Assembly: GCF_900091855.1 (NCBI RefSeq)
Contig: NZ_FMCH01000423.1
Span: forward strand, 1 to 64,000
Origin: Streptomyces sp. DvalAA-14
GTDB taxonomy: Bacteria; Actinomycetota; Actinomycetes; Streptomycetales; Streptomycetaceae
DNA length: 64,000 bases
Direction: 5' to 3'
Of this stretch, positions 1 through 64,000 are shown in pieces; the first letter of the stretch is position 1; each line of letters begins with the position of its first letter. The position numbers were made by a program, and so were the translations under genes. Under the pieces are notes generated by a model that was given only the letters and a program-made list of their open reading frames with translations, searched no databases and was not told the origin of the DNA.

Positions 1-629
1 TGGTCGTGGTAGGGCCAACTGCCCACCGAGCCACGGGTGCAGACCCAGGTATAGGTGTACGTCCCGCCGAACGGCACCGCCGTACCGGGCCGGTCGGGGT
101 CGTCGGCCATCCAACCCCCGTCGTTGTCCTGGTCGTAGCGGACCCCGTGCGGATGGATGCTGTGCGGCCACTTGTAGTACGTGTCGTTGTTCTTGAAGTG
201 CACCTTGATGACGTCGCCGACCTCGGCGCGGATCACCGGACCGGGGATGCCGCTGTTGGCCCCGATGCCGTGCGGGCCGGTGTCGGCCTTCAACGGACTG
301 CCCCAGTCGGGGGTGTAGGCCCGGAAGCCGACCGCCTGATACGTGGTCTGGCTTTCGGTGAAGCGCATGCCCGTCATGCCGTCCGACCCGTTCGGTGCCG
401 CGTTGTGCGCGAACGAGTCGGCCTGGACCCAGTATTCGCGGGTCCTGCCGCTGGGCTGGAAGCCGTCCAGCGCGAAGGGGTCGATCGCGGCCGGGCGACC
501 GGCCGCCGCGGCCTGGGGCGCGGAGCCCGGCAGCGTCAGCGCCGCCAGCGCGCCGCCGCCGGTCATCGCGCGCAGCAGAGTCCGGCGACCGCTGCCGGAG
601 AAGGTGGTCCGTACCGGAGGCGAAGCCAT
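1..629 (-). CDS. Multicopper oxidase, N-terminal part (runs off left edge)
   Basis: Reading leftward from an ATG at 629, 209 codons are visible before the window ends. The product starts with a twin-arginine-like signal peptide (SGRRTLLRAM followed by a Gly/Ala/Leu stretch), so it is probably exported by Tat, as is usual for copper oxidases. A cupredoxin domain follows: GPVIRAEVGDVIKVHFKNN, then the copper motif HPH in SIHPHGV, then WPYHDH at the window edge. HxH and WxxHDH are the type 2/type 3 copper ligands of laccase-type multicopper oxidases. The C-terminal copper motifs are outside the window, so completeness and the two- or three-domain class cannot be judged. The likely role is extracytoplasmic oxidation of phenolics or metal ions; the substrate is unknown. 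Confidence 0.85.
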   Translation of the reverse strand, partial: MASPPVRTTFSGSGRRTLLRAMTGGGALAALTLPGSAPQAAAAGRPAAIDPFALDGFQPSGRTREYWVQADSFAHNAAPNGSDGMTGMRFTESQTTYQAVGFRAYTPDWGSPLKADTGPHGIGANSGIPGPVIRAEVGDVIKVHFKNNDTYYKWPHSIHPHGVRYDQDNDGGWMADDPDRPGTAVPFGGTYTYTWVCTRGSVGSWPYHD

Positions 630-964
630 GAAGTCCTCTCAGAGGTGGATGCCGCACTACTCGTGGTCACCACTGTGGAGGCCTTCCGGCGGCCGGCGCC
701 GTCCGTCCGGGCCGAGCGGGTGACGGGCGACCGGGGTACGGGGGCCGCCGGCCCTGCTGGGCAGCGGTCATACGCCCTGCTGGAAGGGGGAGTTGACCAT
801 CTCCCGCGCCTCCTCGTCACCCGAAGGGCGCATTCTGTCCCCCGCGCGGCCCTCCCGAGTGGCACATCGGTTGCGGCTCACGGACGGTGAGCATGTCGCC
901 ACTACGCTTTCCCGGGACGGTACGAGGCCGGCCCGGCGTACGTCGCGACGGAAGGAACGTCCCC
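630..964. other. Intergenic region between divergent genes, no gene seen
   Basis: This 335-base gap separates the leftward multicopper oxidase from the rightward small secreted protein and must hold both promoters. I see no convincing coding frame, RNA gene or strong palindrome. Confidence 0.5.
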
Positions 965-1354
965 ATGCGTACTGCCCGCTCGATCCTGGCCGGTGCCGCC
1001 CTCACCGCCTGCCTCGCCATCGCCGCCCCGGCCGCCCACGCCACCGGGGCCGTCAACGCCTACGACCCGAGCGGACCTTCCGCCTCCGCCCACGACGGTG
1101 GGGACTGGCAGAAGGGCTCGGGCGACGAAGGCCAGCGCAGTGAGCCCGGAGAGCGGGGCGGCGAGGACCGCGCCGGCGACGGTGGCGACTGGCACAAGCC
1201 GCACGGCGGCATGCACACCGGTGGCGGCGGCCTCGCCCTGTCCGGTGGCAACAGCCTGGCCGCCGGTTCCGTCCTGCTGCTCGGCGGCCTCGGCGCCGGC
1301 GCGTGGGCGCTTCGCCGTCGCGGCGCGGGCAGCAACGCGACCGCGGCGCTCTGA
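965..1354 (+). CDS. Small secreted Gly/Asp-rich protein with C-terminal membrane segment
   Basis: The product has 129 residues. The ATG at 965 follows a GGAAGGAA ribosome site. Residues 1-26 form a Sec signal peptide ending near AAHA. The middle is hydrophilic, rich in Gly, Asp, Glu and His, with two similar DGGDWxK motifs (DGGDWQK and DGGDWHK). Residues about 95-120 are a Gly/Ala/Leu hydrophobic stretch followed by RRR. Signal peptide, linker, hydrophobic stretch and basic tail is the architecture of a sortase substrate, and a class F sortase gene lies 269 bases downstream. However, there is no LPxTG-like motif before the hydrophobic segment; the nearest sequence is ALSGGNSLA. It may be a plain membrane-anchored protein or a substrate with an unrecognised sorting signal. 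I do not know a function. Confidence 0.7.
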   Translation: MRTARSILAGAALTACLAIAAPAAHATGAVNAYDPSGPSASAHDGGDWQKGSGDEGQRSEPGERGGEDRAGDGGDWHKPHGGMHTGGGGLALSGGNSLAAGSVLLLGGLGAGAWALRRRGAGSNATAAL

Positions 1355-1623
1355 CGCGGACGGGACCGCCCTCTTGGGGCCTCGCGGTGACCTGACACAC
1401 CGCGGGTGCCCCGCCGGCGCGTGACTCCGCACGCGCCGCCCGGCGTGGCCACCGCTCCCCCCGCGGTGGCCACGCCGGCCTCTTTGCCTCCCCGGCGCCG
1501 GCCTGCGCGACCGGCCGGCCCCAACCCGCCGGCCCCAACCAGCCGGCATCAGCCCGCACACCCCGCCCCGACCCCCCGCCCGCACCCCCGACCGCTCGCC
1601 GGGGCACTCGAAAGGCAGCACCC

Positions 1624-2346
1624 ATGGCCGTGCAGTCCCCGCAGCGCGACACCCCTCCGGTCCCCGAACGCCGGCCGCGGGCGATGCGCTGGGCCGCCGC
1701 GGCGGCCCTGCTGGGCGCGCTGATGATGTACAACTCCCTGACCCACGCGCAGGGCCAGGCGCCGGTGAGCGGCCCGGTCGTCACCTCCCAGTCCGCGGCG
1801 TCCGGCCAGCAGGGCCCGCAGGGCGGGCAAGGGCAGCAGGAGCAGCCCGGCACACCGCCGCCCACCGGCGGCCCGTCGATGGCGCGCTCCGAGCCGACGC
1901 TGCTGTCCATTCCCGACATCGGGGTGAGCGCGCCGTTCACCAAGCTGTCGCTGGGCGCCGACGGCCGGCTGGAGGCACCGCCGGAGGACAACTCCAATCT
2001 GGCCGGCTGGTACGGGGACGGCCCGACGCCGGGGGAGCGCGGCAACGCCATCGTGGCCGGGCACGTCGACACCAAGACCGGACCGGCCGTGTTCGAGTTG
2101 CTGTCCCTGCTCAAGAAGGGCCAGCCGGTCGCCATCACCCGTGCCGACAACAGCGTGGCGCGCTTCACCGTCGACTCGGTGGAGACCTTCGCCAAGGACG
2201 ACTTCCCGGACCAGCGCGTCTACGGGGACACCCCGGACGCCGAACTGCGGATCATCACCTGCGGCGGCACCTTCGACCACAAGAAGCAGGACTACCAGGA
2301 CAACGTGGTCGTCTTCGCCCACCTGGACCAGGCGTCCCAGGGCTGA
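1624..2346 (+). CDS. Class F sortase
   Basis: This 240-residue protein has an N-terminal membrane anchor (residues about 21-40) and a Gly/Gln/Pro-rich extracytoplasmic linker. The sortase domain begins around residue 85 (IPDIGVSAPF). The catalytic histidine is in IVAGHVD and the catalytic cysteine in RIITCGG, followed by a short tail ending VVVFAHL. Length and motifs fit the actinobacterial class F sortases, which are transpeptidases that attach secreted proteins to the cell envelope. The preceding gene for a small secreted protein with a sortase-substrate-like layout suggests a partner. The ATG at 1624 follows GAAAGGCAGC. Confidence 0.88.
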   Translation: MAVQSPQRDTPPVPERRPRAMRWAAAAALLGALMMYNSLTHAQGQAPVSGPVVTSQSAASGQQGPQGGQGQQEQPGTPPPTGGPSMARSEPTLLSIPDIGVSAPFTKLSLGADGRLEAPPEDNSNLAGWYGDGPTPGERGNAIVAGHVDTKTGPAVFELLSLLKKGQPVAITRADNSVARFTVDSVETFAKDDFPDQRVYGDTPDAELRIITCGGTFDHKKQDYQDNVVVFAHLDQASQG

Positions 2347-2404
2347 CCCGGCGCCGGCCGGCCCCCGCCGACGGGGGCCGGCGCAAACCGCCCGGAACTG
2401 CCGG

Positions 2405-2447
2405 CTCCATTAAGCCCTTCCTTACGCTTCCTTAAGCCCGCCATAAG
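2405..2447. promoter_or_regulatory. Tandem 10-bp repeats upstream of chitinase gene
   Basis: An AT-richer island in a GC-rich gap contains the adjacent units CTTCCTTACG (2417-2426) and CTTCCTTAAG (2427-2436), flanked by related CCATTAAG (2407-2414) and CCATAAG (2441-2447). Units spaced one helical turn apart are what OmpR-type response regulators typically bind. It sits about 110 bases before the chitinase start, so an activator or repressor site is plausible. The binding protein is not known. Confidence 0.4.
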
Positions 2448-2547
2448 AACCTGCCGCACCGCCGCCAACTGGGCTTTTGTCCCTCGGCGTGGGGCTAGCG
2501 TGCATGCCGCGTCCCCTACTCCCGAGTACGAGGCAGGCAACCCCCCC

Positions 2548-4062
2548 ATGGCAACCACCCACCGCCGTCGTCCCGGCCGCAAGGTCCAACTCATCGGCGC
2601 GGTCACCGCGGCCGCCGCGATCGCCGCCGGCGCCTTCGCCCTCGCCGGGCCGGCCAGTGCCGCGACGGTCGGTGCCGCGTATTCCAAGACCAGTGACTGG
2701 ACGACCGGTTACACCGGGCAGTACGCGATCACCAACTCCAACAGCGCCGCCCTGAAGGGCTGGACGCTGAAGTTCGACCTGCCGGCCGGCACCACCATCA
2801 GCTCACTGTGGAACGGCGACTTCACCGTCTCCGGGCAGACCGTGACCGTCACCCCGGCGAGCTGGGACAGCAGCATCGCGCCCGGCGGTTCGGCCTCGGT
2901 CGGCTTCGTCACCCACGCCGCGACCCGGGCCGCCGACCCGGTCAACTGCCTGATCGACAACACCAAGTGCTCGGTGTCGGACCAGCCCACGCCGACCCCG
3001 ACCGGCCACCCGACGGCGACAGCGACCGTACCGCCGACCCAGCAGCCGACGGCCCAGCCCAGCCGGACGCCGACGCAGAAGCCGACGCAGACCCCCACCC
3101 AGCAGCCCACCCAGTCGCCGGCCCCGACCGCGACGCCCACCCCCACCGCGGGCAGCGGCTCCACCGCCTCCAGCGGCTTCGCGCCCTACGTGGACACCTC
3201 GCTGTACCCCGCCTACAACCTCACCGGCGCCATGAGCGCCAACGGGGTCAAGCAGTTCAACCTCGCCTTTGTCGTCTCCGGCGGCGGCTGCACCCCCAAG
3301 TGGGGCGGCGTCACCGACCTCGGCAGCGACGCGGTGGCAGCGCAGATCGGCGCGGTCCGGGCGGCCGGCGGCGACGTCCGGGTCTCCTTCGGCGGCGCCA
3401 ACGGCAGCGAACTCGCCTCCGCCTGCACCTCCGTCACCGACCTGGCGAACGCCTACGGCAAGGTCATCGACCAGTACAAGCTGACCAAGGTGGACTTCGA
3501 CGTGGAGGGCGGCGCGCTGCCGGACACCGCGGCCAACACCCGCCGCGCCCAGGCGATCGCCCAACTCCAGCGCAGCCACAGCGGCCTGGAGGTCTCCTAC
3601 ACGCTGCCCGCGATGCCCACCGGCCTCACCCAGGACGGCATCAACCTGCTGTCCAACGCCAAGAGCAACGGTGTCGACGTGCACGCGGTGAACATCATGG
3701 CGATGGACTACGGCTCCTCGTTCAACGGCGACATGGGCCAGTACGCGATCGACGGCGCCACCGCCACCCAGGCCCAGGTCAAGAGCGTGCTGGGGCTGTC
3801 CGACGCGGCCGCCTGGAGCAAGATCGCGGTCACCCCGATGATCGGCCTGAACGACGTCAACACCGAGACGTTCACGGTCGCCGACGCCACCCAGCTGGTC
3901 ACCTTCGCCCGGACCAAGCACCTCGCCTGGCTGTCGATGTGGTCCGCGACCCGTGACAAGCAGTGCGCGGGCGGCGCGCAGAGCTGGGCGGACGCCTCCT
4001 GCAGCTCGATCACGCAGAGCGCCGGCGCCTTCTCCAAGGCGTTCGCCGCCTACACGGGCTGA
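2548..4062 (+). CDS. Secreted chitinase, CBM2-linker-GH18
   Basis: The product has 504 residues. The ATG at 2548 has AGGCAGG upstream and opens directly into a signal peptide (HRRRPGRK, then an Ala-rich core, cleavage near GPASA), so it is preferred over an upstream in-frame start at 2500. Residues about 38-135 form a family 2 carbohydrate-binding module (YTGQYAITNSNSAALKGWTL). A Pro/Thr/Gln linker covers about 140-205. A family 18 catalytic domain begins near residue 210 (FAPYVDTSLYPAYNLTG). Its catalytic signature is KVDFDVEGG, the DxDxE core of GH18 with the proton donor Glu near residue 319. Late Trp-containing motifs (HLAWLSMWSATRD) form the floor of the barrel. The enzyme should hydrolyse chitin outside the cell; the GH20 hexosaminidase at 23.9 kb could act further down the same pathway. 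Confidence 0.92.
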   Translation: MATTHRRRPGRKVQLIGAVTAAAAIAAGAFALAGPASAATVGAAYSKTSDWTTGYTGQYAITNSNSAALKGWTLKFDLPAGTTISSLWNGDFTVSGQTVTVTPASWDSSIAPGGSASVGFVTHAATRAADPVNCLIDNTKCSVSDQPTPTPTGHPTATATVPPTQQPTAQPSRTPTQKPTQTPTQQPTQSPAPTATPTPTAGSGSTASSGFAPYVDTSLYPAYNLTGAMSANGVKQFNLAFVVSGGGCTPKWGGVTDLGSDAVAAQIGAVRAAGGDVRVSFGGANGSELASACTSVTDLANAYGKVIDQYKLTKVDFDVEGGALPDTAANTRRAQAIAQLQRSHSGLEVSYTLPAMPTGLTQDGINLLSNAKSNGVDVHAVNIMAMDYGSSFNGDMGQYAIDGATATQAQVKSVLGLSDAAAWSKIAVTPMIGLNDVNTETFTVADATQLVTFARTKHLAWLSMWSATRDKQCAGGAQSWADASCSSITQSAGAFSKAFAAYTG

Positions 4063-4083
4063 TCCCGAACCACCCCGAGACCA

Positions 4084-4125
4084 CCGGCCGTTCCTCTCTC
4101 CCCCCCACGGGAGAGGAGCGGCCGG
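4084..4125 (+). terminator. Hairpin terminator after chitinase gene
   Basis: CCGGCCGTTCCTCTC (4084-4098) pairs with GAGAGGAGCGGCCGG (4111-4125) apart from a small internal mismatch. The stem starts 21 bases after the chitinase stop. It may also serve the converging bglC transcript. Confidence 0.65.
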
Positions 4126-4226
4126 CTCGTTGTCGTGCTGCGGTCACGGTCCGGCGCCGCCGCGGCGCGCCGATGCTGCGGTGCGGCGGGACAGCACCCT
4201 CGAACTGCCCCACCGCACCCGTCCCT

Positions 4227-5777
<1,551 letters not shown>

Positions 5778-5871
5778 GGCGGGGGACTCCAAGGGGAATC
5801 AGGGGGTCGTCGGGGGACGGACAGGGGCGGCGGGCTCACCGGGAGCGGCTCGGGGATCGCAGCCCACGGGC

Positions 5872-6794
5872 TCAGCTCTTGACCGCGCCGGCCGTGATGC
5901 CGCCGACGATCTGCCGGCCGAGCACCGCGAACACCAGCAGCAGCGGCAGCGTCGCCACCAGCGCGCCGGTCACCACCACCGCGTGGTCGATGGTGTGGTC
6001 GCCGGATCCCAGCCCGGCCAGCGCGACCTGAACCGTCGGGTTCTGCTGGTTCAGCGCGATGAACGGCCAGAAGAAGTCGTTCCAGGACTGCACGAAGACC
6101 AGCATCCCGAGCACCGCCATGGCCGGCCGCGCGATCGGGAACACCACGTGCCAGATGATCCGCATCGAGTTCGCGCCGTCCACCCGGGCCGCCTCGACCA
6201 GCTCCACCGGCAGCGCCTCGGCGAGGAACTGCCGCATGAAGAACACGCCGAACGCGGCCACCAGCGACGGCAGGATCACCGACTGGATGTGGCCGACCCA
6301 GCCCACGTTGGTGATGATCTGGTACAGCGGGATGACGGTGAGCTGCGGGGGAATGGTCATGGTCGCCACCACCACCGTCAGCAGCGCGTTGCGGCCGCGG
6401 AACTGCAGCTTGGCGAAGGCGAATCCGGCCAGGGTCGCGAACAGCACGGTGCTGAAGGCCACGCAGCAGGCCACGATGCTGGAGTTGACCAGGGCCGTGG
6501 TCATGTCGACCTGGTCCCAGACGATCTTCAGGTTCTGGATCAGGTGGCTGCCGGGCAGCAGCGGCGTCGGCGGCGTGACGATGTCGGTGTCGGTGTGCGA
6601 GGCCGCCACGACCGTCCAGTACAGCGGGAACAGCGAGACGAGCGTCGCGATGATCAGGAAGACATAGGCGAAGGGTCCGCCGTGCTGCTGCTTGCCGGCG
6701 CCCCGGCCCGCAGCCGGAAGCGCCGGGGCCGGTCGGCGGTGACGGCGGCCTGCTCGCGGCCCGACGGCAGTACCGGCTGGGTGAGTTGTGCCAT
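5872..6794 (-). pseudogene. cebG: Cello-oligosaccharide ABC permease CebG, interrupted by a 1-base frameshift
   Basis: The gene begins at the ATG at 6794, with GGGAGG overlapping the end of cebF. The first 30 or so codons (MAQLTQPVLPSGREQ) read well, but this frame stops at codon 47. The true permease frame resumes at GKQQHGGPFAYVFL and continues to 5872 as a typical MalG/CebG-type inner-membrane subunit. It has the EAA loop VEAARVDGANSMRIIWHVVFP and about six membrane spans. Adding one base to the G4 run on the coding strand (CCCC at 6701-6704 on the plus strand) joins the two parts into a protein of about 307 residues. No ATG, GTG or TTG in the permease frame retains the first membrane span. 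This is either an assembly error or a real null mutation that would block cellobiose uptake. Confidence 0.8.
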
Positions 6795-6797
6795 CGG

Positions 6798-7751
6798 TCA
6801 GCCTCCCAGCTTCCGGCGGTTGTTCCTGCGCAGCACGAACAGCTGGACCGCGCCGATCAGCAGCAGGATCAGCAGCATCACCCAGGCCACCGCGGACGCC
6901 TGGCCCAGCTCGCCGATCTGCCAGCCCTTGTCGTACATGTACAGGCTCAGCGTCTGGTATTGGTGCGCCGAGCCGCCCGAGGCGCTGTTGCCGCCGTAGA
7001 TGAGCGGCTCACCGAAGAGCTGAGTGGCGCCGATGGTGGAGACGATGATGGTGAAGAAGATGGTCGGCCGGATCGACGGGATGGTCACACTGATGAACTG
7101 CCGCCACCGTGAGGCCCCGTCGAGCGCCGCCGCCTCGTACAGATCGGCCGGCACCGCCTGCATGGCGGCCAGGTAGATCAGCGCGTTGTAGCCGGTCCAG
7201 CGCCAGGTCACGATCGACGAGATGGCTATCTGGGCCGGCCACTTGGAGGACGACCACTGCACCGGGTCGACCCCGAGGTGCCCGAGGAGCTGGTTGATCA
7301 TCCCGTAGTCGGGATTGAACAGCTGCACGAACACCAGCGAGGCCGCCGCGATCGAGGTCGCGTAGGGCGCGAGGACCGCGACCCGGAAGAAACCGCGCGC
7401 CTTCAGCTGGTAGTTGAGCAGGTGGGCCAGGCCGAGCGCCATCATCAGCTGCGGCACGGTGGAGATCACGCCGAGCGTGAAGGTGTTGCGCAGCGCGGTC
7501 CAGAAGAACTGGTTCTTCCACAGCTCGGTGTAGTTCTTCAGGCCCACCCAGTGGGCGGTGGTGCCGAGTTGGACCTGGTTGAGGGAGAGCCAGCCGGTGT
7601 AGATCAGCGGGAAGAGCCCGAAGGCCGCGAAGCAGAGGAAGAAGGGGGCGATGTACGCGTACGGCGACGCCTTGGTGTCCAGCCGGTACAGCTTGCTGCG
7701 CCAGCCGGCTGGGGCGCGGCCGTCGGACGCCGCCCTGACGGAGGTGGCCAC
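6798..7751 (-). CDS. cebF: Cello-oligosaccharide ABC transporter permease
   Basis: The product has 317 residues. The GTG at 7751 is preceded by GGAAGGA at a good distance. It is a MalF-type permease with six predicted membrane segments, the first at YAYIAPFFLCFAAFGLFPLI. The EAA loop, which contacts the ATPase, is YEAAALDGASRWRQFISVT. It lies between cebE and cebG, and its stop is three bases from the cebG start, so they are translationally coupled. No ATPase gene is present, which is normal for ceb loci: the shared ATPase MsiK is encoded elsewhere in Streptomyces. Function and specificity are assigned from gene order and from the CebR box upstream of cebE. Confidence 0.88.
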   Translation of the reverse strand: MATSVRAASDGRAPAGWRSKLYRLDTKASPYAYIAPFFLCFAAFGLFPLIYTGWLSLNQVQLGTTAHWVGLKNYTELWKNQFFWTALRNTFTLGVISTVPQLMMALGLAHLLNYQLKARGFFRVAVLAPYATSIAAASLVFVQLFNPDYGMINQLLGHLGVDPVQWSSSKWPAQIAISSIVTWRWTGYNALIYLAAMQAVPADLYEAAALDGASRWRQFISVTIPSIRPTIFFTIIVSTIGATQLFGEPLIYGGNSASGGSAHQYQTLSLYMYDKGWQIGELGQASAVAWVMLLILLLIGAVQLFVLRRNNRRKLGG

Positions 7752-7866
7752 GAGGGCGTCCTTCCGGTAGGGGAGCGGGCGAGGGTGGGAGGGTACGGAC
7801 GTGCTGGTGCGGGCCGCCCGGCAGGCGGGGGAGGCGCTGCCGGGCGGCCCCGTGCCGCGCTCGGTG

Positions 7867-9216
7867 CTACTGGCCGACCTTGTCCTGGACCTGGGCCTTC
7901 ACATTCGACCAGGCCTTGTCCTTCGAGGTCCCGCGCTGTTCCATGTCGAGCAGCCCGTTCTGGGTGATGGTGTCCTTCACCACGCTGTCGTTCGGGCCGA
8001 TCGGGGCCGGCTTGATGTCATTGGCGGTGGCGGTGAAGATCTTGCCCACCGGAGTGCCCGGGAAGTAGTCGTTGGTGGTGTTCAGCACCGCCGGGTCGCT
8101 CAGCGCCGCCTTGTTCGACGGGATGTTGCCGAACTTCTGGAAGACCTTGACCTCCTGGGCCGGGGCGGTCAGCCACTGGGCCAGCGCGGTGGCCTCGGCC
8201 ACGTGCTTGCCGGTCTTCGGCACCCCGAGGAAGGAACCGCCCCAGTTGCCGGCCTGCGGCGGCTGGGCGATGTCCCACTTGCCCTTGTTGGCCGGGCCGG
8301 AGTTGGTCGCGACCTGGCCGATCATCCAGCTCGGGCAGGCGACGGTGGCGAACTTGTTGGTCTTGAAGGCCGCGCTCCAGGTGTTGTTCGCGTCGAACTG
8401 CTGGAGCTTGGCGGTCAGTCCGTCCTGCACCGCCTGGGCGGACAGGTCCCAGGCCGTCTTCACACCGGTGCTGGTGTCGTAGATCAGCTTGCCGCTGTCA
8501 TCGGTGTACTGCTGGGTCTGGCTGGCCAGAACCGCGTTGAACAGACCACTGGCGGAGTCGGTGAACGCCACGCCGGCCGGCGCCTTCGCCTTGAACCGCT
8601 GGCCCACCGAGACGAACTTGCTCCAGTCGCCCTGCCACAGCGCCGCGACCGCGTCCCGGTCGGTCGGCAGGCCGGCCTGCTGGAAGAGGTCCTTGCGGTA
8701 GCAGATCGCGGTCGGGCCGACATCGGTGCCCACCCCGATGATCTTCCCGTCGGTGGTGGTGGCTTCCTTCTCCTTGTAGTCCAGCCAGTCACTGGCCTTG
8801 AAGCCCTTGACCGTGTTGAAGTCCACGAACTTCGACGCGTACTGCGGCTGGACGGCGTTGGCGACGAAGCCGATCTCGATCGCCTGGATGTCGTCCAGAC
8901 CGCTGTTCTGGGTCAGGTGCAGCTTGAGGGAGTTCCAGTACGCCCCGCTGTCCGAGACGTTGTCCTCGACCACGGTGATGTTGGGGTGCAGCGCGTGGTA
9001 CTCGGAGAAGAGCTTGGCGCCGGTCTTGTCGTCGTAGCCGAACGATCCGAAGTCGCCGATGCGCAGGGTGATCTTCTCGTTCGCGGAGGACTTGCCGCTG
9101 CCCCCGCTGCCGGAATCCTTGCTGTTGCTGCTGCAGCCGGTGATCAGGGTCGCGCAGGCTGCGAGACCCGCGACCGCGATGACGGCGGCCCTGCGGGTTC
9201 TGCCGGAAGTGCGCAT
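7867..9216 (-). CDS. cebE: Cello-oligosaccharide-binding lipoprotein
   Basis: The product has 449 residues. The ATG at 9216 has AAGGAGAG upstream and is preferred over a longer frame starting at 9303. The lipoprotein signal peptide ends in LITGCSS, so the mature protein is anchored by Cys after a Ser/Gly linker. The rest is a family 1 extracellular solute-binding protein (LRIGDFGSFGYDDKTGAKLF, later CPSWMIGQVATNS). It should capture cellobiose and cellotriose and deliver them to CebF/CebG. It is the first gene of the leftward operon and has a perfect CebR box about 95 bases upstream. S. scabiei CebE is also the entry route for cello-oligosaccharide signals; whether that applies here is unknown. 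Confidence 0.9.
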   Translation of the reverse strand: MRTSGRTRRAAVIAVAGLAACATLITGCSSNSKDSGSGGSGKSSANEKITLRIGDFGSFGYDDKTGAKLFSEYHALHPNITVVEDNVSDSGAYWNSLKLHLTQNSGLDDIQAIEIGFVANAVQPQYASKFVDFNTVKGFKASDWLDYKEKEATTTDGKIIGVGTDVGPTAICYRKDLFQQAGLPTDRDAVAALWQGDWSKFVSVGQRFKAKAPAGVAFTDSASGLFNAVLASQTQQYTDDSGKLIYDTSTGVKTAWDLSAQAVQDGLTAKLQQFDANNTWSAAFKTNKFATVACPSWMIGQVATNSGPANKGKWDIAQPPQAGNWGGSFLGVPKTGKHVAEATALAQWLTAPAQEVKVFQKFGNIPSNKAALSDPAVLNTTNDYFPGTPVGKIFTATANDIKPAPIGPNDSVVKDTITQNGLLDMEQRGTSKDKAWSNVKAQVQDKVGQ

Positions 9217-9310
9217 TCCACTCTCCTTGTCAGGGTGGGTCGGCGTGCGGGTGCTGCTGTGAGCGCCATGGATGAGGTGCTCCGGACGACTGCTCCGGAC
9301 CACCCAAGTA

Positions 9311-9324
9311 TGGGAGCGCTCCCA
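9311..9324. promoter_or_regulatory. CebR box upstream of cebE
   Basis: TGGGAGCGCTCCCA is a perfect 14-base palindrome identical to the known CebR operator of Streptomyces. It lies 95 bases before the cebE start in the cebE-cebR gap. Binding of CebR here would repress cebEFG-bglC until cellobiose is present. Confidence 0.92.
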
Positions 9325-9522
9325 CTAAGCTTTCCGGAACAGTCACGCCTCGGGGGGTCCAGTGTCAAGACGTGAAGACGTTTTCGTTGCCGGAACGTGT
9401 CCGCGGCTGAGGCGGGATCACTTCTTGAACTCACGTCACCACCAGTCGCGTACAACTGCCGCACGAGCTCCGCACGCCCCGGCACTACCGCTGAGCGGCG
9501 CGGTAAGCATGGCCTTGTATCG

Positions 9523-9536
9523 TGGGAGCGCTCTCA
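9523..9536. promoter_or_regulatory. Second CebR-type box, upstream of cebR
   Basis: TGGGAGCGCTCTCA matches the operator at 9311 with a single change (C to T) and lies 67 bases before the cebR start, consistent with autoregulation of the repressor. Confidence 0.75.
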
Positions 9537-9602
9537 AACGGCCGCGGACGCGACCATGGCGGGCGCTAAGGTGGCGCGACGGTAAGCCAGCAGGAGGCGG
9601 AA

Positions 9603-10631
9603 GTGGCCATGAACGGGCGGCACAGCGGACGGCCCACCCTGGAAGAGGTGGCCGTGCGCGCCGGGGTGGGGCGCGGCACGGTGTCGCGGGTGATCAACGG
9701 CTCGCCCCGGGTCAGCGACCGGGCCAAGGCCGCCGTCGAGGCCGCCATCGCCGAGCTGGGCTACGTACCGAACCGGGCGGCCCGCGCGCTGGCCGGCAAC
9801 CGGACCGACGCCATCGCGCTGGTCATCCCGGAGCCGGAGACCCGGCTGTTCGCCGAGCCGTACTTCTCCGACATCATCCGCGGCATCGGCGCCGAACTGG
9901 CCGACACCGACATGCAGTTGCTGCTCACCTTGATCCGTACGCCCAAGGAGCGGTCCCGCTTCGGCCAGTATCTGGCCGCCCACCGGGTGGACGGCGTCCT
10001 GCTGGTCTCCGTCCACGAGGACGACCCGCTGCCGGACCTGCTGGAACAGCTGGAGATGCCGGCCGTCCTCAACGGCCGTCGCAGCGACCTGGAATCCGTC
10101 TCGTACGTGGACGCCGACAACGTCGGCGGGGCGCGGGCGGCCGTCGCCCACCTCATCGCCCGGGGCCGCCGCCAGGTCGCGACCATCACCGGCCCGCTGG
10201 ACATGTACGTGGCCCGCTGCCGACTCGACGGCTACCACCAGGCGGTCGCGCAGGCGGACGTCCGGCCCGCCGACTCGCTGGTGGCCGGCGGCGACTTCAC
10301 CGAGGAGGGCGGCCGGCGGGCCATGCGCGAGCTGCTCTCGCGACGCCCCGACATCGACGGCGTCTTCGCCGCCTCCGACGTGATGGCGGCGGGCGCACGG
10401 GCGGTGCTGCGGGAGATGGGCCGCCGGGTGCCCGACGACGTGGCCCTGGTCGGCTTCGAGGACTCCGCGATCGCCCGCCACATGGACCCCGCGCTGACCT
10501 CCGTCCGGCAGCCGACCGAGGAGATGGGCCGGACCATGGCCCGGGTGCTGCTGGAGGAGATCGCCGAGCGGGCGTCGGTGCGCCGGCACGTCGTGCTGGC
10601 GACGGAACTGGTGCAGCGGGACTCGGTCTAG
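9603..10631 (+). CDS. cebR: LacI-family repressor of cello-oligosaccharide genes
   Basis: The product has 342 residues. The GTG at 9603 lies five bases after AGGAGG; an ATG at 9609 is also possible. The LacI helix-turn-helix is near the start (LEEVAVRAGVGRGTVSRVINGSP, shown here only as a region of residues 10-45), with the hinge helix at NRAARALAGN. A periplasmic-binding-protein-like sensor domain follows, with typical late motifs DGVFAASDVMAAGA and VALVGFEDSAIARHMDPALTSV. It is divergent from cebEFG-bglC and flanked by its own consensus boxes. In Streptomyces, CebR releases DNA when it binds cellobiose or cellotriose. The similar box at 16635 suggests it, or a related LacI protein, may also control the beta-1,3-glucanase. 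Confidence 0.92.
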   Translation: MAMNGRHSGRPTLEEVAVRAGVGRGTVSRVINGSPRVSDRAKAAVEAAIAELGYVPNRAARALAGNRTDAIALVIPEPETRLFAEPYFSDIIRGIGAELADTDMQLLLTLIRTPKERSRFGQYLAAHRVDGVLLVSVHEDDPLPDLLEQLEMPAVLNGRRSDLESVSYVDADNVGGARAAVAHLIARGRRQVATITGPLDMYVARCRLDGYHQAVAQADVRPADSLVAGGDFTEEGGRRAMRELLSRRPDIDGVFAASDVMAAGARAVLREMGRRVPDDVALVGFEDSAIARHMDPALTSVRQPTEEMGRTMARVLLEEIAERASVRRHVVLATELVQRDSV

Positions 10632-10789
10632 CGGTCGCGACCGGGGTCCGGACCGGGGTCCCGAAGCAGGTCCGGGCCGGGAGGGTCGGGCCCGGGGGGC
10701 GGGCCGGGGGTCCGGGCCTTGGTCGCGGCTGGGCTCACGGTCCGGCCCGAGGGCCCGCGCCGGGGGGCCGGCCGGTCGCGGCGGCCCCG

Positions 10790-11815
10790 TTACGGTGGCG
10801 GCTGTCCCGGCGGCGTACGGTGCGACGGCCGGTGGTGCGACGGCGTACGGTCGGCTCCGGGCCGGTCGCCCGGGCGTTTGACCGGGTGGCTGATGATGGC
10901 GGTCTCGGTGTGCGTGATGCCGAGGCCGGTCAAGTCCTCGGCGAGGAAGGCGTAGAGCGCCGCGAGATCGCGCACCCACACCGCGGCGTAGAGATTCGCC
11001 GCGCCCGAGGTGGCGAACGCGCCGTGCACGGCCGGGTGTTTGGCGAGTCTGCGGCCGGCCGCGTCGAGGAAGTCCGGCGGCACCCGCAGCATCACGCTGG
11101 CGTCGACGGCCAGCCCGAGCCGGCGCGGGTCGACGACGACCTGGGTGACCAGCCCGCCCTCGGCGGTGAGCGCGGCCAGGCGGCGCCGTACTGTCGACTG
11201 CGGAAGGCCGGTGCGGTGCGCGAGGGTGGTGGCGGGCAGCCGCGCGTCGTCCGCCAGCGCCGCGAGCAGTGTCCGGTCGGTGTCGTCGAGGTCCCCTCGC
11301 GCCGGGGTGAACGGCGGTGTGAGGGCGCTGCGTTCGGCCGCCGTCAGCACGTCGTGCCGCCACTGGGTGGCGAGCCGGAACACACGCAGCACGGTCGCCG
11401 CCTCCACCGCCGTGACCGCCTGGGTGGAGGGCAGCTGCCGGAAGACCAGCGGGTCCCGCGACCCCGGCCGGGTCCACGCCACCGCCAGGATCTCGTCCCC
11501 CGCGGTAGTCACATCGATGAACGGGATGTCCTCGCGGGCCGCCAGCGCGGCCGTGATGGTGTCCAGCTTGCCGCGCAGCACCCGGATCCGCAGCAGTTGC
11601 GCGCCGAGCCCGTCCGGCCCGGGCGCGGCGGGCACCACCACCCGCACGGTGCCGTCGCCCAGCAGCGCCTTCCACCGCAGCCGCACCCGGCGCGGGCTGA
11701 TCCCCAGCGCCTCGCCGGCCGCCTCCGCGCCGAGCCGGCCGTCGCACTGCAGCGCGGCGACCAGCCGCTGGTCCTCCGCGGTGAGGACGCGGTCCGCTGG
11801 GGCGGGAGGCGACAT
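10790..11815 (-). CDS. Lrp/AsnC-family regulator with two tandem HTH/ligand-domain copies
   Basis: At 341 residues this is about twice a classical AsnC protein. There are two winged-HTH units: LTAEDQRLVAALQCDGR near residue 10 and LDDTDRTLLAALADDAR near 175. Each is followed by a partner domain; the second includes DPRRLGLAVDASVMLRV. This duplicated architecture is common in Streptomyces and may make the protein act as an intramolecular dimer. The last 30 residues are low-complexity Pro/Arg/His (SHHRPSHRTPPG). It is divergent from the inositol-monophosphatase-like gene at 12009 with a 193-base gap, so that gene is its probable target. The effector is unknown. It is convergent with cebR, with only GC-rich repetitive sequence between them. 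Confidence 0.85.
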   Translation of the reverse strand: MSPPAPADRVLTAEDQRLVAALQCDGRLGAEAAGEALGISPRRVRLRWKALLGDGTVRVVVPAAPGPDGLGAQLLRIRVLRGKLDTITAALAAREDIPFIDVTTAGDEILAVAWTRPGSRDPLVFRQLPSTQAVTAVEAATVLRVFRLATQWRHDVLTAAERSALTPPFTPARGDLDDTDRTLLAALADDARLPATTLAHRTGLPQSTVRRRLAALTAEGGLVTQVVVDPRRLGLAVDASVMLRVPPDFLDAAGRRLAKHPAVHGAFATSGAANLYAAVWVRDLAALYAFLAEDLTGLGITHTETAIISHPVKRPGDRPGADRTPSHHRPSHRTPPGQPPP

Positions 11816-12008
11816 GGCGGGTCATTCCGATCTGCTGGTGGCGGGGTGCGTTTTCGCTCACCGTACGCGCCGATAGGCGTCGGATAGGCCACCTCGGAGC
11901 GGCGAATCGGCGAATCCACCCACTACGAGGCCGCCGAGCCGCACTACCGAGCGGGCCGGACCCAGGATGGAGGAACCGCTCGCAGCCACTGAACCGGAGG
12001 CCGAAGCC

Positions 12009-12917
12009 ATGACCACGCCCCTGCCCGCACCCACCCCCGCCGCTGCCCCCTCCTCCGCAGCCGCAGCCCCAGCCGCAGCCGCACCCGCCGCAGATGCCGC
12101 CCTGCTGGCCGGGATGGCCGCGGCCGCCGAGGAAGCCGGCCGTGTCCTGCTCCGGGCACCCCGCCCCGCCCCCTTCCTGACCTTCCCGGAGTTCGCCGCG
12201 GCCTACCGCGCGCTGGAGGCACCCGTGATCGCCGTACTGCGCGAACACCTCGACGCGCTGCGGCCCGGCGTCCCCTGGACCGAGGAACTCGGCACCGAAC
12301 TGCCCGCCCGGGGCGAGGCATGGATCGTCGACCCGGTCGACGGGGCCGTGCAATACCTGCAGGACCTGCCGTACTTCTGCGTCAGCCTCGCCCTGATCCG
12401 GGACGGCGAGGCGGTGGCCGCCGTCCTGCACGCACCCACGCGCGGTGAGACGTACCGCGCCGCCGCCGGGGCCGGCGCGACCCGCGACGGCGCCCCGATC
12501 GCCCCCGCCGCCAAGCAGGATCTGCGCATCGCGATGCTTGCCAACAGCGCGCCGCCGGACATCGCGAGCCGGCCCGCCGCCGCCGAACTGAGCGGCCGCT
12601 CCCAGGCCGCCGTCCTCCCGCACGTCGGCGCCGTCCGCAACCTCGGCCCCACCTCCTGGCAGATCGCCGATGTCGCCGCCGGCCGCCTCGACGCCTTCTG
12701 GCAGTACGGCCAGGACGCCACCAACCTGCTCCCCGGCGCCCTGATCGCCCGCGAGGCGGGCGCCGCCGTCACCGATGCGGCCGGCCGCCCCTGGACCCCC
12801 GCGTCCCCCTCTTTCCTGGCCGCCGCCCCAACCCTGCGGGCCGCCCTGCTGCGACTCCTGCCGGGGTCCGCGGACCCGGCGCCCGGGCGCGCCGAACAGG
12901 CTGAACAGGCACGCTGA
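12009..12917 (+). CDS. Inositol-monophosphatase-family protein with altered metal motif
   Basis: The product has 302 residues. The ATG at 12009 has GGAGG eight bases upstream and is preferred over the ATG at 11967. Residues 1-35 are Pro/Ala low complexity. The IMPase fold shows WTEELGTE and the metal-binding motif in the form DPVDGAVQYLQDLPYFCVS; the family norm is DP(I/V)DGTxNF, so the usual Thr is Ala here. A late acidic motif, YGQDATNLLPGALIAREAGA, replaces the usual WDxAAG block but keeps an Asp. The enzyme probably dephosphorylates a sugar or inositol phosphate, or has drifted to another substrate. The divergent double-AsnC regulator suggests control by an amino acid or similar small molecule. 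Confidence 0.75.
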   Translation: MTTPLPAPTPAAAPSSAAAAPAAAAPAADAALLAGMAAAAEEAGRVLLRAPRPAPFLTFPEFAAAYRALEAPVIAVLREHLDALRPGVPWTEELGTELPARGEAWIVDPVDGAVQYLQDLPYFCVSLALIRDGEAVAAVLHAPTRGETYRAAAGAGATRDGAPIAPAAKQDLRIAMLANSAPPDIASRPAAAELSGRSQAAVLPHVGAVRNLGPTSWQIADVAAGRLDAFWQYGQDATNLLPGALIAREAGAAVTDAAGRPWTPASPSFLAAAPTLRAALLRLLPGSADPAPGRAEQAEQAR

Positions 12918-13002
12918 ACAGGCACCACGAGGCGGCGGGCGCGGTCGCCCGCGCATGCCCCGCACGCGCTCCCGGACAGCACCCCGCGTTAGGGTTTTCG
13001 GC

Positions 13003-14019
13003 ATGGCGGACACCGCGCGCGTGCTCGACGCAGACCCGGATCTTGCCGCGTGGGCGCGCGGACTGACGGACGCCGGGGCCGCCGACGTCGAGGTGGCGGT
13101 GCCGCGCGGGACGGCGCTGGCCGATGTGCTGCTCGACCTGGGCGTGGCGCCCGACGACGTCAACCCCGTGCTGGCGGCGCGCGCCGAACTGGCCGGCGAC
13201 GCCACGCTGAACCGGCTGCTGGACCGGTGCGTGGCCGTGCTGGCCCGGGACATGGGCGTTCCGGGCGGCGGACCCGGCGGCGGTGTGCGGCCCGGCCCCA
13301 CGCTGCCGCCGCTGCCCGCCGAACTGGGCGCCGCCGGGCACTGGTTCGCCCTGTTCGCGCTGATCGGTGCGTTGCCGTACACCCGGGCTTACCACCGCGC
13401 CCGCGGCGTCCCGGAGGAGACCAGCCGCCGTACGCTGGCGGATACCGGCCGCCACCTCAGCCTGCACCGCCGCCGGCACGGCATCCCCGGGGTCCTCCAC
13501 GCCTACTGGCTGGCGCGCGCGTTCCGCGGCACGCTCTACCAACTCGGCCGGCTCCAGTTCGAACGCGTCCGGCTCGGCGGCACCATGGGCCGTACGCTCG
13601 CCGCCGAAGGTGCCGCCGCCGGGCCGGACGCGCCCGCGCTGATGATCCATATCCCGGATTTCCGGGGTCCGTTGACGCCGGATGCCTGCCGGGAGTCGCT
13701 CACCGCCGCGCGTGCGTTCTTCCCGCGTCATTTCCCCGACGAGCCGGCCGCGGTGGCGGTCTGCTTTTCCTGGCTGCTCGACCCGCAGCTCGCCGGGTAC
13801 CTGCCGCCGACCTCCAACATCCTCGGCTTCCAGCGTCTCTTCCACGCCGCGCGGCCCAACCCCGAACCGGACGACCGCACCCCGATCGGCTTCGTCTTCG
13901 GCGACCCCGAGCTTCCCCTGGCGTCCCTCCCCGCCCGTACCACCCTCGAACGCGCGATCACCTCCCATCTGCGGGCCGGCCGCCACTGGCACACCGCGAG
14001 CGCCTGGCTCGCCCTGTGA
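13003..14019 (+). CDS. GNAT-like N-acyltransferase (acyltransferase domain protein)
   Basis: The product has 338 residues, starting at ATG 13003. I recognise the two-domain pattern of the actinobacterial acyltransferase-domain proteins (N-terminal NAT_N-like helical domain, C-terminal GNAT-like domain). The centre has LGAAGHWFALFALIGALPYTRAYHRARGVP and ETSRRTLADTGRHLSLHRRRHG; the C-terminal half has LMIHIPDFRGPLTPDACRESL and VCFSWLLDPQLAGYLPPTSN. The acceptor is not predictable. It is followed 97 bases downstream by a PaaI-type thioesterase in the same direction, so both may handle acyl-CoA substrates. There is no signal peptide or membrane segment. Confidence 0.7.
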   Translation: MADTARVLDADPDLAAWARGLTDAGAADVEVAVPRGTALADVLLDLGVAPDDVNPVLAARAELAGDATLNRLLDRCVAVLARDMGVPGGGPGGGVRPGPTLPPLPAELGAAGHWFALFALIGALPYTRAYHRARGVPEETSRRTLADTGRHLSLHRRRHGIPGVLHAYWLARAFRGTLYQLGRLQFERVRLGGTMGRTLAAEGAAAGPDAPALMIHIPDFRGPLTPDACRESLTAARAFFPRHFPDEPAAVAVCFSWLLDPQLAGYLPPTSNILGFQRLFHAARPNPEPDDRTPIGFVFGDPELPLASLPARTTLERAITSHLRAGRHWHTASAWLAL

Positions 14020-14116
14020 AAGGCTCGGGCCCAGTAGCGGGCCCCCAGTAGCGGGCCCGGCGGCGGACTCAGCAGCGCGGCCGACAGCAGCGGGCGGCCA
14101 ACGGAAGGCGAGCGGC

Positions 14117-14617
14117 GTGGCGGACGAGGAGACCCAGCGGCGGCGGGTGGTGGAGTGGCAGGACCCGCTCGTCACGGCGGCCGGCATGGCGGGACGCAGC
14201 GGGCTGGAGTTCCTGCGCGCGATGGCCGACGGTGCGATACCCGTGCCGCCGATCCTGCTGACCCTCGGCATGCGGCTGGAGTCGGTCGGCGACGGGGAGG
14301 CGGTCTTCGCCCTGGAGCCCGCGGAATTCCACTACAACCCGATCGGATCGGTGCACGGCGGCGTCTACGCCACGCTGCTGGACTCCGCGGCGGGCTGCGC
14401 CGTCCAGACCCGGCTGCCGGCCGGCACCGGCTACACCAGCCTCGACCTCAGCGTGAAGTTCCTCGGCGCGATCCGGGTCGGCTCCGGCACCGTGCGCTGC
14501 ACCGGCCGCGTCGTCCATCTCGGCCGCCGCACCGCCCTGGCCGAGGCCCGCATCGAGTCCGCCGACGGCCGCCTGCTGGCCACCGCCACCAGCAGTTGCC
14601 TGCTGATCACGCCGTAG
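14117..14617 (+). CDS. PaaI/hotdog-fold thioesterase
   Basis: The product has 166 residues. The GTG at 14117 lies eight bases after GGAAGG. The hotdog-fold motif HYNPIGSVHGGVYATLLDSAAGCA contains the HGG element and catalytic Asp region typical of PaaI/YbgC-like thioesterases. The central strand motif is GYTSLDLSVKFLGAIR and the end is LATATSSCLLI. It should hydrolyse an acyl- or aryl-CoA in the cytoplasm; the substrate is unknown. A strong terminator follows 15 bases after the stop, closing a probable two-gene unit with the acyltransferase. Confidence 0.87.
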   Translation: MADEETQRRRVVEWQDPLVTAAGMAGRSGLEFLRAMADGAIPVPPILLTLGMRLESVGDGEAVFALEPAEFHYNPIGSVHGGVYATLLDSAAGCAVQTRLPAGTGYTSLDLSVKFLGAIRVGSGTVRCTGRVVHLGRRTALAEARIESADGRLLATATSSCLLITP

Positions 14618-14632
14618 CGGACCGGGAACACG

Positions 14633-14692
14633 CCGCCGGGGGCGGAACGCGGACCCATGGGGTGGATCCGCGCCCCGCCCCCGGCGGTTTTT
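14633..14692 (+). terminator. Strong intrinsic terminator
   Basis: CCGCCGGGGGCGG (14633-14645) pairs perfectly with CCGCCCCCGGCGG (14675-14687) and is followed by TTTTTG. Inside the loop a second small stem (GCGGA with TCCGC) may form. Confidence 0.88.
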
Positions 14693-14770
14693 GTGGGGGG
14701 ATCGGGAGGATGGTTCAGGGAGGTCCGGGATCATCCCGAGCGGGACGATCCCGGCCGAGCGGGATCGTCG

Positions 14771-16585
14771 TCACCAACCGACGGCGATCTCCATCCACTG
14801 CGGGTTCTGCTGCGAGGCGTACGCGGCCTGACCGGCCACATCGTCGTACGGGAAGCCGTAGGCGAGGTGGTTGATCGCGTGGTCGTGCCAGAACTTGGCG
14901 TACCAGTTGGCCGGGTCGCCCGAGTAGAACTTCGTCGGGTCCTGCTGCTGGGCGGTCGGCAGGGTCGCGGTGTGGCGGTTGAGCGCCGCGCACATCGTCG
15001 GGTTGCCGGCCAGCGAGCCGGCGCAGCCGAAGATGTTCGAGGTGGGCTCGTTGACCCCGACCGAATTGGCGTACGCCGTGTAGTAGTTGGCGTTGACGCC
15101 ACCGGTCTGGAAGCTCGGGTCGCTGCCCGGGGCGATGATCCGGTAAGGCGCCTGGGTCTGCGCGAGCACCTTGAACTGCTGCGGCACCGCGGCCTGGAAC
15201 TGCGCGAAGGTGGCGTCCCGGCTCTGGTTGAACAGGTCCTGGCTGTCGCCGAGCTGGATCTCCGAGCCGTCGTGCGAGTGCAGACGCATCGCCAGCGGCA
15301 GGCCCCAGGCGTCCACCCGGGTGGTGTTCCCGTTGAAGACGGTGGCGCCGATGGTGAACTCGATGAAGTCGTAGTACTGGCTGTTCGGCGAACCGAGGTA
15401 GAAGTACATCCGGCCCGACGAGTTCGCCGGCATGTCGAAGTACGGCTGGTCGGCGATCGAGTGAACCTGGCCGTTGAAGCTCCAGTACACCTGGCTGTCC
15501 GGGTACTGGCCGTTGGTCCGGTTGAGGATCTTCAGTTCCATCACGTTGTGCGCGGCCGGGATGTCACTGGTGGTGCCCCAGAAGGCGTCGCTGGGCGGCG
15601 AGGTGGGCGAGGTGGGCGGCGGGGTGGTGCCGGTGCCGCCCTGCACGTGCACCTGGAACTCCCACAGGGAGTAGCCGTACGCCGTCGCGCGGGCGGTGCC
15701 GTAGACGCGGACGTAGCGGCCGGTGCCGGTCACGTTCAGGTTCTGCACGCCGCCGGTGCTCGTGGTGGTGGTGTAGACGTCCGTCCAGGTGGTGCCGTCG
15801 GTGGACGTCTGGATCTTGAAGCCGGAGGCGTACGCGGCCTCCCAGTTCAGGCCGACCCCGCAGACCTGCTGCGACGAGCCGAGGTCCACTTCGAGCCACT
15901 GCGGGTCGCTGAACGCGCTGGACCAGCGGGTGCCGGTGTTGCCGTCCACGGCCGCGGAGGCGGGCGTGCCGGCGTTCTCGGTGGAGGAGGCGGTGGCGGT
16001 ACGGTTCAGCGCCGCGTTGTCGGTGCTGCAGGTGGCCGGCTGGGTGGATCCGCCACCGGGGCCGTAGACCTGGAACTCCCACAGGGAGTAGCCGTACTGC
16101 GTGGCGCGGACCGTGCCGTACACCCGGACGTAGCGGCCGGAACCGTTTACGGCCAGATTCTGCACGCCGCCGGTGCCGGTGGTGGTGGAGTAGACGTCCG
16201 TCCAGGCGGTGCCGTCGGCGGAGGTCTGGATTTTGAAGGATTTGGCGTACGCCGTCTCCCAGTTCAAGGTCACCTGCGAGATCGTCTGCGACGAACCGAG
16301 GTCGACCTGGAGCCACTGGGGATCGGACGCCGCGCTGGACCAGCGGGTGCCGGTGTTGCCGTCCACGGCCGCCGACGCGGGCGTACCCGCGTTCTCGGTG
16401 GAGGACGCGGTGGCGGGCTTGCCCTGCGACAGCAGCGAGCCGGCCGCGCGGGCCGGGGACTGCGCGGTGACGACGAGCGCGACACCGGCCACGAGGGCGA
16501 TCAGCAGGGCAAGGATGAAGTACGGCCGGGATCTGTCGTGCCGCCCTGGCCGCCGGCGCACCAATGTGGCTGTGCTGCCTGACAT
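14771..16585 (-). CDS. Secreted GH64 beta-1,3-glucanase with two F5/8-type-C (CBM32-like) domains
   Basis: The product has 604 residues. The N-terminus is basic (RRRPGRHDRSR) and followed by a hydrophobic signal (ILALLIALVAGVALVV). Two near-copies of a discoidin/F5-8C domain occupy about residues 48-180 and 190-320; both contain ASSTENAGTPASAAVDGN and YGYSLWEFQV. After a Thr/Pro linker, the C-terminal 260 residues resemble the laminaripentaose-producing beta-1,3-glucanases of family 64 (thaumatin-like fold): VMELKILNRTNGQYPD, FDMPANSSGRMYFYLGSP and WHDHAINHLAYGFPYDD. It should release oligosaccharides from fungal or plant beta-1,3-glucan outside the cell. A CebR-like palindrome lies 50 bases upstream of the ATG. 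Confidence 0.88.
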   Translation of the reverse strand: MSGSTATLVRRRPGRHDRSRPYFILALLIALVAGVALVVTAQSPARAAGSLLSQGKPATASSTENAGTPASAAVDGNTGTRWSSAASDPQWLQVDLGSSQTISQVTLNWETAYAKSFKIQTSADGTAWTDVYSTTTGTGGVQNLAVNGSGRYVRVYGTVRATQYGYSLWEFQVYGPGGGSTQPATCSTDNAALNRTATASSTENAGTPASAAVDGNTGTRWSSAFSDPQWLEVDLGSSQQVCGVGLNWEAAYASGFKIQTSTDGTTWTDVYTTTTSTGGVQNLNVTGTGRYVRVYGTARATAYGYSLWEFQVHVQGGTGTTPPPTSPTSPPSDAFWGTTSDIPAAHNVMELKILNRTNGQYPDSQVYWSFNGQVHSIADQPYFDMPANSSGRMYFYLGSPNSQYYDFIEFTIGATVFNGNTTRVDAWGLPLAMRLHSHDGSEIQLGDSQDLFNQSRDATFAQFQAAVPQQFKVLAQTQAPYRIIAPGSDPSFQTGGVNANYYTAYANSVGVNEPTSNIFGCAGSLAGNPTMCAALNRHTATLPTAQQQDPTKFYSGDPANWYAKFWHDHAINHLAYGFPYDDVAGQAAYASQQNPQWMEIAVGW

Positions 16586-16634
16586 GTGTTCTCCTCAACC
16601 GGGTGGGGGTCCGTGATGGAGGCCGGAACGCCAC

Positions 16635-16648
16635 TGAGAGCGCTCTCT
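16635..16648. promoter_or_regulatory. CebR-like LacI operator upstream of GH64 gene
   Basis: TGAGAGCGCTCTCT shares the GAGCGCTC core and spacing of the two CebR boxes at 9311 and 9523. It lies 50 bases before the glucanase start, followed toward the upstream side by an AT-rich patch (TGTTTACAAGG). It is either a weaker CebR site or the site of a related LacI protein. Confidence 0.65.
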
Positions 16649-16818
16649 AGCGAGGTGATGTTTACAAGGCGCGTACACCCCCGTCAATAAGTTGTTCAAT
16701 ACTGGTGTGTTGGCGCCTCGGCGATTTCGAGTCTCGAACGGACAAGTGCCTGTTCAGCGACCATCGGTGCGGCCGGGCCCGAAAAACCGGTGTACCGGTG
16801 CGACGGAGGGGAAAGGAC

Positions 16819-17121
16819 GTGCGCGTCGGCATCACCGGTCACCGCGGACTGCCGCAGGACCTGGCGCGGACCTTGCGCCCCGAACTCGCCGCGGTGATCA
16901 GCGAGTACGACGCGGACGGACTGGTGGGCGTCTCCTGTCTCGCGGACGGGCCGGACGCCTGGTTCGCCCGGTCCGTGCTGGACCGCGGCGGACGGATCGA
17001 GGCCGTGATCCCGGCCGAGGACTACCGCGCAGTCTCCCGCCGTCCCATCACGCTCTGTACGACGAACTGCTCCGGTGCGCCTCGCTGGTGCACCGGACCG
17101 GACGGAGCACGTCGAAGCTGA
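16819..17121 (+). pseudogene. Frameshifted and 3'-truncated Rossmann-type (SLOG-like) gene
   Basis: The GTG at 16819 follows GGAGGG and starts MRVGITGHRGLPQDLARTL, then VGVSCLADGPDAWFARSVLD and GGRIEAVIPAEDYRA. This is a conserved actinobacterial family of about 150 residues with a nucleotide-binding-like fold, usually annotated hypothetical. At about 17031 the frame is lost: the first frame goes on as VSRRPITLCTTN and stops at 17121, while the expected LPPSHHALYDELLRCASLVHRTG is found one frame away. Even in that second frame the last 60 or so residues of the family are missing, and the sequence runs on into the next small ORF. One lesion is an indel and the other a deletion, so this looks like genuine decay. 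Confidence 0.7.
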
Positions 17122-17168
17122 CCGACGGCTCGGCGCCCGCGCCGAAGCCCGGGGGCTATCGTTCCGGC

Positions 17169-17408
17169 ATGCGCTGTGGGATATGCGGGTCCGTGCGATT
17201 GAGCCCTGTCGCGCGCCTGGTCTCAGGACTCCAGGCTAGAGATCGCCTGCGCCTGAAGTTCGCCCGTCCGGCCCTCTTCAAGCGGCGGCCGACCGTCGAC
17301 GCCGACCTCGCCCGGGCCTGTCTCGACTGCGGGGCGGTCTTCCCCTTCCTCGACGCCTTCGACCGCCGGCAGCTCGCGGCCATGGTGGACGGCCTGGACG
17401 ACGTATGA
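17169..17408 (+). CDS. Small zinc-ribbon-like protein
   Basis: The product has 79 residues, starting at ATG 17169. It has an N-terminal MRCGICGS knuckle and a C-terminal ARACLDCGAVFPFLD knuckle, giving CxxC-x(about 45)-CxxC, a likely zinc site. Between the knuckles it is basic (RLRLKFARPALFKRR). No known family name comes to mind. The frame is open upstream into the decayed gene, but the ATG and the CxxC pair support an independent small gene. There is no clear ribosome site. Confidence 0.55.
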   Translation: MRCGICGSVRLSPVARLVSGLQARDRLRLKFARPALFKRRPTVDADLARACLDCGAVFPFLDAFDRRQLAAMVDGLDDV

Positions 17409-17731
17409 GGGTGCGCGGGGACAGGCGCACCCCATCGGCGTGCCCGGCGGATCCCCCGGCCGGACCGTGTCACCCGGGCGACGGGGAGCCCTTAGAGGCC
17501 AACTCCGCCCCGGCCCAGCGGAAGGTCGGTTTTTGGCCTTCTCGCCGGCCGGCGCCTCGCTGACCCGCTGTCCCGGCGCCGAGCGGTGCCGGCGGCCGGG
17601 CCTGTGGATTTCCGCCGGGTCATATCTGTAAGTACCGGGCGCAAGTGAAGGAATCGGACCCTGATACCGGCCGGTCGCACCCGCCGTCCCCCGCACGGGC
17701 AGCGACCAGGAGGCCGGCGCGGGGACACAAG
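17409..17731. other. Intergenic region without recognised gene
   Basis: This 323-base stretch lies between the zinc-ribbon gene and the tRNA terminator. I see no supported coding frame. It should contain the terminator of the rightward gene, but no perfect hairpin with a T tract stands out. Confidence 0.4.
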
Positions 17732-17772
17732 AATGAGGCCGCCGCCCGCTTTCGCGGGGCGGCGGCCTCATT
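17732..17772 (-). terminator. Terminator of tRNA-His transcript
   Basis: AATGAGGCCGCCGCCC (17732-17747) and GGGCGGCGGCCTCATT (17757-17772) form a perfect 16-bp stem with a 9-base loop. On the minus strand it starts six bases after the tRNA 3' end and is followed by TTCTTGTG. Confidence 0.88.
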
Positions 17773-17778
17773 CGGCAG

Positions 17779-17852
17779 GGTGAGTGACGGGACTCGAACC
17801 CGCGGCATCCTGGACCACAACCAGGTGCTCTACCAGCTGAGCTACACCCACC
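17779..17852 (-). tRNA. tRNA-His (anticodon GTG)
   Basis: On the minus strand the acceptor arm GTGGGTG pairs with CACTCAC with one G-T pair. The D arm is GCTCAGCTGGTAGAGC, and the anticodon stem CCTGG/CCAGG encloses TTGTGGT, giving anticodon GTG. The T arm is GCGGGTTCGAGTCCCGT. The extra G at -1 (17852) opposite C73 is the histidine identity element. The CCA end is not encoded. It lies next to orn, as in other Streptomyces. Confidence 0.96.
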
Positions 17853-17975
17853 ATGAGCGGCGCTTTTCCTACTGGGGTGGCGCCGCCTGAAAAAGTGTAC
17901 AGGGTTTGGAGGGGTGGTCGCGCCAGACTTTCCCGGCGGCCCGCCGCAGGCCCGCAGAGGGTGGAAAACCGCAGG

Positions 17976-18614
17976 TCAGTGGCCCGGCTTGGCGGCAGAC
18001 CGGTCGGCGGTCACGTCGGCCGGCAGGACGTGCTTCGCTGCGATCGCGCGGACCGTGTCCGTGTCCGGCCCGGGCGGCGCGACGAAGACGGCCTCGCGGT
18101 AGTAGCGCAGCTCGGCGATGGATTCGCGGATGTCCGCCAGCGCGCGGTGGTTGCCGTTCTTCTCCGGGCTGTTGAAGTAGGCCCTCGGGTACCAGCGGCG
18201 GGCCAGCTCCTTGATCGAGGAGACGTCCACGATCCGGTAGTGGAGGTGCTGCTCCAACGTGGGCATGTCACGGGCCAGGAAGCCCCGGTCGGTGGAGACC
18301 GAGTTCCCGCACAGCGGCGCCTTGCGCGGCTCCTTGACGTGCTTGCGCACATAGGCCATGACCAGCTTCTCCGCCTCGGCGAGCGTCACCCCGTCGTCCA
18401 GCTCCTTGAGCAGGCCGGAGGAGGTGTGCATCTGGCGGACGATGTCCGGCATCGACTCCAGCGCCTCGGCGGGCGGGCGGATCACGATGTCCACCCCCTC
18501 GCCGAGCACCTTCAGCTCCGAGTCGGTGACCAGTGCCGCCACTTCGATCAGCGCGTCGTGCGCCAGTGACAGCCCGGTCATCTCACAGTCGATCCATACC
18601 ATCCGGTCGTTCAT
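17976..18614 (-). CDS. orn: Oligoribonuclease
   Basis: The product has 212 residues, starting at ATG 18614 with AGGGTGAG upstream. It is a DEDDh 3'-5' exonuclease: WIDCEMTGL supplies the first Asp/Glu pair, NSVSTDRGFLARDMP the middle Asp, and NHRALADIRESI the His and last Asp. It degrades 2-5-nucleotide RNAs and linear pGpG from cyclic di-GMP turnover. It starts five bases after the adpA stop, so adpA and orn are likely co-transcribed, as described for Streptomyces adpA-ornA. The C-terminus has a short extension beyond the usual 180 residues. Confidence 0.95.
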   Translation of the reverse strand: MNDRMVWIDCEMTGLSLAHDALIEVAALVTDSELKVLGEGVDIVIRPPAEALESMPDIVRQMHTSSGLLKELDDGVTLAEAEKLVMAYVRKHVKEPRKAPLCGNSVSTDRGFLARDMPTLEQHLHYRIVDVSSIKELARRWYPRAYFNSPEKNGNHRALADIRESIAELRYYREAVFVAPPGPDTDTVRAIAAKHVLPADVTADRSAAKPGH

Positions 18615-18619
18615 ATGTC

Positions 18620-19939
18620 TCACCCTACGGGGCGATCACGGGGTCCCGGCAGTGCGGCGCCGAGGCCGCGTGCGGTCCGCAGCCGGTTGCGGCCCGAGGG
18701 GTCCGAGACCTCGGGCCGGGCCGGCTGGTCGGGAACCCGCGCGGTGTAGGTGTCCGGGTCGGCCTTCGCCGGTGCGGCCAGGATCTGGGAGACCGGCCCC
18801 CGGCGCAGGGCCGGCAGCTCCGCGGGGGGCAGTGGGCGGTCCGGCCGGTCCGGTCGGTCCGGCCGATCCGGCTCGTCCTGCGGCCGGCGGGCCCGGTAGG
18901 CGGCCCGGTAGGACGCGGGGGAGGAGCCGAGCTGCCGCCGGAAGTGGCCGCGCAGCGCCACCGGGGAGCGGAAGCCGCAGCGGCCGGCCACCTCGTCCAC
19001 CGAGTAGTCGGACGTCTCCAGCAGCCGCTGCGCCTGCAGCACCCGCTGGGTGATCAGCCACTGCAATGGCGCGCTGCCGGTCAGCGACCGGAACCGCCGG
19101 TCGAAGGTCCGCCGGCTCATGTAGGCGCGCGCGGCCAGCGCCTCCACGTCGAACTGCTCGTGCAGGTGCTCCAGCGCCCAGGCGACGACCTCGGCCAGCG
19201 GGTCGGCGCCGATCTCCTCGGGTAAAGACCTGTCCAGGTGCCGCTGCCCGGTCTGCCAGTCCGACCGCCGGGGCGGTACGACCAGCCGCCGGGCCAGCGC
19301 CGCCGCGGCCTCGGTGCCGTGGTCGGTACGGACCACGTGCAGGCACAGATCGATACCGGCGGCCGTGCCGGCCGAGGTCAGCACGTCCCCGTCGTCCACG
19401 AACAGCTCGCGCGGGTCCACATGAACCGACGGATAGCGCTTCGCGAGGGTGGGCGCGTACATCCAGTGGGTGGTGGCCGGCCGGCCGTCCAGCAGTCCGG
19501 CCGCCGCCAGCACGAAGGCGCCGGTGCACAGCCCGATGATCCGGGCGCCTTCCTCGTGGGCGCGGCGGATCGCGTCCAGCGCCTCGGGCGGCGGCGCCTG
19601 GGATATCGAGCGCCAGGTCGGCACCACCACGGTGCCGGCCCTGGACAGCGCCTCCAGCCCGTAGGGCGCGGTCAGTTCGAGGCCGCCGGTGGTGCGCAGC
19701 GGACCTTCCTCACCGGCACACACCAGCAACCGGTAGCGCGGCACGCCCGCGTCCTGGCGGTCGATGCCGAACACCGAGAGCGGTATGGAGCTCTCGAAGA
19801 TCGGCCCGCCGCTGAACAGCAGCACCGCGACGACTTCCGGTCGGCGTCGCGCGGAGAGTTTGCGAATGGCGCGAGGCGATGCCGATGGTGCTTGCGACGG
19901 ACTGTCCGTCGCCGTACCGGAACTGGACTCCTGGCTCAT
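18620..19939 (-). CDS. adpA: Global developmental activator AdpA, with bldA-dependent TTA codon
   Basis: The product has 439 residues. The ATG at 19939 is preceded by GAGGGGGG and is preferred over a frame opening at 20008. Residues about 35-215 form a DJ-1/PfpI-like dimerisation domain (IIGLCTGAFVLAAAGLLDG). The C-terminal AraC/XylS double-HTH spans about 250-345 (SRRTFDRRFRSLTGSAPLQW and DEVAGRCGFRSPVALRGHFR). A single TTA leucine codon sits at codon 239 (plus-strand 19223-19225) between the domains, the same place as in Streptomyces AdpA. Translation should therefore need the bldA tRNA. The tail contains a DRPDRPDRP repeat. AdpA controls aerial growth and secondary metabolism. Confidence 0.95.
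   Translation of the reverse strand: MSQESSSGTATDSPSQAPSASPRAIRKLSARRRPEVVAVLLFSGGPIFESSIPLSVFGIDRQDAGVPRYRLLVCAGEEGPLRTTGGLELTAPYGLEALSRAGTVVVPTWRSISQAPPPEALDAIRRAHEEGARIIGLCTGAFVLAAAGLLDGRPATTHWMYAPTLAKRYPSVHVDPRELFVDDGDVLTSAGTAAGIDLCLHVVRTDHGTEAAAALARRLVVPPRRSDWQTGQRHLDRSLPEEIGADPLAEVVAWALEHLHEQFDVEALAARAYMSRRTFDRRFRSLTGSAPLQWLITQRVLQAQRLLETSDYSVDEVAGRCGFRSPVALRGHFRRQLGSSPASYRAAYRARRPQDEPDRPDRPDRPDRPLPPAELPALRRGPVSQILAAPAKADPDTYTARVPDQPARPEVSDPSGRNRLRTARGLGAALPGPRDRPVG
19223..19225 (-). promoter_or_regulatory. TTA codon in adpA (bldA checkpoint)
   Basis: Codon context TCT TTA CCC encodes SLP in DRSLPEE. TTA is extremely rare in Streptomyces and is read only by the bldA tRNA, so this codon links AdpA synthesis to developmental timing. 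Confidence 0.9.
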
Positions 19940-20650
19940 GGAGCTCAAGCCCCCCTCGAATCGACGCGTCGTCCCCTCGGTCCTGCATGTTCTCCCCCGC
20001 GAGGCCACCCATGATCAAATCTACTGTGTCAGGTGGGACGTTAGTGACAAGTTCACCATCTGACGCTTAGTCGACAAGATAACGTGGCGTAAAGCGTTCG
20101 ATCACGAAGCGTTTCACTCCGAGCGCTCGCTGGGAAGTACGCCTCGCGTCACTCGGGCCCCGGAAGTCACCTCCTGGGTCACCGCGCATCGTAGAACCGC
20201 AGGTGGCGGAGGTGTTAGCCGGGCCGAAGTCCAACGCCCGCACCACGCACAGAAGTTGGCCGAAAATCGCTGTTCGTCGGACCGGTGTGCGTAAAAGGGC
20301 GCCAAGGGTGCCCCGGTCGGCAGGGCGACCGGGGCCTGACCTAGGCCGTACGGGTGAAAAAGGGTGCGCCCCCGCGGTGCGCCCATGCGCTGAACCATGC
20401 TGCGAGTTGGCGGGATGGCGTTGCGTTCATGGCTCCGCTCCGGCATCCTCCTGGAAACTCCGGGTACCGGAGAAGCTGTGAGGACCCCGCCGACTCTGTG
20501 CAGGCGGACTTCACGGCCGTACTCTGGAGAGAGTGGGACGGGAAGTGGCGAACTGGCCGAAACCGGCCGCAGCGACGCCCCGCCTCCCTTTCATCGTCCT
20601 GTCCGCTGCTCGGCGCGTCAGCGCCGCCTTCGCCGACGAGAATCCGCATC
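19940..20650. other. Long adpA upstream region with a hairpin
   Basis: This 711-base gap separates divergent adpA and the stress-protein gene. Near 20030-20130 it has a less GC-rich part, which probably holds the adpA promoters. GCCCCGGTCG (20310-20319) and CGACCGGGGC (20326-20335) form a perfect 10-bp hairpin. On the minus strand the hairpin is followed by CCCTTTTACG, so it could end a leftward transcript starting around 20350-20640. I find no well-supported gene here. Adpa genes are known for long complex control regions, but I could not identify AdpA or gamma-butyrolactone-receptor sites by eye. Confidence 0.45.
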
Positions 20651-21172
20651 ATGGCCGGTCATGAGTTTTCCGAACCCGCCGACGGCAGGCCGCTCGCCGA
20701 TGCGACGGCGCCGACCGAGCCGGCCCTCGCGGCGCGGCACGCCTGCGATCCGGCCTTCCGGCACGGCGTCGTGGTCGGGTTCGACGGTTCCGTGTCCAGC
20801 GAGCGCGCCCTCTCCTATGCGATCGGCATGGCGCGCAGAACGGGTTCCGCGCTGATCATCGTGCATGTGGCCAATCGGCTGCCGGCCACCGTATGGGCCG
20901 GCTGCGAGCCGCCGGTCTTCGTGGACGTTCCCGACCACCGCACCGAACTGCTGGGCCTGGAGCTGGCCTGCTCGGACCATCTCGCCGAGATCTCCTGGGT
21001 GCTGGTGGAGCGCGGCGGCGACATCTGCCACGAGTTGGAGGAGGTCGGCCGGGAGTACGAGGCCGACGCCATCGTGGTCGGCGGTACGCAGGGCCTGGTC
21101 GGCCGGATCTTCGGCTCGGTGGCCGGGCGGCTCGCGCGGCGGGCCCAGCGGCCAGTGGTGGTGATCCCCTAA
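20651..21172 (+). CDS. Universal stress protein (UspA domain)
   Basis: The product has 173 residues, starting at ATG 20651. After a 37-residue leader, a single Usp domain begins with HGVVVGFDGSVSSERALSYAI. It ends with the ATP-binding-type motif GGTQGLVGRIFGSVAGRLARRAQRPVVVIP, close to the GxxGx(9)G(S/T) pattern of ATP-binding Usp proteins. The role is unknown stress physiology. It is divergent from adpA across the long control region and convergent with glmS. Confidence 0.88.
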   Translation: MAGHEFSEPADGRPLADATAPTEPALAARHACDPAFRHGVVVGFDGSVSSERALSYAIGMARRTGSALIIVHVANRLPATVWAGCEPPVFVDVPDHRTELLGLELACSDHLAEISWVLVERGGDICHELEEVGREYEADAIVVGGTQGLVGRIFGSVAGRLARRAQRPVVVIP

Positions 21173-21334
21173 GGGCCCCACCGGTCGGTGGGGCCCTGCT
21201 CCCGCACCGGTACGGCTCACCGGCGCGACGGCCGCGGCTCCCGTACGGCCGTCGGCCCGGTACCCGTACGGCGCGCCGGCCCGGACGCTCGTACGGTTGC
21301 CGGGCCGCCGCTCGTACGGTTGCCGGTCCTGCGG

Positions 21335-23149
21335 CTACTCCACCGTGACCGACTTCGCCAGGTTGCGCGGCTTGTCGATGTCCCGGCCGAGGGCGAGTGC
21401 CGTGTGGTAGGCGAACAGCTGCAGCGGGATGCCCATCAGGATCGGGTCCAGCTCGTCCTCGTTCTTCGGTACGACGATCGTGTGATCGGCCTTCTCCTGC
21501 TTCTGGTGGGCGACGGCGAGGATACGGCCGCTGCGCGCCTTGATCTCCTCCATCGCCGCCCGGTTCTTCTCCAGCAGATCGTCGTCCGGCACGATCGCCA
21601 CCGTCGGCATGCCCGGATCGATCAGCGCCAGCGGTCCGTGCTTCAACTCGGAGGCCGGGTACGCCTCGGCGTGGATGTAGCTGACCTCCTTCAGCTTCAG
21701 CGACGCCTCGCGGGCCACCGGGTAGCCGCGTACCCGCCCGATGAACAGCATCGACTTGGCGTCCGCGTACTGCTGGGCCAGCAGTTGGATCTCCGGCTCG
21801 GTCTTCAGGATCTCGTCGATCTGGTTCGGCAGCCGGCGCAGGCCCGCGATGATCCGCTTGCCGTCGGCCACCGACAGGTCCCGGATCCGGCCCAGGTGCA
21901 GTGCCAACAGGGCGAAGGCCACCACCGTGTTGGTGAAGCACTTGGTGGACACCACGCACACCTCGGGCCCGGCGTGCACATAGGTGCCCCCGTCGGCCTC
22001 CCGGGCGATCGCCGAACCGACCACGTTCACCACGCCCAGCACCCGGGCGCCCTTGCGCTTGAGCTCCTGCACGGCGGCCAGCACGTCGTAGGTCTCACCG
22101 GACTGCGACACCGCGACATAGAGCGTGTCGGGGTCCACCACCGGATTGCGGTAGCGGAACTCGGACGCCGGCTCGGCGTCGGCGGGGATACGGGCCAGCT
22201 CCTCGATCAGCTGGGCGCCGATCTGGCCGGCGTGGAAACTCGTGCCGCAGCCCAGGATCTTGATCCGCCGCACCCGGCGCGCCTCGCCCGGCTCCAGGTT
22301 GAGCCCGCCCAGGTGCACGGTGGCGAACTTGTCGTCGATCCGGCCGCGCAGCACCCGGTCCACCGCCTCGGCCTGCTCGGCGATCTCCTTGTGCATGTAC
22401 GTGTCGTGGCCGCCCATGTCGTACGACTCGGCCTCCCACTCCACGGTGGTCGGCGTGGCGGTGGTCCGCGACCCCTCGGTGGTGTAGGTGCGGAAGTCGT
22501 CGGCCTTGAGCGTGGCCATCTCGCCGTCCCCGAGGGTGACGACCTGCCGGGTGTGGGTCACCAGCGCGGCGACGTCCGAGGCGACGAACATCTCCTTCTC
22601 GCCGATGCCCAGCACCACCGGGGAACCGTTGCGGGCCACCACGATCCGGTCCGGGAAGTCCTTGTGCAGCACCGCGATGCCGTAGGTGCCCTCGATCGTG
22701 TGCAGCGCGTCGCTGACCTTCTGCTCCAGCGTCTCGGCCGGCGAGCGGGCGATCAGGTGGGCCAGGACCTCGGTGTCGGTCTCGGACGTGAAGACGACGC
22801 CCTCGATCAGCAGCCGGGCCCGCAGTTCGGACGCGTTGTCGATGATCCCGTTGTGGACGACCGCGACCTTCTGCTCGCCGTCCAGATGCGGGTGGGCGTT
22901 CTCGTCACTGGGGGCTCCGTGGGTGGCCCAGCGGGTGTGCGCGATCCCGGTGGTGCCGGCGAACCGCTTGGGGATGCGCTCCTCCAGGTCGCGGACCCGG
23001 CCCTTGGCCTTCACCGTCCGCAGATCGCCCGACTTGCCGGTGATGACGACGCCGGCCGAGTCGTAGCCCCGGTACTCCAGCCGCTGCAGGCCTTCCAGCA
23101 GCAGCGGCGCGACGTCACGCCTGCCGATGTAGCCGACAATTCCGCACAT
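21335..23149 (-). CDS. glmS: Glucosamine-fructose-6-phosphate aminotransferase (isomerizing)
   Basis: The product has 604 residues, the normal GlmS length. The start MCGIVGYIGRRDVAPLLLE places the nucleophilic Cys immediately after the initiator Met, so the start is certain. The glutaminase domain has HTRWATHG and NGIIDNASEL; two SIS domains follow (CGTSFHAGQ, VSQSGETYD), and the end is LAKSVTVE. It makes glucosamine-6-phosphate from fructose-6-phosphate and glutamine for peptidoglycan and other amino sugars. Gene position matches the second glmS of S. coelicolor, so another copy may exist elsewhere. A candidate DasR half-site pair lies upstream. Confidence 0.96.
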   Translation of the reverse strand: MCGIVGYIGRRDVAPLLLEGLQRLEYRGYDSAGVVITGKSGDLRTVKAKGRVRDLEERIPKRFAGTTGIAHTRWATHGAPSDENAHPHLDGEQKVAVVHNGIIDNASELRARLLIEGVVFTSETDTEVLAHLIARSPAETLEQKVSDALHTIEGTYGIAVLHKDFPDRIVVARNGSPVVLGIGEKEMFVASDVAALVTHTRQVVTLGDGEMATLKADDFRTYTTEGSRTTATPTTVEWEAESYDMGGHDTYMHKEIAEQAEAVDRVLRGRIDDKFATVHLGGLNLEPGEARRVRRIKILGCGTSFHAGQIGAQLIEELARIPADAEPASEFRYRNPVVDPDTLYVAVSQSGETYDVLAAVQELKRKGARVLGVVNVVGSAIAREADGGTYVHAGPEVCVVSTKCFTNTVVAFALLALHLGRIRDLSVADGKRIIAGLRRLPNQIDEILKTEPEIQLLAQQYADAKSMLFIGRVRGYPVAREASLKLKEVSYIHAEAYPASELKHGPLALIDPGMPTVAIVPDDDLLEKNRAAMEEIKARSGRILAVAHQKQEKADHTIVVPKNEDELDPILMGIPLQLFAYHTALALGRDIDKPRNLAKSVTVE

Positions 23150-23179
23150 GTGTCGTCCCTCTCGGTCGTCCTCGGCCGG

Positions 23180-23190
23180 TGGTCCCGACC
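23180..23190. promoter_or_regulatory. Candidate DasR (dre-like) site upstream of glmS
   Basis: TGGTCCCGACC contains the core TGGTC-NN-GACC of the DasR operator (consensus ACTGGTCTAGACCAGT) but has poor outer positions. It lies 31 bases before the glmS start. DasR control of amino-sugar genes is known in Streptomyces; the assignment here is tentative. Confidence 0.35.
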
Positions 23191-23218
23191 TGTTGTCTTC
23201 CGGCCTGTTGTCTTCCGG
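23189..23218. repeat. Perfect tandem 15-bp repeat upstream of glmS
   Basis: CCTGTTGTCTTCCGG occurs twice in direct succession (23189-23203 and 23204-23218). The following 100 bases are rich in imperfect GGTCCTGCT repeats. This may reflect replication slippage; a regulatory role is possible but unsupported. Confidence 0.75.
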
Positions 23219-23343
23219 CTGGTCCTGCGGGGGTGCTGCTGGAGGGTGCTGGGTCCTGCCGGGTTCCTGCTGGGTCCTGCTCGGTCCTGCTGGGGATCAG
23301 GTACGGCCGATCCGGCTCTGCCGACCGGGTCAGCCGACTGGAC

Positions 23344-23619
23344 TCAGCCGTAGACGATCCGGCGGAGCTGGCGCTGGGAGAGTCCCGCCGGGGCCACCGC
23401 CCGGTGCGGCAGCTCCTCGCCGATCCGCTCGAAGATCTCGTTGTTCACCAGGCCCTTCGCCTGGAGTTCGCGATGCCTTCTGCGGACGAACTCCTCCGTC
23501 GTCTCGTCGAAGTACGCCAGGACGTCCAGCACCACGCGGACGGCCTCACCGCGGTGCAGCGGCGTGGTCCGCACCAGGTGGTCGATGAGGTCCTCGTGGG
23601 ACGTCCGGCGTTCAAGCAC
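23344..23619 (-). CDS. Conserved hypothetical protein, 91 residues
   Basis: The frame starts with GTG at 23619 and encodes a charged, soluble helical protein (MLERRTSHEDLIDHLVRTT, DETTEEFVRRRHRELQAKG, LSQRQLRRIVYG). I do not recognise a family name, but a small gene sits in this place between glmS and the hexosaminidase in other Streptomyces. There is no Shine-Dalgarno before the GTG. A palindrome-like ACTGGTGTGATCACC lies at 23628-23642, directly upstream. Its role is unknown. Confidence 0.65.
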   Translation of the reverse strand: MLERRTSHEDLIDHLVRTTPLHRGEAVRVVLDVLAYFDETTEEFVRRRHRELQAKGLVNNEIFERIGEELPHRAVAPAGLSQRQLRRIVYG

Positions 23620-23866
23620 TTGTCGATACTGGTGTGATCACCTGAGCTTTGCAAGAATCCTGCCCGATTCCGGGCAGCTCTTCTGCATTTCCGCGGCTGA
23701 ACGGGTGAGGGAGCTGCGAGGAAGGTGGATTCCCCAGGTGAGGCCCGGGGGTCCGGGGAGGCCTGGAGGGTCCGGCGGTGCTCGGGACTTCTCGGCCGCA
23801 GGGCTCCGTGGGCACCCGCAGCGGAACCCCGGCGGGTGATCCGGGGCCAGGTCGCGGGGAGCCGCC

Positions 23867-23903
23867 TTGACCGGGCGCGGGGCCACGAGTACCCATCAAG
23901 GCG
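23867..23903 (+). promoter_or_regulatory. Promoter giving a leaderless GH20 mRNA
   Basis: TTGACC (23867-23872), a 17-base spacer, and TACCCA (23890-23895) are followed by exactly seven bases and then the GTG at 23903. The transcript would begin at the start codon. There is no ribosome site, which agrees with leaderless translation. Confidence 0.6.
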
Positions 23904-25585
23904 TGAACCGACTCGATGGGCGCGCCCTGCGCGGGCCGCTGCTGCGTGTGCTGTGTGCGGTGATGCTGGCGGCCGGGGCCTCGGCGGCCGGGGCACGGGC
24001 CGCGTCCCCGGAGGCCGTGCGGGCGGGGGCTGCCACCGATCCGGCGGTCGCGGCGGTCACCGCCCGAGTGATCCCGGTCCCGGCCTCCGTCCAGCCCGGC
24101 GACGGCGCCTTCCGGATCGAGTCCGGCACCCGGATCGAGCTGGCCGCCGGCTCGGGCGCCGCTGGGTCCGATGCCGCCGGCTCGGGCACCGCCGACTCCG
24201 CCGCCACCGCGCACGATGTGGCGGACTACGCGGCCGGGCTGCTGCGGCCCGCCACCGGCTACGCGCTGCCGGTCGTCACCGAGGCCGACCCGGCCGGTAT
24301 CGTGCTGGCACTCGGCGACCCCGACCAGAGCCTGGGCGACGAGGGCTACCAGCTGCGGACCGACGCGGACTCGGTACTGATCAGCGCCAGGACGCCGGCC
24401 GGCCTCTTCCACGGCGTCCAGACGCTGCGGCAACTGCTGCCGGCCTCGATCGAGAGCCGCTCCGTGGTGCGGGACACCGCCTGGAGCGTGCCCAGCACGG
24501 CCATCCGGGACGTGCCCCGCTACGCCTATCGCGGCGCGATGCTGGATGTGGCCCGGCACTTCTTCACGGTGGCTCAAGTGGAGCGGTACATCGACGAGCT
24601 GGCCCTTTACAAGATCAACACGTTGCACCTGCACCTCACCGACGACCAGGGCTGGCGGATCGCGATCAGCTCCTGGCCGCGGCTGGCGAGCTACGGCGGC
24701 AGCACCCAGGTCGGCGGCGGACCCGGTGGCTCCTACACCCAGGACGACTACCGGGAGATCGTCCGGTACGCCGCCGCCCGCTTCCTCGATGTCGTACCGG
24801 AGATCGACGGCCCCGGGCACACCAACGCCGCCCTCGCCTCCTACCCCGCGCTGAACTGCGACGGCACCGCCCCGGCGCTCTACACCGGCACCGCCGTCGG
24901 CTTCAGCTCGCTGTGCGTGCCCGGCCAGAGCACGTACGACTTCCTGGACGACGTCATCGGCGAGGTGGCCGCCCTGACCCCCGGGCCCTACCTGCACATC
25001 GGCGGCGACGAGGCCCAGTCCACCGCCCCGGCGGACTACGTCGCCTACGTGGACCGGGCCCAGCAGATCGTCGCCGCCCACGGCAAGACGGCGATCGGCT
25101 GGCACCAGATCGGCACCGCCCACCTCGCGCCGGGCACCGTCCTCCAGTACTGGGGCACCGCGGGCAACGAACAGGACGTGGCCGCCGCCGCCCGAGCGGG
25201 CGCCCGGGTGATCATGTCCCCGGCCAACCGGACCTACCTCGACATGAAGTACACCGCCACGACCCCGCTGGGAAAGTCGTGGGCCGGCTATGTGGAGGCG
25301 AAGACCTCCTACGACTGGGACCCGTCGACTTTCGTGGCGGGCGTGCCGGCGTCGGCGGTCTACGGGGTGGAGGCGCCGCTGTGGACGGAGACGCTCGCCA
25401 CCAGCGCGGATCTCGACTACATGGCCTTCCCGCGCCTGCCGGGGATCGCCGAACTGGGCTGGTCCCCGGCGGACACGCACGACTGGAACGCCTACCGGGT
25501 GCGGCTGGCCGCGCAGGCGCCGCGCTGGGCGGCGCTGGGGATCAGCTACTACCGGTCGCCGCAGGTGGACTGGCCGGCGCAGTGA
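23903..25585 (+). CDS. Secreted GH20 beta-N-acetylhexosaminidase
   Basis: The product has about 560 residues. The GTG at 23903 is chosen from the promoter spacing. The signal peptide is in residues about 10-40 (LLRVLCAVMLAAGASAAGARA). A GH20b-type N-terminal domain (VIPVPASVQPGDGAFRI to the region near residue 170) precedes the GH20 barrel, which starts at YAYRGAMLDVARHFF. The catalytic Asp-Glu pair is in LHIGGDEAQ (about residue 368), with HLHLTDDQGWR and YWGT also typical. The enzyme removes terminal GlcNAc from chito-oligosaccharides. Its 3' end overlaps the convergent desD by 44 bases. A DasR site was expected but not found close to the start. Confidence 0.93.
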   Translation: MNRLDGRALRGPLLRVLCAVMLAAGASAAGARAASPEAVRAGAATDPAVAAVTARVIPVPASVQPGDGAFRIESGTRIELAAGSGAAGSDAAGSGTADSAATAHDVADYAAGLLRPATGYALPVVTEADPAGIVLALGDPDQSLGDEGYQLRTDADSVLISARTPAGLFHGVQTLRQLLPASIESRSVVRDTAWSVPSTAIRDVPRYAYRGAMLDVARHFFTVAQVERYIDELALYKINTLHLHLTDDQGWRIAISSWPRLASYGGSTQVGGGPGGSYTQDDYREIVRYAAARFLDVVPEIDGPGHTNAALASYPALNCDGTAPALYTGTAVGFSSLCVPGQSTYDFLDDVIGEVAALTPGPYLHIGGDEAQSTAPADYVAYVDRAQQIVAAHGKTAIGWHQIGTAHLAPGTVLQYWGTAGNEQDVAAAARAGARVIMSPANRTYLDMKYTATTPLGKSWAGYVEAKTSYDWDPSTFVAGVPASAVYGVEAPLWTETLATSADLDYMAFPRLPGIAELGWSPADTHDWNAYRVRLAAQAPRWAALGISYYRSPQVDWPAQ

Positions 25586-27647
25586 CCGGTGCGGGGTCGG
25601 CCGCCGGTGGCGGAGTGGCCGGTGTGGGGTCGGCCGGGGGCGGGACGGGCCTGGGGTCCGGCCCCGCGGCGGCCAGCGGGTTGGGCAGGGTGCCGGCGAA
25701 CTGGAGCGCCGCGGAGGGGTCGGCGAGGTCCACCATCTGCTGGTTGTCGCGCAGTTGCAGCCGGTTCAGGCAGGACAGCGCGAACTCGGGCGCGAACAGG
25801 TCGTGGCGCCGGAACGCCGCCGCCAACTCGGGATGCGCCTGCTGGTAGTCCGTGACGCACGCGCCGACCGTCTGCCAGAAGACGGTTTCGTGCAGGACGT
25901 TCCCGGTATGGAGGATCGCGCTGAGGAAGCGCAGGAAGCTGTCGAAGACGTCCGTGAAGACGGCCAGCACCTGCTCGCCCTCCGGTACGGCCGCCCGGAT
26001 GCGCTCGACCCGCGGCGGCAGCGGCGTCCTGGCGTCCATGACCACGATCTCCTCGGCGATGTCCTTGAACACCACCCGCTCCACGGTCCCGCCGTCCTCG
26101 CCGAGCACCAGGATGACGTTCTCCCCGTGCGGCATGTAGGCGAGGTCGTAGGCGAAGAGGCTGTGCAGGACGGGGACGAGATACGCGTCCAGGTAGCCGC
26201 GGAGCCACTGCTCGGCGGACCGGCCGGAGCGGGTGATCAGCGCGGCGGCGAACGAGCCGCCGTCGGCGTCCAGATGGAGCAGTGAGGCCATGGTGGCCAG
26301 CGACCGCCCCGGCTCCAGATCCGCCACCGGGCTCTCCCGCCACAGCGCGGCCAGCATCTTGCGGTAGGGGGAGCCCGGGGTGGTGGCGGCCTCGAAGGCG
26401 GGGTGGTGGTAGCCGATCGCGGCCCGCTCGCGGATGATCGTGAAGCGGGCGGCGGTGAAAGCGGGGTCCGCGGCGATCAGCGCGGCCAGCCAGTCGTTGA
26501 TCGCCGGTGTCGCCTCCATGTAGGCCGCGGACAGGCCGCGCGTGAAGCCCATGTTGAGGACGGACAGCGCGGTCTTGACGTAATGGCGGCCGGGGCGACT
26601 GGCGTTGAAGAAGGTACGGATGGACTGCTGGGCCAGGTAGTCGTCGTCGCCGGAGCCGAGGTGGACCAGGTGCCGCTGGGCGATCTCGGCGGCGAAACTG
26701 ACGGCGAGTTTGTGCTCCCACTGCCACGGATGGACGGGCAGCAGCAGGTAGTCGGCCGGATCGAGGCCGTGGGCGGTGAGCTGCCCGGAGAACCGCCGGC
26801 GGGTGCCTTCGTCGAGCTCGGCCGCGATCAGGGTGTCGTAGTCCAGGCCGCGGCCGGCCGTGAAGGTGGCCAGGTCGCGGCGGGCGGCCAGCCAGGTGAG
26901 GCGGACCGGCGCGCCGGCCTCGGGGGCGTAGCGCAGCAGGTCATGGGCACCGAAGCCGAGCCGGCCGGCGTTCGCGACGAAGCACGGGTGGCCTTCGGTC
27001 ATACCGCTCTCGATGGCCTGGAAGCCGGCGCCGGCCAGCTCCTCGGCGCTGCGGGGACGGCGGTCCTGGGCGGCGTATTTGAAGGCGAGGGCGGCGAGGG
27101 TGGCGGTGATCTCCTCCAGGTAGAGGGGGAGGACACGGTCGCTCAGGCCGAGGGCGGCGCGGAACTCGGTGAAGAAGGCGAGGGCGTCGAGGGGGCTGCC
27201 GGTGGTGGTGCCGCGGCGGTCGCGGCCGGCGGTGCGGTGGCCGGCGGCGGTGCGGTGGGCGCTGGCGTGGTGGCGGGTGATCGATTCCGGGTCGATGTGC
27301 CAGTGGTCGAGGGCGAGGCGGGCGGCGGTGAAGCGGTAGGTGGTGGCGCCGTCGTCGCTGGCCAGGCTGTACGTGCTCTCGGCGCGGGGATCGGCGATGG
27401 GGTCGGCGCCGGGGTTGGGGTCGGGGCGGGGGTCGGGGCGGGCGTCCGGGATCGGCTGCAGCAGGCGCTCGTGGGCGAATTCGGCCAGCGCCTTGCGGAC
27501 CAGGTGGCGGGTGGCCCGCGCCCACAGGGCGGGAGTGAGATGGGCGGTGGCGTCGTCGGGGCTGTCGAGGCCATCGGAGCTCTCGGCGCCGTCGGGATCG
27601 CCGGGAACTGCGACGGGCGGGCCGTACGAGGGTGCGGTCGGCGTCAT
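25542..27647 (-). CDS. desD: Desferrioxamine synthetase DesD (NIS synthetase, IucA/IucC family)
   Basis: The ATG at 27647 overlaps the desC stop as ATGA. The product has 701 residues, about 100 more than typical DesD. The extra length is low complexity: a DxRPDPRPDPNPGADP insert near residue 75 and a Pro/Ala-rich C-terminal tail of about 45 residues. The core is canonical: HPCFVANAGRLGFG, LLLPVHPWQWEHKL, KTALSVLNMGFTRGLS and YMPHGENVILVL. DesD joins and cyclises N-hydroxy-N-succinylcadaverine units to desferrioxamine E or B with ATP. It is the last gene of desABCD and is convergent with the hexosaminidase, sharing 44 bases. It is controlled by the iron box upstream of desA. Confidence 0.95.
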   Translation of the reverse strand: MTPTAPSYGPPVAVPGDPDGAESSDGLDSPDDATAHLTPALWARATRHLVRKALAEFAHERLLQPIPDARPDPRPDPNPGADPIADPRAESTYSLASDDGATTYRFTAARLALDHWHIDPESITRHHASAHRTAAGHRTAGRDRRGTTTGSPLDALAFFTEFRAALGLSDRVLPLYLEEITATLAALAFKYAAQDRRPRSAEELAGAGFQAIESGMTEGHPCFVANAGRLGFGAHDLLRYAPEAGAPVRLTWLAARRDLATFTAGRGLDYDTLIAAELDEGTRRRFSGQLTAHGLDPADYLLLPVHPWQWEHKLAVSFAAEIAQRHLVHLGSGDDDYLAQQSIRTFFNASRPGRHYVKTALSVLNMGFTRGLSAAYMEATPAINDWLAALIAADPAFTAARFTIIRERAAIGYHHPAFEAATTPGSPYRKMLAALWRESPVADLEPGRSLATMASLLHLDADGGSFAAALITRSGRSAEQWLRGYLDAYLVPVLHSLFAYDLAYMPHGENVILVLGEDGGTVERVVFKDIAEEIVVMDARTPLPPRVERIRAAVPEGEQVLAVFTDVFDSFLRFLSAILHTGNVLHETVFWQTVGACVTDYQQAHPELAAAFRRHDLFAPEFALSCLNRLQLRDNQQMVDLADPSAALQFAGTLPNPLAAAGPDPRPVPPPADPTPATPPPAADPAPVTAPASPPAATGSS

Positions 27648-28216
27648 CGGGTGGCCTCGAACTGTTCGCGCGTGCAGATGCTGAGGTAGGCGTCCTTCTC
27701 GGGTTTGCTGATCTGCCGGACGATCTCGAAGCCGACGGTTTTGTTGAGGACGTGTACGGCGGCATTGCGGATGTCCGGTTCCACCACGACCCGGCGGGTG
27801 GCCGGGTCGCTGAAGAGTTCGGCCATCACGGCGGCGATCACCGCCCGGGTGAAGCCGTGGATCTGCTTCCCGGCGGGCGCCGGTGCCACCAGGAAGTGCA
27901 TGCCGATGTCGCCGGGCTCGGCGTCGTACAGGCCGTCGAGTTCGACCCGCGCCGGGTCGTACCGCTCCATCAGAAAGGCGGGCGTGCGGTCGTACCGTCC
28001 GATGAACGCGTCCTGGTACGGCGCCTGCGCGATGTCCGCGTACGCGCGTTCGACATCCAGCACCCCGGCGTCGCCCATCAGCCAGAAGCCGGCCTTGGGA
28101 TGCGTGACCCAGGGATGCAGCAGGGGCGCGTCGGAGACCGGGTCGACCGGGCGGAAGGAGAAACGGGCGGGGTCGAGCGGGCTGAAGGCGCCGGGTCGGC
28201 CGGCGGGCGCGGTCAT
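27644..28216 (-). CDS. desC: N-hydroxycadaverine acyltransferase DesC
   Basis: The product has 190 residues. The ATG at 28216 overlaps the desB stop (ATGA), and its own stop overlaps desD. It is a GNAT/IucB-like acyltransferase: [22 protein letters not shown] at the start, [20 protein letters not shown], then [23 protein letters not shown], which is the CoA-binding and substrate region of siderophore acyltransferases. It succinylates or acetylates N-hydroxycadaverine before DesD assembly. Tight overlaps on both sides show full translational coupling in desABCD. Confidence 0.95.
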
Positions 28217-29616
28217 GCGGTGAACTCCTGGTAGGCGATGGCCGTCTCCACCCGGTAGGGCTCACGGCCGAGCAGGTGGCGGATGATGCGGGAGTTGCGG
28301 TAGGCGGCCATGCCCAGGTCGGGTGTGGCGAAGCCGTGTGTGTGCAACTCCGCGTTCTGGACGTAGATGCCCTGCCCGGTCACATCGACGGCGTAGTCAC
28401 GGCTCACGTCGTAGCGGCCCTGCTCGTCCCAGCGGATCCGGTCCCGGACCGGGGTGAGGAAGTCCGGCACCTGGTAGCGGTAACCGGTCGCTAGCACCAG
28501 ACCCTCGGTGCTCACAGTGTGCTCCCGGCCCTGCTCGCGTTGGCGAAGGCCCAGCGTGTAGACGCCGGTACCCGTCGAGTCGTCCCAACTGGCCTGGTGC
28601 AGCTCGGTGTTGGTCAGCAGCCGGGTGGGCACCTTGCCGCGGCGGTTCTTGACGTAGAGCAGGTCGAAGATGTCGTTGATCAACTCGGCGTTGATCCCCT
28701 TGTAGAGATTCTTCTGCGAGACGTTCAGCGTGTCGCGGACCGGGCCCGGCAGGCCGTGGAAGTAGTCGACGTACTCCGGTGAGGTCATCTCCAGGGTGAG
28801 CTTGGTGTATTCGAGCGGGAAGAAACGCGGCGAGCGGGTCACCCAGGTCAGCTCGTAGCCGCGGGTGTCGATGTCCTGGAGCAGGTCGTGGTAGATCTCG
28901 GCGGCGCTCTGGCCGCTGCCCACGACGGTGATGCTGCGCTTGGCCTGGAGGCCTTCCTTCGCCGCCAGATAACGGGAGTTGTGCACCGCGTCGCCACCGA
29001 GCCCCTCGCAGGCGGCAGGCCAGTGGGGCGGGGTCCCGGTGCCCAGGACGAGCCGCGGGGCCCGGTACGTCTCCCCGTTCGCGGTGGCGACCACATAGCG
29101 CCCGTCCCGCCCGTCCCGCTCGTCCCCCTCGTCGTAGCGGACCTCGGTCACGGTGCGCCCGAATCGGATCCCGGGGATGCGGGCGGCGGCCCAGCGGCAG
29201 TAGTCGTTGAACTCCTCCCGCAGCGGATAGAAGCTCTCCCGGATGTAGAAGGAGTAGAGCCGGCCGGACTCCTTGAGGTAGTTGAGGAAGCTGAACGGGG
29301 AGGTCGGGTCGGCGAGGGTCACCAGGTCGGACAGGAAGGGCGTCTGCAGGGTGCTGCCCTCCAGGAACATGCCGGAGTGCCAGTCGAAGTCCGGCTTGCT
29401 CTCCAGGAACACACCGTTCAGCCCGTCGATCGGCTCGGTCAGGCAGGCGAGCCCCAGATTGAACGGGCCGAGGCCGATCGCGATGAAATCGGCTGACTGC
29501 GGGGTGGGGGGCTGCCGGGGCGCGGGTCGGAGGGTGGCGTGCCGGGGTGTGCCTGGTTCGGGCGCGGCGGGCCCGCGGCCGGTGCCGGCTGCCGGGGGCG
29601 TGTCAGGCGTGGACAA
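28213..29616 (-). CDS. desB: Cadaverine N-monooxygenase DesB
   Basis: The product has 467 residues. The best start is a TTG at 29616, which lies four bases after GGGAGAG inside the desA 3' end, overlapping it by 14 bases. It is a flavin N-hydroxylating monooxygenase: FAD motif [21 protein letters not shown] motif [16 protein letters not shown], and the late ATGYRY motif. It hydroxylates one amine of cadaverine using FAD, NADPH and oxygen. The N-terminal 30 residues are Pro/Ala-rich and not conserved. A downstream start cannot be excluded. Confidence 0.95.
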
Positions 29617-31054
29617 GCGTCTCTCCCAGGTGCAGGTACTCTTCCGCGTGCCCGGCGAGCAGATCGAGCACGGCGCTGATGTCGTCGGTGGTGGTCCGCG
29701 GGTTGAGCAGGGTGAACTTCAGGTAGTGGCTGCCGCGTACCGTCGTGCCCGCGACGACGGCCCGGCCGGAGGCGAACAGCGCCTTGCGGGCATGCAGGTT
29801 GGCCCGGCCGATCTCCGCGGGGCCGGTGGCGGTGGACGGAATCCAGCGGAAGACCAGGGTGGAGAGCGCCGGCCGGGTGACGACCTCGAAGCGCGGGTCG
29901 CCGTCCAGCAGTTTCCAGCCCTGCTCCGCCAGGTCCAGGAGTTCGTCGAACAACTCGCCGATCCCGTCGGCGCCCATCACCCGGAGCGTCATCCACAGCT
30001 TGAGCGCGTCGAAACGGCGGGTCGTCTGCAGCGACTTGTCCACCTGGTTGGGGATGCGCTCGGTGACCGCGCGCCGTGGGTTCAGATACTCGGAGTGGTA
30101 CGTGGCATGCCGCAGCGTGGTCCGGTCGCGCACCAGGACCGCGCTCGAACTCACCGGCTGGAAGAAGGACTTGTGGTAGTCGACGGTCACCGAGTCGGCG
30201 TGCTCGATACCGTCCAGCAGCCCGCGGCGGGTGCGGGAGGCCAGCAGCCCGCAGCCGTACGCGGCGTCCACGTGCAGCCAGACCCGGTGGCGGGCGGTGA
30301 GCCGGGCGATCTCGGGCAGCGGGTCGATCGAGCCGAAATCGGTGGTGCCGGCGGTGGCCACCACGGCCATCGCAGTGAGGCCCTCGCGCCCGCACCGCTC
30401 CAACTCGCCCGCCAGCGCCCTCGTTTGCATCCGCTTGTCCTGGTCGCAGGGCACAGTGAGCACCGCCTCGGAGGGCAGCCCCAGCAGCTTGGCGGACTTC
30501 GCCACGCTGAAGTGGCCGCACTCCGAGGTGAGGATGCGCAGACCCGCCGGGTCGGCGCCGCGACTGAGGGCTTCTTCGCGGGCCAGCAGCAGCGCCTGGA
30601 GGTTGGACTGGGTGCCGCCGCTGGTGAAGACCCCGTCGGCCGCCGGGCCGAGGCCGATCCGTGCCGCTGTCCAGTCGATGAGCCGACGCTCGATCAAGGT
30701 GGCGCCGGCGCTCTGGTCCCAGGTGTCCAGCGAGGAGTTGACCGCGCTGAGCACGGCCTCGGCGGTGACCGCCGGGATGGCCACCGGGCAGTTGAGGTGG
30801 GCGAGATAGCGGGGATGGTGGAAGTAGACGGCGTCACGCAGGTAGACGGATTCGAGCTCCTCCAGAGCGGCGGCGGTGTCGCCGAGCGGGCGGTCCAGAT
30901 CGACCGCGTCGACCCGCGGGGCGAGCGCGTCGGGGGTGATCCCGGTGAACGGCCGGTCGGTCGCGGCGAGGCGGGCCGCCACCCGCTCGACTCCGAGGGC
31001 GATGCAGCGGCGGTAATGGTCCGTCGTGGCGTCGTTGAGCAGGTGCGAGCGCAT
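29603..31054 (-). CDS. desA: Lysine decarboxylase DesA
   Basis: The product has 483 residues, starting at ATG 31054 with GAGAGG upstream. It is a PLP-dependent group II decarboxylase: [41 protein letters not shown], and the PLP lysine in [11 protein letters not shown] (about residue 294). It makes cadaverine from lysine, the first step of desferrioxamine synthesis. It is the first gene of desABCD, with a perfect palindromic iron box 26-48 bases upstream, so it should be repressed by DmdR1/IdeR when iron is plentiful. Confidence 0.96.
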
Positions 31055-31079
31055 GGGCAGACCTCTCGTTCGTCGGTTG

Positions 31080-31102
31080 AGTTAGGTTAGCCTAACCTAA
31101 CT
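31080..31102. promoter_or_regulatory. Iron box (DmdR1/IdeR operator) of the des operon
   Basis: The core TTAGGTTAGCCTAACCTAA (31082-31100) is a perfect palindrome and the symmetry extends two further bases on each side. It matches the consensus actinobacterial iron box and lies directly upstream of desA. Confidence 0.97.
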
Positions 31103-31152
31103 TTCCGTCGCAACGATCCCGCGCGCCCTACCCTCTCCCTTGGTCCGCGCCC

Positions 31153-32319
31153 TCAGCCCACCAGCCCCAACTCCCGTGCGATCAGCATCCGCTGCACCTC
31201 GCTGGTGCCCTCCCCGATCTCCAGGATCTTCGAATCCCGCCACATCCGGGCCACCGGGTACTCGTTCATGAATCCGTACCCGCCATGGATCTGGGTCGCC
31301 TCCCGGGCATTGGTCACCGCGACCTCCGAGGAGTAGAGCTTGGCCAGCGCCGCCTCCTTCTTGAACGGCTCCCCGTGCACCAGCCGCGCCGCCGCGTCCC
31401 GCCAGGCCAGCCGAGCGGTGTGGGCGCGCATCTCCATGTCCGCGATCTTGAACTGGATCGCCTGGTTGGCCCCGATCGGCCGGCCGAACGCCTGCCGGCT
31501 CTGCGCGTACGTCAGCGACTCGTCCACGCACCCCTGCGCCAGCCCGGTCGCCAGCGCCGAGATCGCCACCCGCCCCTCGTCCAGGATCCGCAGGAACTGG
31601 GCGTAGCCCCGGCCCTCCTCACCCAGCAGATTCGCGGCCGGCACCCGGCAGTCGTCGAAGGAGAGCTCCCGGGTGTCGGAAGCGTTCCAACCGACCTTGC
31701 TGTACTTCTTCGACAGCGTGAACCCGGGCGTCCCCGAGGGCACGATGATCGACGAGATCCGCGGCTTGCCGTCCTCCTTGCGGCCCGTCACCGCCGTCAC
31801 GGTGACCAGCCCGGTGATGTCCGTCCCGGAGTTGGTGATGAAGCACTTGGTGCCGTTGATCACCCACTCGCCGCTCGCCTCGTCCAGCCGCGCGGTGGTC
31901 CGGGTGCCGCCCGCGTCCGAACCGCACTCGGGCTCGGTCAATCCGAACGCGCCCAGCATCTCGCCCGAGCACAACTTCGGCAGCCAGGTCCGCTTCTGCT
32001 CCTCGGTGCCGAACCGGAACACCGGCATCGCGCCCAGCGACACCCCCGCCTCCAGCGTGATCGCCACCGACGAGTCCACCCGGGCCAACTCCTCCAGCGC
32101 CAGCCCCAGCGCGAAGTAGTCACCGCCCATCCCGCCGTACTCCTCCGGGAACGGCAGCCCGAACAGGCCCATCCGCCCCATCTCCCGCACGATCTCGTAC
32201 GGGAACTCTCCCTGCTCGTAGAACTCCCCGATCTTCGGGGCGATCACATCCCGGGCGAACTTCGCGACAGTGGCACGCAGGTGCTCGTGCTCATCGGACA
32301 GCCGGTGGTCGATAGACAT
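31153..32319 (-). CDS. acdH: Acyl-CoA dehydrogenase, branched-chain type
   Basis: The product has 388 residues. The ATG at 32319 follows AGGAG. It has all the acyl-CoA dehydrogenase landmarks: LPFPEEYGGMGGDYFA, GAFGLTEPECGSDAGG, KCFITNSG, and the C-terminal EIGEGTSEVQRMLIARELGL, where the Glu of the GEGTSE element is the usual catalytic base. Position and sequence fit AcdH of S. coelicolor, a dehydrogenase for isobutyryl-, isovaleryl- or 2-methylbutyryl-CoA. It is in line with HMG-CoA lyase (stop two bases before this ATG) and the carboxylase genes, so it probably acts in leucine or general branched-chain catabolism. The exact substrate is inferred. Confidence 0.85.
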   Translation of the reverse strand: MSIDHRLSDEHEHLRATVAKFARDVIAPKIGEFYEQGEFPYEIVREMGRMGLFGLPFPEEYGGMGGDYFALGLALEELARVDSSVAITLEAGVSLGAMPVFRFGTEEQKRTWLPKLCSGEMLGAFGLTEPECGSDAGGTRTTARLDEASGEWVINGTKCFITNSGTDITGLVTVTAVTGRKEDGKPRISSIIVPSGTPGFTLSKKYSKVGWNASDTRELSFDDCRVPAANLLGEEGRGYAQFLRILDEGRVAISALATGLAQGCVDESLTYAQSRQAFGRPIGANQAIQFKIADMEMRAHTARLAWRDAAARLVHGEPFKKEAALAKLYSSEVAVTNAREATQIHGGYGFMNEYPVARMWRDSKILEIGEGTSEVQRMLIARELGLVG

Positions 32320-32321
32320 GG

Positions 32322-33449
32322 CTACTGCTCCTGGTGAGTCAGGGCGCGGACGGTACGGGACGGGCTGGGCCGTCCCAACTGCTCCGCCATCCACACGCTT
32401 GTGGCGCTGAGGCGGCCGAGATCGACCCCGGTGCGGATGCCGAGCCCTTGCAGCATCCAGACGAGGTCTTCGGTGGCGAGATTTCCGGTGGCGCTCTTGG
32501 CGTACGGGCAGCCCCCGAGGCCGCCGGCCGATGCGTCCACCACCGTGACGCCCCGCCGCAGCGCGGCCAGCGTGTTGGACAGGGCCTGGCCGTAGGTGTC
32601 GTGGAAGTGCACGGCGAGATGCGCGACGGGGACGCCGCCTCCGAGGGCGGCGCCGGTCAGTTCGTCCAGCAGGGCGGTGACGTGGCCGGGCGTGGCCACT
32701 CCGATCGTGTCGCCCAGGCTCAACTCGGTGCAGCCCAGCTCGTACAGCCGCCGCGCCACCCCGGCGACCTGAGCCACCGGCACCGGGCCCTCCCAGGGAT
32801 CGCCGAAGCACATGGACAGATAGCCGCGCACCCGGGCCCCCGCTGCCCTGGCTCTGGCCACCACCGGCTCGAACATCGCCAGCGACTCGTCCACCGTCCG
32901 GTTGAGATTGGCCCGGGCGAAACTCTCGGTGGCACTGCCGAACACGGCGATCTCCCGGACGCCCAGCTCCAGCGCCCGCTCCAGACCCCGTTCGTTGGGC
33001 ACCAGCACCGGCAGCCGGAGGTCGGGCTCCCGGTCGGCCAGATCCGCCAGCAGCGGCATCAGCTCACCCGCGTCCGCCAGCTGCGGCACCCACTTCGGGT
33101 GGACGAAACTGGTCGCCTCGATCGTGCTCAGCCCGGCGGCGGCCAGCCGGTGGATGAACTCCGCCTTCACCCCCGTCGGCACCGTCGTCTTCTCGTTCTG
33201 CAACCCGTCCCGGGCGCCGACCTCGTGGATGCGGATCTCCGGCGGCAGGCCGTCCAACGGCACGGCCATCGGCAGCCCCGCGGGCAGGGTGCCGGCGGTG
33301 GAGGCGGGTGCGGTGGAGGCCGGCGCCGTGAAGGCCGGCGATGTGGAGGCGAGGGCCGCCGGGTCCGGGGTGCCGGCGGGGGCGGCCCCGGCGGCGGCGG
33401 GGCTGCCGGGGCTGCCGTTGCTCGGCGGGGTGAGCGGGGTGCTCGTCAT
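32322..33449 (-). CDS. mvaB: Hydroxymethylglutaryl-CoA lyase
   Basis: The product has 375 residues. The ATG at 33449 overlaps the stop of the biotin carboxylase subunit (ATGA). The first 60 residues are Ala/Pro/Ser/Thr low complexity. The catalytic domain starts [15 protein letters not shown], with [40 protein letters not shown], and [21 protein letters not shown] containing the active-site Cys. It splits HMG-CoA into acetyl-CoA and acetoacetate, the last step of leucine degradation. Overlap with its neighbours makes a single leftward operon of beta subunit, alpha subunit, lyase and dehydrogenase. Confidence 0.93.
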
Positions 33450-35542
33450 GACGCCTCCCCGCCGCCCGCGGCGGCCGCTGCCCCGCTCGGTGTCACCACG
33501 GCCAGTATCTGGTCCATGGCCACCGTCGTCCCGGCGGTGACATCGATCTCCTCGACCGTCCCGTCGTGCGGGGCGGTGATCACGTGCTCCATCTTCATGG
33601 CCTCCACCACCAGCAGGCTCTGCCCGGCCGTCACTTCGTCGCCCTTGGCGACCTTCACCACCGTGACCGTGCCGGGCATCGGGGCGGTCAGCGCGCCACC
33701 CGCGGCGCCGGCCGCGCCACCGCGCAGCGCCGCCGCCACCGGGTCGTAGTCCTGCACCCGCCAGCTGTCACCGTCCCGGCCCAGCCACTCGCCGGCCTGC
33801 TGGAATGCGGTCACCGTGCCTTCGCGGTGCAGCAGCACCCGCTCCCCGTCGACGGCGAGCCGCACCTCCACCGCCGGGCCGGCGCCGACCCGCACCAGCC
33901 CGTCCCTGACGTGGACCGTCACCGGTTCGTGCGCCGGGATCCGCAGATGGTGCGCGGTCCAGGCCGCCTCCCCGCCGAGCCGCCAACCGCTCGGCACCGA
34001 GAACGGATCGGTCCAGCCGCCCACGCCCGGCGCCGGGGCCAGCGCCCGCTGCCGCAGCAGCGCGGCGGCCTCGTACACCTCGTCCGGTACCCGGTCCGGT
34101 ACCAGGGCCGCCGCGTCCCGGTCGATCAGTCCGGTGTCCAGCTCACCGGCCACCACCGCCGGATGAGCCAGCAGGCGCCGCAGAAAACCGGTGTTGGTGT
34201 CCAGCCCCAGCACCACGGTGTCCGCCAGCGCCGCCCGCAGCCGGCGCAGCGCCGTCGCCCGGTCCGGGCCGTAGGCGATCACCTTGGCCAGCATCGGGTC
34301 GTAGGCGGTCCCGACCTCGGTGCCGAGCGCCAGCCCGGAGTCGACCCGGATCCCCGGGCCGGCCGGCTCGCGCAGTCTCAGCACGGTCCCGGCCGACGGC
34401 AGGAAGTCCACCCGCCCGTCCGCCGGCCGCGCCGTCTCCGCGCAGATCCGGGCCTCGATGGCGTGCCCGGTCAGCGCGACGTCCGGCTGGCCGAAGTCCA
34501 GCCGCTCCCCGCAGGCCACCCGCAGCTGCCAGGCCACCAGGTCCAGGCCGGTGACAAGTTCGGTCACCGGGTGCTCCACCTGCAGCCGGGTGTTCATCTC
34601 CATGAAGAAGTAGGCGCCCGGATCGTCGCCCGGCACGATGAACTCCACCGTGCCCGCGCCGGTGTACCCGCAGGAGCGCGCCGCCTGTACCGCCGCCTCA
34701 CCCATCGCCGCCCTGGTCGCCGGGTCCAGCAGGACCGAGGGCGCCTCCTCGATGACCTTCTGGTGGCGCCGCTGCAGCGAGCACTCGCGCTCCCCGAGAT
34801 GCACCACCCCGCCGTGGCCGTCGGCGAGGATCTGGATCTCGATGTGCCGGGGGCGATCCACCCACCGCTCGACCAGCAGCGTGTCGTCGCCGAACGAGCC
34901 GCGCGCCTCCCGCCTGGCCGCCGCGATCTCCTCGGCCAGCAGCCCGGCGTCGCGCACCAGCCGCATGCCCTTGCCGCCGCCGCCCGCCGACGGCTTGAGC
35001 AGCACCGGCATCCCGGTCTCCCGGGCCGCCTCGGCCAGCTCGGCGTCGGTCAGGCCGCTGCCGCTGCTGCCGGGCACCACCGGCACCCCGGCGGCCCGTA
35101 CCGTCGCCTTGGCCCGGATCTTGTCGCCCATCAGCTCGATCGCCTCGGCCGGCGGACCGATGAAGACCAGCCCGGCCTCCGTACAGGCGCGGGCGAAACC
35201 CGCGTTCTCGGCGAGGAAGCCGTAGCCGGGATGGACGGCCTGCGCCCCGGCGACGGCGGCGGCTCGCACCTGCTCGGCGGCCGAGAGGTAACTGCTCACC
35301 CGGACGGCTGTGTCGGCCTCCCGGACATGGCGGGCGTCGGAGTCCGCGTCGGTGAAGACGGCCGCCGACCGGACTCCCGACTCGCGCAGGGTGCGCATCA
35401 CGCGGACCGCGATCTCACCCCGGTTGGCGACGAGCACCGTGTCGAACATGGGGCGAACAGGGGCAGCGGGCACGGACCTGGCGTTCACGGGAGTGGCTTT
35501 CGTCGGCATGGTGTTCGCGGCGGGCGTCGCGGAGTTCGTCAT
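33446..35542 (-). CDS. Biotin-dependent acyl-CoA carboxylase alpha subunit (probably methylcrotonyl-CoA)
   Basis: The product has about 698 residues from ATG 35542, which lies five bases after the beta-subunit stop. A start at 35449 ([15 protein letters not shown]) would match the family better and drop 31 unconserved residues. The biotin carboxylase domain has [26 protein letters not shown] and [13 protein letters not shown]. The C-terminal biotin carrier has [14 protein letters not shown], with the biotinyl Lys near residue 649. Together with the beta subunit and HMG-CoA lyase, the substrate is likely 3-methylcrotonyl-CoA, but acetyl-/propionyl-CoA carboxylases look similar. Confidence 0.87.
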
Positions 35543-35547
35543 GGCGC

Positions 35548-37176
35548 TCACATCCGGAAGACGCCGTAGCCCGGCGCGGTCGGATCGGCGGTCGGCAGCG
35601 GGGCGTTGGCGCAGGCGGTCAGTGCCAGACCCAGCACCGTGCGGGTCTCCAGCGGGTCGATCACTCCGTCGTCCCACAGACGGGCGGTGGCGTAGTAGGC
35701 GTTGCCCTGTGCCTCGTACTGCTCGCGGATCGGGGCCTTGAACTCCTCCTCGGCCTGTTCGGTCCACTTCTCCCCGGCCGCCGCCAACTGGTCCCGCTTG
35801 ACGGTGGCCAGCACGGAGGCGGCCTGCTCCCCGCCCATTACGGAGATCTTGGCGTTGGGCCACATCCACAGGAACCGGGGGCTGTAGGCCCGGCCGCACA
35901 TCGAGTAGTTCCCGGCGCCGTAGGAGCCGCCGATCACCACCGTCAGCTTCGGCACCCGGGCGCAGGCGACCGCGGTGACCATCTTCGCGCCGTGCTTGGC
36001 GATGCCCCCCGCCTCGTACTGCCGGCCCACCATGAAGCCCGAGATGTTCTGCAGGAAGAGCAGCGGGATGCCGCGCTGGTCGCACAGCTCGATGAAGTGC
36101 GCGCCCTTGAGGGCCGATTCGGCGAACAGGATGCCGTTGTTGGCGACGATCCCCACCGGGTGCCCCTGCAGATGGGCGAATCCGGTGACCAGCGTGGCGC
36201 CGTACTCCGCCTTGAACTCCGCGAACCGGCTGCCGTCCACCAGCCGGGCGATCACTTCCCGCACGTCGTAGGGCGTACGGGAATCCACCGGGACCGCCCC
36301 GTACAGCCCCGCCGGGTCGACGGCCGGCGGCTCCGCGGGCCGCACCGTCCAGGGCGGACCTTCACGGGCGGGCAGGGTCGCCACAATGTCGCGGACGATG
36401 CTCAGCGCGTGCGCGTCGTCCTCCGCCAGATGATCGGTGACGCCCGAGATGCGCGCGTGCACCTCCCCGCCGCCGAGTTCCTCGGCCGTGACCACCTCAC
36501 CGGTGGCGGCCTTCACCAGTGGCGGCCCGCCGAGGAAGATCGTGCCCTGGTTCCGGACGATCACCGCCTCGTCGCTCATCGCCGGGACGTAGGCGCCGCC
36601 CGCCGTGCACGAGCCCATGACCGCGGCGATCTGCGGGATGCCCCGGGCGGACATGCTGGCCTGGTTGAAGAAGATCCGGCCGAAGTGGTCGCGGTCGGGG
36701 AAGACCTCGTCCTGCCGGGGCAGGAAGGCGCCCCCGGAATCGACCAGGTAGACGCAGGGCAGCCGGTTGTCGAGGGCCACCTCCTGGGCGCGCAGATGCT
36801 TCTTCACGGTCATCGGGTAATAGGTGCCGCCCTTGACGGTCGCGTCGTTGGCGACCACGACCACCTCCCGCCCGGAGACGCGCCCGATGCCCGCGATCAC
36901 TCCCGCGGCCGGTGCCTGCCCGTCGTACATGCCCTCGGCGGCGAGCGGGGCCAGCTCCAGGAAGGGCGAACCGGGGTCGAGCAGCCCGTCCACCCGGTCG
37001 CGGGGGAGCAGCTTGCCGCGCGCGGTGTGCCGGGCCCGCGCCTTCTCGCCGCCGCCGAGGCGCGCGATGACCAGCTTGTCGCGCAGCGTGGCGCTGAGCG
37101 CGGCATGTGCCTCTGTATTGGCGCGGTACGCCTCCGACGCCGGATCGGCGGCGCTGGACAGGGCGGGTGCTGCCAT
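35548..37176 (-). CDS. Acyl-CoA carboxylase beta subunit, methylcrotonyl-CoA type
   Basis: The product has 542 residues. It is a carboxyltransferase: [101 protein letters not shown], and [11 protein letters not shown]. The [12 protein letters not shown] and [25 protein letters not shown] blocks are typical of MccB rather than PccB. It transfers carboxyl from biotin to 3-methylcrotonyl-CoA. It is the first gene of the leftward branched-chain operon, and its promoter region holds the TetR operator at 37194-37238. Confidence 0.9.
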
Positions 37177-37193
37177 GATTCGGCCCCCCGGAT

Positions 37194-37238
37194 GTTAGCG
37201 AGCGTTAACCTGATGGATCTACGTTAACGCTCGCTAAC
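37194..37238. promoter_or_regulatory. Paired inverted-repeat operator between carboxylase operon and TetR gene
   Basis: GTTAGCGAGCGTTAAC (37194-37209) and GTTAACGCTCGCTAAC (37223-37238) are exact reverse complements separated by 13 bases. Each arm also carries the TTAACGCTCGCTAA-like pattern of TetR regulators in acyl-CoA catabolism. The right arm overlaps the predicted -35 of the tetR gene. Confidence 0.88.
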
Positions 37239-37261
37239 CGGATTGTCTAGACTCAATTCCA
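37224..37261 (+). promoter_or_regulatory. Promoter of leaderless tetR gene, overlapping operator
   Basis: TTAACG (37224-37229), an 18-base spacer, and TAGACT (37248-37253) are followed by seven bases to the ATG at 37261. The -35 lies inside the right operator arm, which would give direct autorepression. There is no ribosome site before the ATG. Confidence 0.55.
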
Positions 37262-37929
37262 TGAACCCGACGAAGACGGCAGAGAACCGCCGTGAGCAGA
37301 TCCTTCGCGAGGCGGCCCGGCTCTTCGCCGAGCGCGGCTTCCACGGTGTCGGTGTGGACGAGATAGGCGCCGCGGTCGGCATCAGCGGCCCCGGCCTGTA
37401 CCGGCACTTCGCGGGCAAGGACGCGATGCTCGCCGAGTTGCTGATCGGGATCAGCGACCGGCTGCTGACGGCCGGCCGGATGCGGGTCGCCGAGACCGCC
37501 GACGCCGGACAGGCGCTCGACGCGCTGATCCGCGGCCACATCGATTTCGCCATCGACGACCGGCCGCTGATCACCTTGCACGACCGGGAACTCGACCGGC
37601 TGCGCGACGCCGACCGCAAGCTTGTCCGCCAGCTCCAGCGGCAGTACGTGGAGGAATGGGTCGCGGTGGTGCGGCGGGTGTACCCGCAGGCGACCGAACT
37701 GGAGGTGCGCGCGGCCGTGCACGCCGTCTTCGGCCTGCTCAACTCCACCCCGCACTTGGGGGCCCAGGCCGGGCTGCCGGATCGTTCCGCCATGGCGGCG
37801 CTGCTGCACCGGCTGGCGCTCAGCGCCCTGGCGGCCCTGGACGGCGGTCCCGCCGGTCCCCCCGGTCGGCCGGCCGCCCGCCGGGGGACCGCTCTGGACA
37901 GCGATAAGGACCGACCGGTAACTTACTGA
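37261..37929 (+). CDS. TetR-family repressor of branched-chain acyl-CoA genes
   Basis: The product has 222 residues. The ATG at 37261 is supported by leaderless promoter geometry; an in-frame GTG-type start at 37243 would lie inside the promoter. The N-terminal HTH is RREQILREAARLFAERGFHG with VDEIGAAVGISGPGLYRHFAGKDAML. The ligand domain ends in a Pro/Gly/Arg-rich tail. It is divergent from the carboxylase-lyase-dehydrogenase operon and precedes the second acyl-CoA dehydrogenase, and inverted-repeat operators lie in both flanks. It most likely senses an acyl-CoA intermediate of leucine degradation. Confidence 0.88.
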   Translation: MNPTKTAENRREQILREAARLFAERGFHGVGVDEIGAAVGISGPGLYRHFAGKDAMLAELLIGISDRLLTAGRMRVAETADAGQALDALIRGHIDFAIDDRPLITLHDRELDRLRDADRKLVRQLQRQYVEEWVAVVRRVYPQATELEVRAAVHAVFGLLNSTPHLGAQAGLPDRSAMAALLHRLALSALAALDGGPAGPPGRPAARRGTALDSDKDRPVTY

Positions 37930-37940
37930 GCGCTTGCTTA
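37923..37940. promoter_or_regulatory. Probable second TetR-type operator before acyl-CoA dehydrogenase gene
   Basis: TTACTGAGCGCTTGCTTA is an imperfect palindrome with a GAGCGCTTGC centre that resembles TetR operators of fatty-acid genes and partly the operator at 37194. It overlaps the tetR stop and lies about 70 bases before the GTG of the dehydrogenase. Confidence 0.5.
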
Positions 37941-38008
37941 TTTGTTGGTTTGACGATCGGCCGCCCCTCGGGCAGCGGCCGGGACCGCTGGTCGATGGGA
38001 GGCGCGCT

Positions 38009-39166
38009 GTGCGTCGTACGGTGTTCAACGAGGACCACGAGGCGTTCCGCGAGACGATCCGGGCCTTCATCGAGGCCGAGGTCGTCCCCGTCTACGGCGA
38101 GTGGCTGGCCGCGGGCCAGGTCCCCCGCGAGTTCTACTACAAGCTCGGCGAGCTGGGCGTCTTCGGTATCGAGGTTCCGGAGGAGTACGGCGGCGCCGGC
38201 CAGCACAGCTTCAAATTCCAGTCCGTCATCAGCGAGGAATGCGCCCGCGCCGGCGTCAGCTTCGGCGGCAGCAGCGTCCACGTCGGCCTGTGCCTGCCCT
38301 ACGTCGTCGCGTATGCCACCGAGGAGCAGAAGAAGCGCTGGCTGCCCGGCTTCGCCAGCGGCGAGATCATGTTCGCCATCGCCATGACCGAGCCCGGCAC
38401 CGGCTCCGACCTGGCCGGCATGAAGACCACCGCCAAGCTCTCCGCCGACGGCACCCACTACCTGCTCAACGGCGCCAAGACCTTCATCACCGGCGGCGTC
38501 CACGCCGACCGCGTCATCGTCTGCGCCCGCACCGCTCCGCTCACCGCCGAGGACCGCCGGGCCGGCATCTCGCTGTTCGTCGTCGACACCAAGTCCGAGG
38601 GCTACGCGGTCGGCCGCAAGCTCGACAAGCTGGGCCTGAAGGCCTCCGACACGGCGGAGCTCTCCTTCTCCGACGTGCGGGTGCCGGTCGAGGACCTGCT
38701 CGGCGAGGAGGGCAAGGGCTTCTCCTACCTCGGCCAGAACCTGCCGCAGGAACGGCTCGGCATAGCCATCGGCGCCTACGCCCAGGCAGCTGCGGCGATC
38801 CGCTTCGCCCAGAACTACGTCCTGGACCGCACCGTCTTCGGCAAGACCGTCGCCTCCTTCCAGAACACCAAGTTCGAACTGGCCGCCTGCAAGGCCGAGG
38901 TCGACGCCGCCGAAGCCGTCGTCGACCGTGCCCTGGAGGCCCACGACAAGCGTGAGCTGTCCGCCGCCGACGCCGCCTCCGCCAAGCTCTTCTGCACCGA
39001 GGTCGCCGCCCGCGTCATCGACCGCTGCCTGCAACTGCACGGCGGCTACGGCTACATGAACGAGTACCCCATCGCCCGCCTGTACGCCGACAACCGCGTC
39101 AACCGCATCTACGGCGGCACCAGCGAGGTCATGAAGTCGATCATCGCCAAGTCGATGGGCCTGTGA
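38009..39166 (+). CDS. Acyl-CoA dehydrogenase, LCAD/IVD-like
   Basis: The product has 385 residues. The GTG at 38009 lies six bases after GGGAGG. Family blocks are PEEYGGAGQHSFKFQ, AIAMTEPGTGSDLAG, NGAKTFITGG, and C-terminal NRIYGGTSEVMKSIIAKSMGL. The C-terminal GGTSE lacks the usual catalytic Glu, but NLPQERLGIAIGAYAQ carries the alternative Glu used by long-chain and isovaleryl-CoA dehydrogenases. It may therefore oxidise isovaleryl-CoA or longer acyl-CoAs. It is coupled to the TesB thioesterase by a GTGA overlap and probably controlled by the adjacent TetR protein. Confidence 0.88.
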   Translation: MRRTVFNEDHEAFRETIRAFIEAEVVPVYGEWLAAGQVPREFYYKLGELGVFGIEVPEEYGGAGQHSFKFQSVISEECARAGVSFGGSSVHVGLCLPYVVAYATEEQKKRWLPGFASGEIMFAIAMTEPGTGSDLAGMKTTAKLSADGTHYLLNGAKTFITGGVHADRVIVCARTAPLTAEDRRAGISLFVVDTKSEGYAVGRKLDKLGLKASDTAELSFSDVRVPVEDLLGEEGKGFSYLGQNLPQERLGIAIGAYAQAAAAIRFAQNYVLDRTVFGKTVASFQNTKFELAACKAEVDAAEAVVDRALEAHDKRELSAADAASAKLFCTEVAARVIDRCLQLHGGYGYMNEYPIARLYADNRVNRIYGGTSEVMKSIIAKSMGL

Positions 39167-40069
39167 GCGACGCCGACCGGCCGCTCGGCGACGGACCTGC
39201 CCCCGCTCGAGTCCCTGCTCGATCTGCTCGACCTGGAGCGGATCGAGCAGGACATCTTCCGCGGCGTCAGCCGCTCCGCGGTCGTCCCCCGGGTCTTCGG
39301 CGGCCAGGTCGCGGCGCAGGCCCTGGTCGCCGCGGGCCGCACCGTACCGGAGGAACGCGGCGCGCACTCCCTGCACGCCTACTTCCTGCGGCCGGGCGAC
39401 CCCGGCGCGCCGATCGTCTACCAGGTCGACCGCATCCGCGACGGCCGCTCCTTCACCACCCGGCGAGTGGTGGCCGTCCAGCACGGCCTGCCGATCTTCC
39501 ACCTCTCCGCGTCCTTCCAGATCCACGAGGACGGCCTGGAACACCAGGAGCCGATGCCGTCCGCGCCCGACCCCGAGACCCTGCCGACTGCCGAGGAACT
39601 CCTGCCCGCGCACGCCGACAAGTTCCCCGACCTCACGGTGGTGGACCGGTTGCTGGAGGCCCGCGCCGCCGTTGACCTGCGCTACGTGGAAGCCCCGCCG
39701 TTCCTCACCGCCGGCGTCGCCCGCGAGCCCCGTTCCCAGGTCTGGTTCCGCACCCGCGGCAAGCTCGCCGAGGATCCGCTGCTGCACGTCTGCCTGGCCA
39801 CCTATGTCTCGGACATGACCCTGCTCGACTCGGTACTGCTCGCCCACGGCCGCGGCGGGTGGGCCGTCGGCGACGTGGTCGGCGCCAGCCTGGACCACGC
39901 CATGTGGTTCCACCGGCCGTTCCGGGCCGACGAGTGGCTGCTCTACGACCAGCAGAGCCCGTCCGCCTCGGGCGGGCGCGGTCTGGGCACCGCCCGCATC
40001 TACACCCAGGACGGGCGGCTCGCTGTGTCGGTGATCCAGGAGGGCCTGGTCCGCGTGCCGCGCCGCTGA
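39163..40069 (+). pseudogene. TesB-type acyl-CoA thioesterase II, apparent 1-base insertion near the start
   Basis: The expected start is the GTG at 39163, overlapping the upstream stop (GTGA). That frame leaves the gene after about ten codons. The real frame reads LPPLESLLDLLDLERIEQDIFRGVSRS, then VFGGQVAAQALVAAG, SLHAYFLRPGDP and GRSFTTRRVVAVQ. It runs to 40069 with double-hotdog landmarks, including SLDHAMWFHRPFRADEWLLYDQQSP. Removing one G from GACGGACC (39190-39197) unites them into about 301 residues. Without repair, the first ATG/GTG in frame is at 39467, which would remove half of the first hotdog; a CTG at 39197 is another possibility. It hydrolyses acyl-CoA next to the dehydrogenase. 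Confidence 0.75.
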
Positions 40070-40076
40070 CGGGGAC

Positions 40077-40884
40077 CTATGCCGCGGGGTCCAGCCCCGC
40101 AGCCTCCAGCAGGTACGCGGTCAGCGGTGCGTAGTAGTGCGGCGCCACATTGTCGTCCAGGGGCACACTCACCCGAATGCTCTGCTCCGCCTCACCGACG
40201 AACAGCGCCGGGTCGTTGGAGTCGGCGAAGCCCACCGTCTCCAGGCCGCGCCCGCCCGCGCAGCCGGCCCAGCCGTGGTCGGCTATCACCAGGTCGGGCA
40301 GCGGCTCCCCGTCCCGCCCCAGGGCGTCCAGGATCTCCCGCATCGGGTCGGGGGAGTGGGGTGTGCACCAGGCCGCCACCGCGGTGCAGCATGAACACGC
40401 CGGCCAGATGACGTATCTCGCCCCCGTCCGCGTACAGGTGGCGCTCGGCCGGGGCGACCAGTGAGCAGCCCGCGCTGCGCAGAGCGGCGGCCAGCGCGTG
40501 GTGGACGGCGAAGAGCCCGGCCGGGTGCCCGGTGGCCAGCAGCACCCGGGAGCCGTTGCGCACCGCCTTCTGCAGCACTTCGGCCATCCGGTCCAACGCG
40601 TCGATCGTCAGTTCGACATCTATGGTGTCCTGTCCCTGCCGGTGCCCGGGGTCGGCGACGACTCCACAGCGCTCGGCCATCAGCTCCAGCACGTCGGCCG
40701 GATCGGTCCAGCGGTCACCCAGATCCAGTCCCAGCCAGTAGTAGCGGTTGCCCTCGGCGAGCGCGCGGTAGTGGTCCAGGTTGTTCTCGCGGCTGGTCGC
40801 CACGTCCCCGGCTATCCGGGTACGGACGAGGTGGTCGGCGAGGTCCTGACGGCTGGGGGCGACGGGCGCGGGATCCATGGGCAT
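40077..40884 (-). pseudogene. Conserved phosphatase-like protein, apparent 1-base insertion
   Basis: The ATG at 40884 starts MPMDPAPVAPSRQDLADHLV, then NLDHYRALAEGNRYYWLGLD and VLLATGHPAGLFAVHHALA, a conserved Streptomyces family usually annotated as phosphatase. After LHRGGGLVHTP the frame is lost. The family sequence HSPDPMREILDALGRDGEPLPDLVIADHGWAG continues one frame over to 40077. Deleting one base of the run CCCC on the coding strand (GGGG at 40358-40361, plus strand) restores HTHSPDPM and about 268 residues. The gene is convergent with the thioesterase. The family's substrate is not known to me. Confidence 0.7.
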
Positions 40885-41057
40885 GCGGATATTGTCCCGC
40901 GTCCGGCGCACACGCGTGCGACGGCCTGTGGACAACTCGAACCCAAGATCGACGCCGAGGCGCAATCGCCGCCCCGAATTGGAGGAAACGTACATTCCGG
41001 GACGGCCGAGCGGCGACGTAGGGTCCCGGGGACCCACCCCACCAGGAAGGCAGGCCC

Positions 41058-42017
41058 ATGAGCAGCGCAGATCCGCGCGGCCCCGTCGACTCCTCCCGCG
41101 TCCCGCGCTACGCGGGCCCCGCGACTTTCGCCCGGCTGCCGCGCCTGGACGAGGTCGGCGCCGCGGACATCGCGGTGGTGGGGGTGCCCTTCGACGCGGG
41201 GGTCTCCTACCGGCCCGGCGCACGGTTCGGCGGCAACGCCATCCGCGAGGCATCCCGCCTGCTGCGTCCGTACAACCCCGCGCAGGACGCCTCGCCCTTC
41301 GCGCTCGCGCAGGTCGCCGACGCCGGGGACATCGCAGCGAACCCCTTCGACATCGATGAGGCCGTGGCGACCATCGAGGCCGCCGCCGATGACCTGCTCG
41401 GCACCGGCGCCCGGCTGATGACCCTCGGGGGCGACCACACCATCGCGCTGCCGCTGCTGCGCGCGGTCTCCCGCCGGCACGGCCCGGTCGCGCTGCTGCA
41501 CTTCGACGCGCACCTGGACACCTGGGACACCTATTTCGGCGCCGCCTACACCCACGGCACGCCCTTCCGCCGGGCCTTCGAGGAAGGCATCCTCGACACC
41601 TCGGCGCTCAGCCACGTCGGCATCCGCGGACCCCTGTACGGCCGGAAGGACCTCGACGAGGACGAGCGGATGGGCTTCGGCATCGTCACCTCCGCGGACG
41701 TGATGCGCCGGGGCGTGGACGAGATCGCCCAGCAGCTCCGCGAGCGGATCGGCGACCGGCCGCTCTATGTCTCGGTCGACATCGACGTGCTGGACCCGGC
41801 GCACGCGCCCGGCACCGGTACTCCCGAGGCCGGCGGGCTGACCTCCCGCGAACTGCTCGAGATCCTGCGCGGCCTGTCCGACTGCCGGCTCGTCTCGGCC
41901 GATGTGGTGGAGGTCGCCCCGGCCTACGACCACGCCGAGATCACCTCCGTGGCCGCCTCCCACACGGCCTACGAGCTGACGACGATCATGTCCCGGCAGA
42001 TCGCGGCCTCCCGCTGA
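41058..42017 (+). CDS. speB: Agmatinase
   Basis: The product has 319 residues, starting at ATG 41058 with AGGAAGG upstream. It is a ureohydrolase with the binuclear manganese ligands in [28 protein letters not shown] and [21 protein letters not shown]. The [14 protein letters not shown] region and length match agmatinase and guanidinobutyrase-like enzymes of Streptomyces. It should convert agmatine to putrescine and urea, though related Streptomyces enzymes act on other guanidino compounds. It lies alone; the divergent phosphatase-like gene lies upstream. Confidence 0.9.
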
Positions 42018-42186
42018 ATCACCCGAAGGGACTACGACCGATGTCGTACTCATGTGCGACTTTGGTCGTTGGTTCTGTTGCGGGAGGATGAAACGCGCAG
42101 TCCGGCGCGTTGCAGCCTCGGGCGGAAGGGTCGGGCGGGGCAGCAGAGCAGGCCCCGCCCATCCGATGATCAGTGGGAGGAATCGC

Positions 42187-45100
42187 GTGACGAGGGCGAA
42201 GGACGAACCGGAGCAGGGCTGGCTCCGGCGACTGACCGCGTACAGCTGGCGGTACAAGCGCGAAGTCCTGCTGGCGCTGGGCGCCTCGCTCGGCGGCATG
42301 GCCGTCACCGCCCTGGTCCCGCTCGTCCCGAAGATCATCATCGACGACGTCATCGTCAAGCACGACAAGCCGCTCCTGCCCTGGGCGATCGCTCTGGTGG
42401 TGGCCGCGCTCGTCGTCTACGCGCTGACATACGTGCGCCGCTACTACGGCGGACGCCTCGCCCTCGACGTCCAGCACGACATGCGCAATGAGATGTTCCG
42501 CTCGATCCTGCGCCTCGACGGCCGCCGCCAGGACGAGCTGAGCACCGGTCAGGTCGTCGGCCGGGCCACCAGCGACCTCCAGCTCATCCAGGGCCTGCTC
42601 TTCATGCTGCCCATGGTCGTCGGCAATCTGCTGCTCTTCGTGCTCTCGCTCGTCGTGATGCTGGTGCTCTCCCCGCTGCTGACCCTGGTCGCGCTGGCGG
42701 TGGCCCCGGCCCTGTGGTTCATCGCCAACCGCAGCCGCAAGCGGCTCTTCCCCGCCACCTGGTACGCCCAGGGGCAGGCCGCCGCCGTCGCCGGCATCGT
42801 GGACGGATCGGTCACGGGCGTCCGCGTGGTCAAGGGGTTCGGCCAGGAGCAGCAGGAGATGGGCAAGCTGGAGAAGGTGGGCCGCCGCCTGTTCGCCGGG
42901 CGGGTGCGTACCGTCCGGCTCAGCGCCCGCTACACCCCCGCGCTCCAGGCCGTCCCGTCGCTCGGCCAGATCGGCATGCTGGCGCTCGGCGGCTGGATGG
43001 CCACCCGGGGTCAGATCACCCTGGGTACATTCGTCGCCTTCTCCACGTACCTCGCCCAGCTCACCGGGCCGGTGCGGATGCTCACCGTCATCCTCACCGT
43101 GGGCCAGCAGGCCCGCGCCGGTGTGGAGCGCGTCTTCGAGCTCATCGACACCGAGCCGACTATGACGGAGGGCAGCGGCACCCTGCCGGCCGACGCGCCC
43201 GCCACCGTCGACTTCGACCAGGTGTCCTTCGGCTACACCGAGGAGCGGCCCGTCCTGGCCGGCTTCGACCTCCACGTGGCGCCGGGTGAGACCGTCGCGA
43301 TCGTGGGTTCCTCGGGATCGGGAAAGTCCACCGTTTCCCTGCTGCTGCCCCGGTTCTACGACGTCACCGGCGGCGCGGTGCGCGTCGGTGGCACCGACGT
43401 GCGGGAGCTGACCTTCGACGCGCTGCGATCGGTGATCGGCCTGGTCCCCGAGGACAGCTTCCTGTTCTCCGACACCGTGCGGTCCAACATCGCCTACGGT
43501 CATCCCGAGGCGACCGACGAGCAGATCGTCGCCGCCACCCGGGCCGCCCAGGCGCACGAATTCATCACCGCGCTGCCCGACGGCTACGACACGGTGGTCG
43601 GCGAGCAGGGCCTGACCCTCTCGGGTGGTCAGCGGCAGCGGGTCGCGCTGGCCCGCGCCATCCTCATGGACCCCGGACTCCTGCTGCTCGACGACGCGAC
43701 GTCAGCGGTCGACGCCCGCGTGGAAGCCGAGATCTTCGACGCGCTGCGCGAGGTCATGCGCGGCCGGACGACGGTCCTGATCGCCCACCGCCGCTCCACG
43801 CTCGCGCTCGCCGACCGGATCGCGGTGCTGGATGCCGGACGGCTGGCCGATGTGGGCACCCATGAGGAACTGGAGGAGCGCAGCGCCCTCTACCGCGCGC
43901 TGCTCACCGATCCGGAGGCACTCGGCGCGGACGTGGTGCAGCTCGACCCGGCGGGTGCGGCGGCAGCCGCTGAGGAGCGGGAGCGCGCCAACGGCGGGAT
44001 CACCCCTGAGCTGTGGCCGGCGGACCGCCGTCCGGCCGGTTCCGAAAGCGACGCGGCGGCGACCGCCGCCGGTGTGATGACCCCGCGCAACGCCGGCGCC
44101 GGTGGTCCCGGCGGCCTGGCGGGAGCGCTGGCCGGCATGCCCGCCACGCCCGAACTGCTGGCCAAGGTGGCCGCCCTGCCGCCCGCGCTCGACACCCCCG
44201 ACGTGGACGAGCAGCGGGCCCAGGCGGCCGATCCCGACTTCGGTCTGGGCAGCATGCTGCGCGGCTTCCGGACCCCGCTGCTGCTGAGCCTGCTGCTGGT
44301 CGCGGTGGACGCCGTCGCCGGACTGCTGCTGCCGATCCTGATCCGGCACGGCATCGACGCCGGCGTTCGCCAGGCCGCGCTCGGCGCGGTGTGGGTGGCG
44401 TCGCTGCTCGGCCTCGGTCTGGTGATCACCCAGTGGGCGGTGGAATGGGGCTCGACGCTGCTCACCGGACGGACCGGCGAACGTGTCCTGTACACCCTGC
44501 GGGTGAAGATCTTCGCCCACCTGCACCGGCTCGGACTCGACTACTACGAGCGCGAGCTGAGCGGCCGCATCATGACCCGGATGACCACCGACGTGGACGC
44601 GCTGTCCACGTTCCTGCAGACCGGTCTGGTCACCGCACTGGTCAGCCTGCTCACCTTCGCCGGCATCCTGGTCGCGCTGCTCGCCATCGACGTGGAGCTG
44701 GCCCTGGTGGTCTTCGCCACGCTGCCGATTCTGGTGGTCGCCACCTGGATCTTCCGCCGCAAGTCCAAGCGGGCCTACGAACTCGCCCGCGAACGGGTCG
44801 CCGTCGTCAACGCCGACCTGCAGGAGCACGTCGCCGGTCTCCGTGTGGTCCAGGCGTTCCGCGGTGAGCGACTCGGCGCGGAACGCTTCCTGCGCCGCAG
44901 CGACGAGTACCGCACCGCCCGGGTGCGGGGCCAGTTCCTGATCTCGGTCTACTTCCCCTTCGTGCAACTGCTGTCGAGCGTGGCGGCGGCCCTGGTGCTG
45001 GCCATGGGAGCGCACCGGGTCACCGAGGGCACGTTGACGGCGGGCGCCCTGGTGGCGTACCTGCTCTACATCGACCTGTTCTTCTCACCCGTGCAGCAGC

Positions 45101-45972
45101 TCTCGCAGGTCTTCGACGGCTATCAGCAGGCCACCGTCTCGCTCGGCCGGATCCGCGAGCTGCTGCGCGAGCCGACGACCACCCCGGCCGCCGAACGGCC
45201 CGAGCCGGTGGGCCGGCTCCGGGGCGAGATCACCTTCCGCGACGTGCACTTCCGCTACGGCAGTGCCGCCGACGGCACCGAGGCTCTCGCGGGGATCTCC
45301 CTGCGCGTGCCGGCCGGACAGACCGTCGCCTTCGTCGGTGAGACCGGCGCCGGCAAGTCCACCCTGGTCAAGATGGTCGCCCGGTTCTACGACCCGACCG
45401 ACGGCGCGGTCCTCGTGGACGGCGCCGACATCCGCGGACTGGAGCTGACCGACTACCGCCGGCAGCTCGGTGTCGTCCCCCAGGAGCCGTACCTGTTCGC
45501 GGGCACCGTGCGCGACGCCATCGCGTACGGCCGGATGGACGCCACCGACGCCGAGGTGGAAGCGGCCGCGCGTGCGGTCGGCGCCGACGCCATGATCGCC
45601 ACGCTGGAAGGCGGCTATCTGCACGAAGTGGCCGAGCGCGGCCGCAATCTGTCCGCCGGACAGCGGCAACTGATCGCGTTGGCCCGGGCCGAGCTGGTCG
45701 ACCCGGTGATCCTGCTGCTGGACGAAGCCACCGCCGCCCTCGATCTCGCCTCCGAGGGGCTGGTCAATCAAGCTTCCGACCGGCTCGCCATACGCCGTAC
45801 GACACTGGTCGTCGCCCACCGGCTCAGCACCGCCGCGCGCGCCGACCGGGTGGTGGTGCTCGACCGCGGCCGAGTGATCGAAGACGGCACCCACGAGGCA
45901 TTGCTGGCCCACGACGGCCGCTACGCCGAACTCTGGCGGACCTTCACCGGCGAACTGCAGGAGGCCGCCTGA
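42187..45972 (+). CDS. Fused heterodimer-type ABC exporter with one degenerate ATPase site
   Basis: The product has 1261 residues. The GTG at 42187 lies six bases after GGGAGG. Two full exporter halves are fused: TMD1 (from residue 15), NBD1 (Walker A GSSGSGKST near 375, signature LSGGQRQR), a low-complexity linker (about 590-680), TMD2, and NBD2 (Walker A GETGAGKST near 1051). NBD1 has Walker B LLLLDDATSAVD with Asp in place of catalytic Glu, while NBD2 keeps LLLDEATAALD. NBD2's signature is LSAGQRQL, with Ala for Gly. This is the same asymmetry as in TM287/288-type exporters: one consensus and one degenerate site. Substrate unknown; drug or lipid export is possible. Confidence 0.9.
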   Translation: MTRAKDEPEQGWLRRLTAYSWRYKREVLLALGASLGGMAVTALVPLVPKIIIDDVIVKHDKPLLPWAIALVVAALVVYALTYVRRYYGGRLALDVQHDMRNEMFRSILRLDGRRQDELSTGQVVGRATSDLQLIQGLLFMLPMVVGNLLLFVLSLVVMLVLSPLLTLVALAVAPALWFIANRSRKRLFPATWYAQGQAAAVAGIVDGSVTGVRVVKGFGQEQQEMGKLEKVGRRLFAGRVRTVRLSARYTPALQAVPSLGQIGMLALGGWMATRGQITLGTFVAFSTYLAQLTGPVRMLTVILTVGQQARAGVERVFELIDTEPTMTEGSGTLPADAPATVDFDQVSFGYTEERPVLAGFDLHVAPGETVAIVGSSGSGKSTVSLLLPRFYDVTGGAVRVGGTDVRELTFDALRSVIGLVPEDSFLFSDTVRSNIAYGHPEATDEQIVAATRAAQAHEFITALPDGYDTVVGEQGLTLSGGQRQRVALARAILMDPGLLLLDDATSAVDARVEAEIFDALREVMRGRTTVLIAHRRSTLALADRIAVLDAGRLADVGTHEELEERSALYRALLTDPEALGADVVQLDPAGAAAAAEERERANGGITPELWPADRRPAGSESDAAATAAGVMTPRNAGAGGPGGLAGALAGMPATPELLAKVAALPPALDTPDVDEQRAQAADPDFGLGSMLRGFRTPLLLSLLLVAVDAVAGLLLPILIRHGIDAGVRQAALGAVWVASLLGLGLVITQWAVEWGSTLLTGRTGERVLYTLRVKIFAHLHRLGLDYYERELSGRIMTRMTTDVDALSTFLQTGLVTALVSLLTFAGILVALLAIDVELALVVFATLPILVVATWIFRRKSKRAYELARERVAVVNADLQEHVAGLRVVQAFRGERLGAERFLRRSDEYRTARVRGQFLISVYFPFVQLLSSVAAALVLAMGAHRVTEGTLTAGALVAYLLYIDLFFSPVQQLSQVFDGYQQATVSLGRIRELLREPTTTPAAERPEPVGRLRGEITFRDVHFRYGSAADGTEALAGISLRVPAGQTVAFVGETGAGKSTLVKMVARFYDPTDGAVLVDGADIRGLELTDYRRQLGVVPQEPYLFAGTVRDAIAYGRMDATDAEVEAAARAVGADAMIATLEGGYLHEVAERGRNLSAGQRQLIALARAELVDPVILLLDEATAALDLASEGLVNQASDRLAIRRTTLVVAHRLSTAARADRVVVLDRGRVIEDGTHEALLAHDGRYAELWRTFTGELQEAA

Positions 45973-46105
45973 CGGGACGCCGCCCGCCACCCGCCCCGCC
46001 GCCTGCCGACCTCCGGCCACCGCCCCGGCCCCCACCACCGCCCCGGCTCCGTCCTCGCCCGGGTCTCTGCCTCCCAGCGGGCCCGGGCGCCGGTCCGGAT
46101 CCCGC

Positions 46106-46648
46106 TCAGCCGAACACCGGCCGGGCCGGCAGGCGCTCCTTCGGCACCTCGAACACGACTGTCAGGGCGAACGGCCGCAAACACTCGGATGGCGGTACCG
46201 GCCGGCTGACCCGCAGGAGCAGCCGCTCCCCCGACACGACGAGGTTCGCCGCCGTTGCCGCGCTGCACCCGGTGGTGGCGGTCCAGCCCACCAGCAGGTC
46301 CCGCGAGAAGTCGGCGCCCTTGCCACCGGCCGCGATCTCCGTCGCCGCCCGGGCGTCCCCCGGCGCGGCCCGCTCGGCGAAGCGGCCGAGCTCTGCCTGG
46401 TCGTGCAGCACCGCCTTCACCCCGGTGGACCTCGGCGCGGCGGACGAGAAGTACACGATCCTGCCGACGGGTGGCTTCCCGTCGGAGGGCGACGACTCGA
46501 CGCGTGTGGGGGGTGGAGTGCTGTCCGCCGGTTCGCCACCGGGATGTACGCCGTTCCCGGCCCCCGTACCGCACCCGGCGGCGAACGCCGTCAGCGATGC
46601 GGCCATCAAGGCGGCCGTGAACACTTTGCGCGGGCTCACCGTCAGCAT
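46106..46648 (-). CDS. Putative lipoprotein of unknown function
   Basis: The product has 180 residues. The lipobox FAAGCG follows a hydrophobic core (AALMAASLTAFAAGC). The mature part starts with a Pro/Ser/Thr linker, then GRIVYFSSAAPRSTGVKAVLHD and DFSRDLLVGWTATTGCSAATAANLV. Two Cys residues (in TTGCS and SECLRP) could form a disulphide. I do not recognise the family. The ATG at 46648 is assumed; a GTG nine bases downstream is also possible. It lies leftward after the sugar isomerase with a 117-base gap, so it may or may not belong to that unit. Confidence 0.65.
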   Translation of the reverse strand: MLTVSPRKVFTAALMAASLTAFAAGCGTGAGNGVHPGGEPADSTPPPTRVESSPSDGKPPVGRIVYFSSAAPRSTGVKAVLHDQAELGRFAERAAPGDARAATEIAAGGKGADFSRDLLVGWTATTGCSAATAANLVVSGERLLLRVSRPVPPSECLRPFALTVVFEVPKERLPARPVFG

Positions 46649-46765
46649 GCCGATCGGACGCCGGCCGCCCCCGACCGGTTCCGTCCCGCTTGCTGGGGCG
46701 GCGGGGGACGACGACGAGGGAGCGGCGAAGGCCGGCCCGCGCGGCGGCCACCGGGGCCGAGCCGG

Positions 46766-47563
46766 TCAGGCCGACTCGACCAGCAGCCGCTCCAGGAGCT
46801 CCCGGCCGGCCGTCAGCAGGCCGGGCAGTTCCGGTGCGGCGCTGTGCCACCGCTTCTCGTACTCCCAGCACAACCAGCCGTCCCATCCGGCCCGGCTGAG
46901 CACCTCGACCGTCTCGGCCAGTGGCAGCACCCCGGCGCCCAGCGGCAGCGGCGCCGTATCGGCCACGGAAGCGATGTCCTTCACCTGCACGTAGCCCAGG
47001 TAGGGGGCGAGTACCGGATAGGTGGACGACGGTTGCTCCCCGGCCAGCCAGGTGTGCATGATGTCCCAGATCGCCCCGGTCGAGTGATGCCCCACCAGAC
47101 CCAGCACCCTGGCCACATCCGCCCCGTTCCGGTGCGAGTCGTGGGTCTCCAGCAGCACCCGTACCCCGAGGTCGCCCGCGATCGGAGCGGCCGCGGCCAG
47201 CCGCCGTGCCGCGAATCCGTCCGCCGAAGCCTGGGGCAGGTCCCCGCCGCCGGGAAAGACCCGAACGAACGACGCCCCCAGGTCCGCGGCCAACTCCATC
47301 GCGGCGCAGATCTCGTCCAGCACCGGCCGGTCCTCTCCCGGGGCGGCCACCTTGGCGTAGGCGGCGACCGTGAGGATCTCCACCCCCGCCTTCGCGAACT
47401 GCTCAGCCACCCGGGCCCGTTCGGCGGCCGACAACCCGGTGTGGACCGGTCCCTCCTCGCTCGCGCGCAATTCGACGCCGTGGTAGCCGTGTTCCGATGC
47501 GAGCCGCACCACCTGGTCGATCGGCAGTGCGGGGACCCCGAGGGTGGAGAAGGCGAATCTCAT
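46766..47563 (-). CDS. Sugar phosphate isomerase/epimerase (TIM barrel)
   Basis: The product has 265 residues. The ATG at 47563 is set by a promoter that ends seven bases upstream. It is an AP-endonuclease-2-like xylose-isomerase-type barrel: FAFSTLGVPALPIDQVVRLA, HGYHGVELR, VRVLLETHDSHRNGADVAR with metal ligands, GAIWDIMHTWLAGEQPS, and LCWEYEKRWHSAAPEL. Such enzymes isomerise or epimerise sugars or cyclitols, often inosose-like compounds. It lies after the LacI regulator and near the Gfo/Idh-DUF993-isomerase operon, so it probably supplies a further step in the same pathway. Confidence 0.8.
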   Translation of the reverse strand: MRFAFSTLGVPALPIDQVVRLASEHGYHGVELRASEEGPVHTGLSAAERARVAEQFAKAGVEILTVAAYAKVAAPGEDRPVLDEICAAMELAADLGASFVRVFPGGGDLPQASADGFAARRLAAAAPIAGDLGVRVLLETHDSHRNGADVARVLGLVGHHSTGAIWDIMHTWLAGEQPSSTYPVLAPYLGYVQVKDIASVADTAPLPLGAGVLPLAETVEVLSRAGWDGWLCWEYEKRWHSAAPELPGLLTAGRELLERLLVESA

Positions 47564-47599
47564 TCGCCGGACACTAGGCACCGCGTGGTGCCAGGTCAA
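47564..47599 (-). promoter_or_regulatory. Consensus promoter with embedded palindrome, leaderless isomerase gene
   Basis: On the minus strand TTGACC (47599-47594), a 17-base spacer and TAGTGT (47576-47571) precede seven bases and the ATG at 47563. The spacer contains the palindrome GGCACC-N4-GGTGCC (47577-47592), ideally placed for a repressor. It is unlike the AAGCGCTT operators of the neighbouring lacI gene. Confidence 0.65.
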
Positions 47600-47617
47600 C
47601 CGGACTCCGCGGCGATG

Positions 47618-48706
47618 TCAGCGGCGCCCGGGTGACGGCGGCGCCGTCGACCCGCGGACCATCAGTTCGGTGGCGACCGTCGCCACCCCGCCCGGCGGAG
47701 GCGCCTGGCGCCCCATCACCAGCCTTCCGGCCCGCGCCCCTGCCTCCTGCAGCGGAATGCGGACCGTGGTCAGCGCGGGGGACGCGTCCACGCTGAACGG
47801 CAGATCGTCGAAGCCCGCCACCGAGACGTCGCCGGGAATGCTGAGGCCGCTGTCCCGCAGCGCCGCGCACACCCCGAGCGCCACGGTGTCGTTGGCGGCG
47901 ACGATCGCGGTCACTCCGGTCTCCCTGCGCAGGAGTTCGAGCGTGGCGTCGTAGCCGGAAGAACGGTCGTAGCCGCCGTGGACCGTCAGCCGGTCGGCCG
48001 CCGCTCCCGCGCCGGTGTCCGGTCCGGGACCGCCGGCCAGCAGCGCCGCGCGATGGCCCTCCAGCCGATGCCGTGTGGTGCTGCGCTCGGCGGGCCCGGC
48101 GACGTAGCCGATCCGGCGGTGACCCAGCGACAGCAGGTGCTCGGTCAGCCGCCGGGCGCCGCCGCGGTTGTCGAAGGCGATCGTCATCAGGCCCAGCGCG
48201 TCACTGGCCGGCTCCAGCGGGGGACGGCCGCACAGCACGATCCGGGTGCCGGAGGCGGCCAGCCGGGTCAGCCGGGTGGCGACGGCCGCCGCGTGCGCCT
48301 TGCTCTCCACCGTGCTGCCGGTGAGCACGACGCCCGCGGCCCGCTGGCGTTCCAGCAGCGTCAGGTAGGTGAGTTCGGCCTCGGGCGATCCGCCGGTGTT
48401 GCAGACCACAGCGAGTTTGCTGCCGCCCGGCTGGGTGCCGCCGGCGCCGATCTCCGCCTGGAGCGCGCTGGCGATGAGGCCGAAGAAGGGGTCGGCGACA
48501 TCGTTCACCAGTACCCCGACGAGGTCGGAGGTGGCCGCGGCGAGCGCGCGGGCCTGGCCGTTGACGACGTAGTCGAGTTCCTCGACCGCCCGTTGGACAC
48601 GGTCCTTGGTGGAGCCGGCCACCGGATAGTTGCCGTTGAGGACCCGGGAGACGGTCGCCGACGACACCCCGGCCCGCGCCGCGACGTCGGCCAGGGTCAC
48701 TGCCAT
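47618..48706 (-). CDS. LacI-family repressor of the Gfo/Idh-DUF993 locus
   Basis: The product has 362 residues, starting at ATG 48706 with GAGGAGGA upstream. The HTH is VTLADVAARAGVSSATVSRVL with hinge VNGQARALAAATS. The sensor domain has VGVLVNDVADPFFGLIASALQ, HRRIGYVAGPAERSTTRHRLEG, VTAIVAANDTVALGVCAAL and VSVAGFDDLPFSVDASPALTTV. It is divergent from the dehydrogenase-DUF993-isomerase operon, and two AAGCGCTT-centred boxes lie in the gap. It should repress the operon, and itself, until a pathway intermediate or substrate binds. The ligand is not known. Confidence 0.88.
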   Translation of the reverse strand: MAVTLADVAARAGVSSATVSRVLNGNYPVAGSTKDRVQRAVEELDYVVNGQARALAAATSDLVGVLVNDVADPFFGLIASALQAEIGAGGTQPGGSKLAVVCNTGGSPEAELTYLTLLERQRAAGVVLTGSTVESKAHAAAVATRLTRLAASGTRIVLCGRPPLEPASDALGLMTIAFDNRGGARRLTEHLLSLGHRRIGYVAGPAERSTTRHRLEGHRAALLAGGPGPDTGAGAAADRLTVHGGYDRSSGYDATLELLRRETGVTAIVAANDTVALGVCAALRDSGLSIPGDVSVAGFDDLPFSVDASPALTTVRIPLQEAGARAGRLVMGRQAPPPGGVATVATELMVRGSTAPPSPGRR

Positions 48707-48867
48707 CTCGGTCCGGTCCTCCTCGGGGGATGGGCGCTGGGCCGCCGACCGCGGTCGATGGGCGGGGACCGCCGTCCGGCGGGGTACATGCTCTCATTTC
48801 GCGGCAGCGGAGGGGAGCGGCCGGCCCGGACGCTGCTCGCCTTGGCCGCTGGACTCTAGCAAGTTCT

Positions 48868-48881
48868 AGCAAGCGCTTTCT
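48868..48881. promoter_or_regulatory. LacI operator 1
   Basis: AGCAAGCGCTTTCT has a palindromic AAGCGCTT core. It is the exact reverse complement of the box at 48939-48952; their centres are 71 bases apart. Confidence 0.8.
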
Positions 48882-48938
48882 ATCCCCTCCAGGATGGGCC
48901 TTGCCCCGACGGAGGCCGCAGGTTAGCGTGCATCGGGA

Positions 48939-48952
48939 AGAAAGCGCTTGCT
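48939..48952. promoter_or_regulatory. LacI operator 2
   Basis: AGAAAGCGCTTGCT is the reverse complement of operator 1 and lies 46 bases before the dehydrogenase ATG. Two boxes in opposite orientation at about seven helical turns could support looping over the divergent promoters. Confidence 0.8.
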
Positions 48953-48998
48953 ATTGATCCCTGCCAAGGGTCACCATCCGGCTCCGAGGAGAGCAGCC

Positions 48999-50150
48999 AT
49001 GACACGCAGGACGATGCGGATCGCCATGAACGGCGTCACCGGACGCATGGGCTACCGGCAGCACCTGGTCCGTTCCCTCCTGAGCCTGCGTGATCAAGGC
49101 GGGCTGGAGCTGGGGGACGGCGACGTACTGGTCCCCGAGCCGGTACTCGTCGGCAGGCGTGAGCCCGCGCTCAGGGCGATCGCCGAGCGGCACGGCATCG
49201 AGCACTGGACCACCGACCTCGACTCGGTGCTCGCCGATCCGTCCGTGGAGATCTACTTCGACGCCCAGGTCACCGCGGCCCGCGAGGCGGCCGTGACGCA
49301 GGCGATCGCGGCCGGCAAGCACATCTACTGCGAGAAGCCCACCGGCACCACTTTGGCGGGGTCCCTGGAACTCGCCCGGCTCGCCGAGGCCGCCGGGATC
49401 AAGCACGGCGTGGTGCAGGACAAGCTCTTCCTGCCCGGCCTGCTCAAACTCCGGCGGCTGGTGGAAGGCGGCTTCTTCGGCCGCGTCCTGTCCGTCCGCG
49501 GCGAGTTCGGGTACTGGGTGCACGAAGGCGACTGGCAGAGCGCCCAGCGCCCCTCCTGGAACTACCGTGCCCAGGACGGCGGCGGCATCGTCGTCGACAT
49601 GTTCCCGCACTGGGAGTACGTGCTGCACGAGCTGTTCGGCCGGGTGCGCAGCGTGCAGGCCCTGGCCACCACGCACATCCCGCAGCGCTGGGACGAGCAG
49701 GACAAGCCGTACGACGCCACCGCCGACGACGCCGCCTACGGCATCTTCGAGCTGGACGGGGGAGCGATCGCGCAGATCAACTCCTCCTGGGCGGTGCGCG
49801 TCAACCGGGACGAACTGGTGGAGTTCCAGGTCGACGGCACGCACGGGTCGGCCGTCGCCGGGCTGCGGGACTGCCGGGTGCAGCACCGCTCGGCCACCCC
49901 GAAGCCGGTGTGGAATCCGGATCTGCCCGTCACCGAGTCCTTCCGCGACCAGTGGCAGCAGGTCCCGGACAACGCCGAGTTCGGCAACGGCTTCAAGGCG
50001 CAATGGGAGCTGTTCCTGCGCCACGTGGTGCTCGACGAGCCGTGGCGCTGGGATCTGCTGGCCGGCGCCCGGGGGATGCAACTGGCCGAACTCGGCCTGA
50101 AATCCTCCGAGCAGGGCCGTCGCATCGAGGTTCCGGAGCTGTCCCTGTGA
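48999..50150 (+). CDS. Gfo/Idh/MocA-family oxidoreductase
   Basis: The product has 383 residues. The ATG at 48999 follows CGAGGAGAG. The N-terminal Rossmann domain (MRIAMNGVTGRMGYRQHLVRS; the NGVTGRMG loop replaces the usual GxGxxG) leads to the family's EKPTG motif in GKHIYCEKPTGTTL. The C-terminal domain has VVQDKLFLPGLLKLRRLVEGGFFGRV, GGGIVVDMFPHWEYVLHELFG and GIFELDGGAIAQINSSWAVR. It is expected to oxidise a sugar or cyclitol hydroxyl with NAD(P). It is the first gene of a tightly coupled operon with DUF993 and an isomerase. The usual EKP Lys is retained, so it is likely active. Confidence 0.87.
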   Translation: MTRRTMRIAMNGVTGRMGYRQHLVRSLLSLRDQGGLELGDGDVLVPEPVLVGRREPALRAIAERHGIEHWTTDLDSVLADPSVEIYFDAQVTAAREAAVTQAIAAGKHIYCEKPTGTTLAGSLELARLAEAAGIKHGVVQDKLFLPGLLKLRRLVEGGFFGRVLSVRGEFGYWVHEGDWQSAQRPSWNYRAQDGGGIVVDMFPHWEYVLHELFGRVRSVQALATTHIPQRWDEQDKPYDATADDAAYGIFELDGGAIAQINSSWAVRVNRDELVEFQVDGTHGSAVAGLRDCRVQHRSATPKPVWNPDLPVTESFRDQWQQVPDNAEFGNGFKAQWELFLRHVVLDEPWRWDLLAGARGMQLAELGLKSSEQGRRIEVPELSL

Positions 50151-51298
50151 GCATCCTGCTGCCGTCCGGGTCCGGACTCCCGCGCCCCTATGCGCCGCGT
50201 TCGGAAGCCGTCTCCTGGACCCCCGATCTGCCGCTGCGCAGCCGCGTGGTGTATTCGGCCGCGCACGTCGTGGCGGACCCGCTGTGCGCGGCGGCCGACG
50301 CACCGGCGGTCGTCGACTGGGAGGCCACTCTCGCCTTCCGCCGCCACCTGTGGGCGCACGGCCTGGGCGTGGCCGAGGCCATGGACACCGCACAGCGCGG
50401 CATGGGGCTGGACTGGGCCGGGGCCGCGGAGCTGATCCGCAGGTCCTCGGCCGAAGCGCGGTCCGTCGGCGGGCGCATCGTGTGCGGCGTCGGCACCGAT
50501 CAACTGGCCGGCCCGGCGAGCCTCGGCGAGGTCGTGGCCGCTTACGAGGAGCAGCTGGCCGTCGTCGAGGAGGCCGGCACCCAGGCGGTCCTGATGGCGT
50601 CCCGCGCCCTGACGGCCGTCGCGAAGGGGCCCGACGACTACCTGGAGGTGTACGAGCGGCTGCTGCGGCAGTCCTCCGATCGGGTGATCCTGCACTGGCT
50701 CGGTCCGATGTTTGATCCGGCGCTGGCCGGCTATTGGGGCTCGGACGACCTGGACGCGGCGACCGAGACCTTTCTCGACGTCATCGCCACCCATCCCGAG
50801 AAGGTCGACGGCGTCAAGGTCTCGCTGCTGGACGCGGACCGTGAGGTCGCGCTGCGCCGCCGCCTGCCCAACGGCGTGCGCTGCTACACGGGCGACGACT
50901 TCAACTACCCGGAGCTGATCGCGGGCGACGAACAGGGCTTCAGCCACGCCCTGCTGGGCATCTTCGACCCCCTGGCGCCGCTGGCGGCATCGGCTGTCAG
51001 CCTCCTCGACACGGGCGACATCCCGGGCTTTCGGCGTGTCCTCGATCCCACCGTGGAACTGTCCCGGCACCTGTTCGGCCCGCCGACCCGCTTCTACAAG
51101 ACCGGCGTCGTCCTGCTCGCCTGGCTGGCCGGGCACCAGGACCACTTCACCATGCTGGGCGGACTGCAGTCGGCCCGCTCGCTGCCGCACCTGGCACGAG
51201 CCTACGAACTGGCCGACCGCATCGGCCTCTTCCCCGATCCGGCGCTCGCCGAGGACCGGATGCGGCGCCTGCTCGCAGTTCACGGGGTGGACGCGTGA
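50147..51298 (+). CDS. DUF993 protein, dihydrodipicolinate-synthase-like barrel
   Basis: The product has 383 residues. The GTG at 50147 overlaps the previous stop (GTGA). I recognise the DUF993 family, distant relatives of the DapA class I aldolases. Visible blocks are FRRHLWAHGLGVAEAMDTAQRGMGLDW (region near residue 65), GVGTDQLAGPASLGEVVAAY, VILHWLGPMFDPALAGYWG, VDGVKVSLLDADREVALRRR, and RCYTGDDFNYPELIAGDE. The Lys in GVKVSLLD is a candidate Schiff-base residue. The family has no established function as far as I know. Placement between a dehydrogenase and an isomerase suggests retro-aldol or related cleavage of an oxidised sugar. Confidence 0.82.
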   Translation: MSILLPSGSGLPRPYAPRSEAVSWTPDLPLRSRVVYSAAHVVADPLCAAADAPAVVDWEATLAFRRHLWAHGLGVAEAMDTAQRGMGLDWAGAAELIRRSSAEARSVGGRIVCGVGTDQLAGPASLGEVVAAYEEQLAVVEEAGTQAVLMASRALTAVAKGPDDYLEVYERLLRQSSDRVILHWLGPMFDPALAGYWGSDDLDAATETFLDVIATHPEKVDGVKVSLLDADREVALRRRLPNGVRCYTGDDFNYPELIAGDEQGFSHALLGIFDPLAPLAASAVSLLDTGDIPGFRRVLDPTVELSRHLFGPPTRFYKTGVVLLAWLAGHQDHFTMLGGLQSARSLPHLARAYELADRIGLFPDPALAEDRMRRLLAVHGVDA

Positions 51299-52170
51299 GC
51301 GACGGAGCGACCCCCGGGAAGGCGACCTCCGGGAAGGCGCCCGGTCCCCTGGCGCGGCTGAGCATCAATCAGGAAACGATCAAGCAGTGGTCGCTGCCCG
51401 ACCTGGCGGCGGGCTGCACCGCGGCGGGCATCACCCAGGTCGGGCTCTGGCGGGCGCCGGTGCAGGAGTACGGGGTCCGGCGCGCCGCGCGGCTGATGCG
51501 GGACAGCGGACTGACCGTCACATCCCTGTGCCGCGGCGGCTTCTTCACCGCGTCGGACGCCGGGGACCGGGCGGCGGCCCTGGACGACAACCGCAGGGCG
51601 ATCGACGAGGCGGCGACCCTGGGGACCGGAACCCTGGTCCTGGTATCGGGCGGCCTGCCGCCGGGGGACCGCGACATCGCCGCGGCCCGCGAGCGGGTGG
51701 CCGGGGCCATCGCCGTCCTGGCCCCGTACGCGGCCGAACGCGGGGTGCGGCTCGCCGTCGAACCCCTGCATCCGATGTATGCCTCGGACCGGTGCGTGGT
51801 CTCCACCCTCGGCCAGGCCCTGGACGTCGCGGAGCGCTTTCCCGCGGAGCAGGTCGGTGTCGTCGTGGACACCTACCACGTGTGGTGGGACGACACGGCC
51901 GCGGCGCAGATCGTACGGGCCGGGACCGGCGGCCGGATCGCCTGCTTCCAGGTCGCCGACTGGGTGACCCCGCTGCCCGAGGGGGTGTTGCTCGGACGCG
52001 GGCAGCTCGGCGACGGCTGCGTCGACCTGCGGGGATTTCGCGAACAGGTGGACGCGGCCGGCTACCGCGGCCCCGTCGAGGTGGAGATCTTCAGCCCGGC
52101 GCTGTGGGCCCGGGACGGCGCGGAGGTGCTGGCGGAGATCGCCGAAAGGTACCGGCGGCACGTCCGCTGA
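51295..52170 (+). CDS. Sugar phosphate isomerase/epimerase (TIM barrel), second copy
   Basis: The product has 291 residues. The GTG at 51295 overlaps the DUF993 stop. It is a xylose-isomerase-like barrel: LSINQETIKQWSLPDLAAGC, GLTVTSLCRGGFFTASDA, VRLAVEPLHPMYASDRCVV with a metal-binding Glu, VVVDTYHVWWDDT, and VEVEIFSPALWAR with the last Glu ligand. It differs from the barrel at 46766, so the locus has two distinct isomerases. It ends the operon; a strong terminator follows after 146 bases. Confidence 0.85.
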   Translation: MSDGATPGKATSGKAPGPLARLSINQETIKQWSLPDLAAGCTAAGITQVGLWRAPVQEYGVRRAARLMRDSGLTVTSLCRGGFFTASDAGDRAAALDDNRRAIDEAATLGTGTLVLVSGGLPPGDRDIAAARERVAGAIAVLAPYAAERGVRLAVEPLHPMYASDRCVVSTLGQALDVAERFPAEQVGVVVDTYHVWWDDTAAAQIVRAGTGGRIACFQVADWVTPLPEGVLLGRGQLGDGCVDLRGFREQVDAAGYRGPVEVEIFSPALWARDGAEVLAEIAERYRRHVR

Positions 52171-52315
52171 AAAAATCTTGAGAAATTTGATGGTCGTACT
52201 ACAACCCTTGTGGGGGGTGGTCGGTCATACATGGCATCAAGGCTCCCGGGAGGGGTTCAGGGAGTCAGGACGGAAGAAACGCCCGAGGGGGGCTTCGGGG
52301 GTAAGAGGGGGAACG

Positions 52316-52353
52316 CGAAAGGGGTCCGGCTTCGTGCCGGACCCCTTTCGTTT
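52316..52353. terminator. Perfect 15-bp bidirectional-type terminator
   Basis: CGAAAGGGGTCCGGC (52316-52330) and GCCGGACCCCTTTCG (52336-52350) enclose the loop TTCGT and are followed by TTTGCCC. It closes the dehydrogenase-DUF993-isomerase operon. Confidence 0.9.
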
Positions 52354-52460
52354 GCCCGGCCGCGGGTTTTCCACAGGGCGGGCCCCGGGGCCGACGAAGT
52401 GTCCTCGGCGGGCGGTACCTTCTGAGCAGATCACCACCGCAGCCCGAAGGGAGGCCGGAC

Positions 52461-54686
52461 ATGGCGGAGACCGCGACGCACCTTTCCGTTCTGGAAGGCG
52501 TCCTGGAGCGCATCACCTACGCCAACGAGGACAACGGCTACACCGTCGCGCGGGTCGACACCGGCCGCGGCGCGGCGGACCTGCTGACGGTGGTCGGGGC
52601 GCTGCTCGGGGCGCAGCCCGGAGAGTCCCTGCGGATGCACGGCCGTTGGGGCTCGCACCCGCAGTACGGCAAGCAGTTCACCGTGGAGAACTACACGACG
52701 GTCCTTCCGGCCACGATCCAGGGCATCCGCCGCTATCTGGGATCGGGCCTGATCAAGGGCATCGGGCCGAGGATCGCCGAGCGCATCGTGGAGCATTTCG
52801 GCACCGACACCCTGGAGGTCATCGAGTCCGAGCCCAAGCGCCTGGTCGAGGTGCCCGGACTCGGCCCGAAGCGGACCAAGTTGATCGCCGCTGCCTGGGA
52901 GGAGCAGAAGGCGATCAAGGAGGTGATGGTCTTTCTGCAGGGCGTGGGCGTCTCCACATCCATCGCGGTGCGGATCTACAAGAGCTACGGGGACGCGTCG
53001 ATCTCCGTGGTGAAGAACCAGCCGTACCGGCTGGCGTCCGAGGTCTGGGGCATCGGCTTCCTCACCGCCGACCGGCTGGCGCAGGCGGTCGGGATACCGC
53101 ACGACAGTCCGGAGCGCGTCAAGGCCGGCCTGCAGTACGCCCTGTCGCAGGCCACGGATCAGGGCAACTGCTTCCTGCCGCAGGAGCGGCTGATCGCCGA
53201 CTCGGTCAAGCTCCTCCAGGTGGACATCGGCCTGGTCATCGACTGCCTGGGGGAACTGGCCGACGAGCAAGGGGTGGTGCGCGAGGACGTCCCGGCCGCC
53301 GACGGCGACCGGGAGCCGGTGAAAGCCGTCTACCTGGTGCCTTTCCACCGGGCGGAGATATCGCTGGCGGGCCAGTTGCTGCGGCTGCTGCGCGGATCGG
53401 AGGACCGGCTGACCGCCTTCCAGGACGTGGACTGGGACAAGGCGCTGGCCTGGCTCACCACCACGACCGGGACCGACCTCGCGCCCGAGCAGCAGCAGGC
53501 GGTCCGGCTGGCCTTGACGGAGAAGGTCGCGGTCCTCACCGGCGGCCCGGGCTGCGGCAAGTCCTTCACCGTCCGCTCGGTGGTGGCCCTGGCCCTGGCG
53601 AAGAAGACCAAGGTGATCCTCGCGGCACCCACCGGCCGCGCGGCCAAGCGGCTGGCCGAGCTGACCGGCGCGGACGCCTCGACCGTGCACCGGCTGCTGG
53701 AACTCAAGCCGGGCGGCGACGCCGCCTACGACAAGGACCGGCCGCTGGACGCCGACCTCGTGGTGGTGGACGAGGCGTCGATGCTCGACCTGCTGCTGGC
53801 GAACAAGCTGGTCAAGGCGGTGCCGCCCGGCGCCCACCTGCTGTTCGTCGGGGACGTGGACCAACTGCCGAGCGTGGGCGCCGGGGAGGTGCTCCGGGAC
53901 CTGCTCGCGCCGAGCAGCCCGGTGCCCTCGGTGCGCCTCACCCGGGTGTTCCGCCAGGCGCAGCAGTCCGGCGTGGTGACCAACGCGCACCGGATCAACG
54001 CCGGCGAGCCGCCCGTCACCCAGGGCCTGCCCGATTTCTTCCTCTTCGCCGAGGAGGACTCCGAGGCGGCCGGCCGGCTCACCGTCGATGTGGTGGCCCG
54101 GCGGATTCCCGCCAAATTCGGCCTCGACCCGCGGCGGGACGTGCAGGTGCTCGCCCCTATGCACCGCGGCCCGGCCGGTGCCGGGGTGCTGAACGGTCTG
54201 CTCCAACAGGCCGTCACGCCGGGCCGCCCGGACCTGCCCGAGCGACGCGTCGGGGGCCGGACCTTCCGGGTGGGCGACAAAGTCACCCAGATCAGGAACA
54301 ACTATGACAAAGGCGCCAACGGCGTCTTCAACGGCACGGTGGGCGTGGTGACCGCCCTCGATCCCGACGAGCAGAAACTGACCGTGCGCACCGACGAGGA
54401 CGAGGAGATCGACTACGACTTCGACGAGTTGGACGAGCTGACCCACGCCTACGCGGTGACCATCCACCGATCCCAGGGCAGCGAGTACCCGGCCGTGGTC
54501 ATCCCCGTCACCACCGGTGCCTGGATGATGCTCCAGCGAAATCTGCTGTACACGGCTGTGACCAGGGCGAAGAAACTGGTGGTGCTGGTCGGGTCACGGC
54601 GCGCCATCGGGCAGGCGGTGCGCACGGTGTCCGCCGGAAGACGTTTCACAGCTCTCGACCACCGGCTCTCCCCGGGCGCAGAATAG
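52461..54686 (+). CDS. recD2: RecD2-like ATP-dependent 5'-3' DNA helicase
   Basis: The product has 741 residues, starting at ATG 52461 with GAAGGGAGG upstream. The N-terminal OB and helix-hairpin-helix region includes GLIKGIGPRIAERIVEHFG and VPGLGPKRTKLI. The SF1B helicase core has Walker A LTGGPGCGKSFT (near residue 360), Walker B VVVDEASM, GDVDQLPSVGAGEVL, and motif VI-type TIHRSQGSEYPAVVIPV with TAVTRAKKLVVLVG. RecD2 proteins act alone, without RecBC, in DNA repair. The same gene precedes citrate synthase in S. coelicolor, from memory of gene order. Confidence 0.93.
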   Translation: MAETATHLSVLEGVLERITYANEDNGYTVARVDTGRGAADLLTVVGALLGAQPGESLRMHGRWGSHPQYGKQFTVENYTTVLPATIQGIRRYLGSGLIKGIGPRIAERIVEHFGTDTLEVIESEPKRLVEVPGLGPKRTKLIAAAWEEQKAIKEVMVFLQGVGVSTSIAVRIYKSYGDASISVVKNQPYRLASEVWGIGFLTADRLAQAVGIPHDSPERVKAGLQYALSQATDQGNCFLPQERLIADSVKLLQVDIGLVIDCLGELADEQGVVREDVPAADGDREPVKAVYLVPFHRAEISLAGQLLRLLRGSEDRLTAFQDVDWDKALAWLTTTTGTDLAPEQQQAVRLALTEKVAVLTGGPGCGKSFTVRSVVALALAKKTKVILAAPTGRAAKRLAELTGADASTVHRLLELKPGGDAAYDKDRPLDADLVVVDEASMLDLLLANKLVKAVPPGAHLLFVGDVDQLPSVGAGEVLRDLLAPSSPVPSVRLTRVFRQAQQSGVVTNAHRINAGEPPVTQGLPDFFLFAEEDSEAAGRLTVDVVARRIPAKFGLDPRRDVQVLAPMHRGPAGAGVLNGLLQQAVTPGRPDLPERRVGGRTFRVGDKVTQIRNNYDKGANGVFNGTVGVVTALDPDEQKLTVRTDEDEEIDYDFDELDELTHAYAVTIHRSQGSEYPAVVIPVTTGAWMMLQRNLLYTAVTRAKKLVVLVGSRRAIGQAVRTVSAGRRFTALDHRLSPGAE

Positions 54687-54810
54687 GCACTCCGTGCCAC
54701 TTTTCGGCTTGATGGCCGACCCCGAGTGCACACCTCGGTGTCAAATGGGGGACAGTGGATGTAGTCAGGGCACCTCGAAGAAGAGGCAACACCGTCGGTG
54801 AGGGAATGAC

Positions 54811-56100
54811 GTGAGCGACAACTCTGTAGTACTGCGATACGGGGACAGCGAACACAGCTACCCGGTTGTGGACAGCACCGTCGGCGACAAGGGCTTCGAC
54901 ATCGGCAAGCTGCGTGCCGACACGGGCCTGGTCACTTTGGACAGCGGGTACGGCAACACCGCGGCCTACAAGTCCGCGATCACCTTCCTGGACGGTGAGC
55001 AGGGCATCCTGCGCTATCGGGGTTACCCGATCGAGCAGGTCGCCGAGCGCGGGAGCTTCCTGGAGACCGCCTACCTGCTGATCAACGGGGAACTGCCGAC
55101 CGTGGACCAGCTGTCCGAGTTCAAGGGTGAGATCACTCAGCACACCCTGCTGCACGAGGACGTCAAACGGTTCTACGACGGCTTCCCGCGCGACGCGCAT
55201 CCGATGGCGATGCTGTCGTCGGTGGTCAGCGCGCTGTCCACGTTCTACCAGGACAGCCACAACCCGTTCGACCCGAAGCAGCGCCACCTGTCCACGATCC
55301 GGCTGCTCGCCAAGCTGCCGACGATCGCGGCCTACGCCTACAAGAAGTCGGTCGGCCAGCCGGTGGTCTACCCGCGCAACGATCTCGGCTACGTCGAGAA
55401 CTTCCTGCGGATGACCTTCTCGGTGCCGGCCGAGGAGTACCAGCTGGACCCGGTCGTGGTCAGCGCACTGGACAAGCTGTTCATCCTGCACGCCGACCAC
55501 GAACAGAACTGCTCGACGTCGACGGTCCGCCTGGTCGGCTCCTCGCAGGCGAACCAGTTCGCCTCGATCTCCGCGGGCATCAGCGCGCTGTGGGGCCCGC
55601 TGCACGGGGGCGCCAACCAGTCGGTGCTGGAGATGCTCGAGCGCATCCAGGCCGAGGGCGGCGACGTCGACTCGTTCATCGCGAAGGTGAAGAACAAGGA
55701 AGACGGTGTGAAGCTCATGGGCTTCGGGCACCGTGTCTACAAGAACTTCGACCCCCGGGCGCAGATCATCAAGGCGGCGGCGCACGACGTCCTGTCCGCG
55801 CTCGGCAAGTCCGACGAACTGCTCGACATCGCGCTCAAGCTCGAAGAGCACGCACTGAGCGACGACTACTTCGTGTCGCGCAAGCTCTACCCGAACGTGG
55901 ACTTCTACACCGGCCTGATCTACCGGGCCATGGGCTTCCCGACCAGCATGTTCACCGTGCTCTTCGCGATCGGCCGGCTTCCCGGCTGGATCGCCCAGTG
56001 GCACGAGATGATCAAGGAGCCCGGCTCCCGGATCGGCCGTCCGCGGCAGATCTACACCGGCGTCGTCACCCGCGACTACGTACCGGTCGAAGCCCGCTGA
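54811..56100 (+). CDS. citA: Citrate synthase
   Basis: The product has 429 residues. The GTG at 54811 follows GAGGGAATG. It is a hexameric type II-like citrate synthase: DGEQGILRYRGYPIEQVAE, ILHADHEQNCSTSTVRLVGSS with the first catalytic His, LHGGANQSVLEML, GFGHRVYKNFDPRA with the second His, and YTGLIYRAMGFPTSMFTVLFAIGR with the catalytic Asp region preceded by PNVDF. It condenses oxaloacetate and acetyl-CoA, entry to the TCA cycle. In S. coelicolor citA mutants fail to form aerial mycelium. It is monocistronic with its own terminators. Confidence 0.97.
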   Translation: MSDNSVVLRYGDSEHSYPVVDSTVGDKGFDIGKLRADTGLVTLDSGYGNTAAYKSAITFLDGEQGILRYRGYPIEQVAERGSFLETAYLLINGELPTVDQLSEFKGEITQHTLLHEDVKRFYDGFPRDAHPMAMLSSVVSALSTFYQDSHNPFDPKQRHLSTIRLLAKLPTIAAYAYKKSVGQPVVYPRNDLGYVENFLRMTFSVPAEEYQLDPVVVSALDKLFILHADHEQNCSTSTVRLVGSSQANQFASISAGISALWGPLHGGANQSVLEMLERIQAEGGDVDSFIAKVKNKEDGVKLMGFGHRVYKNFDPRAQIIKAAAHDVLSALGKSDELLDIALKLEEHALSDDYFVSRKLYPNVDFYTGLIYRAMGFPTSMFTVLFAIGRLPGWIAQWHEMIKEPGSRIGRPRQIYTGVVTRDYVPVEAR

Positions 56101-56131
56101 CCCGAGGGCCTAGCGGCTCGACGGAAGCAAA

Positions 56132-56179
56132 GGAGCGCCCCGCGACGGATCCCCCCACGGGTCCGGCACGGGGCGCTCC
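56132..56179 (+). terminator. Terminator after citA
   Basis: GGAGCGCCCCG (56132-56142) and CGGGGCGCTCC (56169-56179) form a perfect 11-bp stem with a 26-base loop that itself can pair (CCCCACGGG). The T tract is weak. Confidence 0.7.
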
Positions 56180-56211
56180 CGTCTCCCGGCGCGAATCCCC
56201 CCACGGGTCCG
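56149..56211. repeat. Direct 17-bp repeat in tandem terminator region
   Basis: ATCCCCCCACGGGTCCG occurs at 56149-56165 and 56195-56211. The second copy is the loop of a weaker hairpin (CCCGG at 56185-56189 with CCGGG at 56214-56218) followed by CGTTTTAT. It looks like a duplicated terminator unit. Confidence 0.65.
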
Positions 56212-56224
56212 TACCGGGCGTTTT

Positions 56225-56526
56225 ATGGGCGGCAGCGTCGCAGCCGGGACGGAGGACCCGGGAGGGCCGCTCAAAGCTCCCCGGGCATCGCCCCGGCGAC
56301 GCGACTCGGACCGTCCCCCAAGACAGCCCGCACCGCATCCCCCGCACTGACTCCGCCGGGAGTGCAGTGCTCAAGACATAAGACCCACGAACCACCGTAA
56401 TGGTTACGTTCCAAGCCCTGTGATCTACGTCTCTTCATTGAAACGCCCCTCTCGCAGGCTACCCCCCGCGCGCGGTCGGCGACGGGCGATCCCGTAGCGT
56501 GCTGTTCTTCTCGAGGGGCGGAGCAC
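56225..56526. other. Intergenic region before SDR gene, no gene seen
   Basis: No convincing coding frame is present. A less GC-rich segment near 56370-56440 probably holds the SDR promoter and contains a small palindrome, CGTAATGGTTACG (56397-56409), that could be an operator. Confidence 0.4.
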
Positions 56527-57276
56527 ATGGCAGAGAACGGGACAGCGGTCCGCAACGTCGTGGTCACCGGTGGGGGCACCGGCATCGGGCTGGCCATCTC
56601 CACCCGGTTCGCCGAGGACGGGCACCGCGTCACGATCGTCGGCCGCCGCCGGGAAGTGCTCCGAGCCACCGCCGAGGATCTGCGTGTCACCCGCGGGCTG
56701 GACATCACCCCCGTCGTCTGCGATCTCGCCGATCCCGACGACGTCGAGGCCGTACTGCCGAAGCTCCCCGACCGGGTGGATGTGCTGGTGAACAACGCGG
56801 GAAGCCGCGAGCTGGCGGTCGGCGCCGGCCCCCACGGCGTGCTGGCCCGCTGGCGCGGTGACTTCGAACGGAACGTACTGACCGCGGTACTGCTGACCGA
56901 GTCGCTCCGGGACCGCTTCACCACCGACGGCGGCCGAGTGGTCACCGTGACCTCGGTGGCGGCGCTGCGGGGCGGCGGCTCCTACGGGGCGTCCAAGGCC
57001 GCCCTGCACGCCTGGAACCACTCGCTCGCCGCCCAGCTCGGCCCTCAGGGCGTGACCTGCAACATCGTGGCGCCGGGCACCGTCGCGGGCACCGAGTTCT
57101 TCGGTTCGCGCCTGAATGAGGCCGAACTGACGCGCCGGGCCGGCCGCACCCTGGTGGGGCGGGTCGGGCGACCGGCGGATGTGGCCGCGGCCGTGCTCTT
57201 TCTCGCCTCGCCCGAGGCGGGCTTCATCACCGGCGAGATCCTGCAGTGCAACGGCGGCGAGCTGCTCGGCCGCTGA
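56527..57276 (+). CDS. Short-chain dehydrogenase/reductase
   Basis: The product has 249 residues, starting at ATG 56527 with GAGGGGCGGAG upstream. It is a classical SDR: cofactor motif VVTGGGTGIGLAIS, GRRREVLRAT with Arg residues favouring NADP, NNAGSRELAV, catalytic SVAALRGGGSYGASKAALHAW with Ser, Tyr and Lys, and C-terminal LASPEAGFITGEILQCNGGELLG. The substrate cannot be inferred. No operon partner; the DedA-like gene follows after 102 bases. Confidence 0.9.
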   Translation: MAENGTAVRNVVVTGGGTGIGLAISTRFAEDGHRVTIVGRRREVLRATAEDLRVTRGLDITPVVCDLADPDDVEAVLPKLPDRVDVLVNNAGSRELAVGAGPHGVLARWRGDFERNVLTAVLLTESLRDRFTTDGGRVVTVTSVAALRGGGSYGASKAALHAWNHSLAAQLGPQGVTCNIVAPGTVAGTEFFGSRLNEAELTRRAGRTLVGRVGRPADVAAAVLFLASPEAGFITGEILQCNGGELLGR

Positions 57277-57378
57277 GCTGCCCGGCCGCTCGGGCGCCGA
57301 GTCACCCGGCGGGCAAAACGCGCCACGAATGTCGGCGTCGGCGGGAAGAGGAGTGGCGAGGCGCACGTTGGTCTAAAG

Positions 57379-58266
57379 GTGTCGTCACTGGATTTCACCT
57401 CTGGACTCGCCGAGTACCTACGGGGTGGACATGTCGTCTGGGCGTACGCGCTGCTGGCCGCGACGACGGCCCCGCCGCTCGTACCCAACGCCGTGCTGCT
57501 TGTCACCGGCGGGGTGATGGCGGCCGAAGGGCGGCTGAATCTCGCGCTCGTCCTGCTGGTGGTGGCCGGCAGTGCCCTGATGGGCGATTTGCTGATCCAC
57601 CGGGCGGGGCACGCGGTGAGCGGCAGGGTGCTGCGCCGCATCCAGCGCCGCCCGCGTCAGACGGCACTGCTGAACTGGGCGGCTCTTCGCATAGAGCGCT
57701 ACGGAGTGCCCTTCGTGATGGGAATCCGGTTCCTGCCCAGCGGCAGGGTGATCGGCGGCCTCGCGGCCGGAGTCGTGCGGTACCCGGCGCGCCGCTACGC
57801 CATCGGCGCCGGTGGGGCGGAGGTCATCTGGGCCTCGTACTCCGTCGGCGCGGGATACTTCAGCGGACGTGCGGCTTCGAACAGTTTCTTCGCGCTCACC
57901 CTTGGTGTCGGCATATCGGCCGTGGTGGCCGCCATCGGGATGCTGGCGCAGTGGATCTCCCGCACCCGGGAAGGCCGCAGCACCCGAGGGCCCGGGGCAT
58001 TCGCCCGGCCGTCGGCGGTCGTGGCGGCTTCGCTCGCCGGGCAGCGCGCGGCGATGGCACCGGTCCGGAGCACCTCGGGAGCCTCCATCGCTTCGACGGT
58101 CGCTGTGCCCGCGATGCGCGGCCTTGCCGAGGGCGGTCCGAAGACCGGGCCGCCCGCTGATTCCCCGCAAGATGCCGAGCCGGGGGACGCGGTCGAGGCG
58201 GGCGACCCGGTCGGCCAGCGAGGCAGCCGCCGTTCCCGTTGCGGGGCGGCCGGGCGCGGCAAGTAG
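57379..58266 (+). CDS. DedA-family membrane protein with long hydrophilic tail
   Basis: The product has 295 residues, starting at GTG 57379. The N-terminal 200 residues form a DedA/VTT membrane domain: PPLVPNAVLLVTGGVMAAEG, AGSALMGDLLIHRAGH, ERYGVPFVMGIRFLPSGRVIGGLAAGVVRYP (the conserved R-x-x-P-x-x-R region) and ASYSVGAGYFSG. The last 90 residues are Ala/Pro/Gly-rich and disordered (GPPADSPQDAEPGDAVEAG). DedA proteins are thought to move lipids across the membrane. There is no clear ribosome site, only a weak CTAAAG before the GTG. Confidence 0.82.
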   Translation: MSSLDFTSGLAEYLRGGHVVWAYALLAATTAPPLVPNAVLLVTGGVMAAEGRLNLALVLLVVAGSALMGDLLIHRAGHAVSGRVLRRIQRRPRQTALLNWAALRIERYGVPFVMGIRFLPSGRVIGGLAAGVVRYPARRYAIGAGGAEVIWASYSVGAGYFSGRAASNSFFALTLGVGISAVVAAIGMLAQWISRTREGRSTRGPGAFARPSAVVAASLAGQRAAMAPVRSTSGASIASTVAVPAMRGLAEGGPKTGPPADSPQDAEPGDAVEAGDPVGQRGSRRSRCGAAGRGK

Positions 58267-58436
58267 CTGCGCGGAGCTCGGTCACCGGCCGGACCGTATT
58301 CCGGACCCCTGGGCCTTGTCGGCTTCGGGGGTTTTGTGCTGCCGGGGGCGGCGGCGCGGCTCGGGACAGGGCGGGGCCCCGCGCTCCGAGGAGCGGCGAG
58401 GCCCCGGGCGGCCTGCCGCCAGCCGTGGTGCCGGGA

Positions 58437-58640
58437 TCAGTCGGCGTCCCGGCGGCCCCGGTTTCCGGGCCGCCGGGCGCTCCAGGCCCGAATGGTGTCG
58501 GCGTACCAGAACGGTTTGCCGCCCTCCACGACATCGGGCTCGGGCAGGTGCCCGTGCTTGCGATAAGAGCGCACGGTGTCGACCTGTACGCGGATGTGCG
58601 CGGCGATGTCCGCGTACGACCACAAAGTCCGGTCGCTCAT
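58437..58640 (-). CDS. Small MerR/AlpA-like helix-turn-helix protein
   Basis: The product has 67 residues, starting at ATG 58640 with GGAGGTGCATC upstream. A single winged HTH fills the protein: LWSYADIAAHIRVQVDTVRSYRKHGHLPEPD, then GGKPFWYADTIRAWSARRPG. This is the excisionase/AlpA-like form of MerR HTH. No phage or integrase genes are nearby, so it is likely a resident regulator, as small proteins of this type are common in Streptomyces. It is divergent from the photolyase gene. Confidence 0.75.
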   Translation of the reverse strand: MSDRTLWSYADIAAHIRVQVDTVRSYRKHGHLPEPDVVEGGKPFWYADTIRAWSARRPGNRGRRDAD

Positions 58641-58868
58641 GATGCACCTCCATGCGGTAGGGATGTCGGTCGGTACCTACGTCCGGTCAACGACGGCTGA
58701 AGATCGCCGCATGGGTCTGTTGATCTTCTGTGACATGGAACCCGCGTAACGGTGACAAAGTGGCGAACAGGTAACTTTGACCGGAGATCGGCACTTCGAT
58801 CACTCTTTCGGGGAATTGAACGTGTTCCGCCGTTTTAGCAACGCTGTTCTGCGGCAGACTTCGAACAC

Positions 58869-58913
58869 ATGACGAGCGCAGCAACCACGACAACCCCCGC
58901 CGCCCATGAGTGA
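58869..58913 (+). other. Short leader ORF overlapping the photolyase start
   Basis: ATG at 58869 opens a 14-codon frame (MTSAATTTTPAAHE) whose TGA (58911-58913) lies just after the photolyase ATG at 58906. Photolyase has no ribosome site of its own, so translation may be coupled to this leader. The evidence is position only. Confidence 0.35.
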
Positions 58914-60315
58914 GTCCGTGTCCGTCGCCCTGTTCACGGCGGACCTCCGGTTGCACGACAATCCGGTGCTGGCCCGAGCCGCCGCAGCCGACCGGGTGGT
59001 GCCGCTCTTCGTCGTGGATCCGGCCATCGCCCGCGCCGGATTCGTCGCGCCGAACAGGGCGGCCTTCCTCGCCGAGTGCCTGGCGGACCTGGACGAGGGG
59101 CTGCGGGCGCGCGGCGGCCGCCTCGTGGTACGACGGGGCGATCCGGTCGAGCAGGTCTGCGCGGTGGTGCGGGAGACGGGCGCCGGCGAGGTGCACATCG
59201 CCGGCGGGGTGAGCCGCTACGCGACCGGGCGCGAGCAGCGGCTCCGAGCGGAGCTGGCCCGGCTCCGCTGCGCGCTGACCGTGCACGACGGGGTGCTCAC
59301 GGTGGTGCCGCCCGGTGCGATCGTCCCGACGGGCCGGGACCACTTCGCGGTGTTCACCCCGTACTGGCGGCGGTGGCAGGAGGAACGGGTTCGCACCCCA
59401 CTGGCGGCGCCGCGCCGGGTGACGGTGCCCGAGGCGGTGCGCCCGCTCCCGCTGCCGTCGGCGGAGGACCTGATCGGCCGGCAGGGCGGTGAGCCGTCCC
59501 CGAGCCTGGCCCGGGGCGGGGAGAAGGCGGGGCGCCGGCTGTGGGCCGGCTGGCGGCGGGACCGGATCGCCGAGTACGGGGAGCGGCACGACGACTTGGC
59601 GGGTGATGTCACCTCTCGCCTGTCGCCCTACCTGCACTTCGGCTGCCTGTCGGCGACCGAACTCGTCCACGGGGCAGGGGAGTCCGGCGCGCGCGGCGGT
59701 GGCAGGTCCGAGGAAGGGTCCGGGGCGGCCGATTTCGTCCGGCAGTTGGCCTGGAGGGACTTCCATCACCAGGTCCTGGCCGCCCGCCCGGCGGCGGCGT
59801 GGCACGACTACCGGCCGAGGAGGGACCGATGGCACGACGACCCCGAGGAGGTGGCCGCGTGGAAAGAGGGACGCACCGGTTACCCCGTGGTGGACGCGGC
59901 GATGCGGCAGTTGCGGCACGAGGGATGGATGCACAACCGGGGCCGGCTGCTCGCGGCGAGCTTTCTGACGAAGACGCTGTACGTCGACTGGCGGATCGGC
60001 GCTCGGCACTTCCTCGACCTGCTGGTGGACGGGGATCTGGTGAACAATCAGCTGAACTGGCAGTGGGCGGCGGGCACCGGCACGGACACCCGGCCCAACC
60101 GGGTGCTCAATCCCGTGCGGCAGGGGATCCGTTTCGACCCGGAGGGGGATTACGTCAGGCGATGGGTGCCGGAACTGGCCGGCTTGGACGCGCGCCGGAT
60201 CCATCAGCCGTGGAAGCTGAGCGGTCAGGAGCGGGCCCGCTACGACTACCCGGAGCCGATCGTGTCCCTTGCCGAGGGGCAGGAGCGGTTCGCCCGGGGG
60301 CGGATCCGGGGGTGA
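58906..60315 (+). CDS. phr: Deoxyribodipyrimidine photolyase
   Basis: The product has 469 residues, starting at ATG 58906. The N-terminal antenna domain begins VALFTADLRLHDNPVLARA, then HFAVFTPYWRRWQEERVRTP. The FAD domain has SRLSPYLHFGCLSATELVH, QLAWRDFHHQVLAARP, GYPVVDAAMRQLRHEGWMHNRGRLLAASFLTK (a region near residue 330), DWRIGARHFLDLLVDGDLVNNQLNWQWAAGTGTD, and RRWVPELAGLD. It repairs UV-induced cyclobutane pyrimidine dimers using light. Motifs match class I CPD photolyases. Expression may depend on light-responsive regulators known for Streptomyces phr, but I did not identify a site. Confidence 0.93.
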   Translation: MSESVSVALFTADLRLHDNPVLARAAAADRVVPLFVVDPAIARAGFVAPNRAAFLAECLADLDEGLRARGGRLVVRRGDPVEQVCAVVRETGAGEVHIAGGVSRYATGREQRLRAELARLRCALTVHDGVLTVVPPGAIVPTGRDHFAVFTPYWRRWQEERVRTPLAAPRRVTVPEAVRPLPLPSAEDLIGRQGGEPSPSLARGGEKAGRRLWAGWRRDRIAEYGERHDDLAGDVTSRLSPYLHFGCLSATELVHGAGESGARGGGRSEEGSGAADFVRQLAWRDFHHQVLAARPAAAWHDYRPRRDRWHDDPEEVAAWKEGRTGYPVVDAAMRQLRHEGWMHNRGRLLAASFLTKTLYVDWRIGARHFLDLLVDGDLVNNQLNWQWAAGTGTDTRPNRVLNPVRQGIRFDPEGDYVRRWVPELAGLDARRIHQPWKLSGQERARYDYPEPIVSLAEGQERFARGRIRG

Positions 60316-60338
60316 CGGCATCCGGGGCGGTGGCGAGC

Positions 60339-61175
60339 TCAGCCGGAGACCACCCGCAGCAGGTGCGCGGCCGTGGCGGACATCGCGTCCCGGGCCGGGC
60401 GGAGATAGCGACGGGGGTCGACCGCTGAAGGGTGGGCGCCGAGGTGGTCGCGGACGGCCCCGGTGAAGGCGATGTTGAGCGCGGTGCCGATGTTGATCTT
60501 CGTCATGCCGGCCGCCACGGCGAGCCGGAGCTCGTTGTCCGGCACGCCGGACGAGCCGTGCAGCACCAGGGGTACGTCGACGGCGCCCCGGAGCCGGGCG
60601 ATCAGCTCGTGGTCGAGGCCGGCGGTGCGCTCGGTCATCGCGTGGGAGCTGCCCACCGCGACGGCCAGGGCGTCGACACCCGTGGCGGCGGTGAAGGCGG
60701 CGGCCTGGTCGGGGTCGGTGCGCACCCCAGGGGCGTGGGCGCCGTCCTTCCCGCCGACCTCGCCGAGCTCCGCCTCGACCCAGACCCCGTTGTCGTGGGC
60801 CCAGGCGGTGATGCGCCCGGTGGCACGGACGTTCTCCTCGTAGCGCAGCGTGGAGGCGTCGAACATCACCGAGGTCACGCCGGCCGCGATCCCCGCCCGC
60901 AGCAGCTCCTCGTCCTGGATGTGGTCCAGGTGCAGGGCGACCGGGACCGACGCGGAACGGGCGACCAGGGCGGTGGCCGCGATGACGGGTTCGGCACGGC
61001 CGCCGTGGAACTTCACCGCGTTCTCGCTGATCTGCAGGATGACCGGCAGGCCGGTCTGCTCGGCGGCGGCCGTGATCGCCTCCGCGTGCTCCAGCGTGAT
61101 GACGTTGAAGGCGGCGACACCGCGACCCGAGGCGCGGGCGGCGAGGACGAGTTCGGCGGTGGTGGCGGCGGGCAT
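60339..61175 (-). CDS. Class II (zinc) ketose-bisphosphate aldolase
   Basis: The product has 278 residues. It is a GatY/KbaY/FbaA-like aldolase: RGVAAFNVITLEHAEAITAAA, VPVALHLDHIQDEELLRAG with zinc His and catalytic Asp, SVMFDASTLRYEENVRATG, VEAELGEVGGKDG, VPLVLHGSSGVPDNELRLAVAAGMTKINIGTALN. It probably cleaves tagatose-1,6-bisphosphate or a related ketose bisphosphate. It lies 99 bases after the SIS-domain gene in the same direction, which together look like the end of an amino-sugar pathway (deaminase/isomerase plus aldolase). No kinase or transporter is adjacent. Confidence 0.88.
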   Translation of the reverse strand: MPAATTAELVLAARASGRGVAAFNVITLEHAEAITAAAEQTGLPVILQISENAVKFHGGRAEPVIAATALVARSASVPVALHLDHIQDEELLRAGIAAGVTSVMFDASTLRYEENVRATGRITAWAHDNGVWVEAELGEVGGKDGAHAPGVRTDPDQAAAFTAATGVDALAVAVGSSHAMTERTAGLDHELIARLRGAVDVPLVLHGSSGVPDNELRLAVAAGMTKINIGTALNIAFTGAVRDHLGAHPSAVDPRRYLRPARDAMSATAAHLLRVVSG

Positions 61176-61274
61176 GCGGCGGATCCCTCGGGCGATGCGG
61201 GCGGCGGGCGGATCGGGCGGATCGGGCGGCTGGTGGAGGGGCTGAGGGGGTGGGCTGAAGGGTTGGGGGCCCGG

Positions 61275-62165
61275 TCAGGGGAGGATGACGGACCGGGTCA
61301 GGTTCCGGGGCTGGTCCGGGTCGAATCCCCTGGCCTCGGCGATGGCGACCGCCAGGCGCTGGGCCCGGATGAGGTCGGCGAGCGGGTCGGTGGCCGGTCG
61401 GGCCTGGAGCCGTCCGCCGACGCCGGCCACGTTGTCGGCCAGGCCGTCGGGGAGCGGGCCGAAGGACCAGACGGCGCGGCCGGGGCCGGTGATGCTGATC
61501 GGGCCGTGGCGGTATTCCATCGCCGGGTAGGACTCGGTCCAGGCGCCGGCCGCCTCGCGCATCTTGAGGGCCGCCTCCTGGGCGAGACCGTAGGTCCAGC
61601 CGGTGCCGAGGAAGGTGAACTGCTCGGCTTCCGTCAGCCCGGCGGGCAGCTCGTCCTTGACCGCCGCCCGGGCGTCCGCGATCGCCGAGGTCAGGTCCTC
61701 GCCGAGGTGGGCACGCAGCAACGCCAGCACCGTGGTGGCGAACCGGGTCTGGACGACGGACTGCTCGTCGGCGAAATCGAGGACCACGACCTGATCGGCG
61801 GCGGTCATCACCGGGGTGCCCGGGTCGGCGGTCACGGCGGTGACCGGGATCGAGCCGCGCAGCCGTTCGCAGGCCCGCAGTACCTCGGTGGTGGTGCCGG
61901 AGCGGGTGATGGCCAGCACCCGGTCGTAGCGGCGGCCGAAGGGGAATTCCGAGGCCGCGAAGGCGTCCGTCTCGCCCTGCCCGCTCTGCTCGCGCAGCGA
62001 CGCGTAGGACTGGGCCATGAACCACGAGGTGCCGCAGCCGATCACCGCGACGCGCTCGCCGGGCCGCGGCAGCTTCCCGCTTTCCGCGGCGGCGAGTTCG
62101 ACCGCGCGCTGCCAGCACTCCGGCTGGGTGGCGATCTCGGTGGTGGTCAGGGACGACGCGGACAT
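61275..62165 (-). CDS. SIS-domain sugar isomerase/deaminase (AgaS/GlmS-C-like)
   Basis: The product has 296 residues. The ATG at 62165 follows GTGAGGAGC. Two SIS domains resemble the isomerase half of GlmS without the glutaminase: RVAVIGCGTSWFMAQSYASL, AITRSGTTTEVLRACERLRG, FLGTGWTYGLAQEAALKMREAAGAWTESYPAMEYRHGP, and the end DPDQPRNLTRSVILP. Such proteins convert amino-sugar phosphates to ketose phosphates (AgaS deaminases) or act on fructosamine-like compounds. With the aldolase downstream it forms a short catabolic operon. A repeat-rich operator lies upstream. Confidence 0.85.
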   Translation of the reverse strand: MSASSLTTTEIATQPECWQRAVELAAAESGKLPRPGERVAVIGCGTSWFMAQSYASLREQSGQGETDAFAASEFPFGRRYDRVLAITRSGTTTEVLRACERLRGSIPVTAVTADPGTPVMTAADQVVVLDFADEQSVVQTRFATTVLALLRAHLGEDLTSAIADARAAVKDELPAGLTEAEQFTFLGTGWTYGLAQEAALKMREAAGAWTESYPAMEYRHGPISITGPGRAVWSFGPLPDGLADNVAGVGGRLQARPATDPLADLIRAQRLAVAIAEARGFDPDQPRNLTRSVILP

Positions 62166-62247
62166 CGGTGCTCCTCACGAAGGGGCGGCCAAGGTGCGGC
62201 AGGCGGACGTCGCGCTGCTGCTGTCGTCAGTGTAGATGATTGAACCT

Positions 62248-62272
62248 GCTCGAAACGAGCGTGGAACGAGCA
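62248..62272. promoter_or_regulatory. Repeat operator upstream of SIS-aldolase operon
   Basis: GCTCG-AAA-CGAGC (62249-62261) is a perfect inverted repeat, and a further GAACGAGCA follows at 62264-62272, giving repeated CGAGC units about 11 bases apart. It is typical of repressor sites in sugar operons (DeoR or GntR type). It lies 80-105 bases before the SIS-gene ATG. The regulator is not adjacent. Confidence 0.55.
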
Positions 62273-62374
62273 TAAATGTACAAGGAGTTCGAGCCGGCTC
62301 CGGACCGGGGGCGTGCGGGACCCGGGGTCCGGAGGGCGTGGTGCGCGGGCGGCGCTCCGGAGGCGGCAGGCCGC

Positions 62375-62965
62375 TCAATCGCCGGCGAGATCGTCGGTCG
62401 CGACGCGGGCGGCCCGGGCGGTCCGCAGCAGGAAGTCGGCGATCATGACCAGGTCGGCGTCCTCGTACTCGGAGCAGACCTGGTCCATGGCCCGGTTGAG
62501 CCCGGAGAAGAGAAAGAGGACCTCGGCTTCCTTCTCCTTGACGATCCGGACCAGGATGGCCCGCCGGTCACTCGGATTGGGAGTGCGGACCACCCAGCCG
62601 CCGCGTTCGAGCCGGTCCAGGACGCCGGTGAGGGTGGCCGGGTGCAGTCCGGCGCGCTTCGCCAGCGCGGTCGGACCGATCGGACCGTAACGGCTGACCA
62701 GGTCCAGGCACTCCAGATCGGCGTGCCGGATGTCGAGATGCGTGCCCACCTGATGGGTGAGCAGGGAGAGTTGGACGCTCAGATCGCGCAGACCGTCCTT
62801 TATTCGGGCGGTCAGCCGTCTGCGGCGCCGCGCGGCGGAGGCCGCGGGTGCGGCCGCGGCCACAGGTCGGGCTGCAGGTGGGGGTGGGGGTGCAGGGGTG
62901 GGTGCGGATGCCAAGGAGGGCGCCGATTTCGCTGCCGGCGCGGCTCCGGGGAGGGTGGAATCCAT
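62375..62965 (-). CDS. MarR-family transcriptional regulator
   Basis: The product has 196 residues. The ATG at 62965 follows CGAGGAT; a longer frame from 63097 is less likely. Residues 1-50 are Pro/Ala low complexity ending in RRRRR. The winged HTH spans about 75-165: LTHQVGTHLDIRHADLECLDLVSRYGPIGPTALAKRAGLHPATLTGVLDRLERGGWVVRTPNPSDRRAI (residue region only, typical MarR with DRR wing). The C-terminal helix VATDDLAGD ends it. The target is unknown; no divergent partner is close enough to be obvious. Confidence 0.87.
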   Translation of the reverse strand: MDSTLPGAAPAAKSAPSLASAPTPAPPPPPAARPVAAAAPAASAARRRRRLTARIKDGLRDLSVQLSLLTHQVGTHLDIRHADLECLDLVSRYGPIGPTALAKRAGLHPATLTGVLDRLERGGWVVRTPNPSDRRAILVRIVKEKEAEVLFLFSGLNRAMDQVCSEYEDADLVMIADFLLRTARAARVATDDLAGD

Positions 62966-63146
62966 ACGTGACGATCCTCGTATCGCTCGCTCGCCTTGAT
63001 TGGCCACATGAACGCCGCACGGCCCTTGGCGGCGATCACGATTCCGGCAGCCGGTCGATCCGAATAACCAGCCCTCCGGAGGGTGGCTCAAGCGCACACC
63101 TTCTCACAGCACTCCTTTCAACTCGAAGACTTCCGTGAAACGTTCC

Positions 63147-63182
63147 GCGCCCGCCCGCCTGTGCAGAGGTCGGGCGGGTGCG
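63147..63182 (-). terminator. Hairpin after beta-propeller gene
   Basis: CGCGCCCGCCCG (63147-63158) pairs with CGGGCGGGTGCG (63171-63182) with one mismatch. On the minus strand it lies 66 bases after the stop at 63248. Confidence 0.55.
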
Positions 63183-63247
63183 ATCCGTGGGAATACTGAG
63201 GATGAAAGGGTGGTATGAGGAGCGATGGGTTCATCCGCTCGATTCGA

Positions 63248-64000
63248 TCACCCGGCCGCGATGCCCTCGCCGCCGATGCCCCCGGGCACGGCCACTGACC
63301 CGATCGGCGTCAATGAGCCGCCGTGGCCCACCCGGAACTCGTCCACCGTGCCGGTCGCGCCGGTCTGCGCGTACAGGAAGGCGCCGTCGGAGGAGGCCGC
63401 CGCGTCCACTGTCCCGCCGTCGGTGGCCGTCGTTCCGAGCGGGGTGAGAGCGCCGTGCGGGGCGACCGCGTAGTCGGACAGGGTGCCGCTGCCCGCGTTG
63501 GAGACGTAGAGATCCTTGCCGGTGGCGACCACCCAGCAAGTCGCCTGCTGGCCAGTGGCCGTCGCGCCGAGCCCGGTCAGGCGGCCGTCCCGCCCGAGGG
63601 CGAAGCTGGCCACCGCGTTCGGCCCGGCCTCGGTCACCTGGAGCCGGCCCGCGGAATCGAAGGCGAAGCCGAAGGGGACCGCGTCCGGCGCCGCGGTGAC
63701 CACCGGACGCGGGGCCGGGGCGCCGAAGATGCTCAGCGGGAAGACATCGATGCTGTTGGCCGCGGCCTTGGTGGTGACGACCAGGGCCGAGCCGTCGGGG
63801 GTGAAGGCGATCTGGCCGGGCGTGTGGGTGAACTGCGGCGCGGCGGAGGGATCCAGGCCGAGTCCGCGGTGCCAGGACGGCACCCGCAGCAGCCGGTCGC
63901 CGATCCGCTGGAAGCCCTGGATCGAACCACCGCCGAGGGCGTTGGCGACGTACACCAGGTCGCCGTGGACGCCGATGCTCACGGGGAAGTCGCCCCCGGA
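63248..64000 (-). CDS. Beta-propeller (lactonase-like/YncE-like) protein, C-terminal part
   Basis: The frame is open to the right edge; about 250 residues are visible. Repeated blade motifs include GDLVYVANALGGGSIQGFQRI, GQIAFTPDGSALVVTTKAANSIDVF-type strands, FGFAFDSAGRLQVTEAGPNAVASF, GKDLYVSNAGSGTLSDYAV and GAFLYAQTGATGTVDEFRV. Each fits a seven-bladed propeller of the 6-phosphogluconolactonase/YncE group. The N-terminus is outside the window, so a signal peptide cannot be checked; such proteins in Streptomyces are often secreted. Enzymatic activity is not demonstrated by the visible part. Confidence 0.8.
   Translation of the reverse strand, partial: SGGDFPVSIGVHGDLVYVANALGGGSIQGFQRIGDRLLRVPSWHRGLGLDPSAAPQFTHTPGQIAFTPDGSALVVTTKAAANSIDVFPLSIFGAPAPRPVVTAAPDAVPFGFAFDSAGRLQVTEAGPNAVASFALGRDGRLTGLGATATGQQATCWVVATGKDLYVSNAGSGTLSDYAVAPHGALTPLGTTATDGGTVDAAASSDGAFLYAQTGATGTVDEFRVGHGGSLTPIGSVAVPGGIGGEGIAAG

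Follow-up and report, generated by a model that had tools for sequence, protein, structure and literature searches.

Three genes occupy positions 48999–52170 of the 64,000-nucleotide stretch of Streptomyces sp. DvalAA-14 DNA analyzed here (the window), and are divergent from a lacI gene. The first, gfo (48999..50150, plus strand, ATG start), codes for a 383-residue Gfo/Idh/MocA-type NAD(P)-dependent dehydrogenase; the second (50147..51298, plus strand, GTG start) codes for a 383-residue DapA-fold barrel of family DUF993 (PF06187); and the third, iso2 (51295..52170, plus strand, GTG start), codes for a 291-residue PF01261 xylose-isomerase-like barrel. GTGA overlaps at 50147 and 51295, each placing a GTG start on a TGA stop, join the three genes. 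The lacI gene (47618..48706, minus strand) codes for 362 residues with LacI and Peripla_BP Pfam domains, and 54 bases downstream of it, in the same direction, lies iso1 (46766..47563, minus strand), a second PF01261 barrel of 265 residues when read from the ATG, with a TTG start extending it to 47599. A GC-rich hairpin of 16 pairs (52315..52351; -41.8 kcal/mol over 60 nt, z -5.2) lies after iso2, before the next gene, and is a possible transcript end; it has no long T tail and is absent from the list of a consensus scan. Open reading frame coordinates and Pfam matches confirm the trio, junctions, and divergent lacI described by the first-pass annotation, and the interpretation then attached to them is partly supported by the results below.

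The Gfo protein contains Rossmann and C-terminal domains (PF22725, PF02894, PF01408) together with the EKP and D...H motifs of the Gfo/Idh/MocA family, in which the K, D, and H are catalytic residues. Lys113 of the EKP motif is present in all 128 alignment rows, and Asp200 and His204 are each present in 127, the remaining row being a gap. Its closest structure match is 3oqb_A (E 1.4e-156), and because this match starts at the second residue of the ATG-initiated protein, the ATG is preferred over the TTG at 48948 of the longest reading frame. Iso2 (PF01261, 148.7 bits) matches structures 7vpf and 3ju2/3qc0 (SMc04130). Its putative metal ligands, with roles assigned from the family, are Glu156, Asp192, Gln219, and Glu262 or Glu264. 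Position 219 is His in 14 of 132 rows and thus does not discriminate dehydratases, so its use as a dehydratase signature was dropped. Iso1 (PF01261, 122.5 bits) is weakly similar to AsbF (3dx5, E 3e-6), as is Iso2 to 5hmq (E 8e-8), which we take to be QuiC; AsbF and QuiC are 3-dehydroshikimate dehydratases. The Iso1 model is nearer to Art22, IolI, UlaE, and ketose 3-epimerases (Z about 27–31).

The lacI–gfo gap contains two LacI-type palindromes, AGCAAGCGCTTTCT (48868..48881) and AGAAAGCGCTTGCT (48939..48952, starting 60 bases 5' of the gfo start), which are putative operators. The exact pattern has no third match in the 7.94 Mb genome, and no wider regulon is seen there when two mismatches are allowed (26 sites per strand versus 47 for a reversed control). 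The exact 14-mer is present in 21 of 61 family genomes, six of which have extra sites distant from the trio, mostly beside unlabeled genes; two genomes have one 5' of a CUT1 binding-protein gene, and one site is near another LacI gene. Hence this regulator is not the only one associated with the motif, and assignment of a transporter through a shared operator was dropped. A divergent lacI orthologue more than 55% identical adjoins gfo in 76 of 80 Streptomyces-type loci, and the trio would be under its control.

Comparisons of related loci show that actinobacteria retain this gene order, the conservation for which the first-pass annotation proposed a search. The colinear trio is found in 79/80 Streptomyces-type loci and in 39/40 and 13/13 loci of two other actinobacterial sets, all three genes are present in each of 74 actinobacterial panel loci, and the pairwise distances of their proteins correlate (r 0.75–0.77, 62 loci). 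Clustering of the trio is far above chance. The second isomerase had been counted as part of the module; it is instead accessory and outside the conserved core, with matches in 53/80 Streptomyces-type loci, 1/40 and 0/13 other actinobacterial loci, and none of 17 plasmid loci. Six of these 17 plasmid loci carry the colinear trio, and in the other 11 either DUF993 lies beside acyl-CoA-dehydrogenase/SDR/ETF or GMC genes or iso2 is absent; substrates may thus differ between clades. The plasmid copies are mostly annotated simply as 'dihydrodipicolinate synthase family protein'. DUF993 occurs in 132 of 393 sampled genomes of the same actinobacterial class, representing 41 of 125 genera, and one genome scan confirmed at least 582 relatives. 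The plasmid loci (17 of 147 records) and 60 loci gathered later were hand-picked for diversity and for the length of the contig, and genes in neighboring loci were called with a home-made codon-model caller that missed or misplaced some. Counts of linked genes come from tblastn or PLSDB annotation, except for the 30-locus glycerate kinase count below, which uses called genes.

The DUF993 protein matches PF06187 over residues 4–381 (591.7 bits, cut-off 24) and the sequence of 4dnh_A (E 3e-133), which is also the best match of its structural model (pLDDT 84.7, Z 48.5). The other 49 matches listed for the model are all chains of the DHDPS/NAL superfamily (Z 27.7–28.5, rmsd 2.4–2.6), such as YagE (2v8z; Z 28.5, rmsd 2.4, 289 aligned residues), placing DUF993 on the DapA TIM-barrel fold. 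Profile comparison with six DapA-family proteins (hhalign, E 1.4e-4, with a probability of only 52.5 over 140 columns) places Lys224 of the GVKVSLLD segment (residues 222–229, bases 50810–50833) on the Schiff-base lysine invariant in those six. The first-pass annotation had asked whether this lysine aligns in that way; it does, it is invariant in 205/205 rows, as are H183, R84, D250, and K318, and by this alignment it is the candidate Schiff-base lysine of DUF993.

Similar to DapA, NanA, and YagE, DUF993 thus has the fold (Z about 28), the lysine position, and the GDD that follows the lysine in a DapA-like row. Unlike them, it is longer, has no PF00701 match (hmmscan, E up to 0.001), and carries His183 at the position of the catalytic Tyr, which is also missing in one of the six DapA-family proteins (L086). 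It also lacks the G.TGE motif, which binds the substrate carboxylate of a 2-keto acid. G.TGE is found in 0/205 DUF993 rows, and a bare TGE occurs in five, at residues 8–22 or 141 and in no single place; among the six DapA-family proteins, three have G.TGE, two CGTGE, and one GIMGE. Judging from the model, the strand corresponding to the TGE position would be followed by MDTAQRG in DUF993. The earlier description of DUF993 as aldolase-like stands as regards fold and lysine, but with the Tyr replaced and G.TGE missing, lyase chemistry is not assured and the protein should not be taken for an ordinary pyruvate aldolase. DUF993 is probably a class I lyase, though not one of the usual pyruvate kind. 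The statement that it has no established reaction agrees with its Pfam label of 'unknown function', the absence of NCBIfam matches at E up to 0.001, and the literature searched, in which it is not named.

Genes linked to the trio in related genomes offer clues to its substrate. Glycerate kinases occur in 14 of 30 loci and belong to two unrelated families, PF02595 (eight) and DUF4147+MOFRL (six), with one member of each verified by Pfam. The PF02595 type also lies within 8 of the 60 loci gathered afterwards. Among 13 genomes with one to four PF02595 matches each, six have one within 10 kb of DUF993, compared to 0.10 expected (P 3e-10, in a post hoc test whose six genomes are those in which the link was first seen). 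This type is found in only 14/74 actinobacterial loci and in 0/20 loci of one other set, and it is not beside the trio of the window, whose genome has its single PF02595 gene on another contig. The MOFRL type occurs in 1/17 actinobacterial genomes, far from DUF993, which leaves the plasmid loci as the only ones that show its linkage. The absence of a kinase or transporter, claimed earlier, holds next to the trio in the window but not in relatives, where glycerate kinases lie beside the trio and the suggested search for linked transporters finds ABC, TRAP, or TTT systems; the variety of these transporters argues against one shared import substrate.

The proposal of an inositol-like substrate is likewise upheld in part. 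In one family (f84), all 14 loci sampled have iol pathway genes within the same 16–20 kb as the trio, with IolD, IolB, and IolC in one locus and MMSDH in another scoring above NCBIfam cut-offs. However, aldarate-type dehydratase (17/74 loci) and KdgD (14/74) genes are linked about equally often, making a sugar acid as likely as a cyclitol, and in several loci of a second family (f82) both lie directly downstream of iso2. Each of these links is found in a single family or just a few, and the counts therefore exceed the number of independent events. No single substrate could be selected for all trios, as inositol, uronate/aldarate, and glycoside contexts are all present.

Gene order, palindromes, conserved residues, fold, lysine equivalence, and the glycerate kinase, iol, and aldarate-type linkages together form the sequence-level basis for a functional proposal. 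The trio may be a conserved LacI-controlled operon for non-phosphorylative catabolism of an inositol- or sugar-acid-type polyhydroxylated compound from plants, a reading to which we give an even chance. Gfo would oxidize one secondary hydroxyl to a ketone with NAD(P)+, and Iso2, as a metal-dependent barrel, would epimerize, isomerize, or dehydrate the keto compound. Lys224 of DUF993 would then form a Schiff base with the ketone and, with His183 taking the acid-base role that Tyr has in DapA, a C-C bond would be broken by retro-aldol cleavage, either opening a ring or yielding two C3 pieces. A C3 fragment (tartronate semialdehyde, hydroxypyruvate, or glyceraldehyde) would pass to glycerate and enter metabolism through glycerate kinase. 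We infer every reaction, control by LacI, the substrate, and the order of the second and third steps. A more specific and tentative possibility, which we think somewhat doubtful, is that DUF993 founds a branch of its own within the DapA superfamily, as a pyruvate-independent Schiff-base lyase acting on a keto-cyclitol or keto-sugar acid that the Gfo and PF01261 enzymes supply and that it opens or splits. Examples would be conversion of an inosose to a 5-keto-hexose by retro-aldol ring opening or cleavage of a 5-keto-hexonate to C3 pieces, giving a phosphate-free inositol/uronate route to glycerate across actinobacteria and rhizobia.

Known pathways resemble parts of this scheme. The myo-inositol iolGEDBCJA pathway also pairs a Gfo dehydrogenase with a PF01261 enzyme, as do the rhizopine moc genes, and its genes adjoin the f84 trios; however, gfo scores 53.5 bits against a cut-off of 355 for IolG (TIGR04380), Iso2 has no IolE match (TIGR04379) at NCBIfam E up to 0.001, and the trio has no kinase or TPP hydrolase. 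In non-phosphorylative Entner-Doudoroff and GarL-GarR-GarK routes, a lyase step is followed by glycerate kinase, as proposed for the trio. To our knowledge, the lyases of those routes act through pyruvate, unlike what would be expected of DUF993, which lacks G.TGE.

The missing Tyr and G.TGE point away from a standard aldolase, and DUF993 could instead be a DapA-superfamily dehydratase or decarboxylase, like KdgD, in an aldarate/uronate pathway. The KdgD and aldarate-type dehydratase genes directly 3' of iso2 would fit such a role; however, KdgD is an additional gene there, and its chemistry need not be duplicated by DUF993. The presence of glycerate kinases from two unrelated families among the linked genes hints at a C3 product, and the iol link is left without explanation. 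We consider this unlikely. Still less probable is a 3-keto-glycoside route resembling those for levoglucosan (LgdA/LgdB, LgdABC) and C- or O-glycosides (DgpABC, AtOGE/AtHYD), in which Gfo would oxidize the glycoside at C3, Iso2 would beta-eliminate the aglycone, and DUF993 would hydrate or cleave the keto-glycal. CUT1 sugar transporters near some trios and GH4 matches in two loci are compatible with it, and levoglucosan dehydrogenase is the top NCBIfam match of gfo, though at 62.3 bits against a cut-off of 650 (NF052479). The passages on these routes in PMC10628242 and PMC10066097 describe cooperating Gfo and PF01261-type enzymes and name no DUF993-like enzyme, and the word dihydrodipicolinate is absent from both papers. 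The glycerate kinase and iol links also go unexplained by such a route.

The pAO1 cluster of Paenarthrobacter nicotinovorans raises another alternative. It contains orthologues of gfo (64% identical) and DUF993 (53%) and a glycerate kinase, with gfo-DUF993-glycerate kinase preceded by genes for an ABC transporter, a GMC oxidoreductase, and an aldehyde dehydrogenase. A 2013 paper, present in a citing reference list, reportedly describes an oxidative xylose pathway on pAO1 and may concern a relative. If so, Gfo would oxidize xylose and DUF993 would be a 2-keto-3-deoxy-acid aldolase. However, the pAO1 locus has neither iso2 nor a close lacI match, DUF993 lacks the G.TGE expected for 2-keto-acid binding, and the inositol and aldarate neighbors would have no explanation, and we regard this as the most improbable of the alternatives.

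Searches by SMc04130–04135, pAO1, the gene set, PDB codes/PF06187, 3-keto pathways, and inositol/pinitol found no paper on the function of the trio. In the literature, SMc04132 and SMc04133 appear only in an expression table and SMc04134 only as a network node. A crystal structure of a DUF993 protein (4dnh) has been available since 2012, with no function recorded in the sources searched. The trio looks like an unstudied breakdown route, centered on the aldolase-like DUF993, for a plant sugar of the ring or acid type. The inositol, aldarate-type, and glycerate kinase linkages together with the candidate lysine yield a shortlist of substrates and make the reaction directly testable. Confirmation of the DUF993 reaction would provide a function for a large gene family.

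The Gfo/Idh/MocA-type dehydrogenase gene gfo (48999-50150, + strand), the DUF993 gene (PF06187; 50147-51298, +) and iso2, encoding a PF01261 xylose-isomerase-like barrel (51295-52170, +), are joined by GTGA overlaps at both ends of DUF993. Divergent from this trio is the LacI-family regulator gene lacI (47618-48706, - strand), followed by iso1 (46766-47563, -), which codes for a second PF01261 barrel. The interval separating lacI from gfo contains two palindromes, AGCAAGCGCTTTCT (48868-48881) and AGAAAGCGCTTGCT (48939-48952). No other exact match to AGMAAGCGCTTKCT exists in the 7.94 Mb genome, where a reversed control gives 0; with two mismatches allowed, the reversed control yields 47 matches per strand, exceeding the 26 of the pattern itself. 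A palindrome of this type lies 5' of gfo in 100/128 loci, counted with a single regular expression, some duplicate loci and no shuffle control. Two genomes of the window's family (L199 and L202) also have exact copies immediately 5' of a gene for a CUT1 sugar-binding protein; these copies may mark a transporter of the regulon or be a binding site for a paralogous LacI. Between iso2 and the next gene lies a 16-pair hairpin (52315-52351; z -5.2); it was absent from the output of a consensus scan, which reported no promoter either.

As judged from translation, a RecD-like helicase gene (52461-54686, +) and a citrate-synthase-like gene (54811-56100, +) lie 3' of the trio, as do similar genes in 10 and 9 clustered loci, respectively, of a 30-locus set comprising 14 phylum-sample loci (one from the window's family) and 16 plasmid loci. 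A single 1306-aa ORF (42052-45972, +) resembles, again from its translation, two fused ABC-exporter halves, with two transmembrane plus ATPase units in one polypeptide.

The trio is a real, widespread and conserved operon. DUF993 is present in 24/296 sampled phylum genomes and in 132/393 sampled class genomes (41/125 genera); all 14 control genomes lack it. The three genes are colinear in 79 of the 80 best-matching loci among the genome matches listed (gfo is split in L016), all titled Streptomyces, Actinacidiphila or Kitasatospora save one 'Actinobacteria bacterium'; in 39/40 other class loci, gfo lying ~5 kb off in L263; in 13/13 phylum-sample loci outside the window's family; and in 6/17 plasmid loci, hand-picked from 147 records. 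All three were found in a further 20/20 class loci, and the class loci examined (40, 20 and 6 earlier) represent 66 of the 93 DUF993-bearing class genomes outside the window's family. The three proteins show correlated pairwise distances across 62 loci (r 0.75-0.77). The gene order described in the first-pass annotation holds across actinobacteria, but the module that it outlined had two isomerases, and iso1 is accessory, occurring in 53/80 Streptomyces-type, 1/40 class, 0/13 phylum and 0/17 plasmid loci. A divergent lacI more than 55% identical adjoins gfo in 76/80 Streptomyces-type loci and in none of the 40 class, 13 phylum and 17 plasmid loci.

Relatives carry a MarR-GNAT fusion gene between lacI and iso1 (L190 2849-3763, checked against Pfam, with matches in L191 and L208) that the window lacks. 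In one genome (L107/L125; G008:C1:379764-380957), gfo and DUF993 are in pieces, from decay or sequencing error. A very distant DUF993-like match (L126, the same as L109; G294:C12:45295-46083; E 3e-5), at a locus with no gfo, iso2, lacI or iso1 match, is possibly an outlying branch.

The DUF993 protein matches its Pfam family, described as a protein of unknown function, at 591.7 bits and has no NCBIfam match. Its PDB match is 4dnh, hypothetical protein SMc04132 of Sinorhizobium meliloti, to which a model from 51 sequences (pLDDT 84.7) aligns with Z 48.5; the other structures shown are DHDPS/NAL-superfamily chains (Z 27.7-28.5). In DapA, Tyr133, Lys161 and GTTGE are the catalytic and carboxylate-binding elements. 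When DUF993 was compared by profile with six DapA-family proteins, of which five come from the window genome and one from a plasmid, the alignment covered 140 columns (E 1.4e-4, probability 52.5); one input row was a stray single residue. K224 of GVKVS aligns with a Lys invariant in all six, so that by sequence alignment this residue matches the DapA Schiff-base Lys, a correspondence that the first-pass annotation proposed to test; K318 aligns with another invariant Lys, and the DUF993 GDD with that of a DapA-like row. DUF993 lacks the usual Tyr, present in 5/6 compared proteins and aligned with H183, and the G.TGE-type motif, which reads G.TGE in three of the six, CGTGE in two and GIMGE in one; G.TGE occurs in 0/205 DUF993 rows, and bare TGE in 5/205 at scattered places. 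K224, H183, W184, R84, D118, D190, D250, D251 and K318 are invariant in 205/205 rows, duplicate loci included. DUF993 is a candidate Schiff-base lyase; a dehydratase role is also possible.

The partner enzymes also retain conserved residues. In gfo, K113 is kept in 128/128 rows and D200 and H204 each in 127/128, the remaining row being a gap; in iso2, E156 and D192 are kept in 132/132 and E262/E264 in 130/132 (two gaps), while Q219 is H in 14/132. The gfo product matches 3oqb (E 1.4e-156), titled just 'Oxidoreductase', and falls far below the cut-offs for its best curated match, levoglucosan dehydrogenase (62 bits vs 650), and for IolG (53.5 vs 355). Close iso2 structures (7vpf, 3ju2 and 3qc0) are titled putative sugar isomerases or protein SMc04130, and the closest structures to the iso1 model (pLDDT 96.5) are those of Art22, IolI, UlaE and ketose 3-epimerases (Z about 27-31).

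Neighboring genes provide evidence on product and substrate. Within the 30-locus set, glycerate kinases of the PF02595 type occur in 8 loci and of the DUF4147+MOFRL type in 6, one member of each type being checked against Pfam. That two unrelated kinase families have been recruited suggests that glycerate is a product. A PF02595 match lies within 10 kb of DUF993 in 6 of 13 genomes outside the window's family, each with 1-4 such matches, vs 0.10 expected (P 3e-10), a post hoc test because the same loci had suggested the link. Among 60 loci gathered later, 8 have a PF02595-type kinase, all within the first 40; the MOFRL type was found in 1/17 actinobacterial genomes, away from DUF993.

In one family (f84; 18 genomes with a DUF993 match), iol genes share the same 16-20 kb stretch in 14/14 sampled loci from three genera, in two arrangements. 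IolD (939.8 vs 715), IolB (300.7 vs 205) and IolC (384.5 vs 300) of L243 and MMSDH of L244 (747.8 vs 448.5) exceed NCBIfam cut-offs, the IolG- and IolE-like proteins of both loci score below them, and assignments in the other 12 loci are from tblastn only. Aldarate-type enolase-superfamily dehydratases, below cut-off where tested, occur in 17/74 loci and KdgD in 14/74 (families f82, f16 and f8), immediately 3' of iso2 in several f82 loci; KdgD of L116 is above its subfamily cut-off (374.6 vs 278) and below that of the equivalog (270.7 vs 373.95). A linked PF01370 protein has no uronate-dehydrogenase match, and its label, uronate-dehydrogenase-like, is a guess. Transporters near the trio differ (CUT1, CUT2, branched-chain-type, a three-gene set that we label TauABC-like, TRAP and TTT). 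In alpha- and betaproteobacterial plasmid loci, DUF993 also occurs with acyl-CoA-dehydrogenase and SDR genes, often with ETF, or alternatively with GMC oxidoreductases; CoA-transferase and crotonase genes are found too. Two proteins encoded next to DUF993 and annotated 'enolase' (L086 5351-6736, 462 aa) and 'mandelate racemase' (L129 12318-13730, 471 aa) give either no Pfam match at E <=1e-5 or just a borderline one, and none in NCBIfam.

These neighboring pathways suggest that the substrate is an inositol- or sugar-acid-type C6 polyol. Most likely, Gfo, or other dehydrogenases in other loci, would make a ketone, which the PF01261 enzyme would rearrange; DUF993 would then cleave a C-C bond via a lysine Schiff base, and a C3 acid would pass to glycerate kinase. 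By chemical reasoning, one version would open an inositol-ring ketone to a 5-keto-hexose, a retro-aldol step that would be feasible because such a ketone is a beta-hydroxy ketone; another would cleave a 5-keto-hexonate to tartronate semialdehyde and dihydroxyacetone. It is also possible that the trio serves a 3-keto-glycoside route, as Gfo and PF01261-type enzymes are described as established in levoglucosan and 3-keto-glycoside degradation (PMC10066097, PMC10628242), or a xylose pathway such as that proposed for pAO1 of Paenarthrobacter nicotinovorans (Mihasan et al. 2013, cited in PMC6305408), a plasmid with a gfo-DUF993-glycerate kinase cluster.

A literature search, with subscription papers mostly outside its coverage, returned no paper naming DUF993 and no reported function, and earlier work may exist in that literature; an expression table in a PhaR study (PMC12542648) lists SMc04132 and SMc04133. 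The trio represents a variant of an already known type, oxidative and non-phosphorylative catabolism, and not something entirely new; its uncharacterized lyase candidate, DUF993, is now testable.
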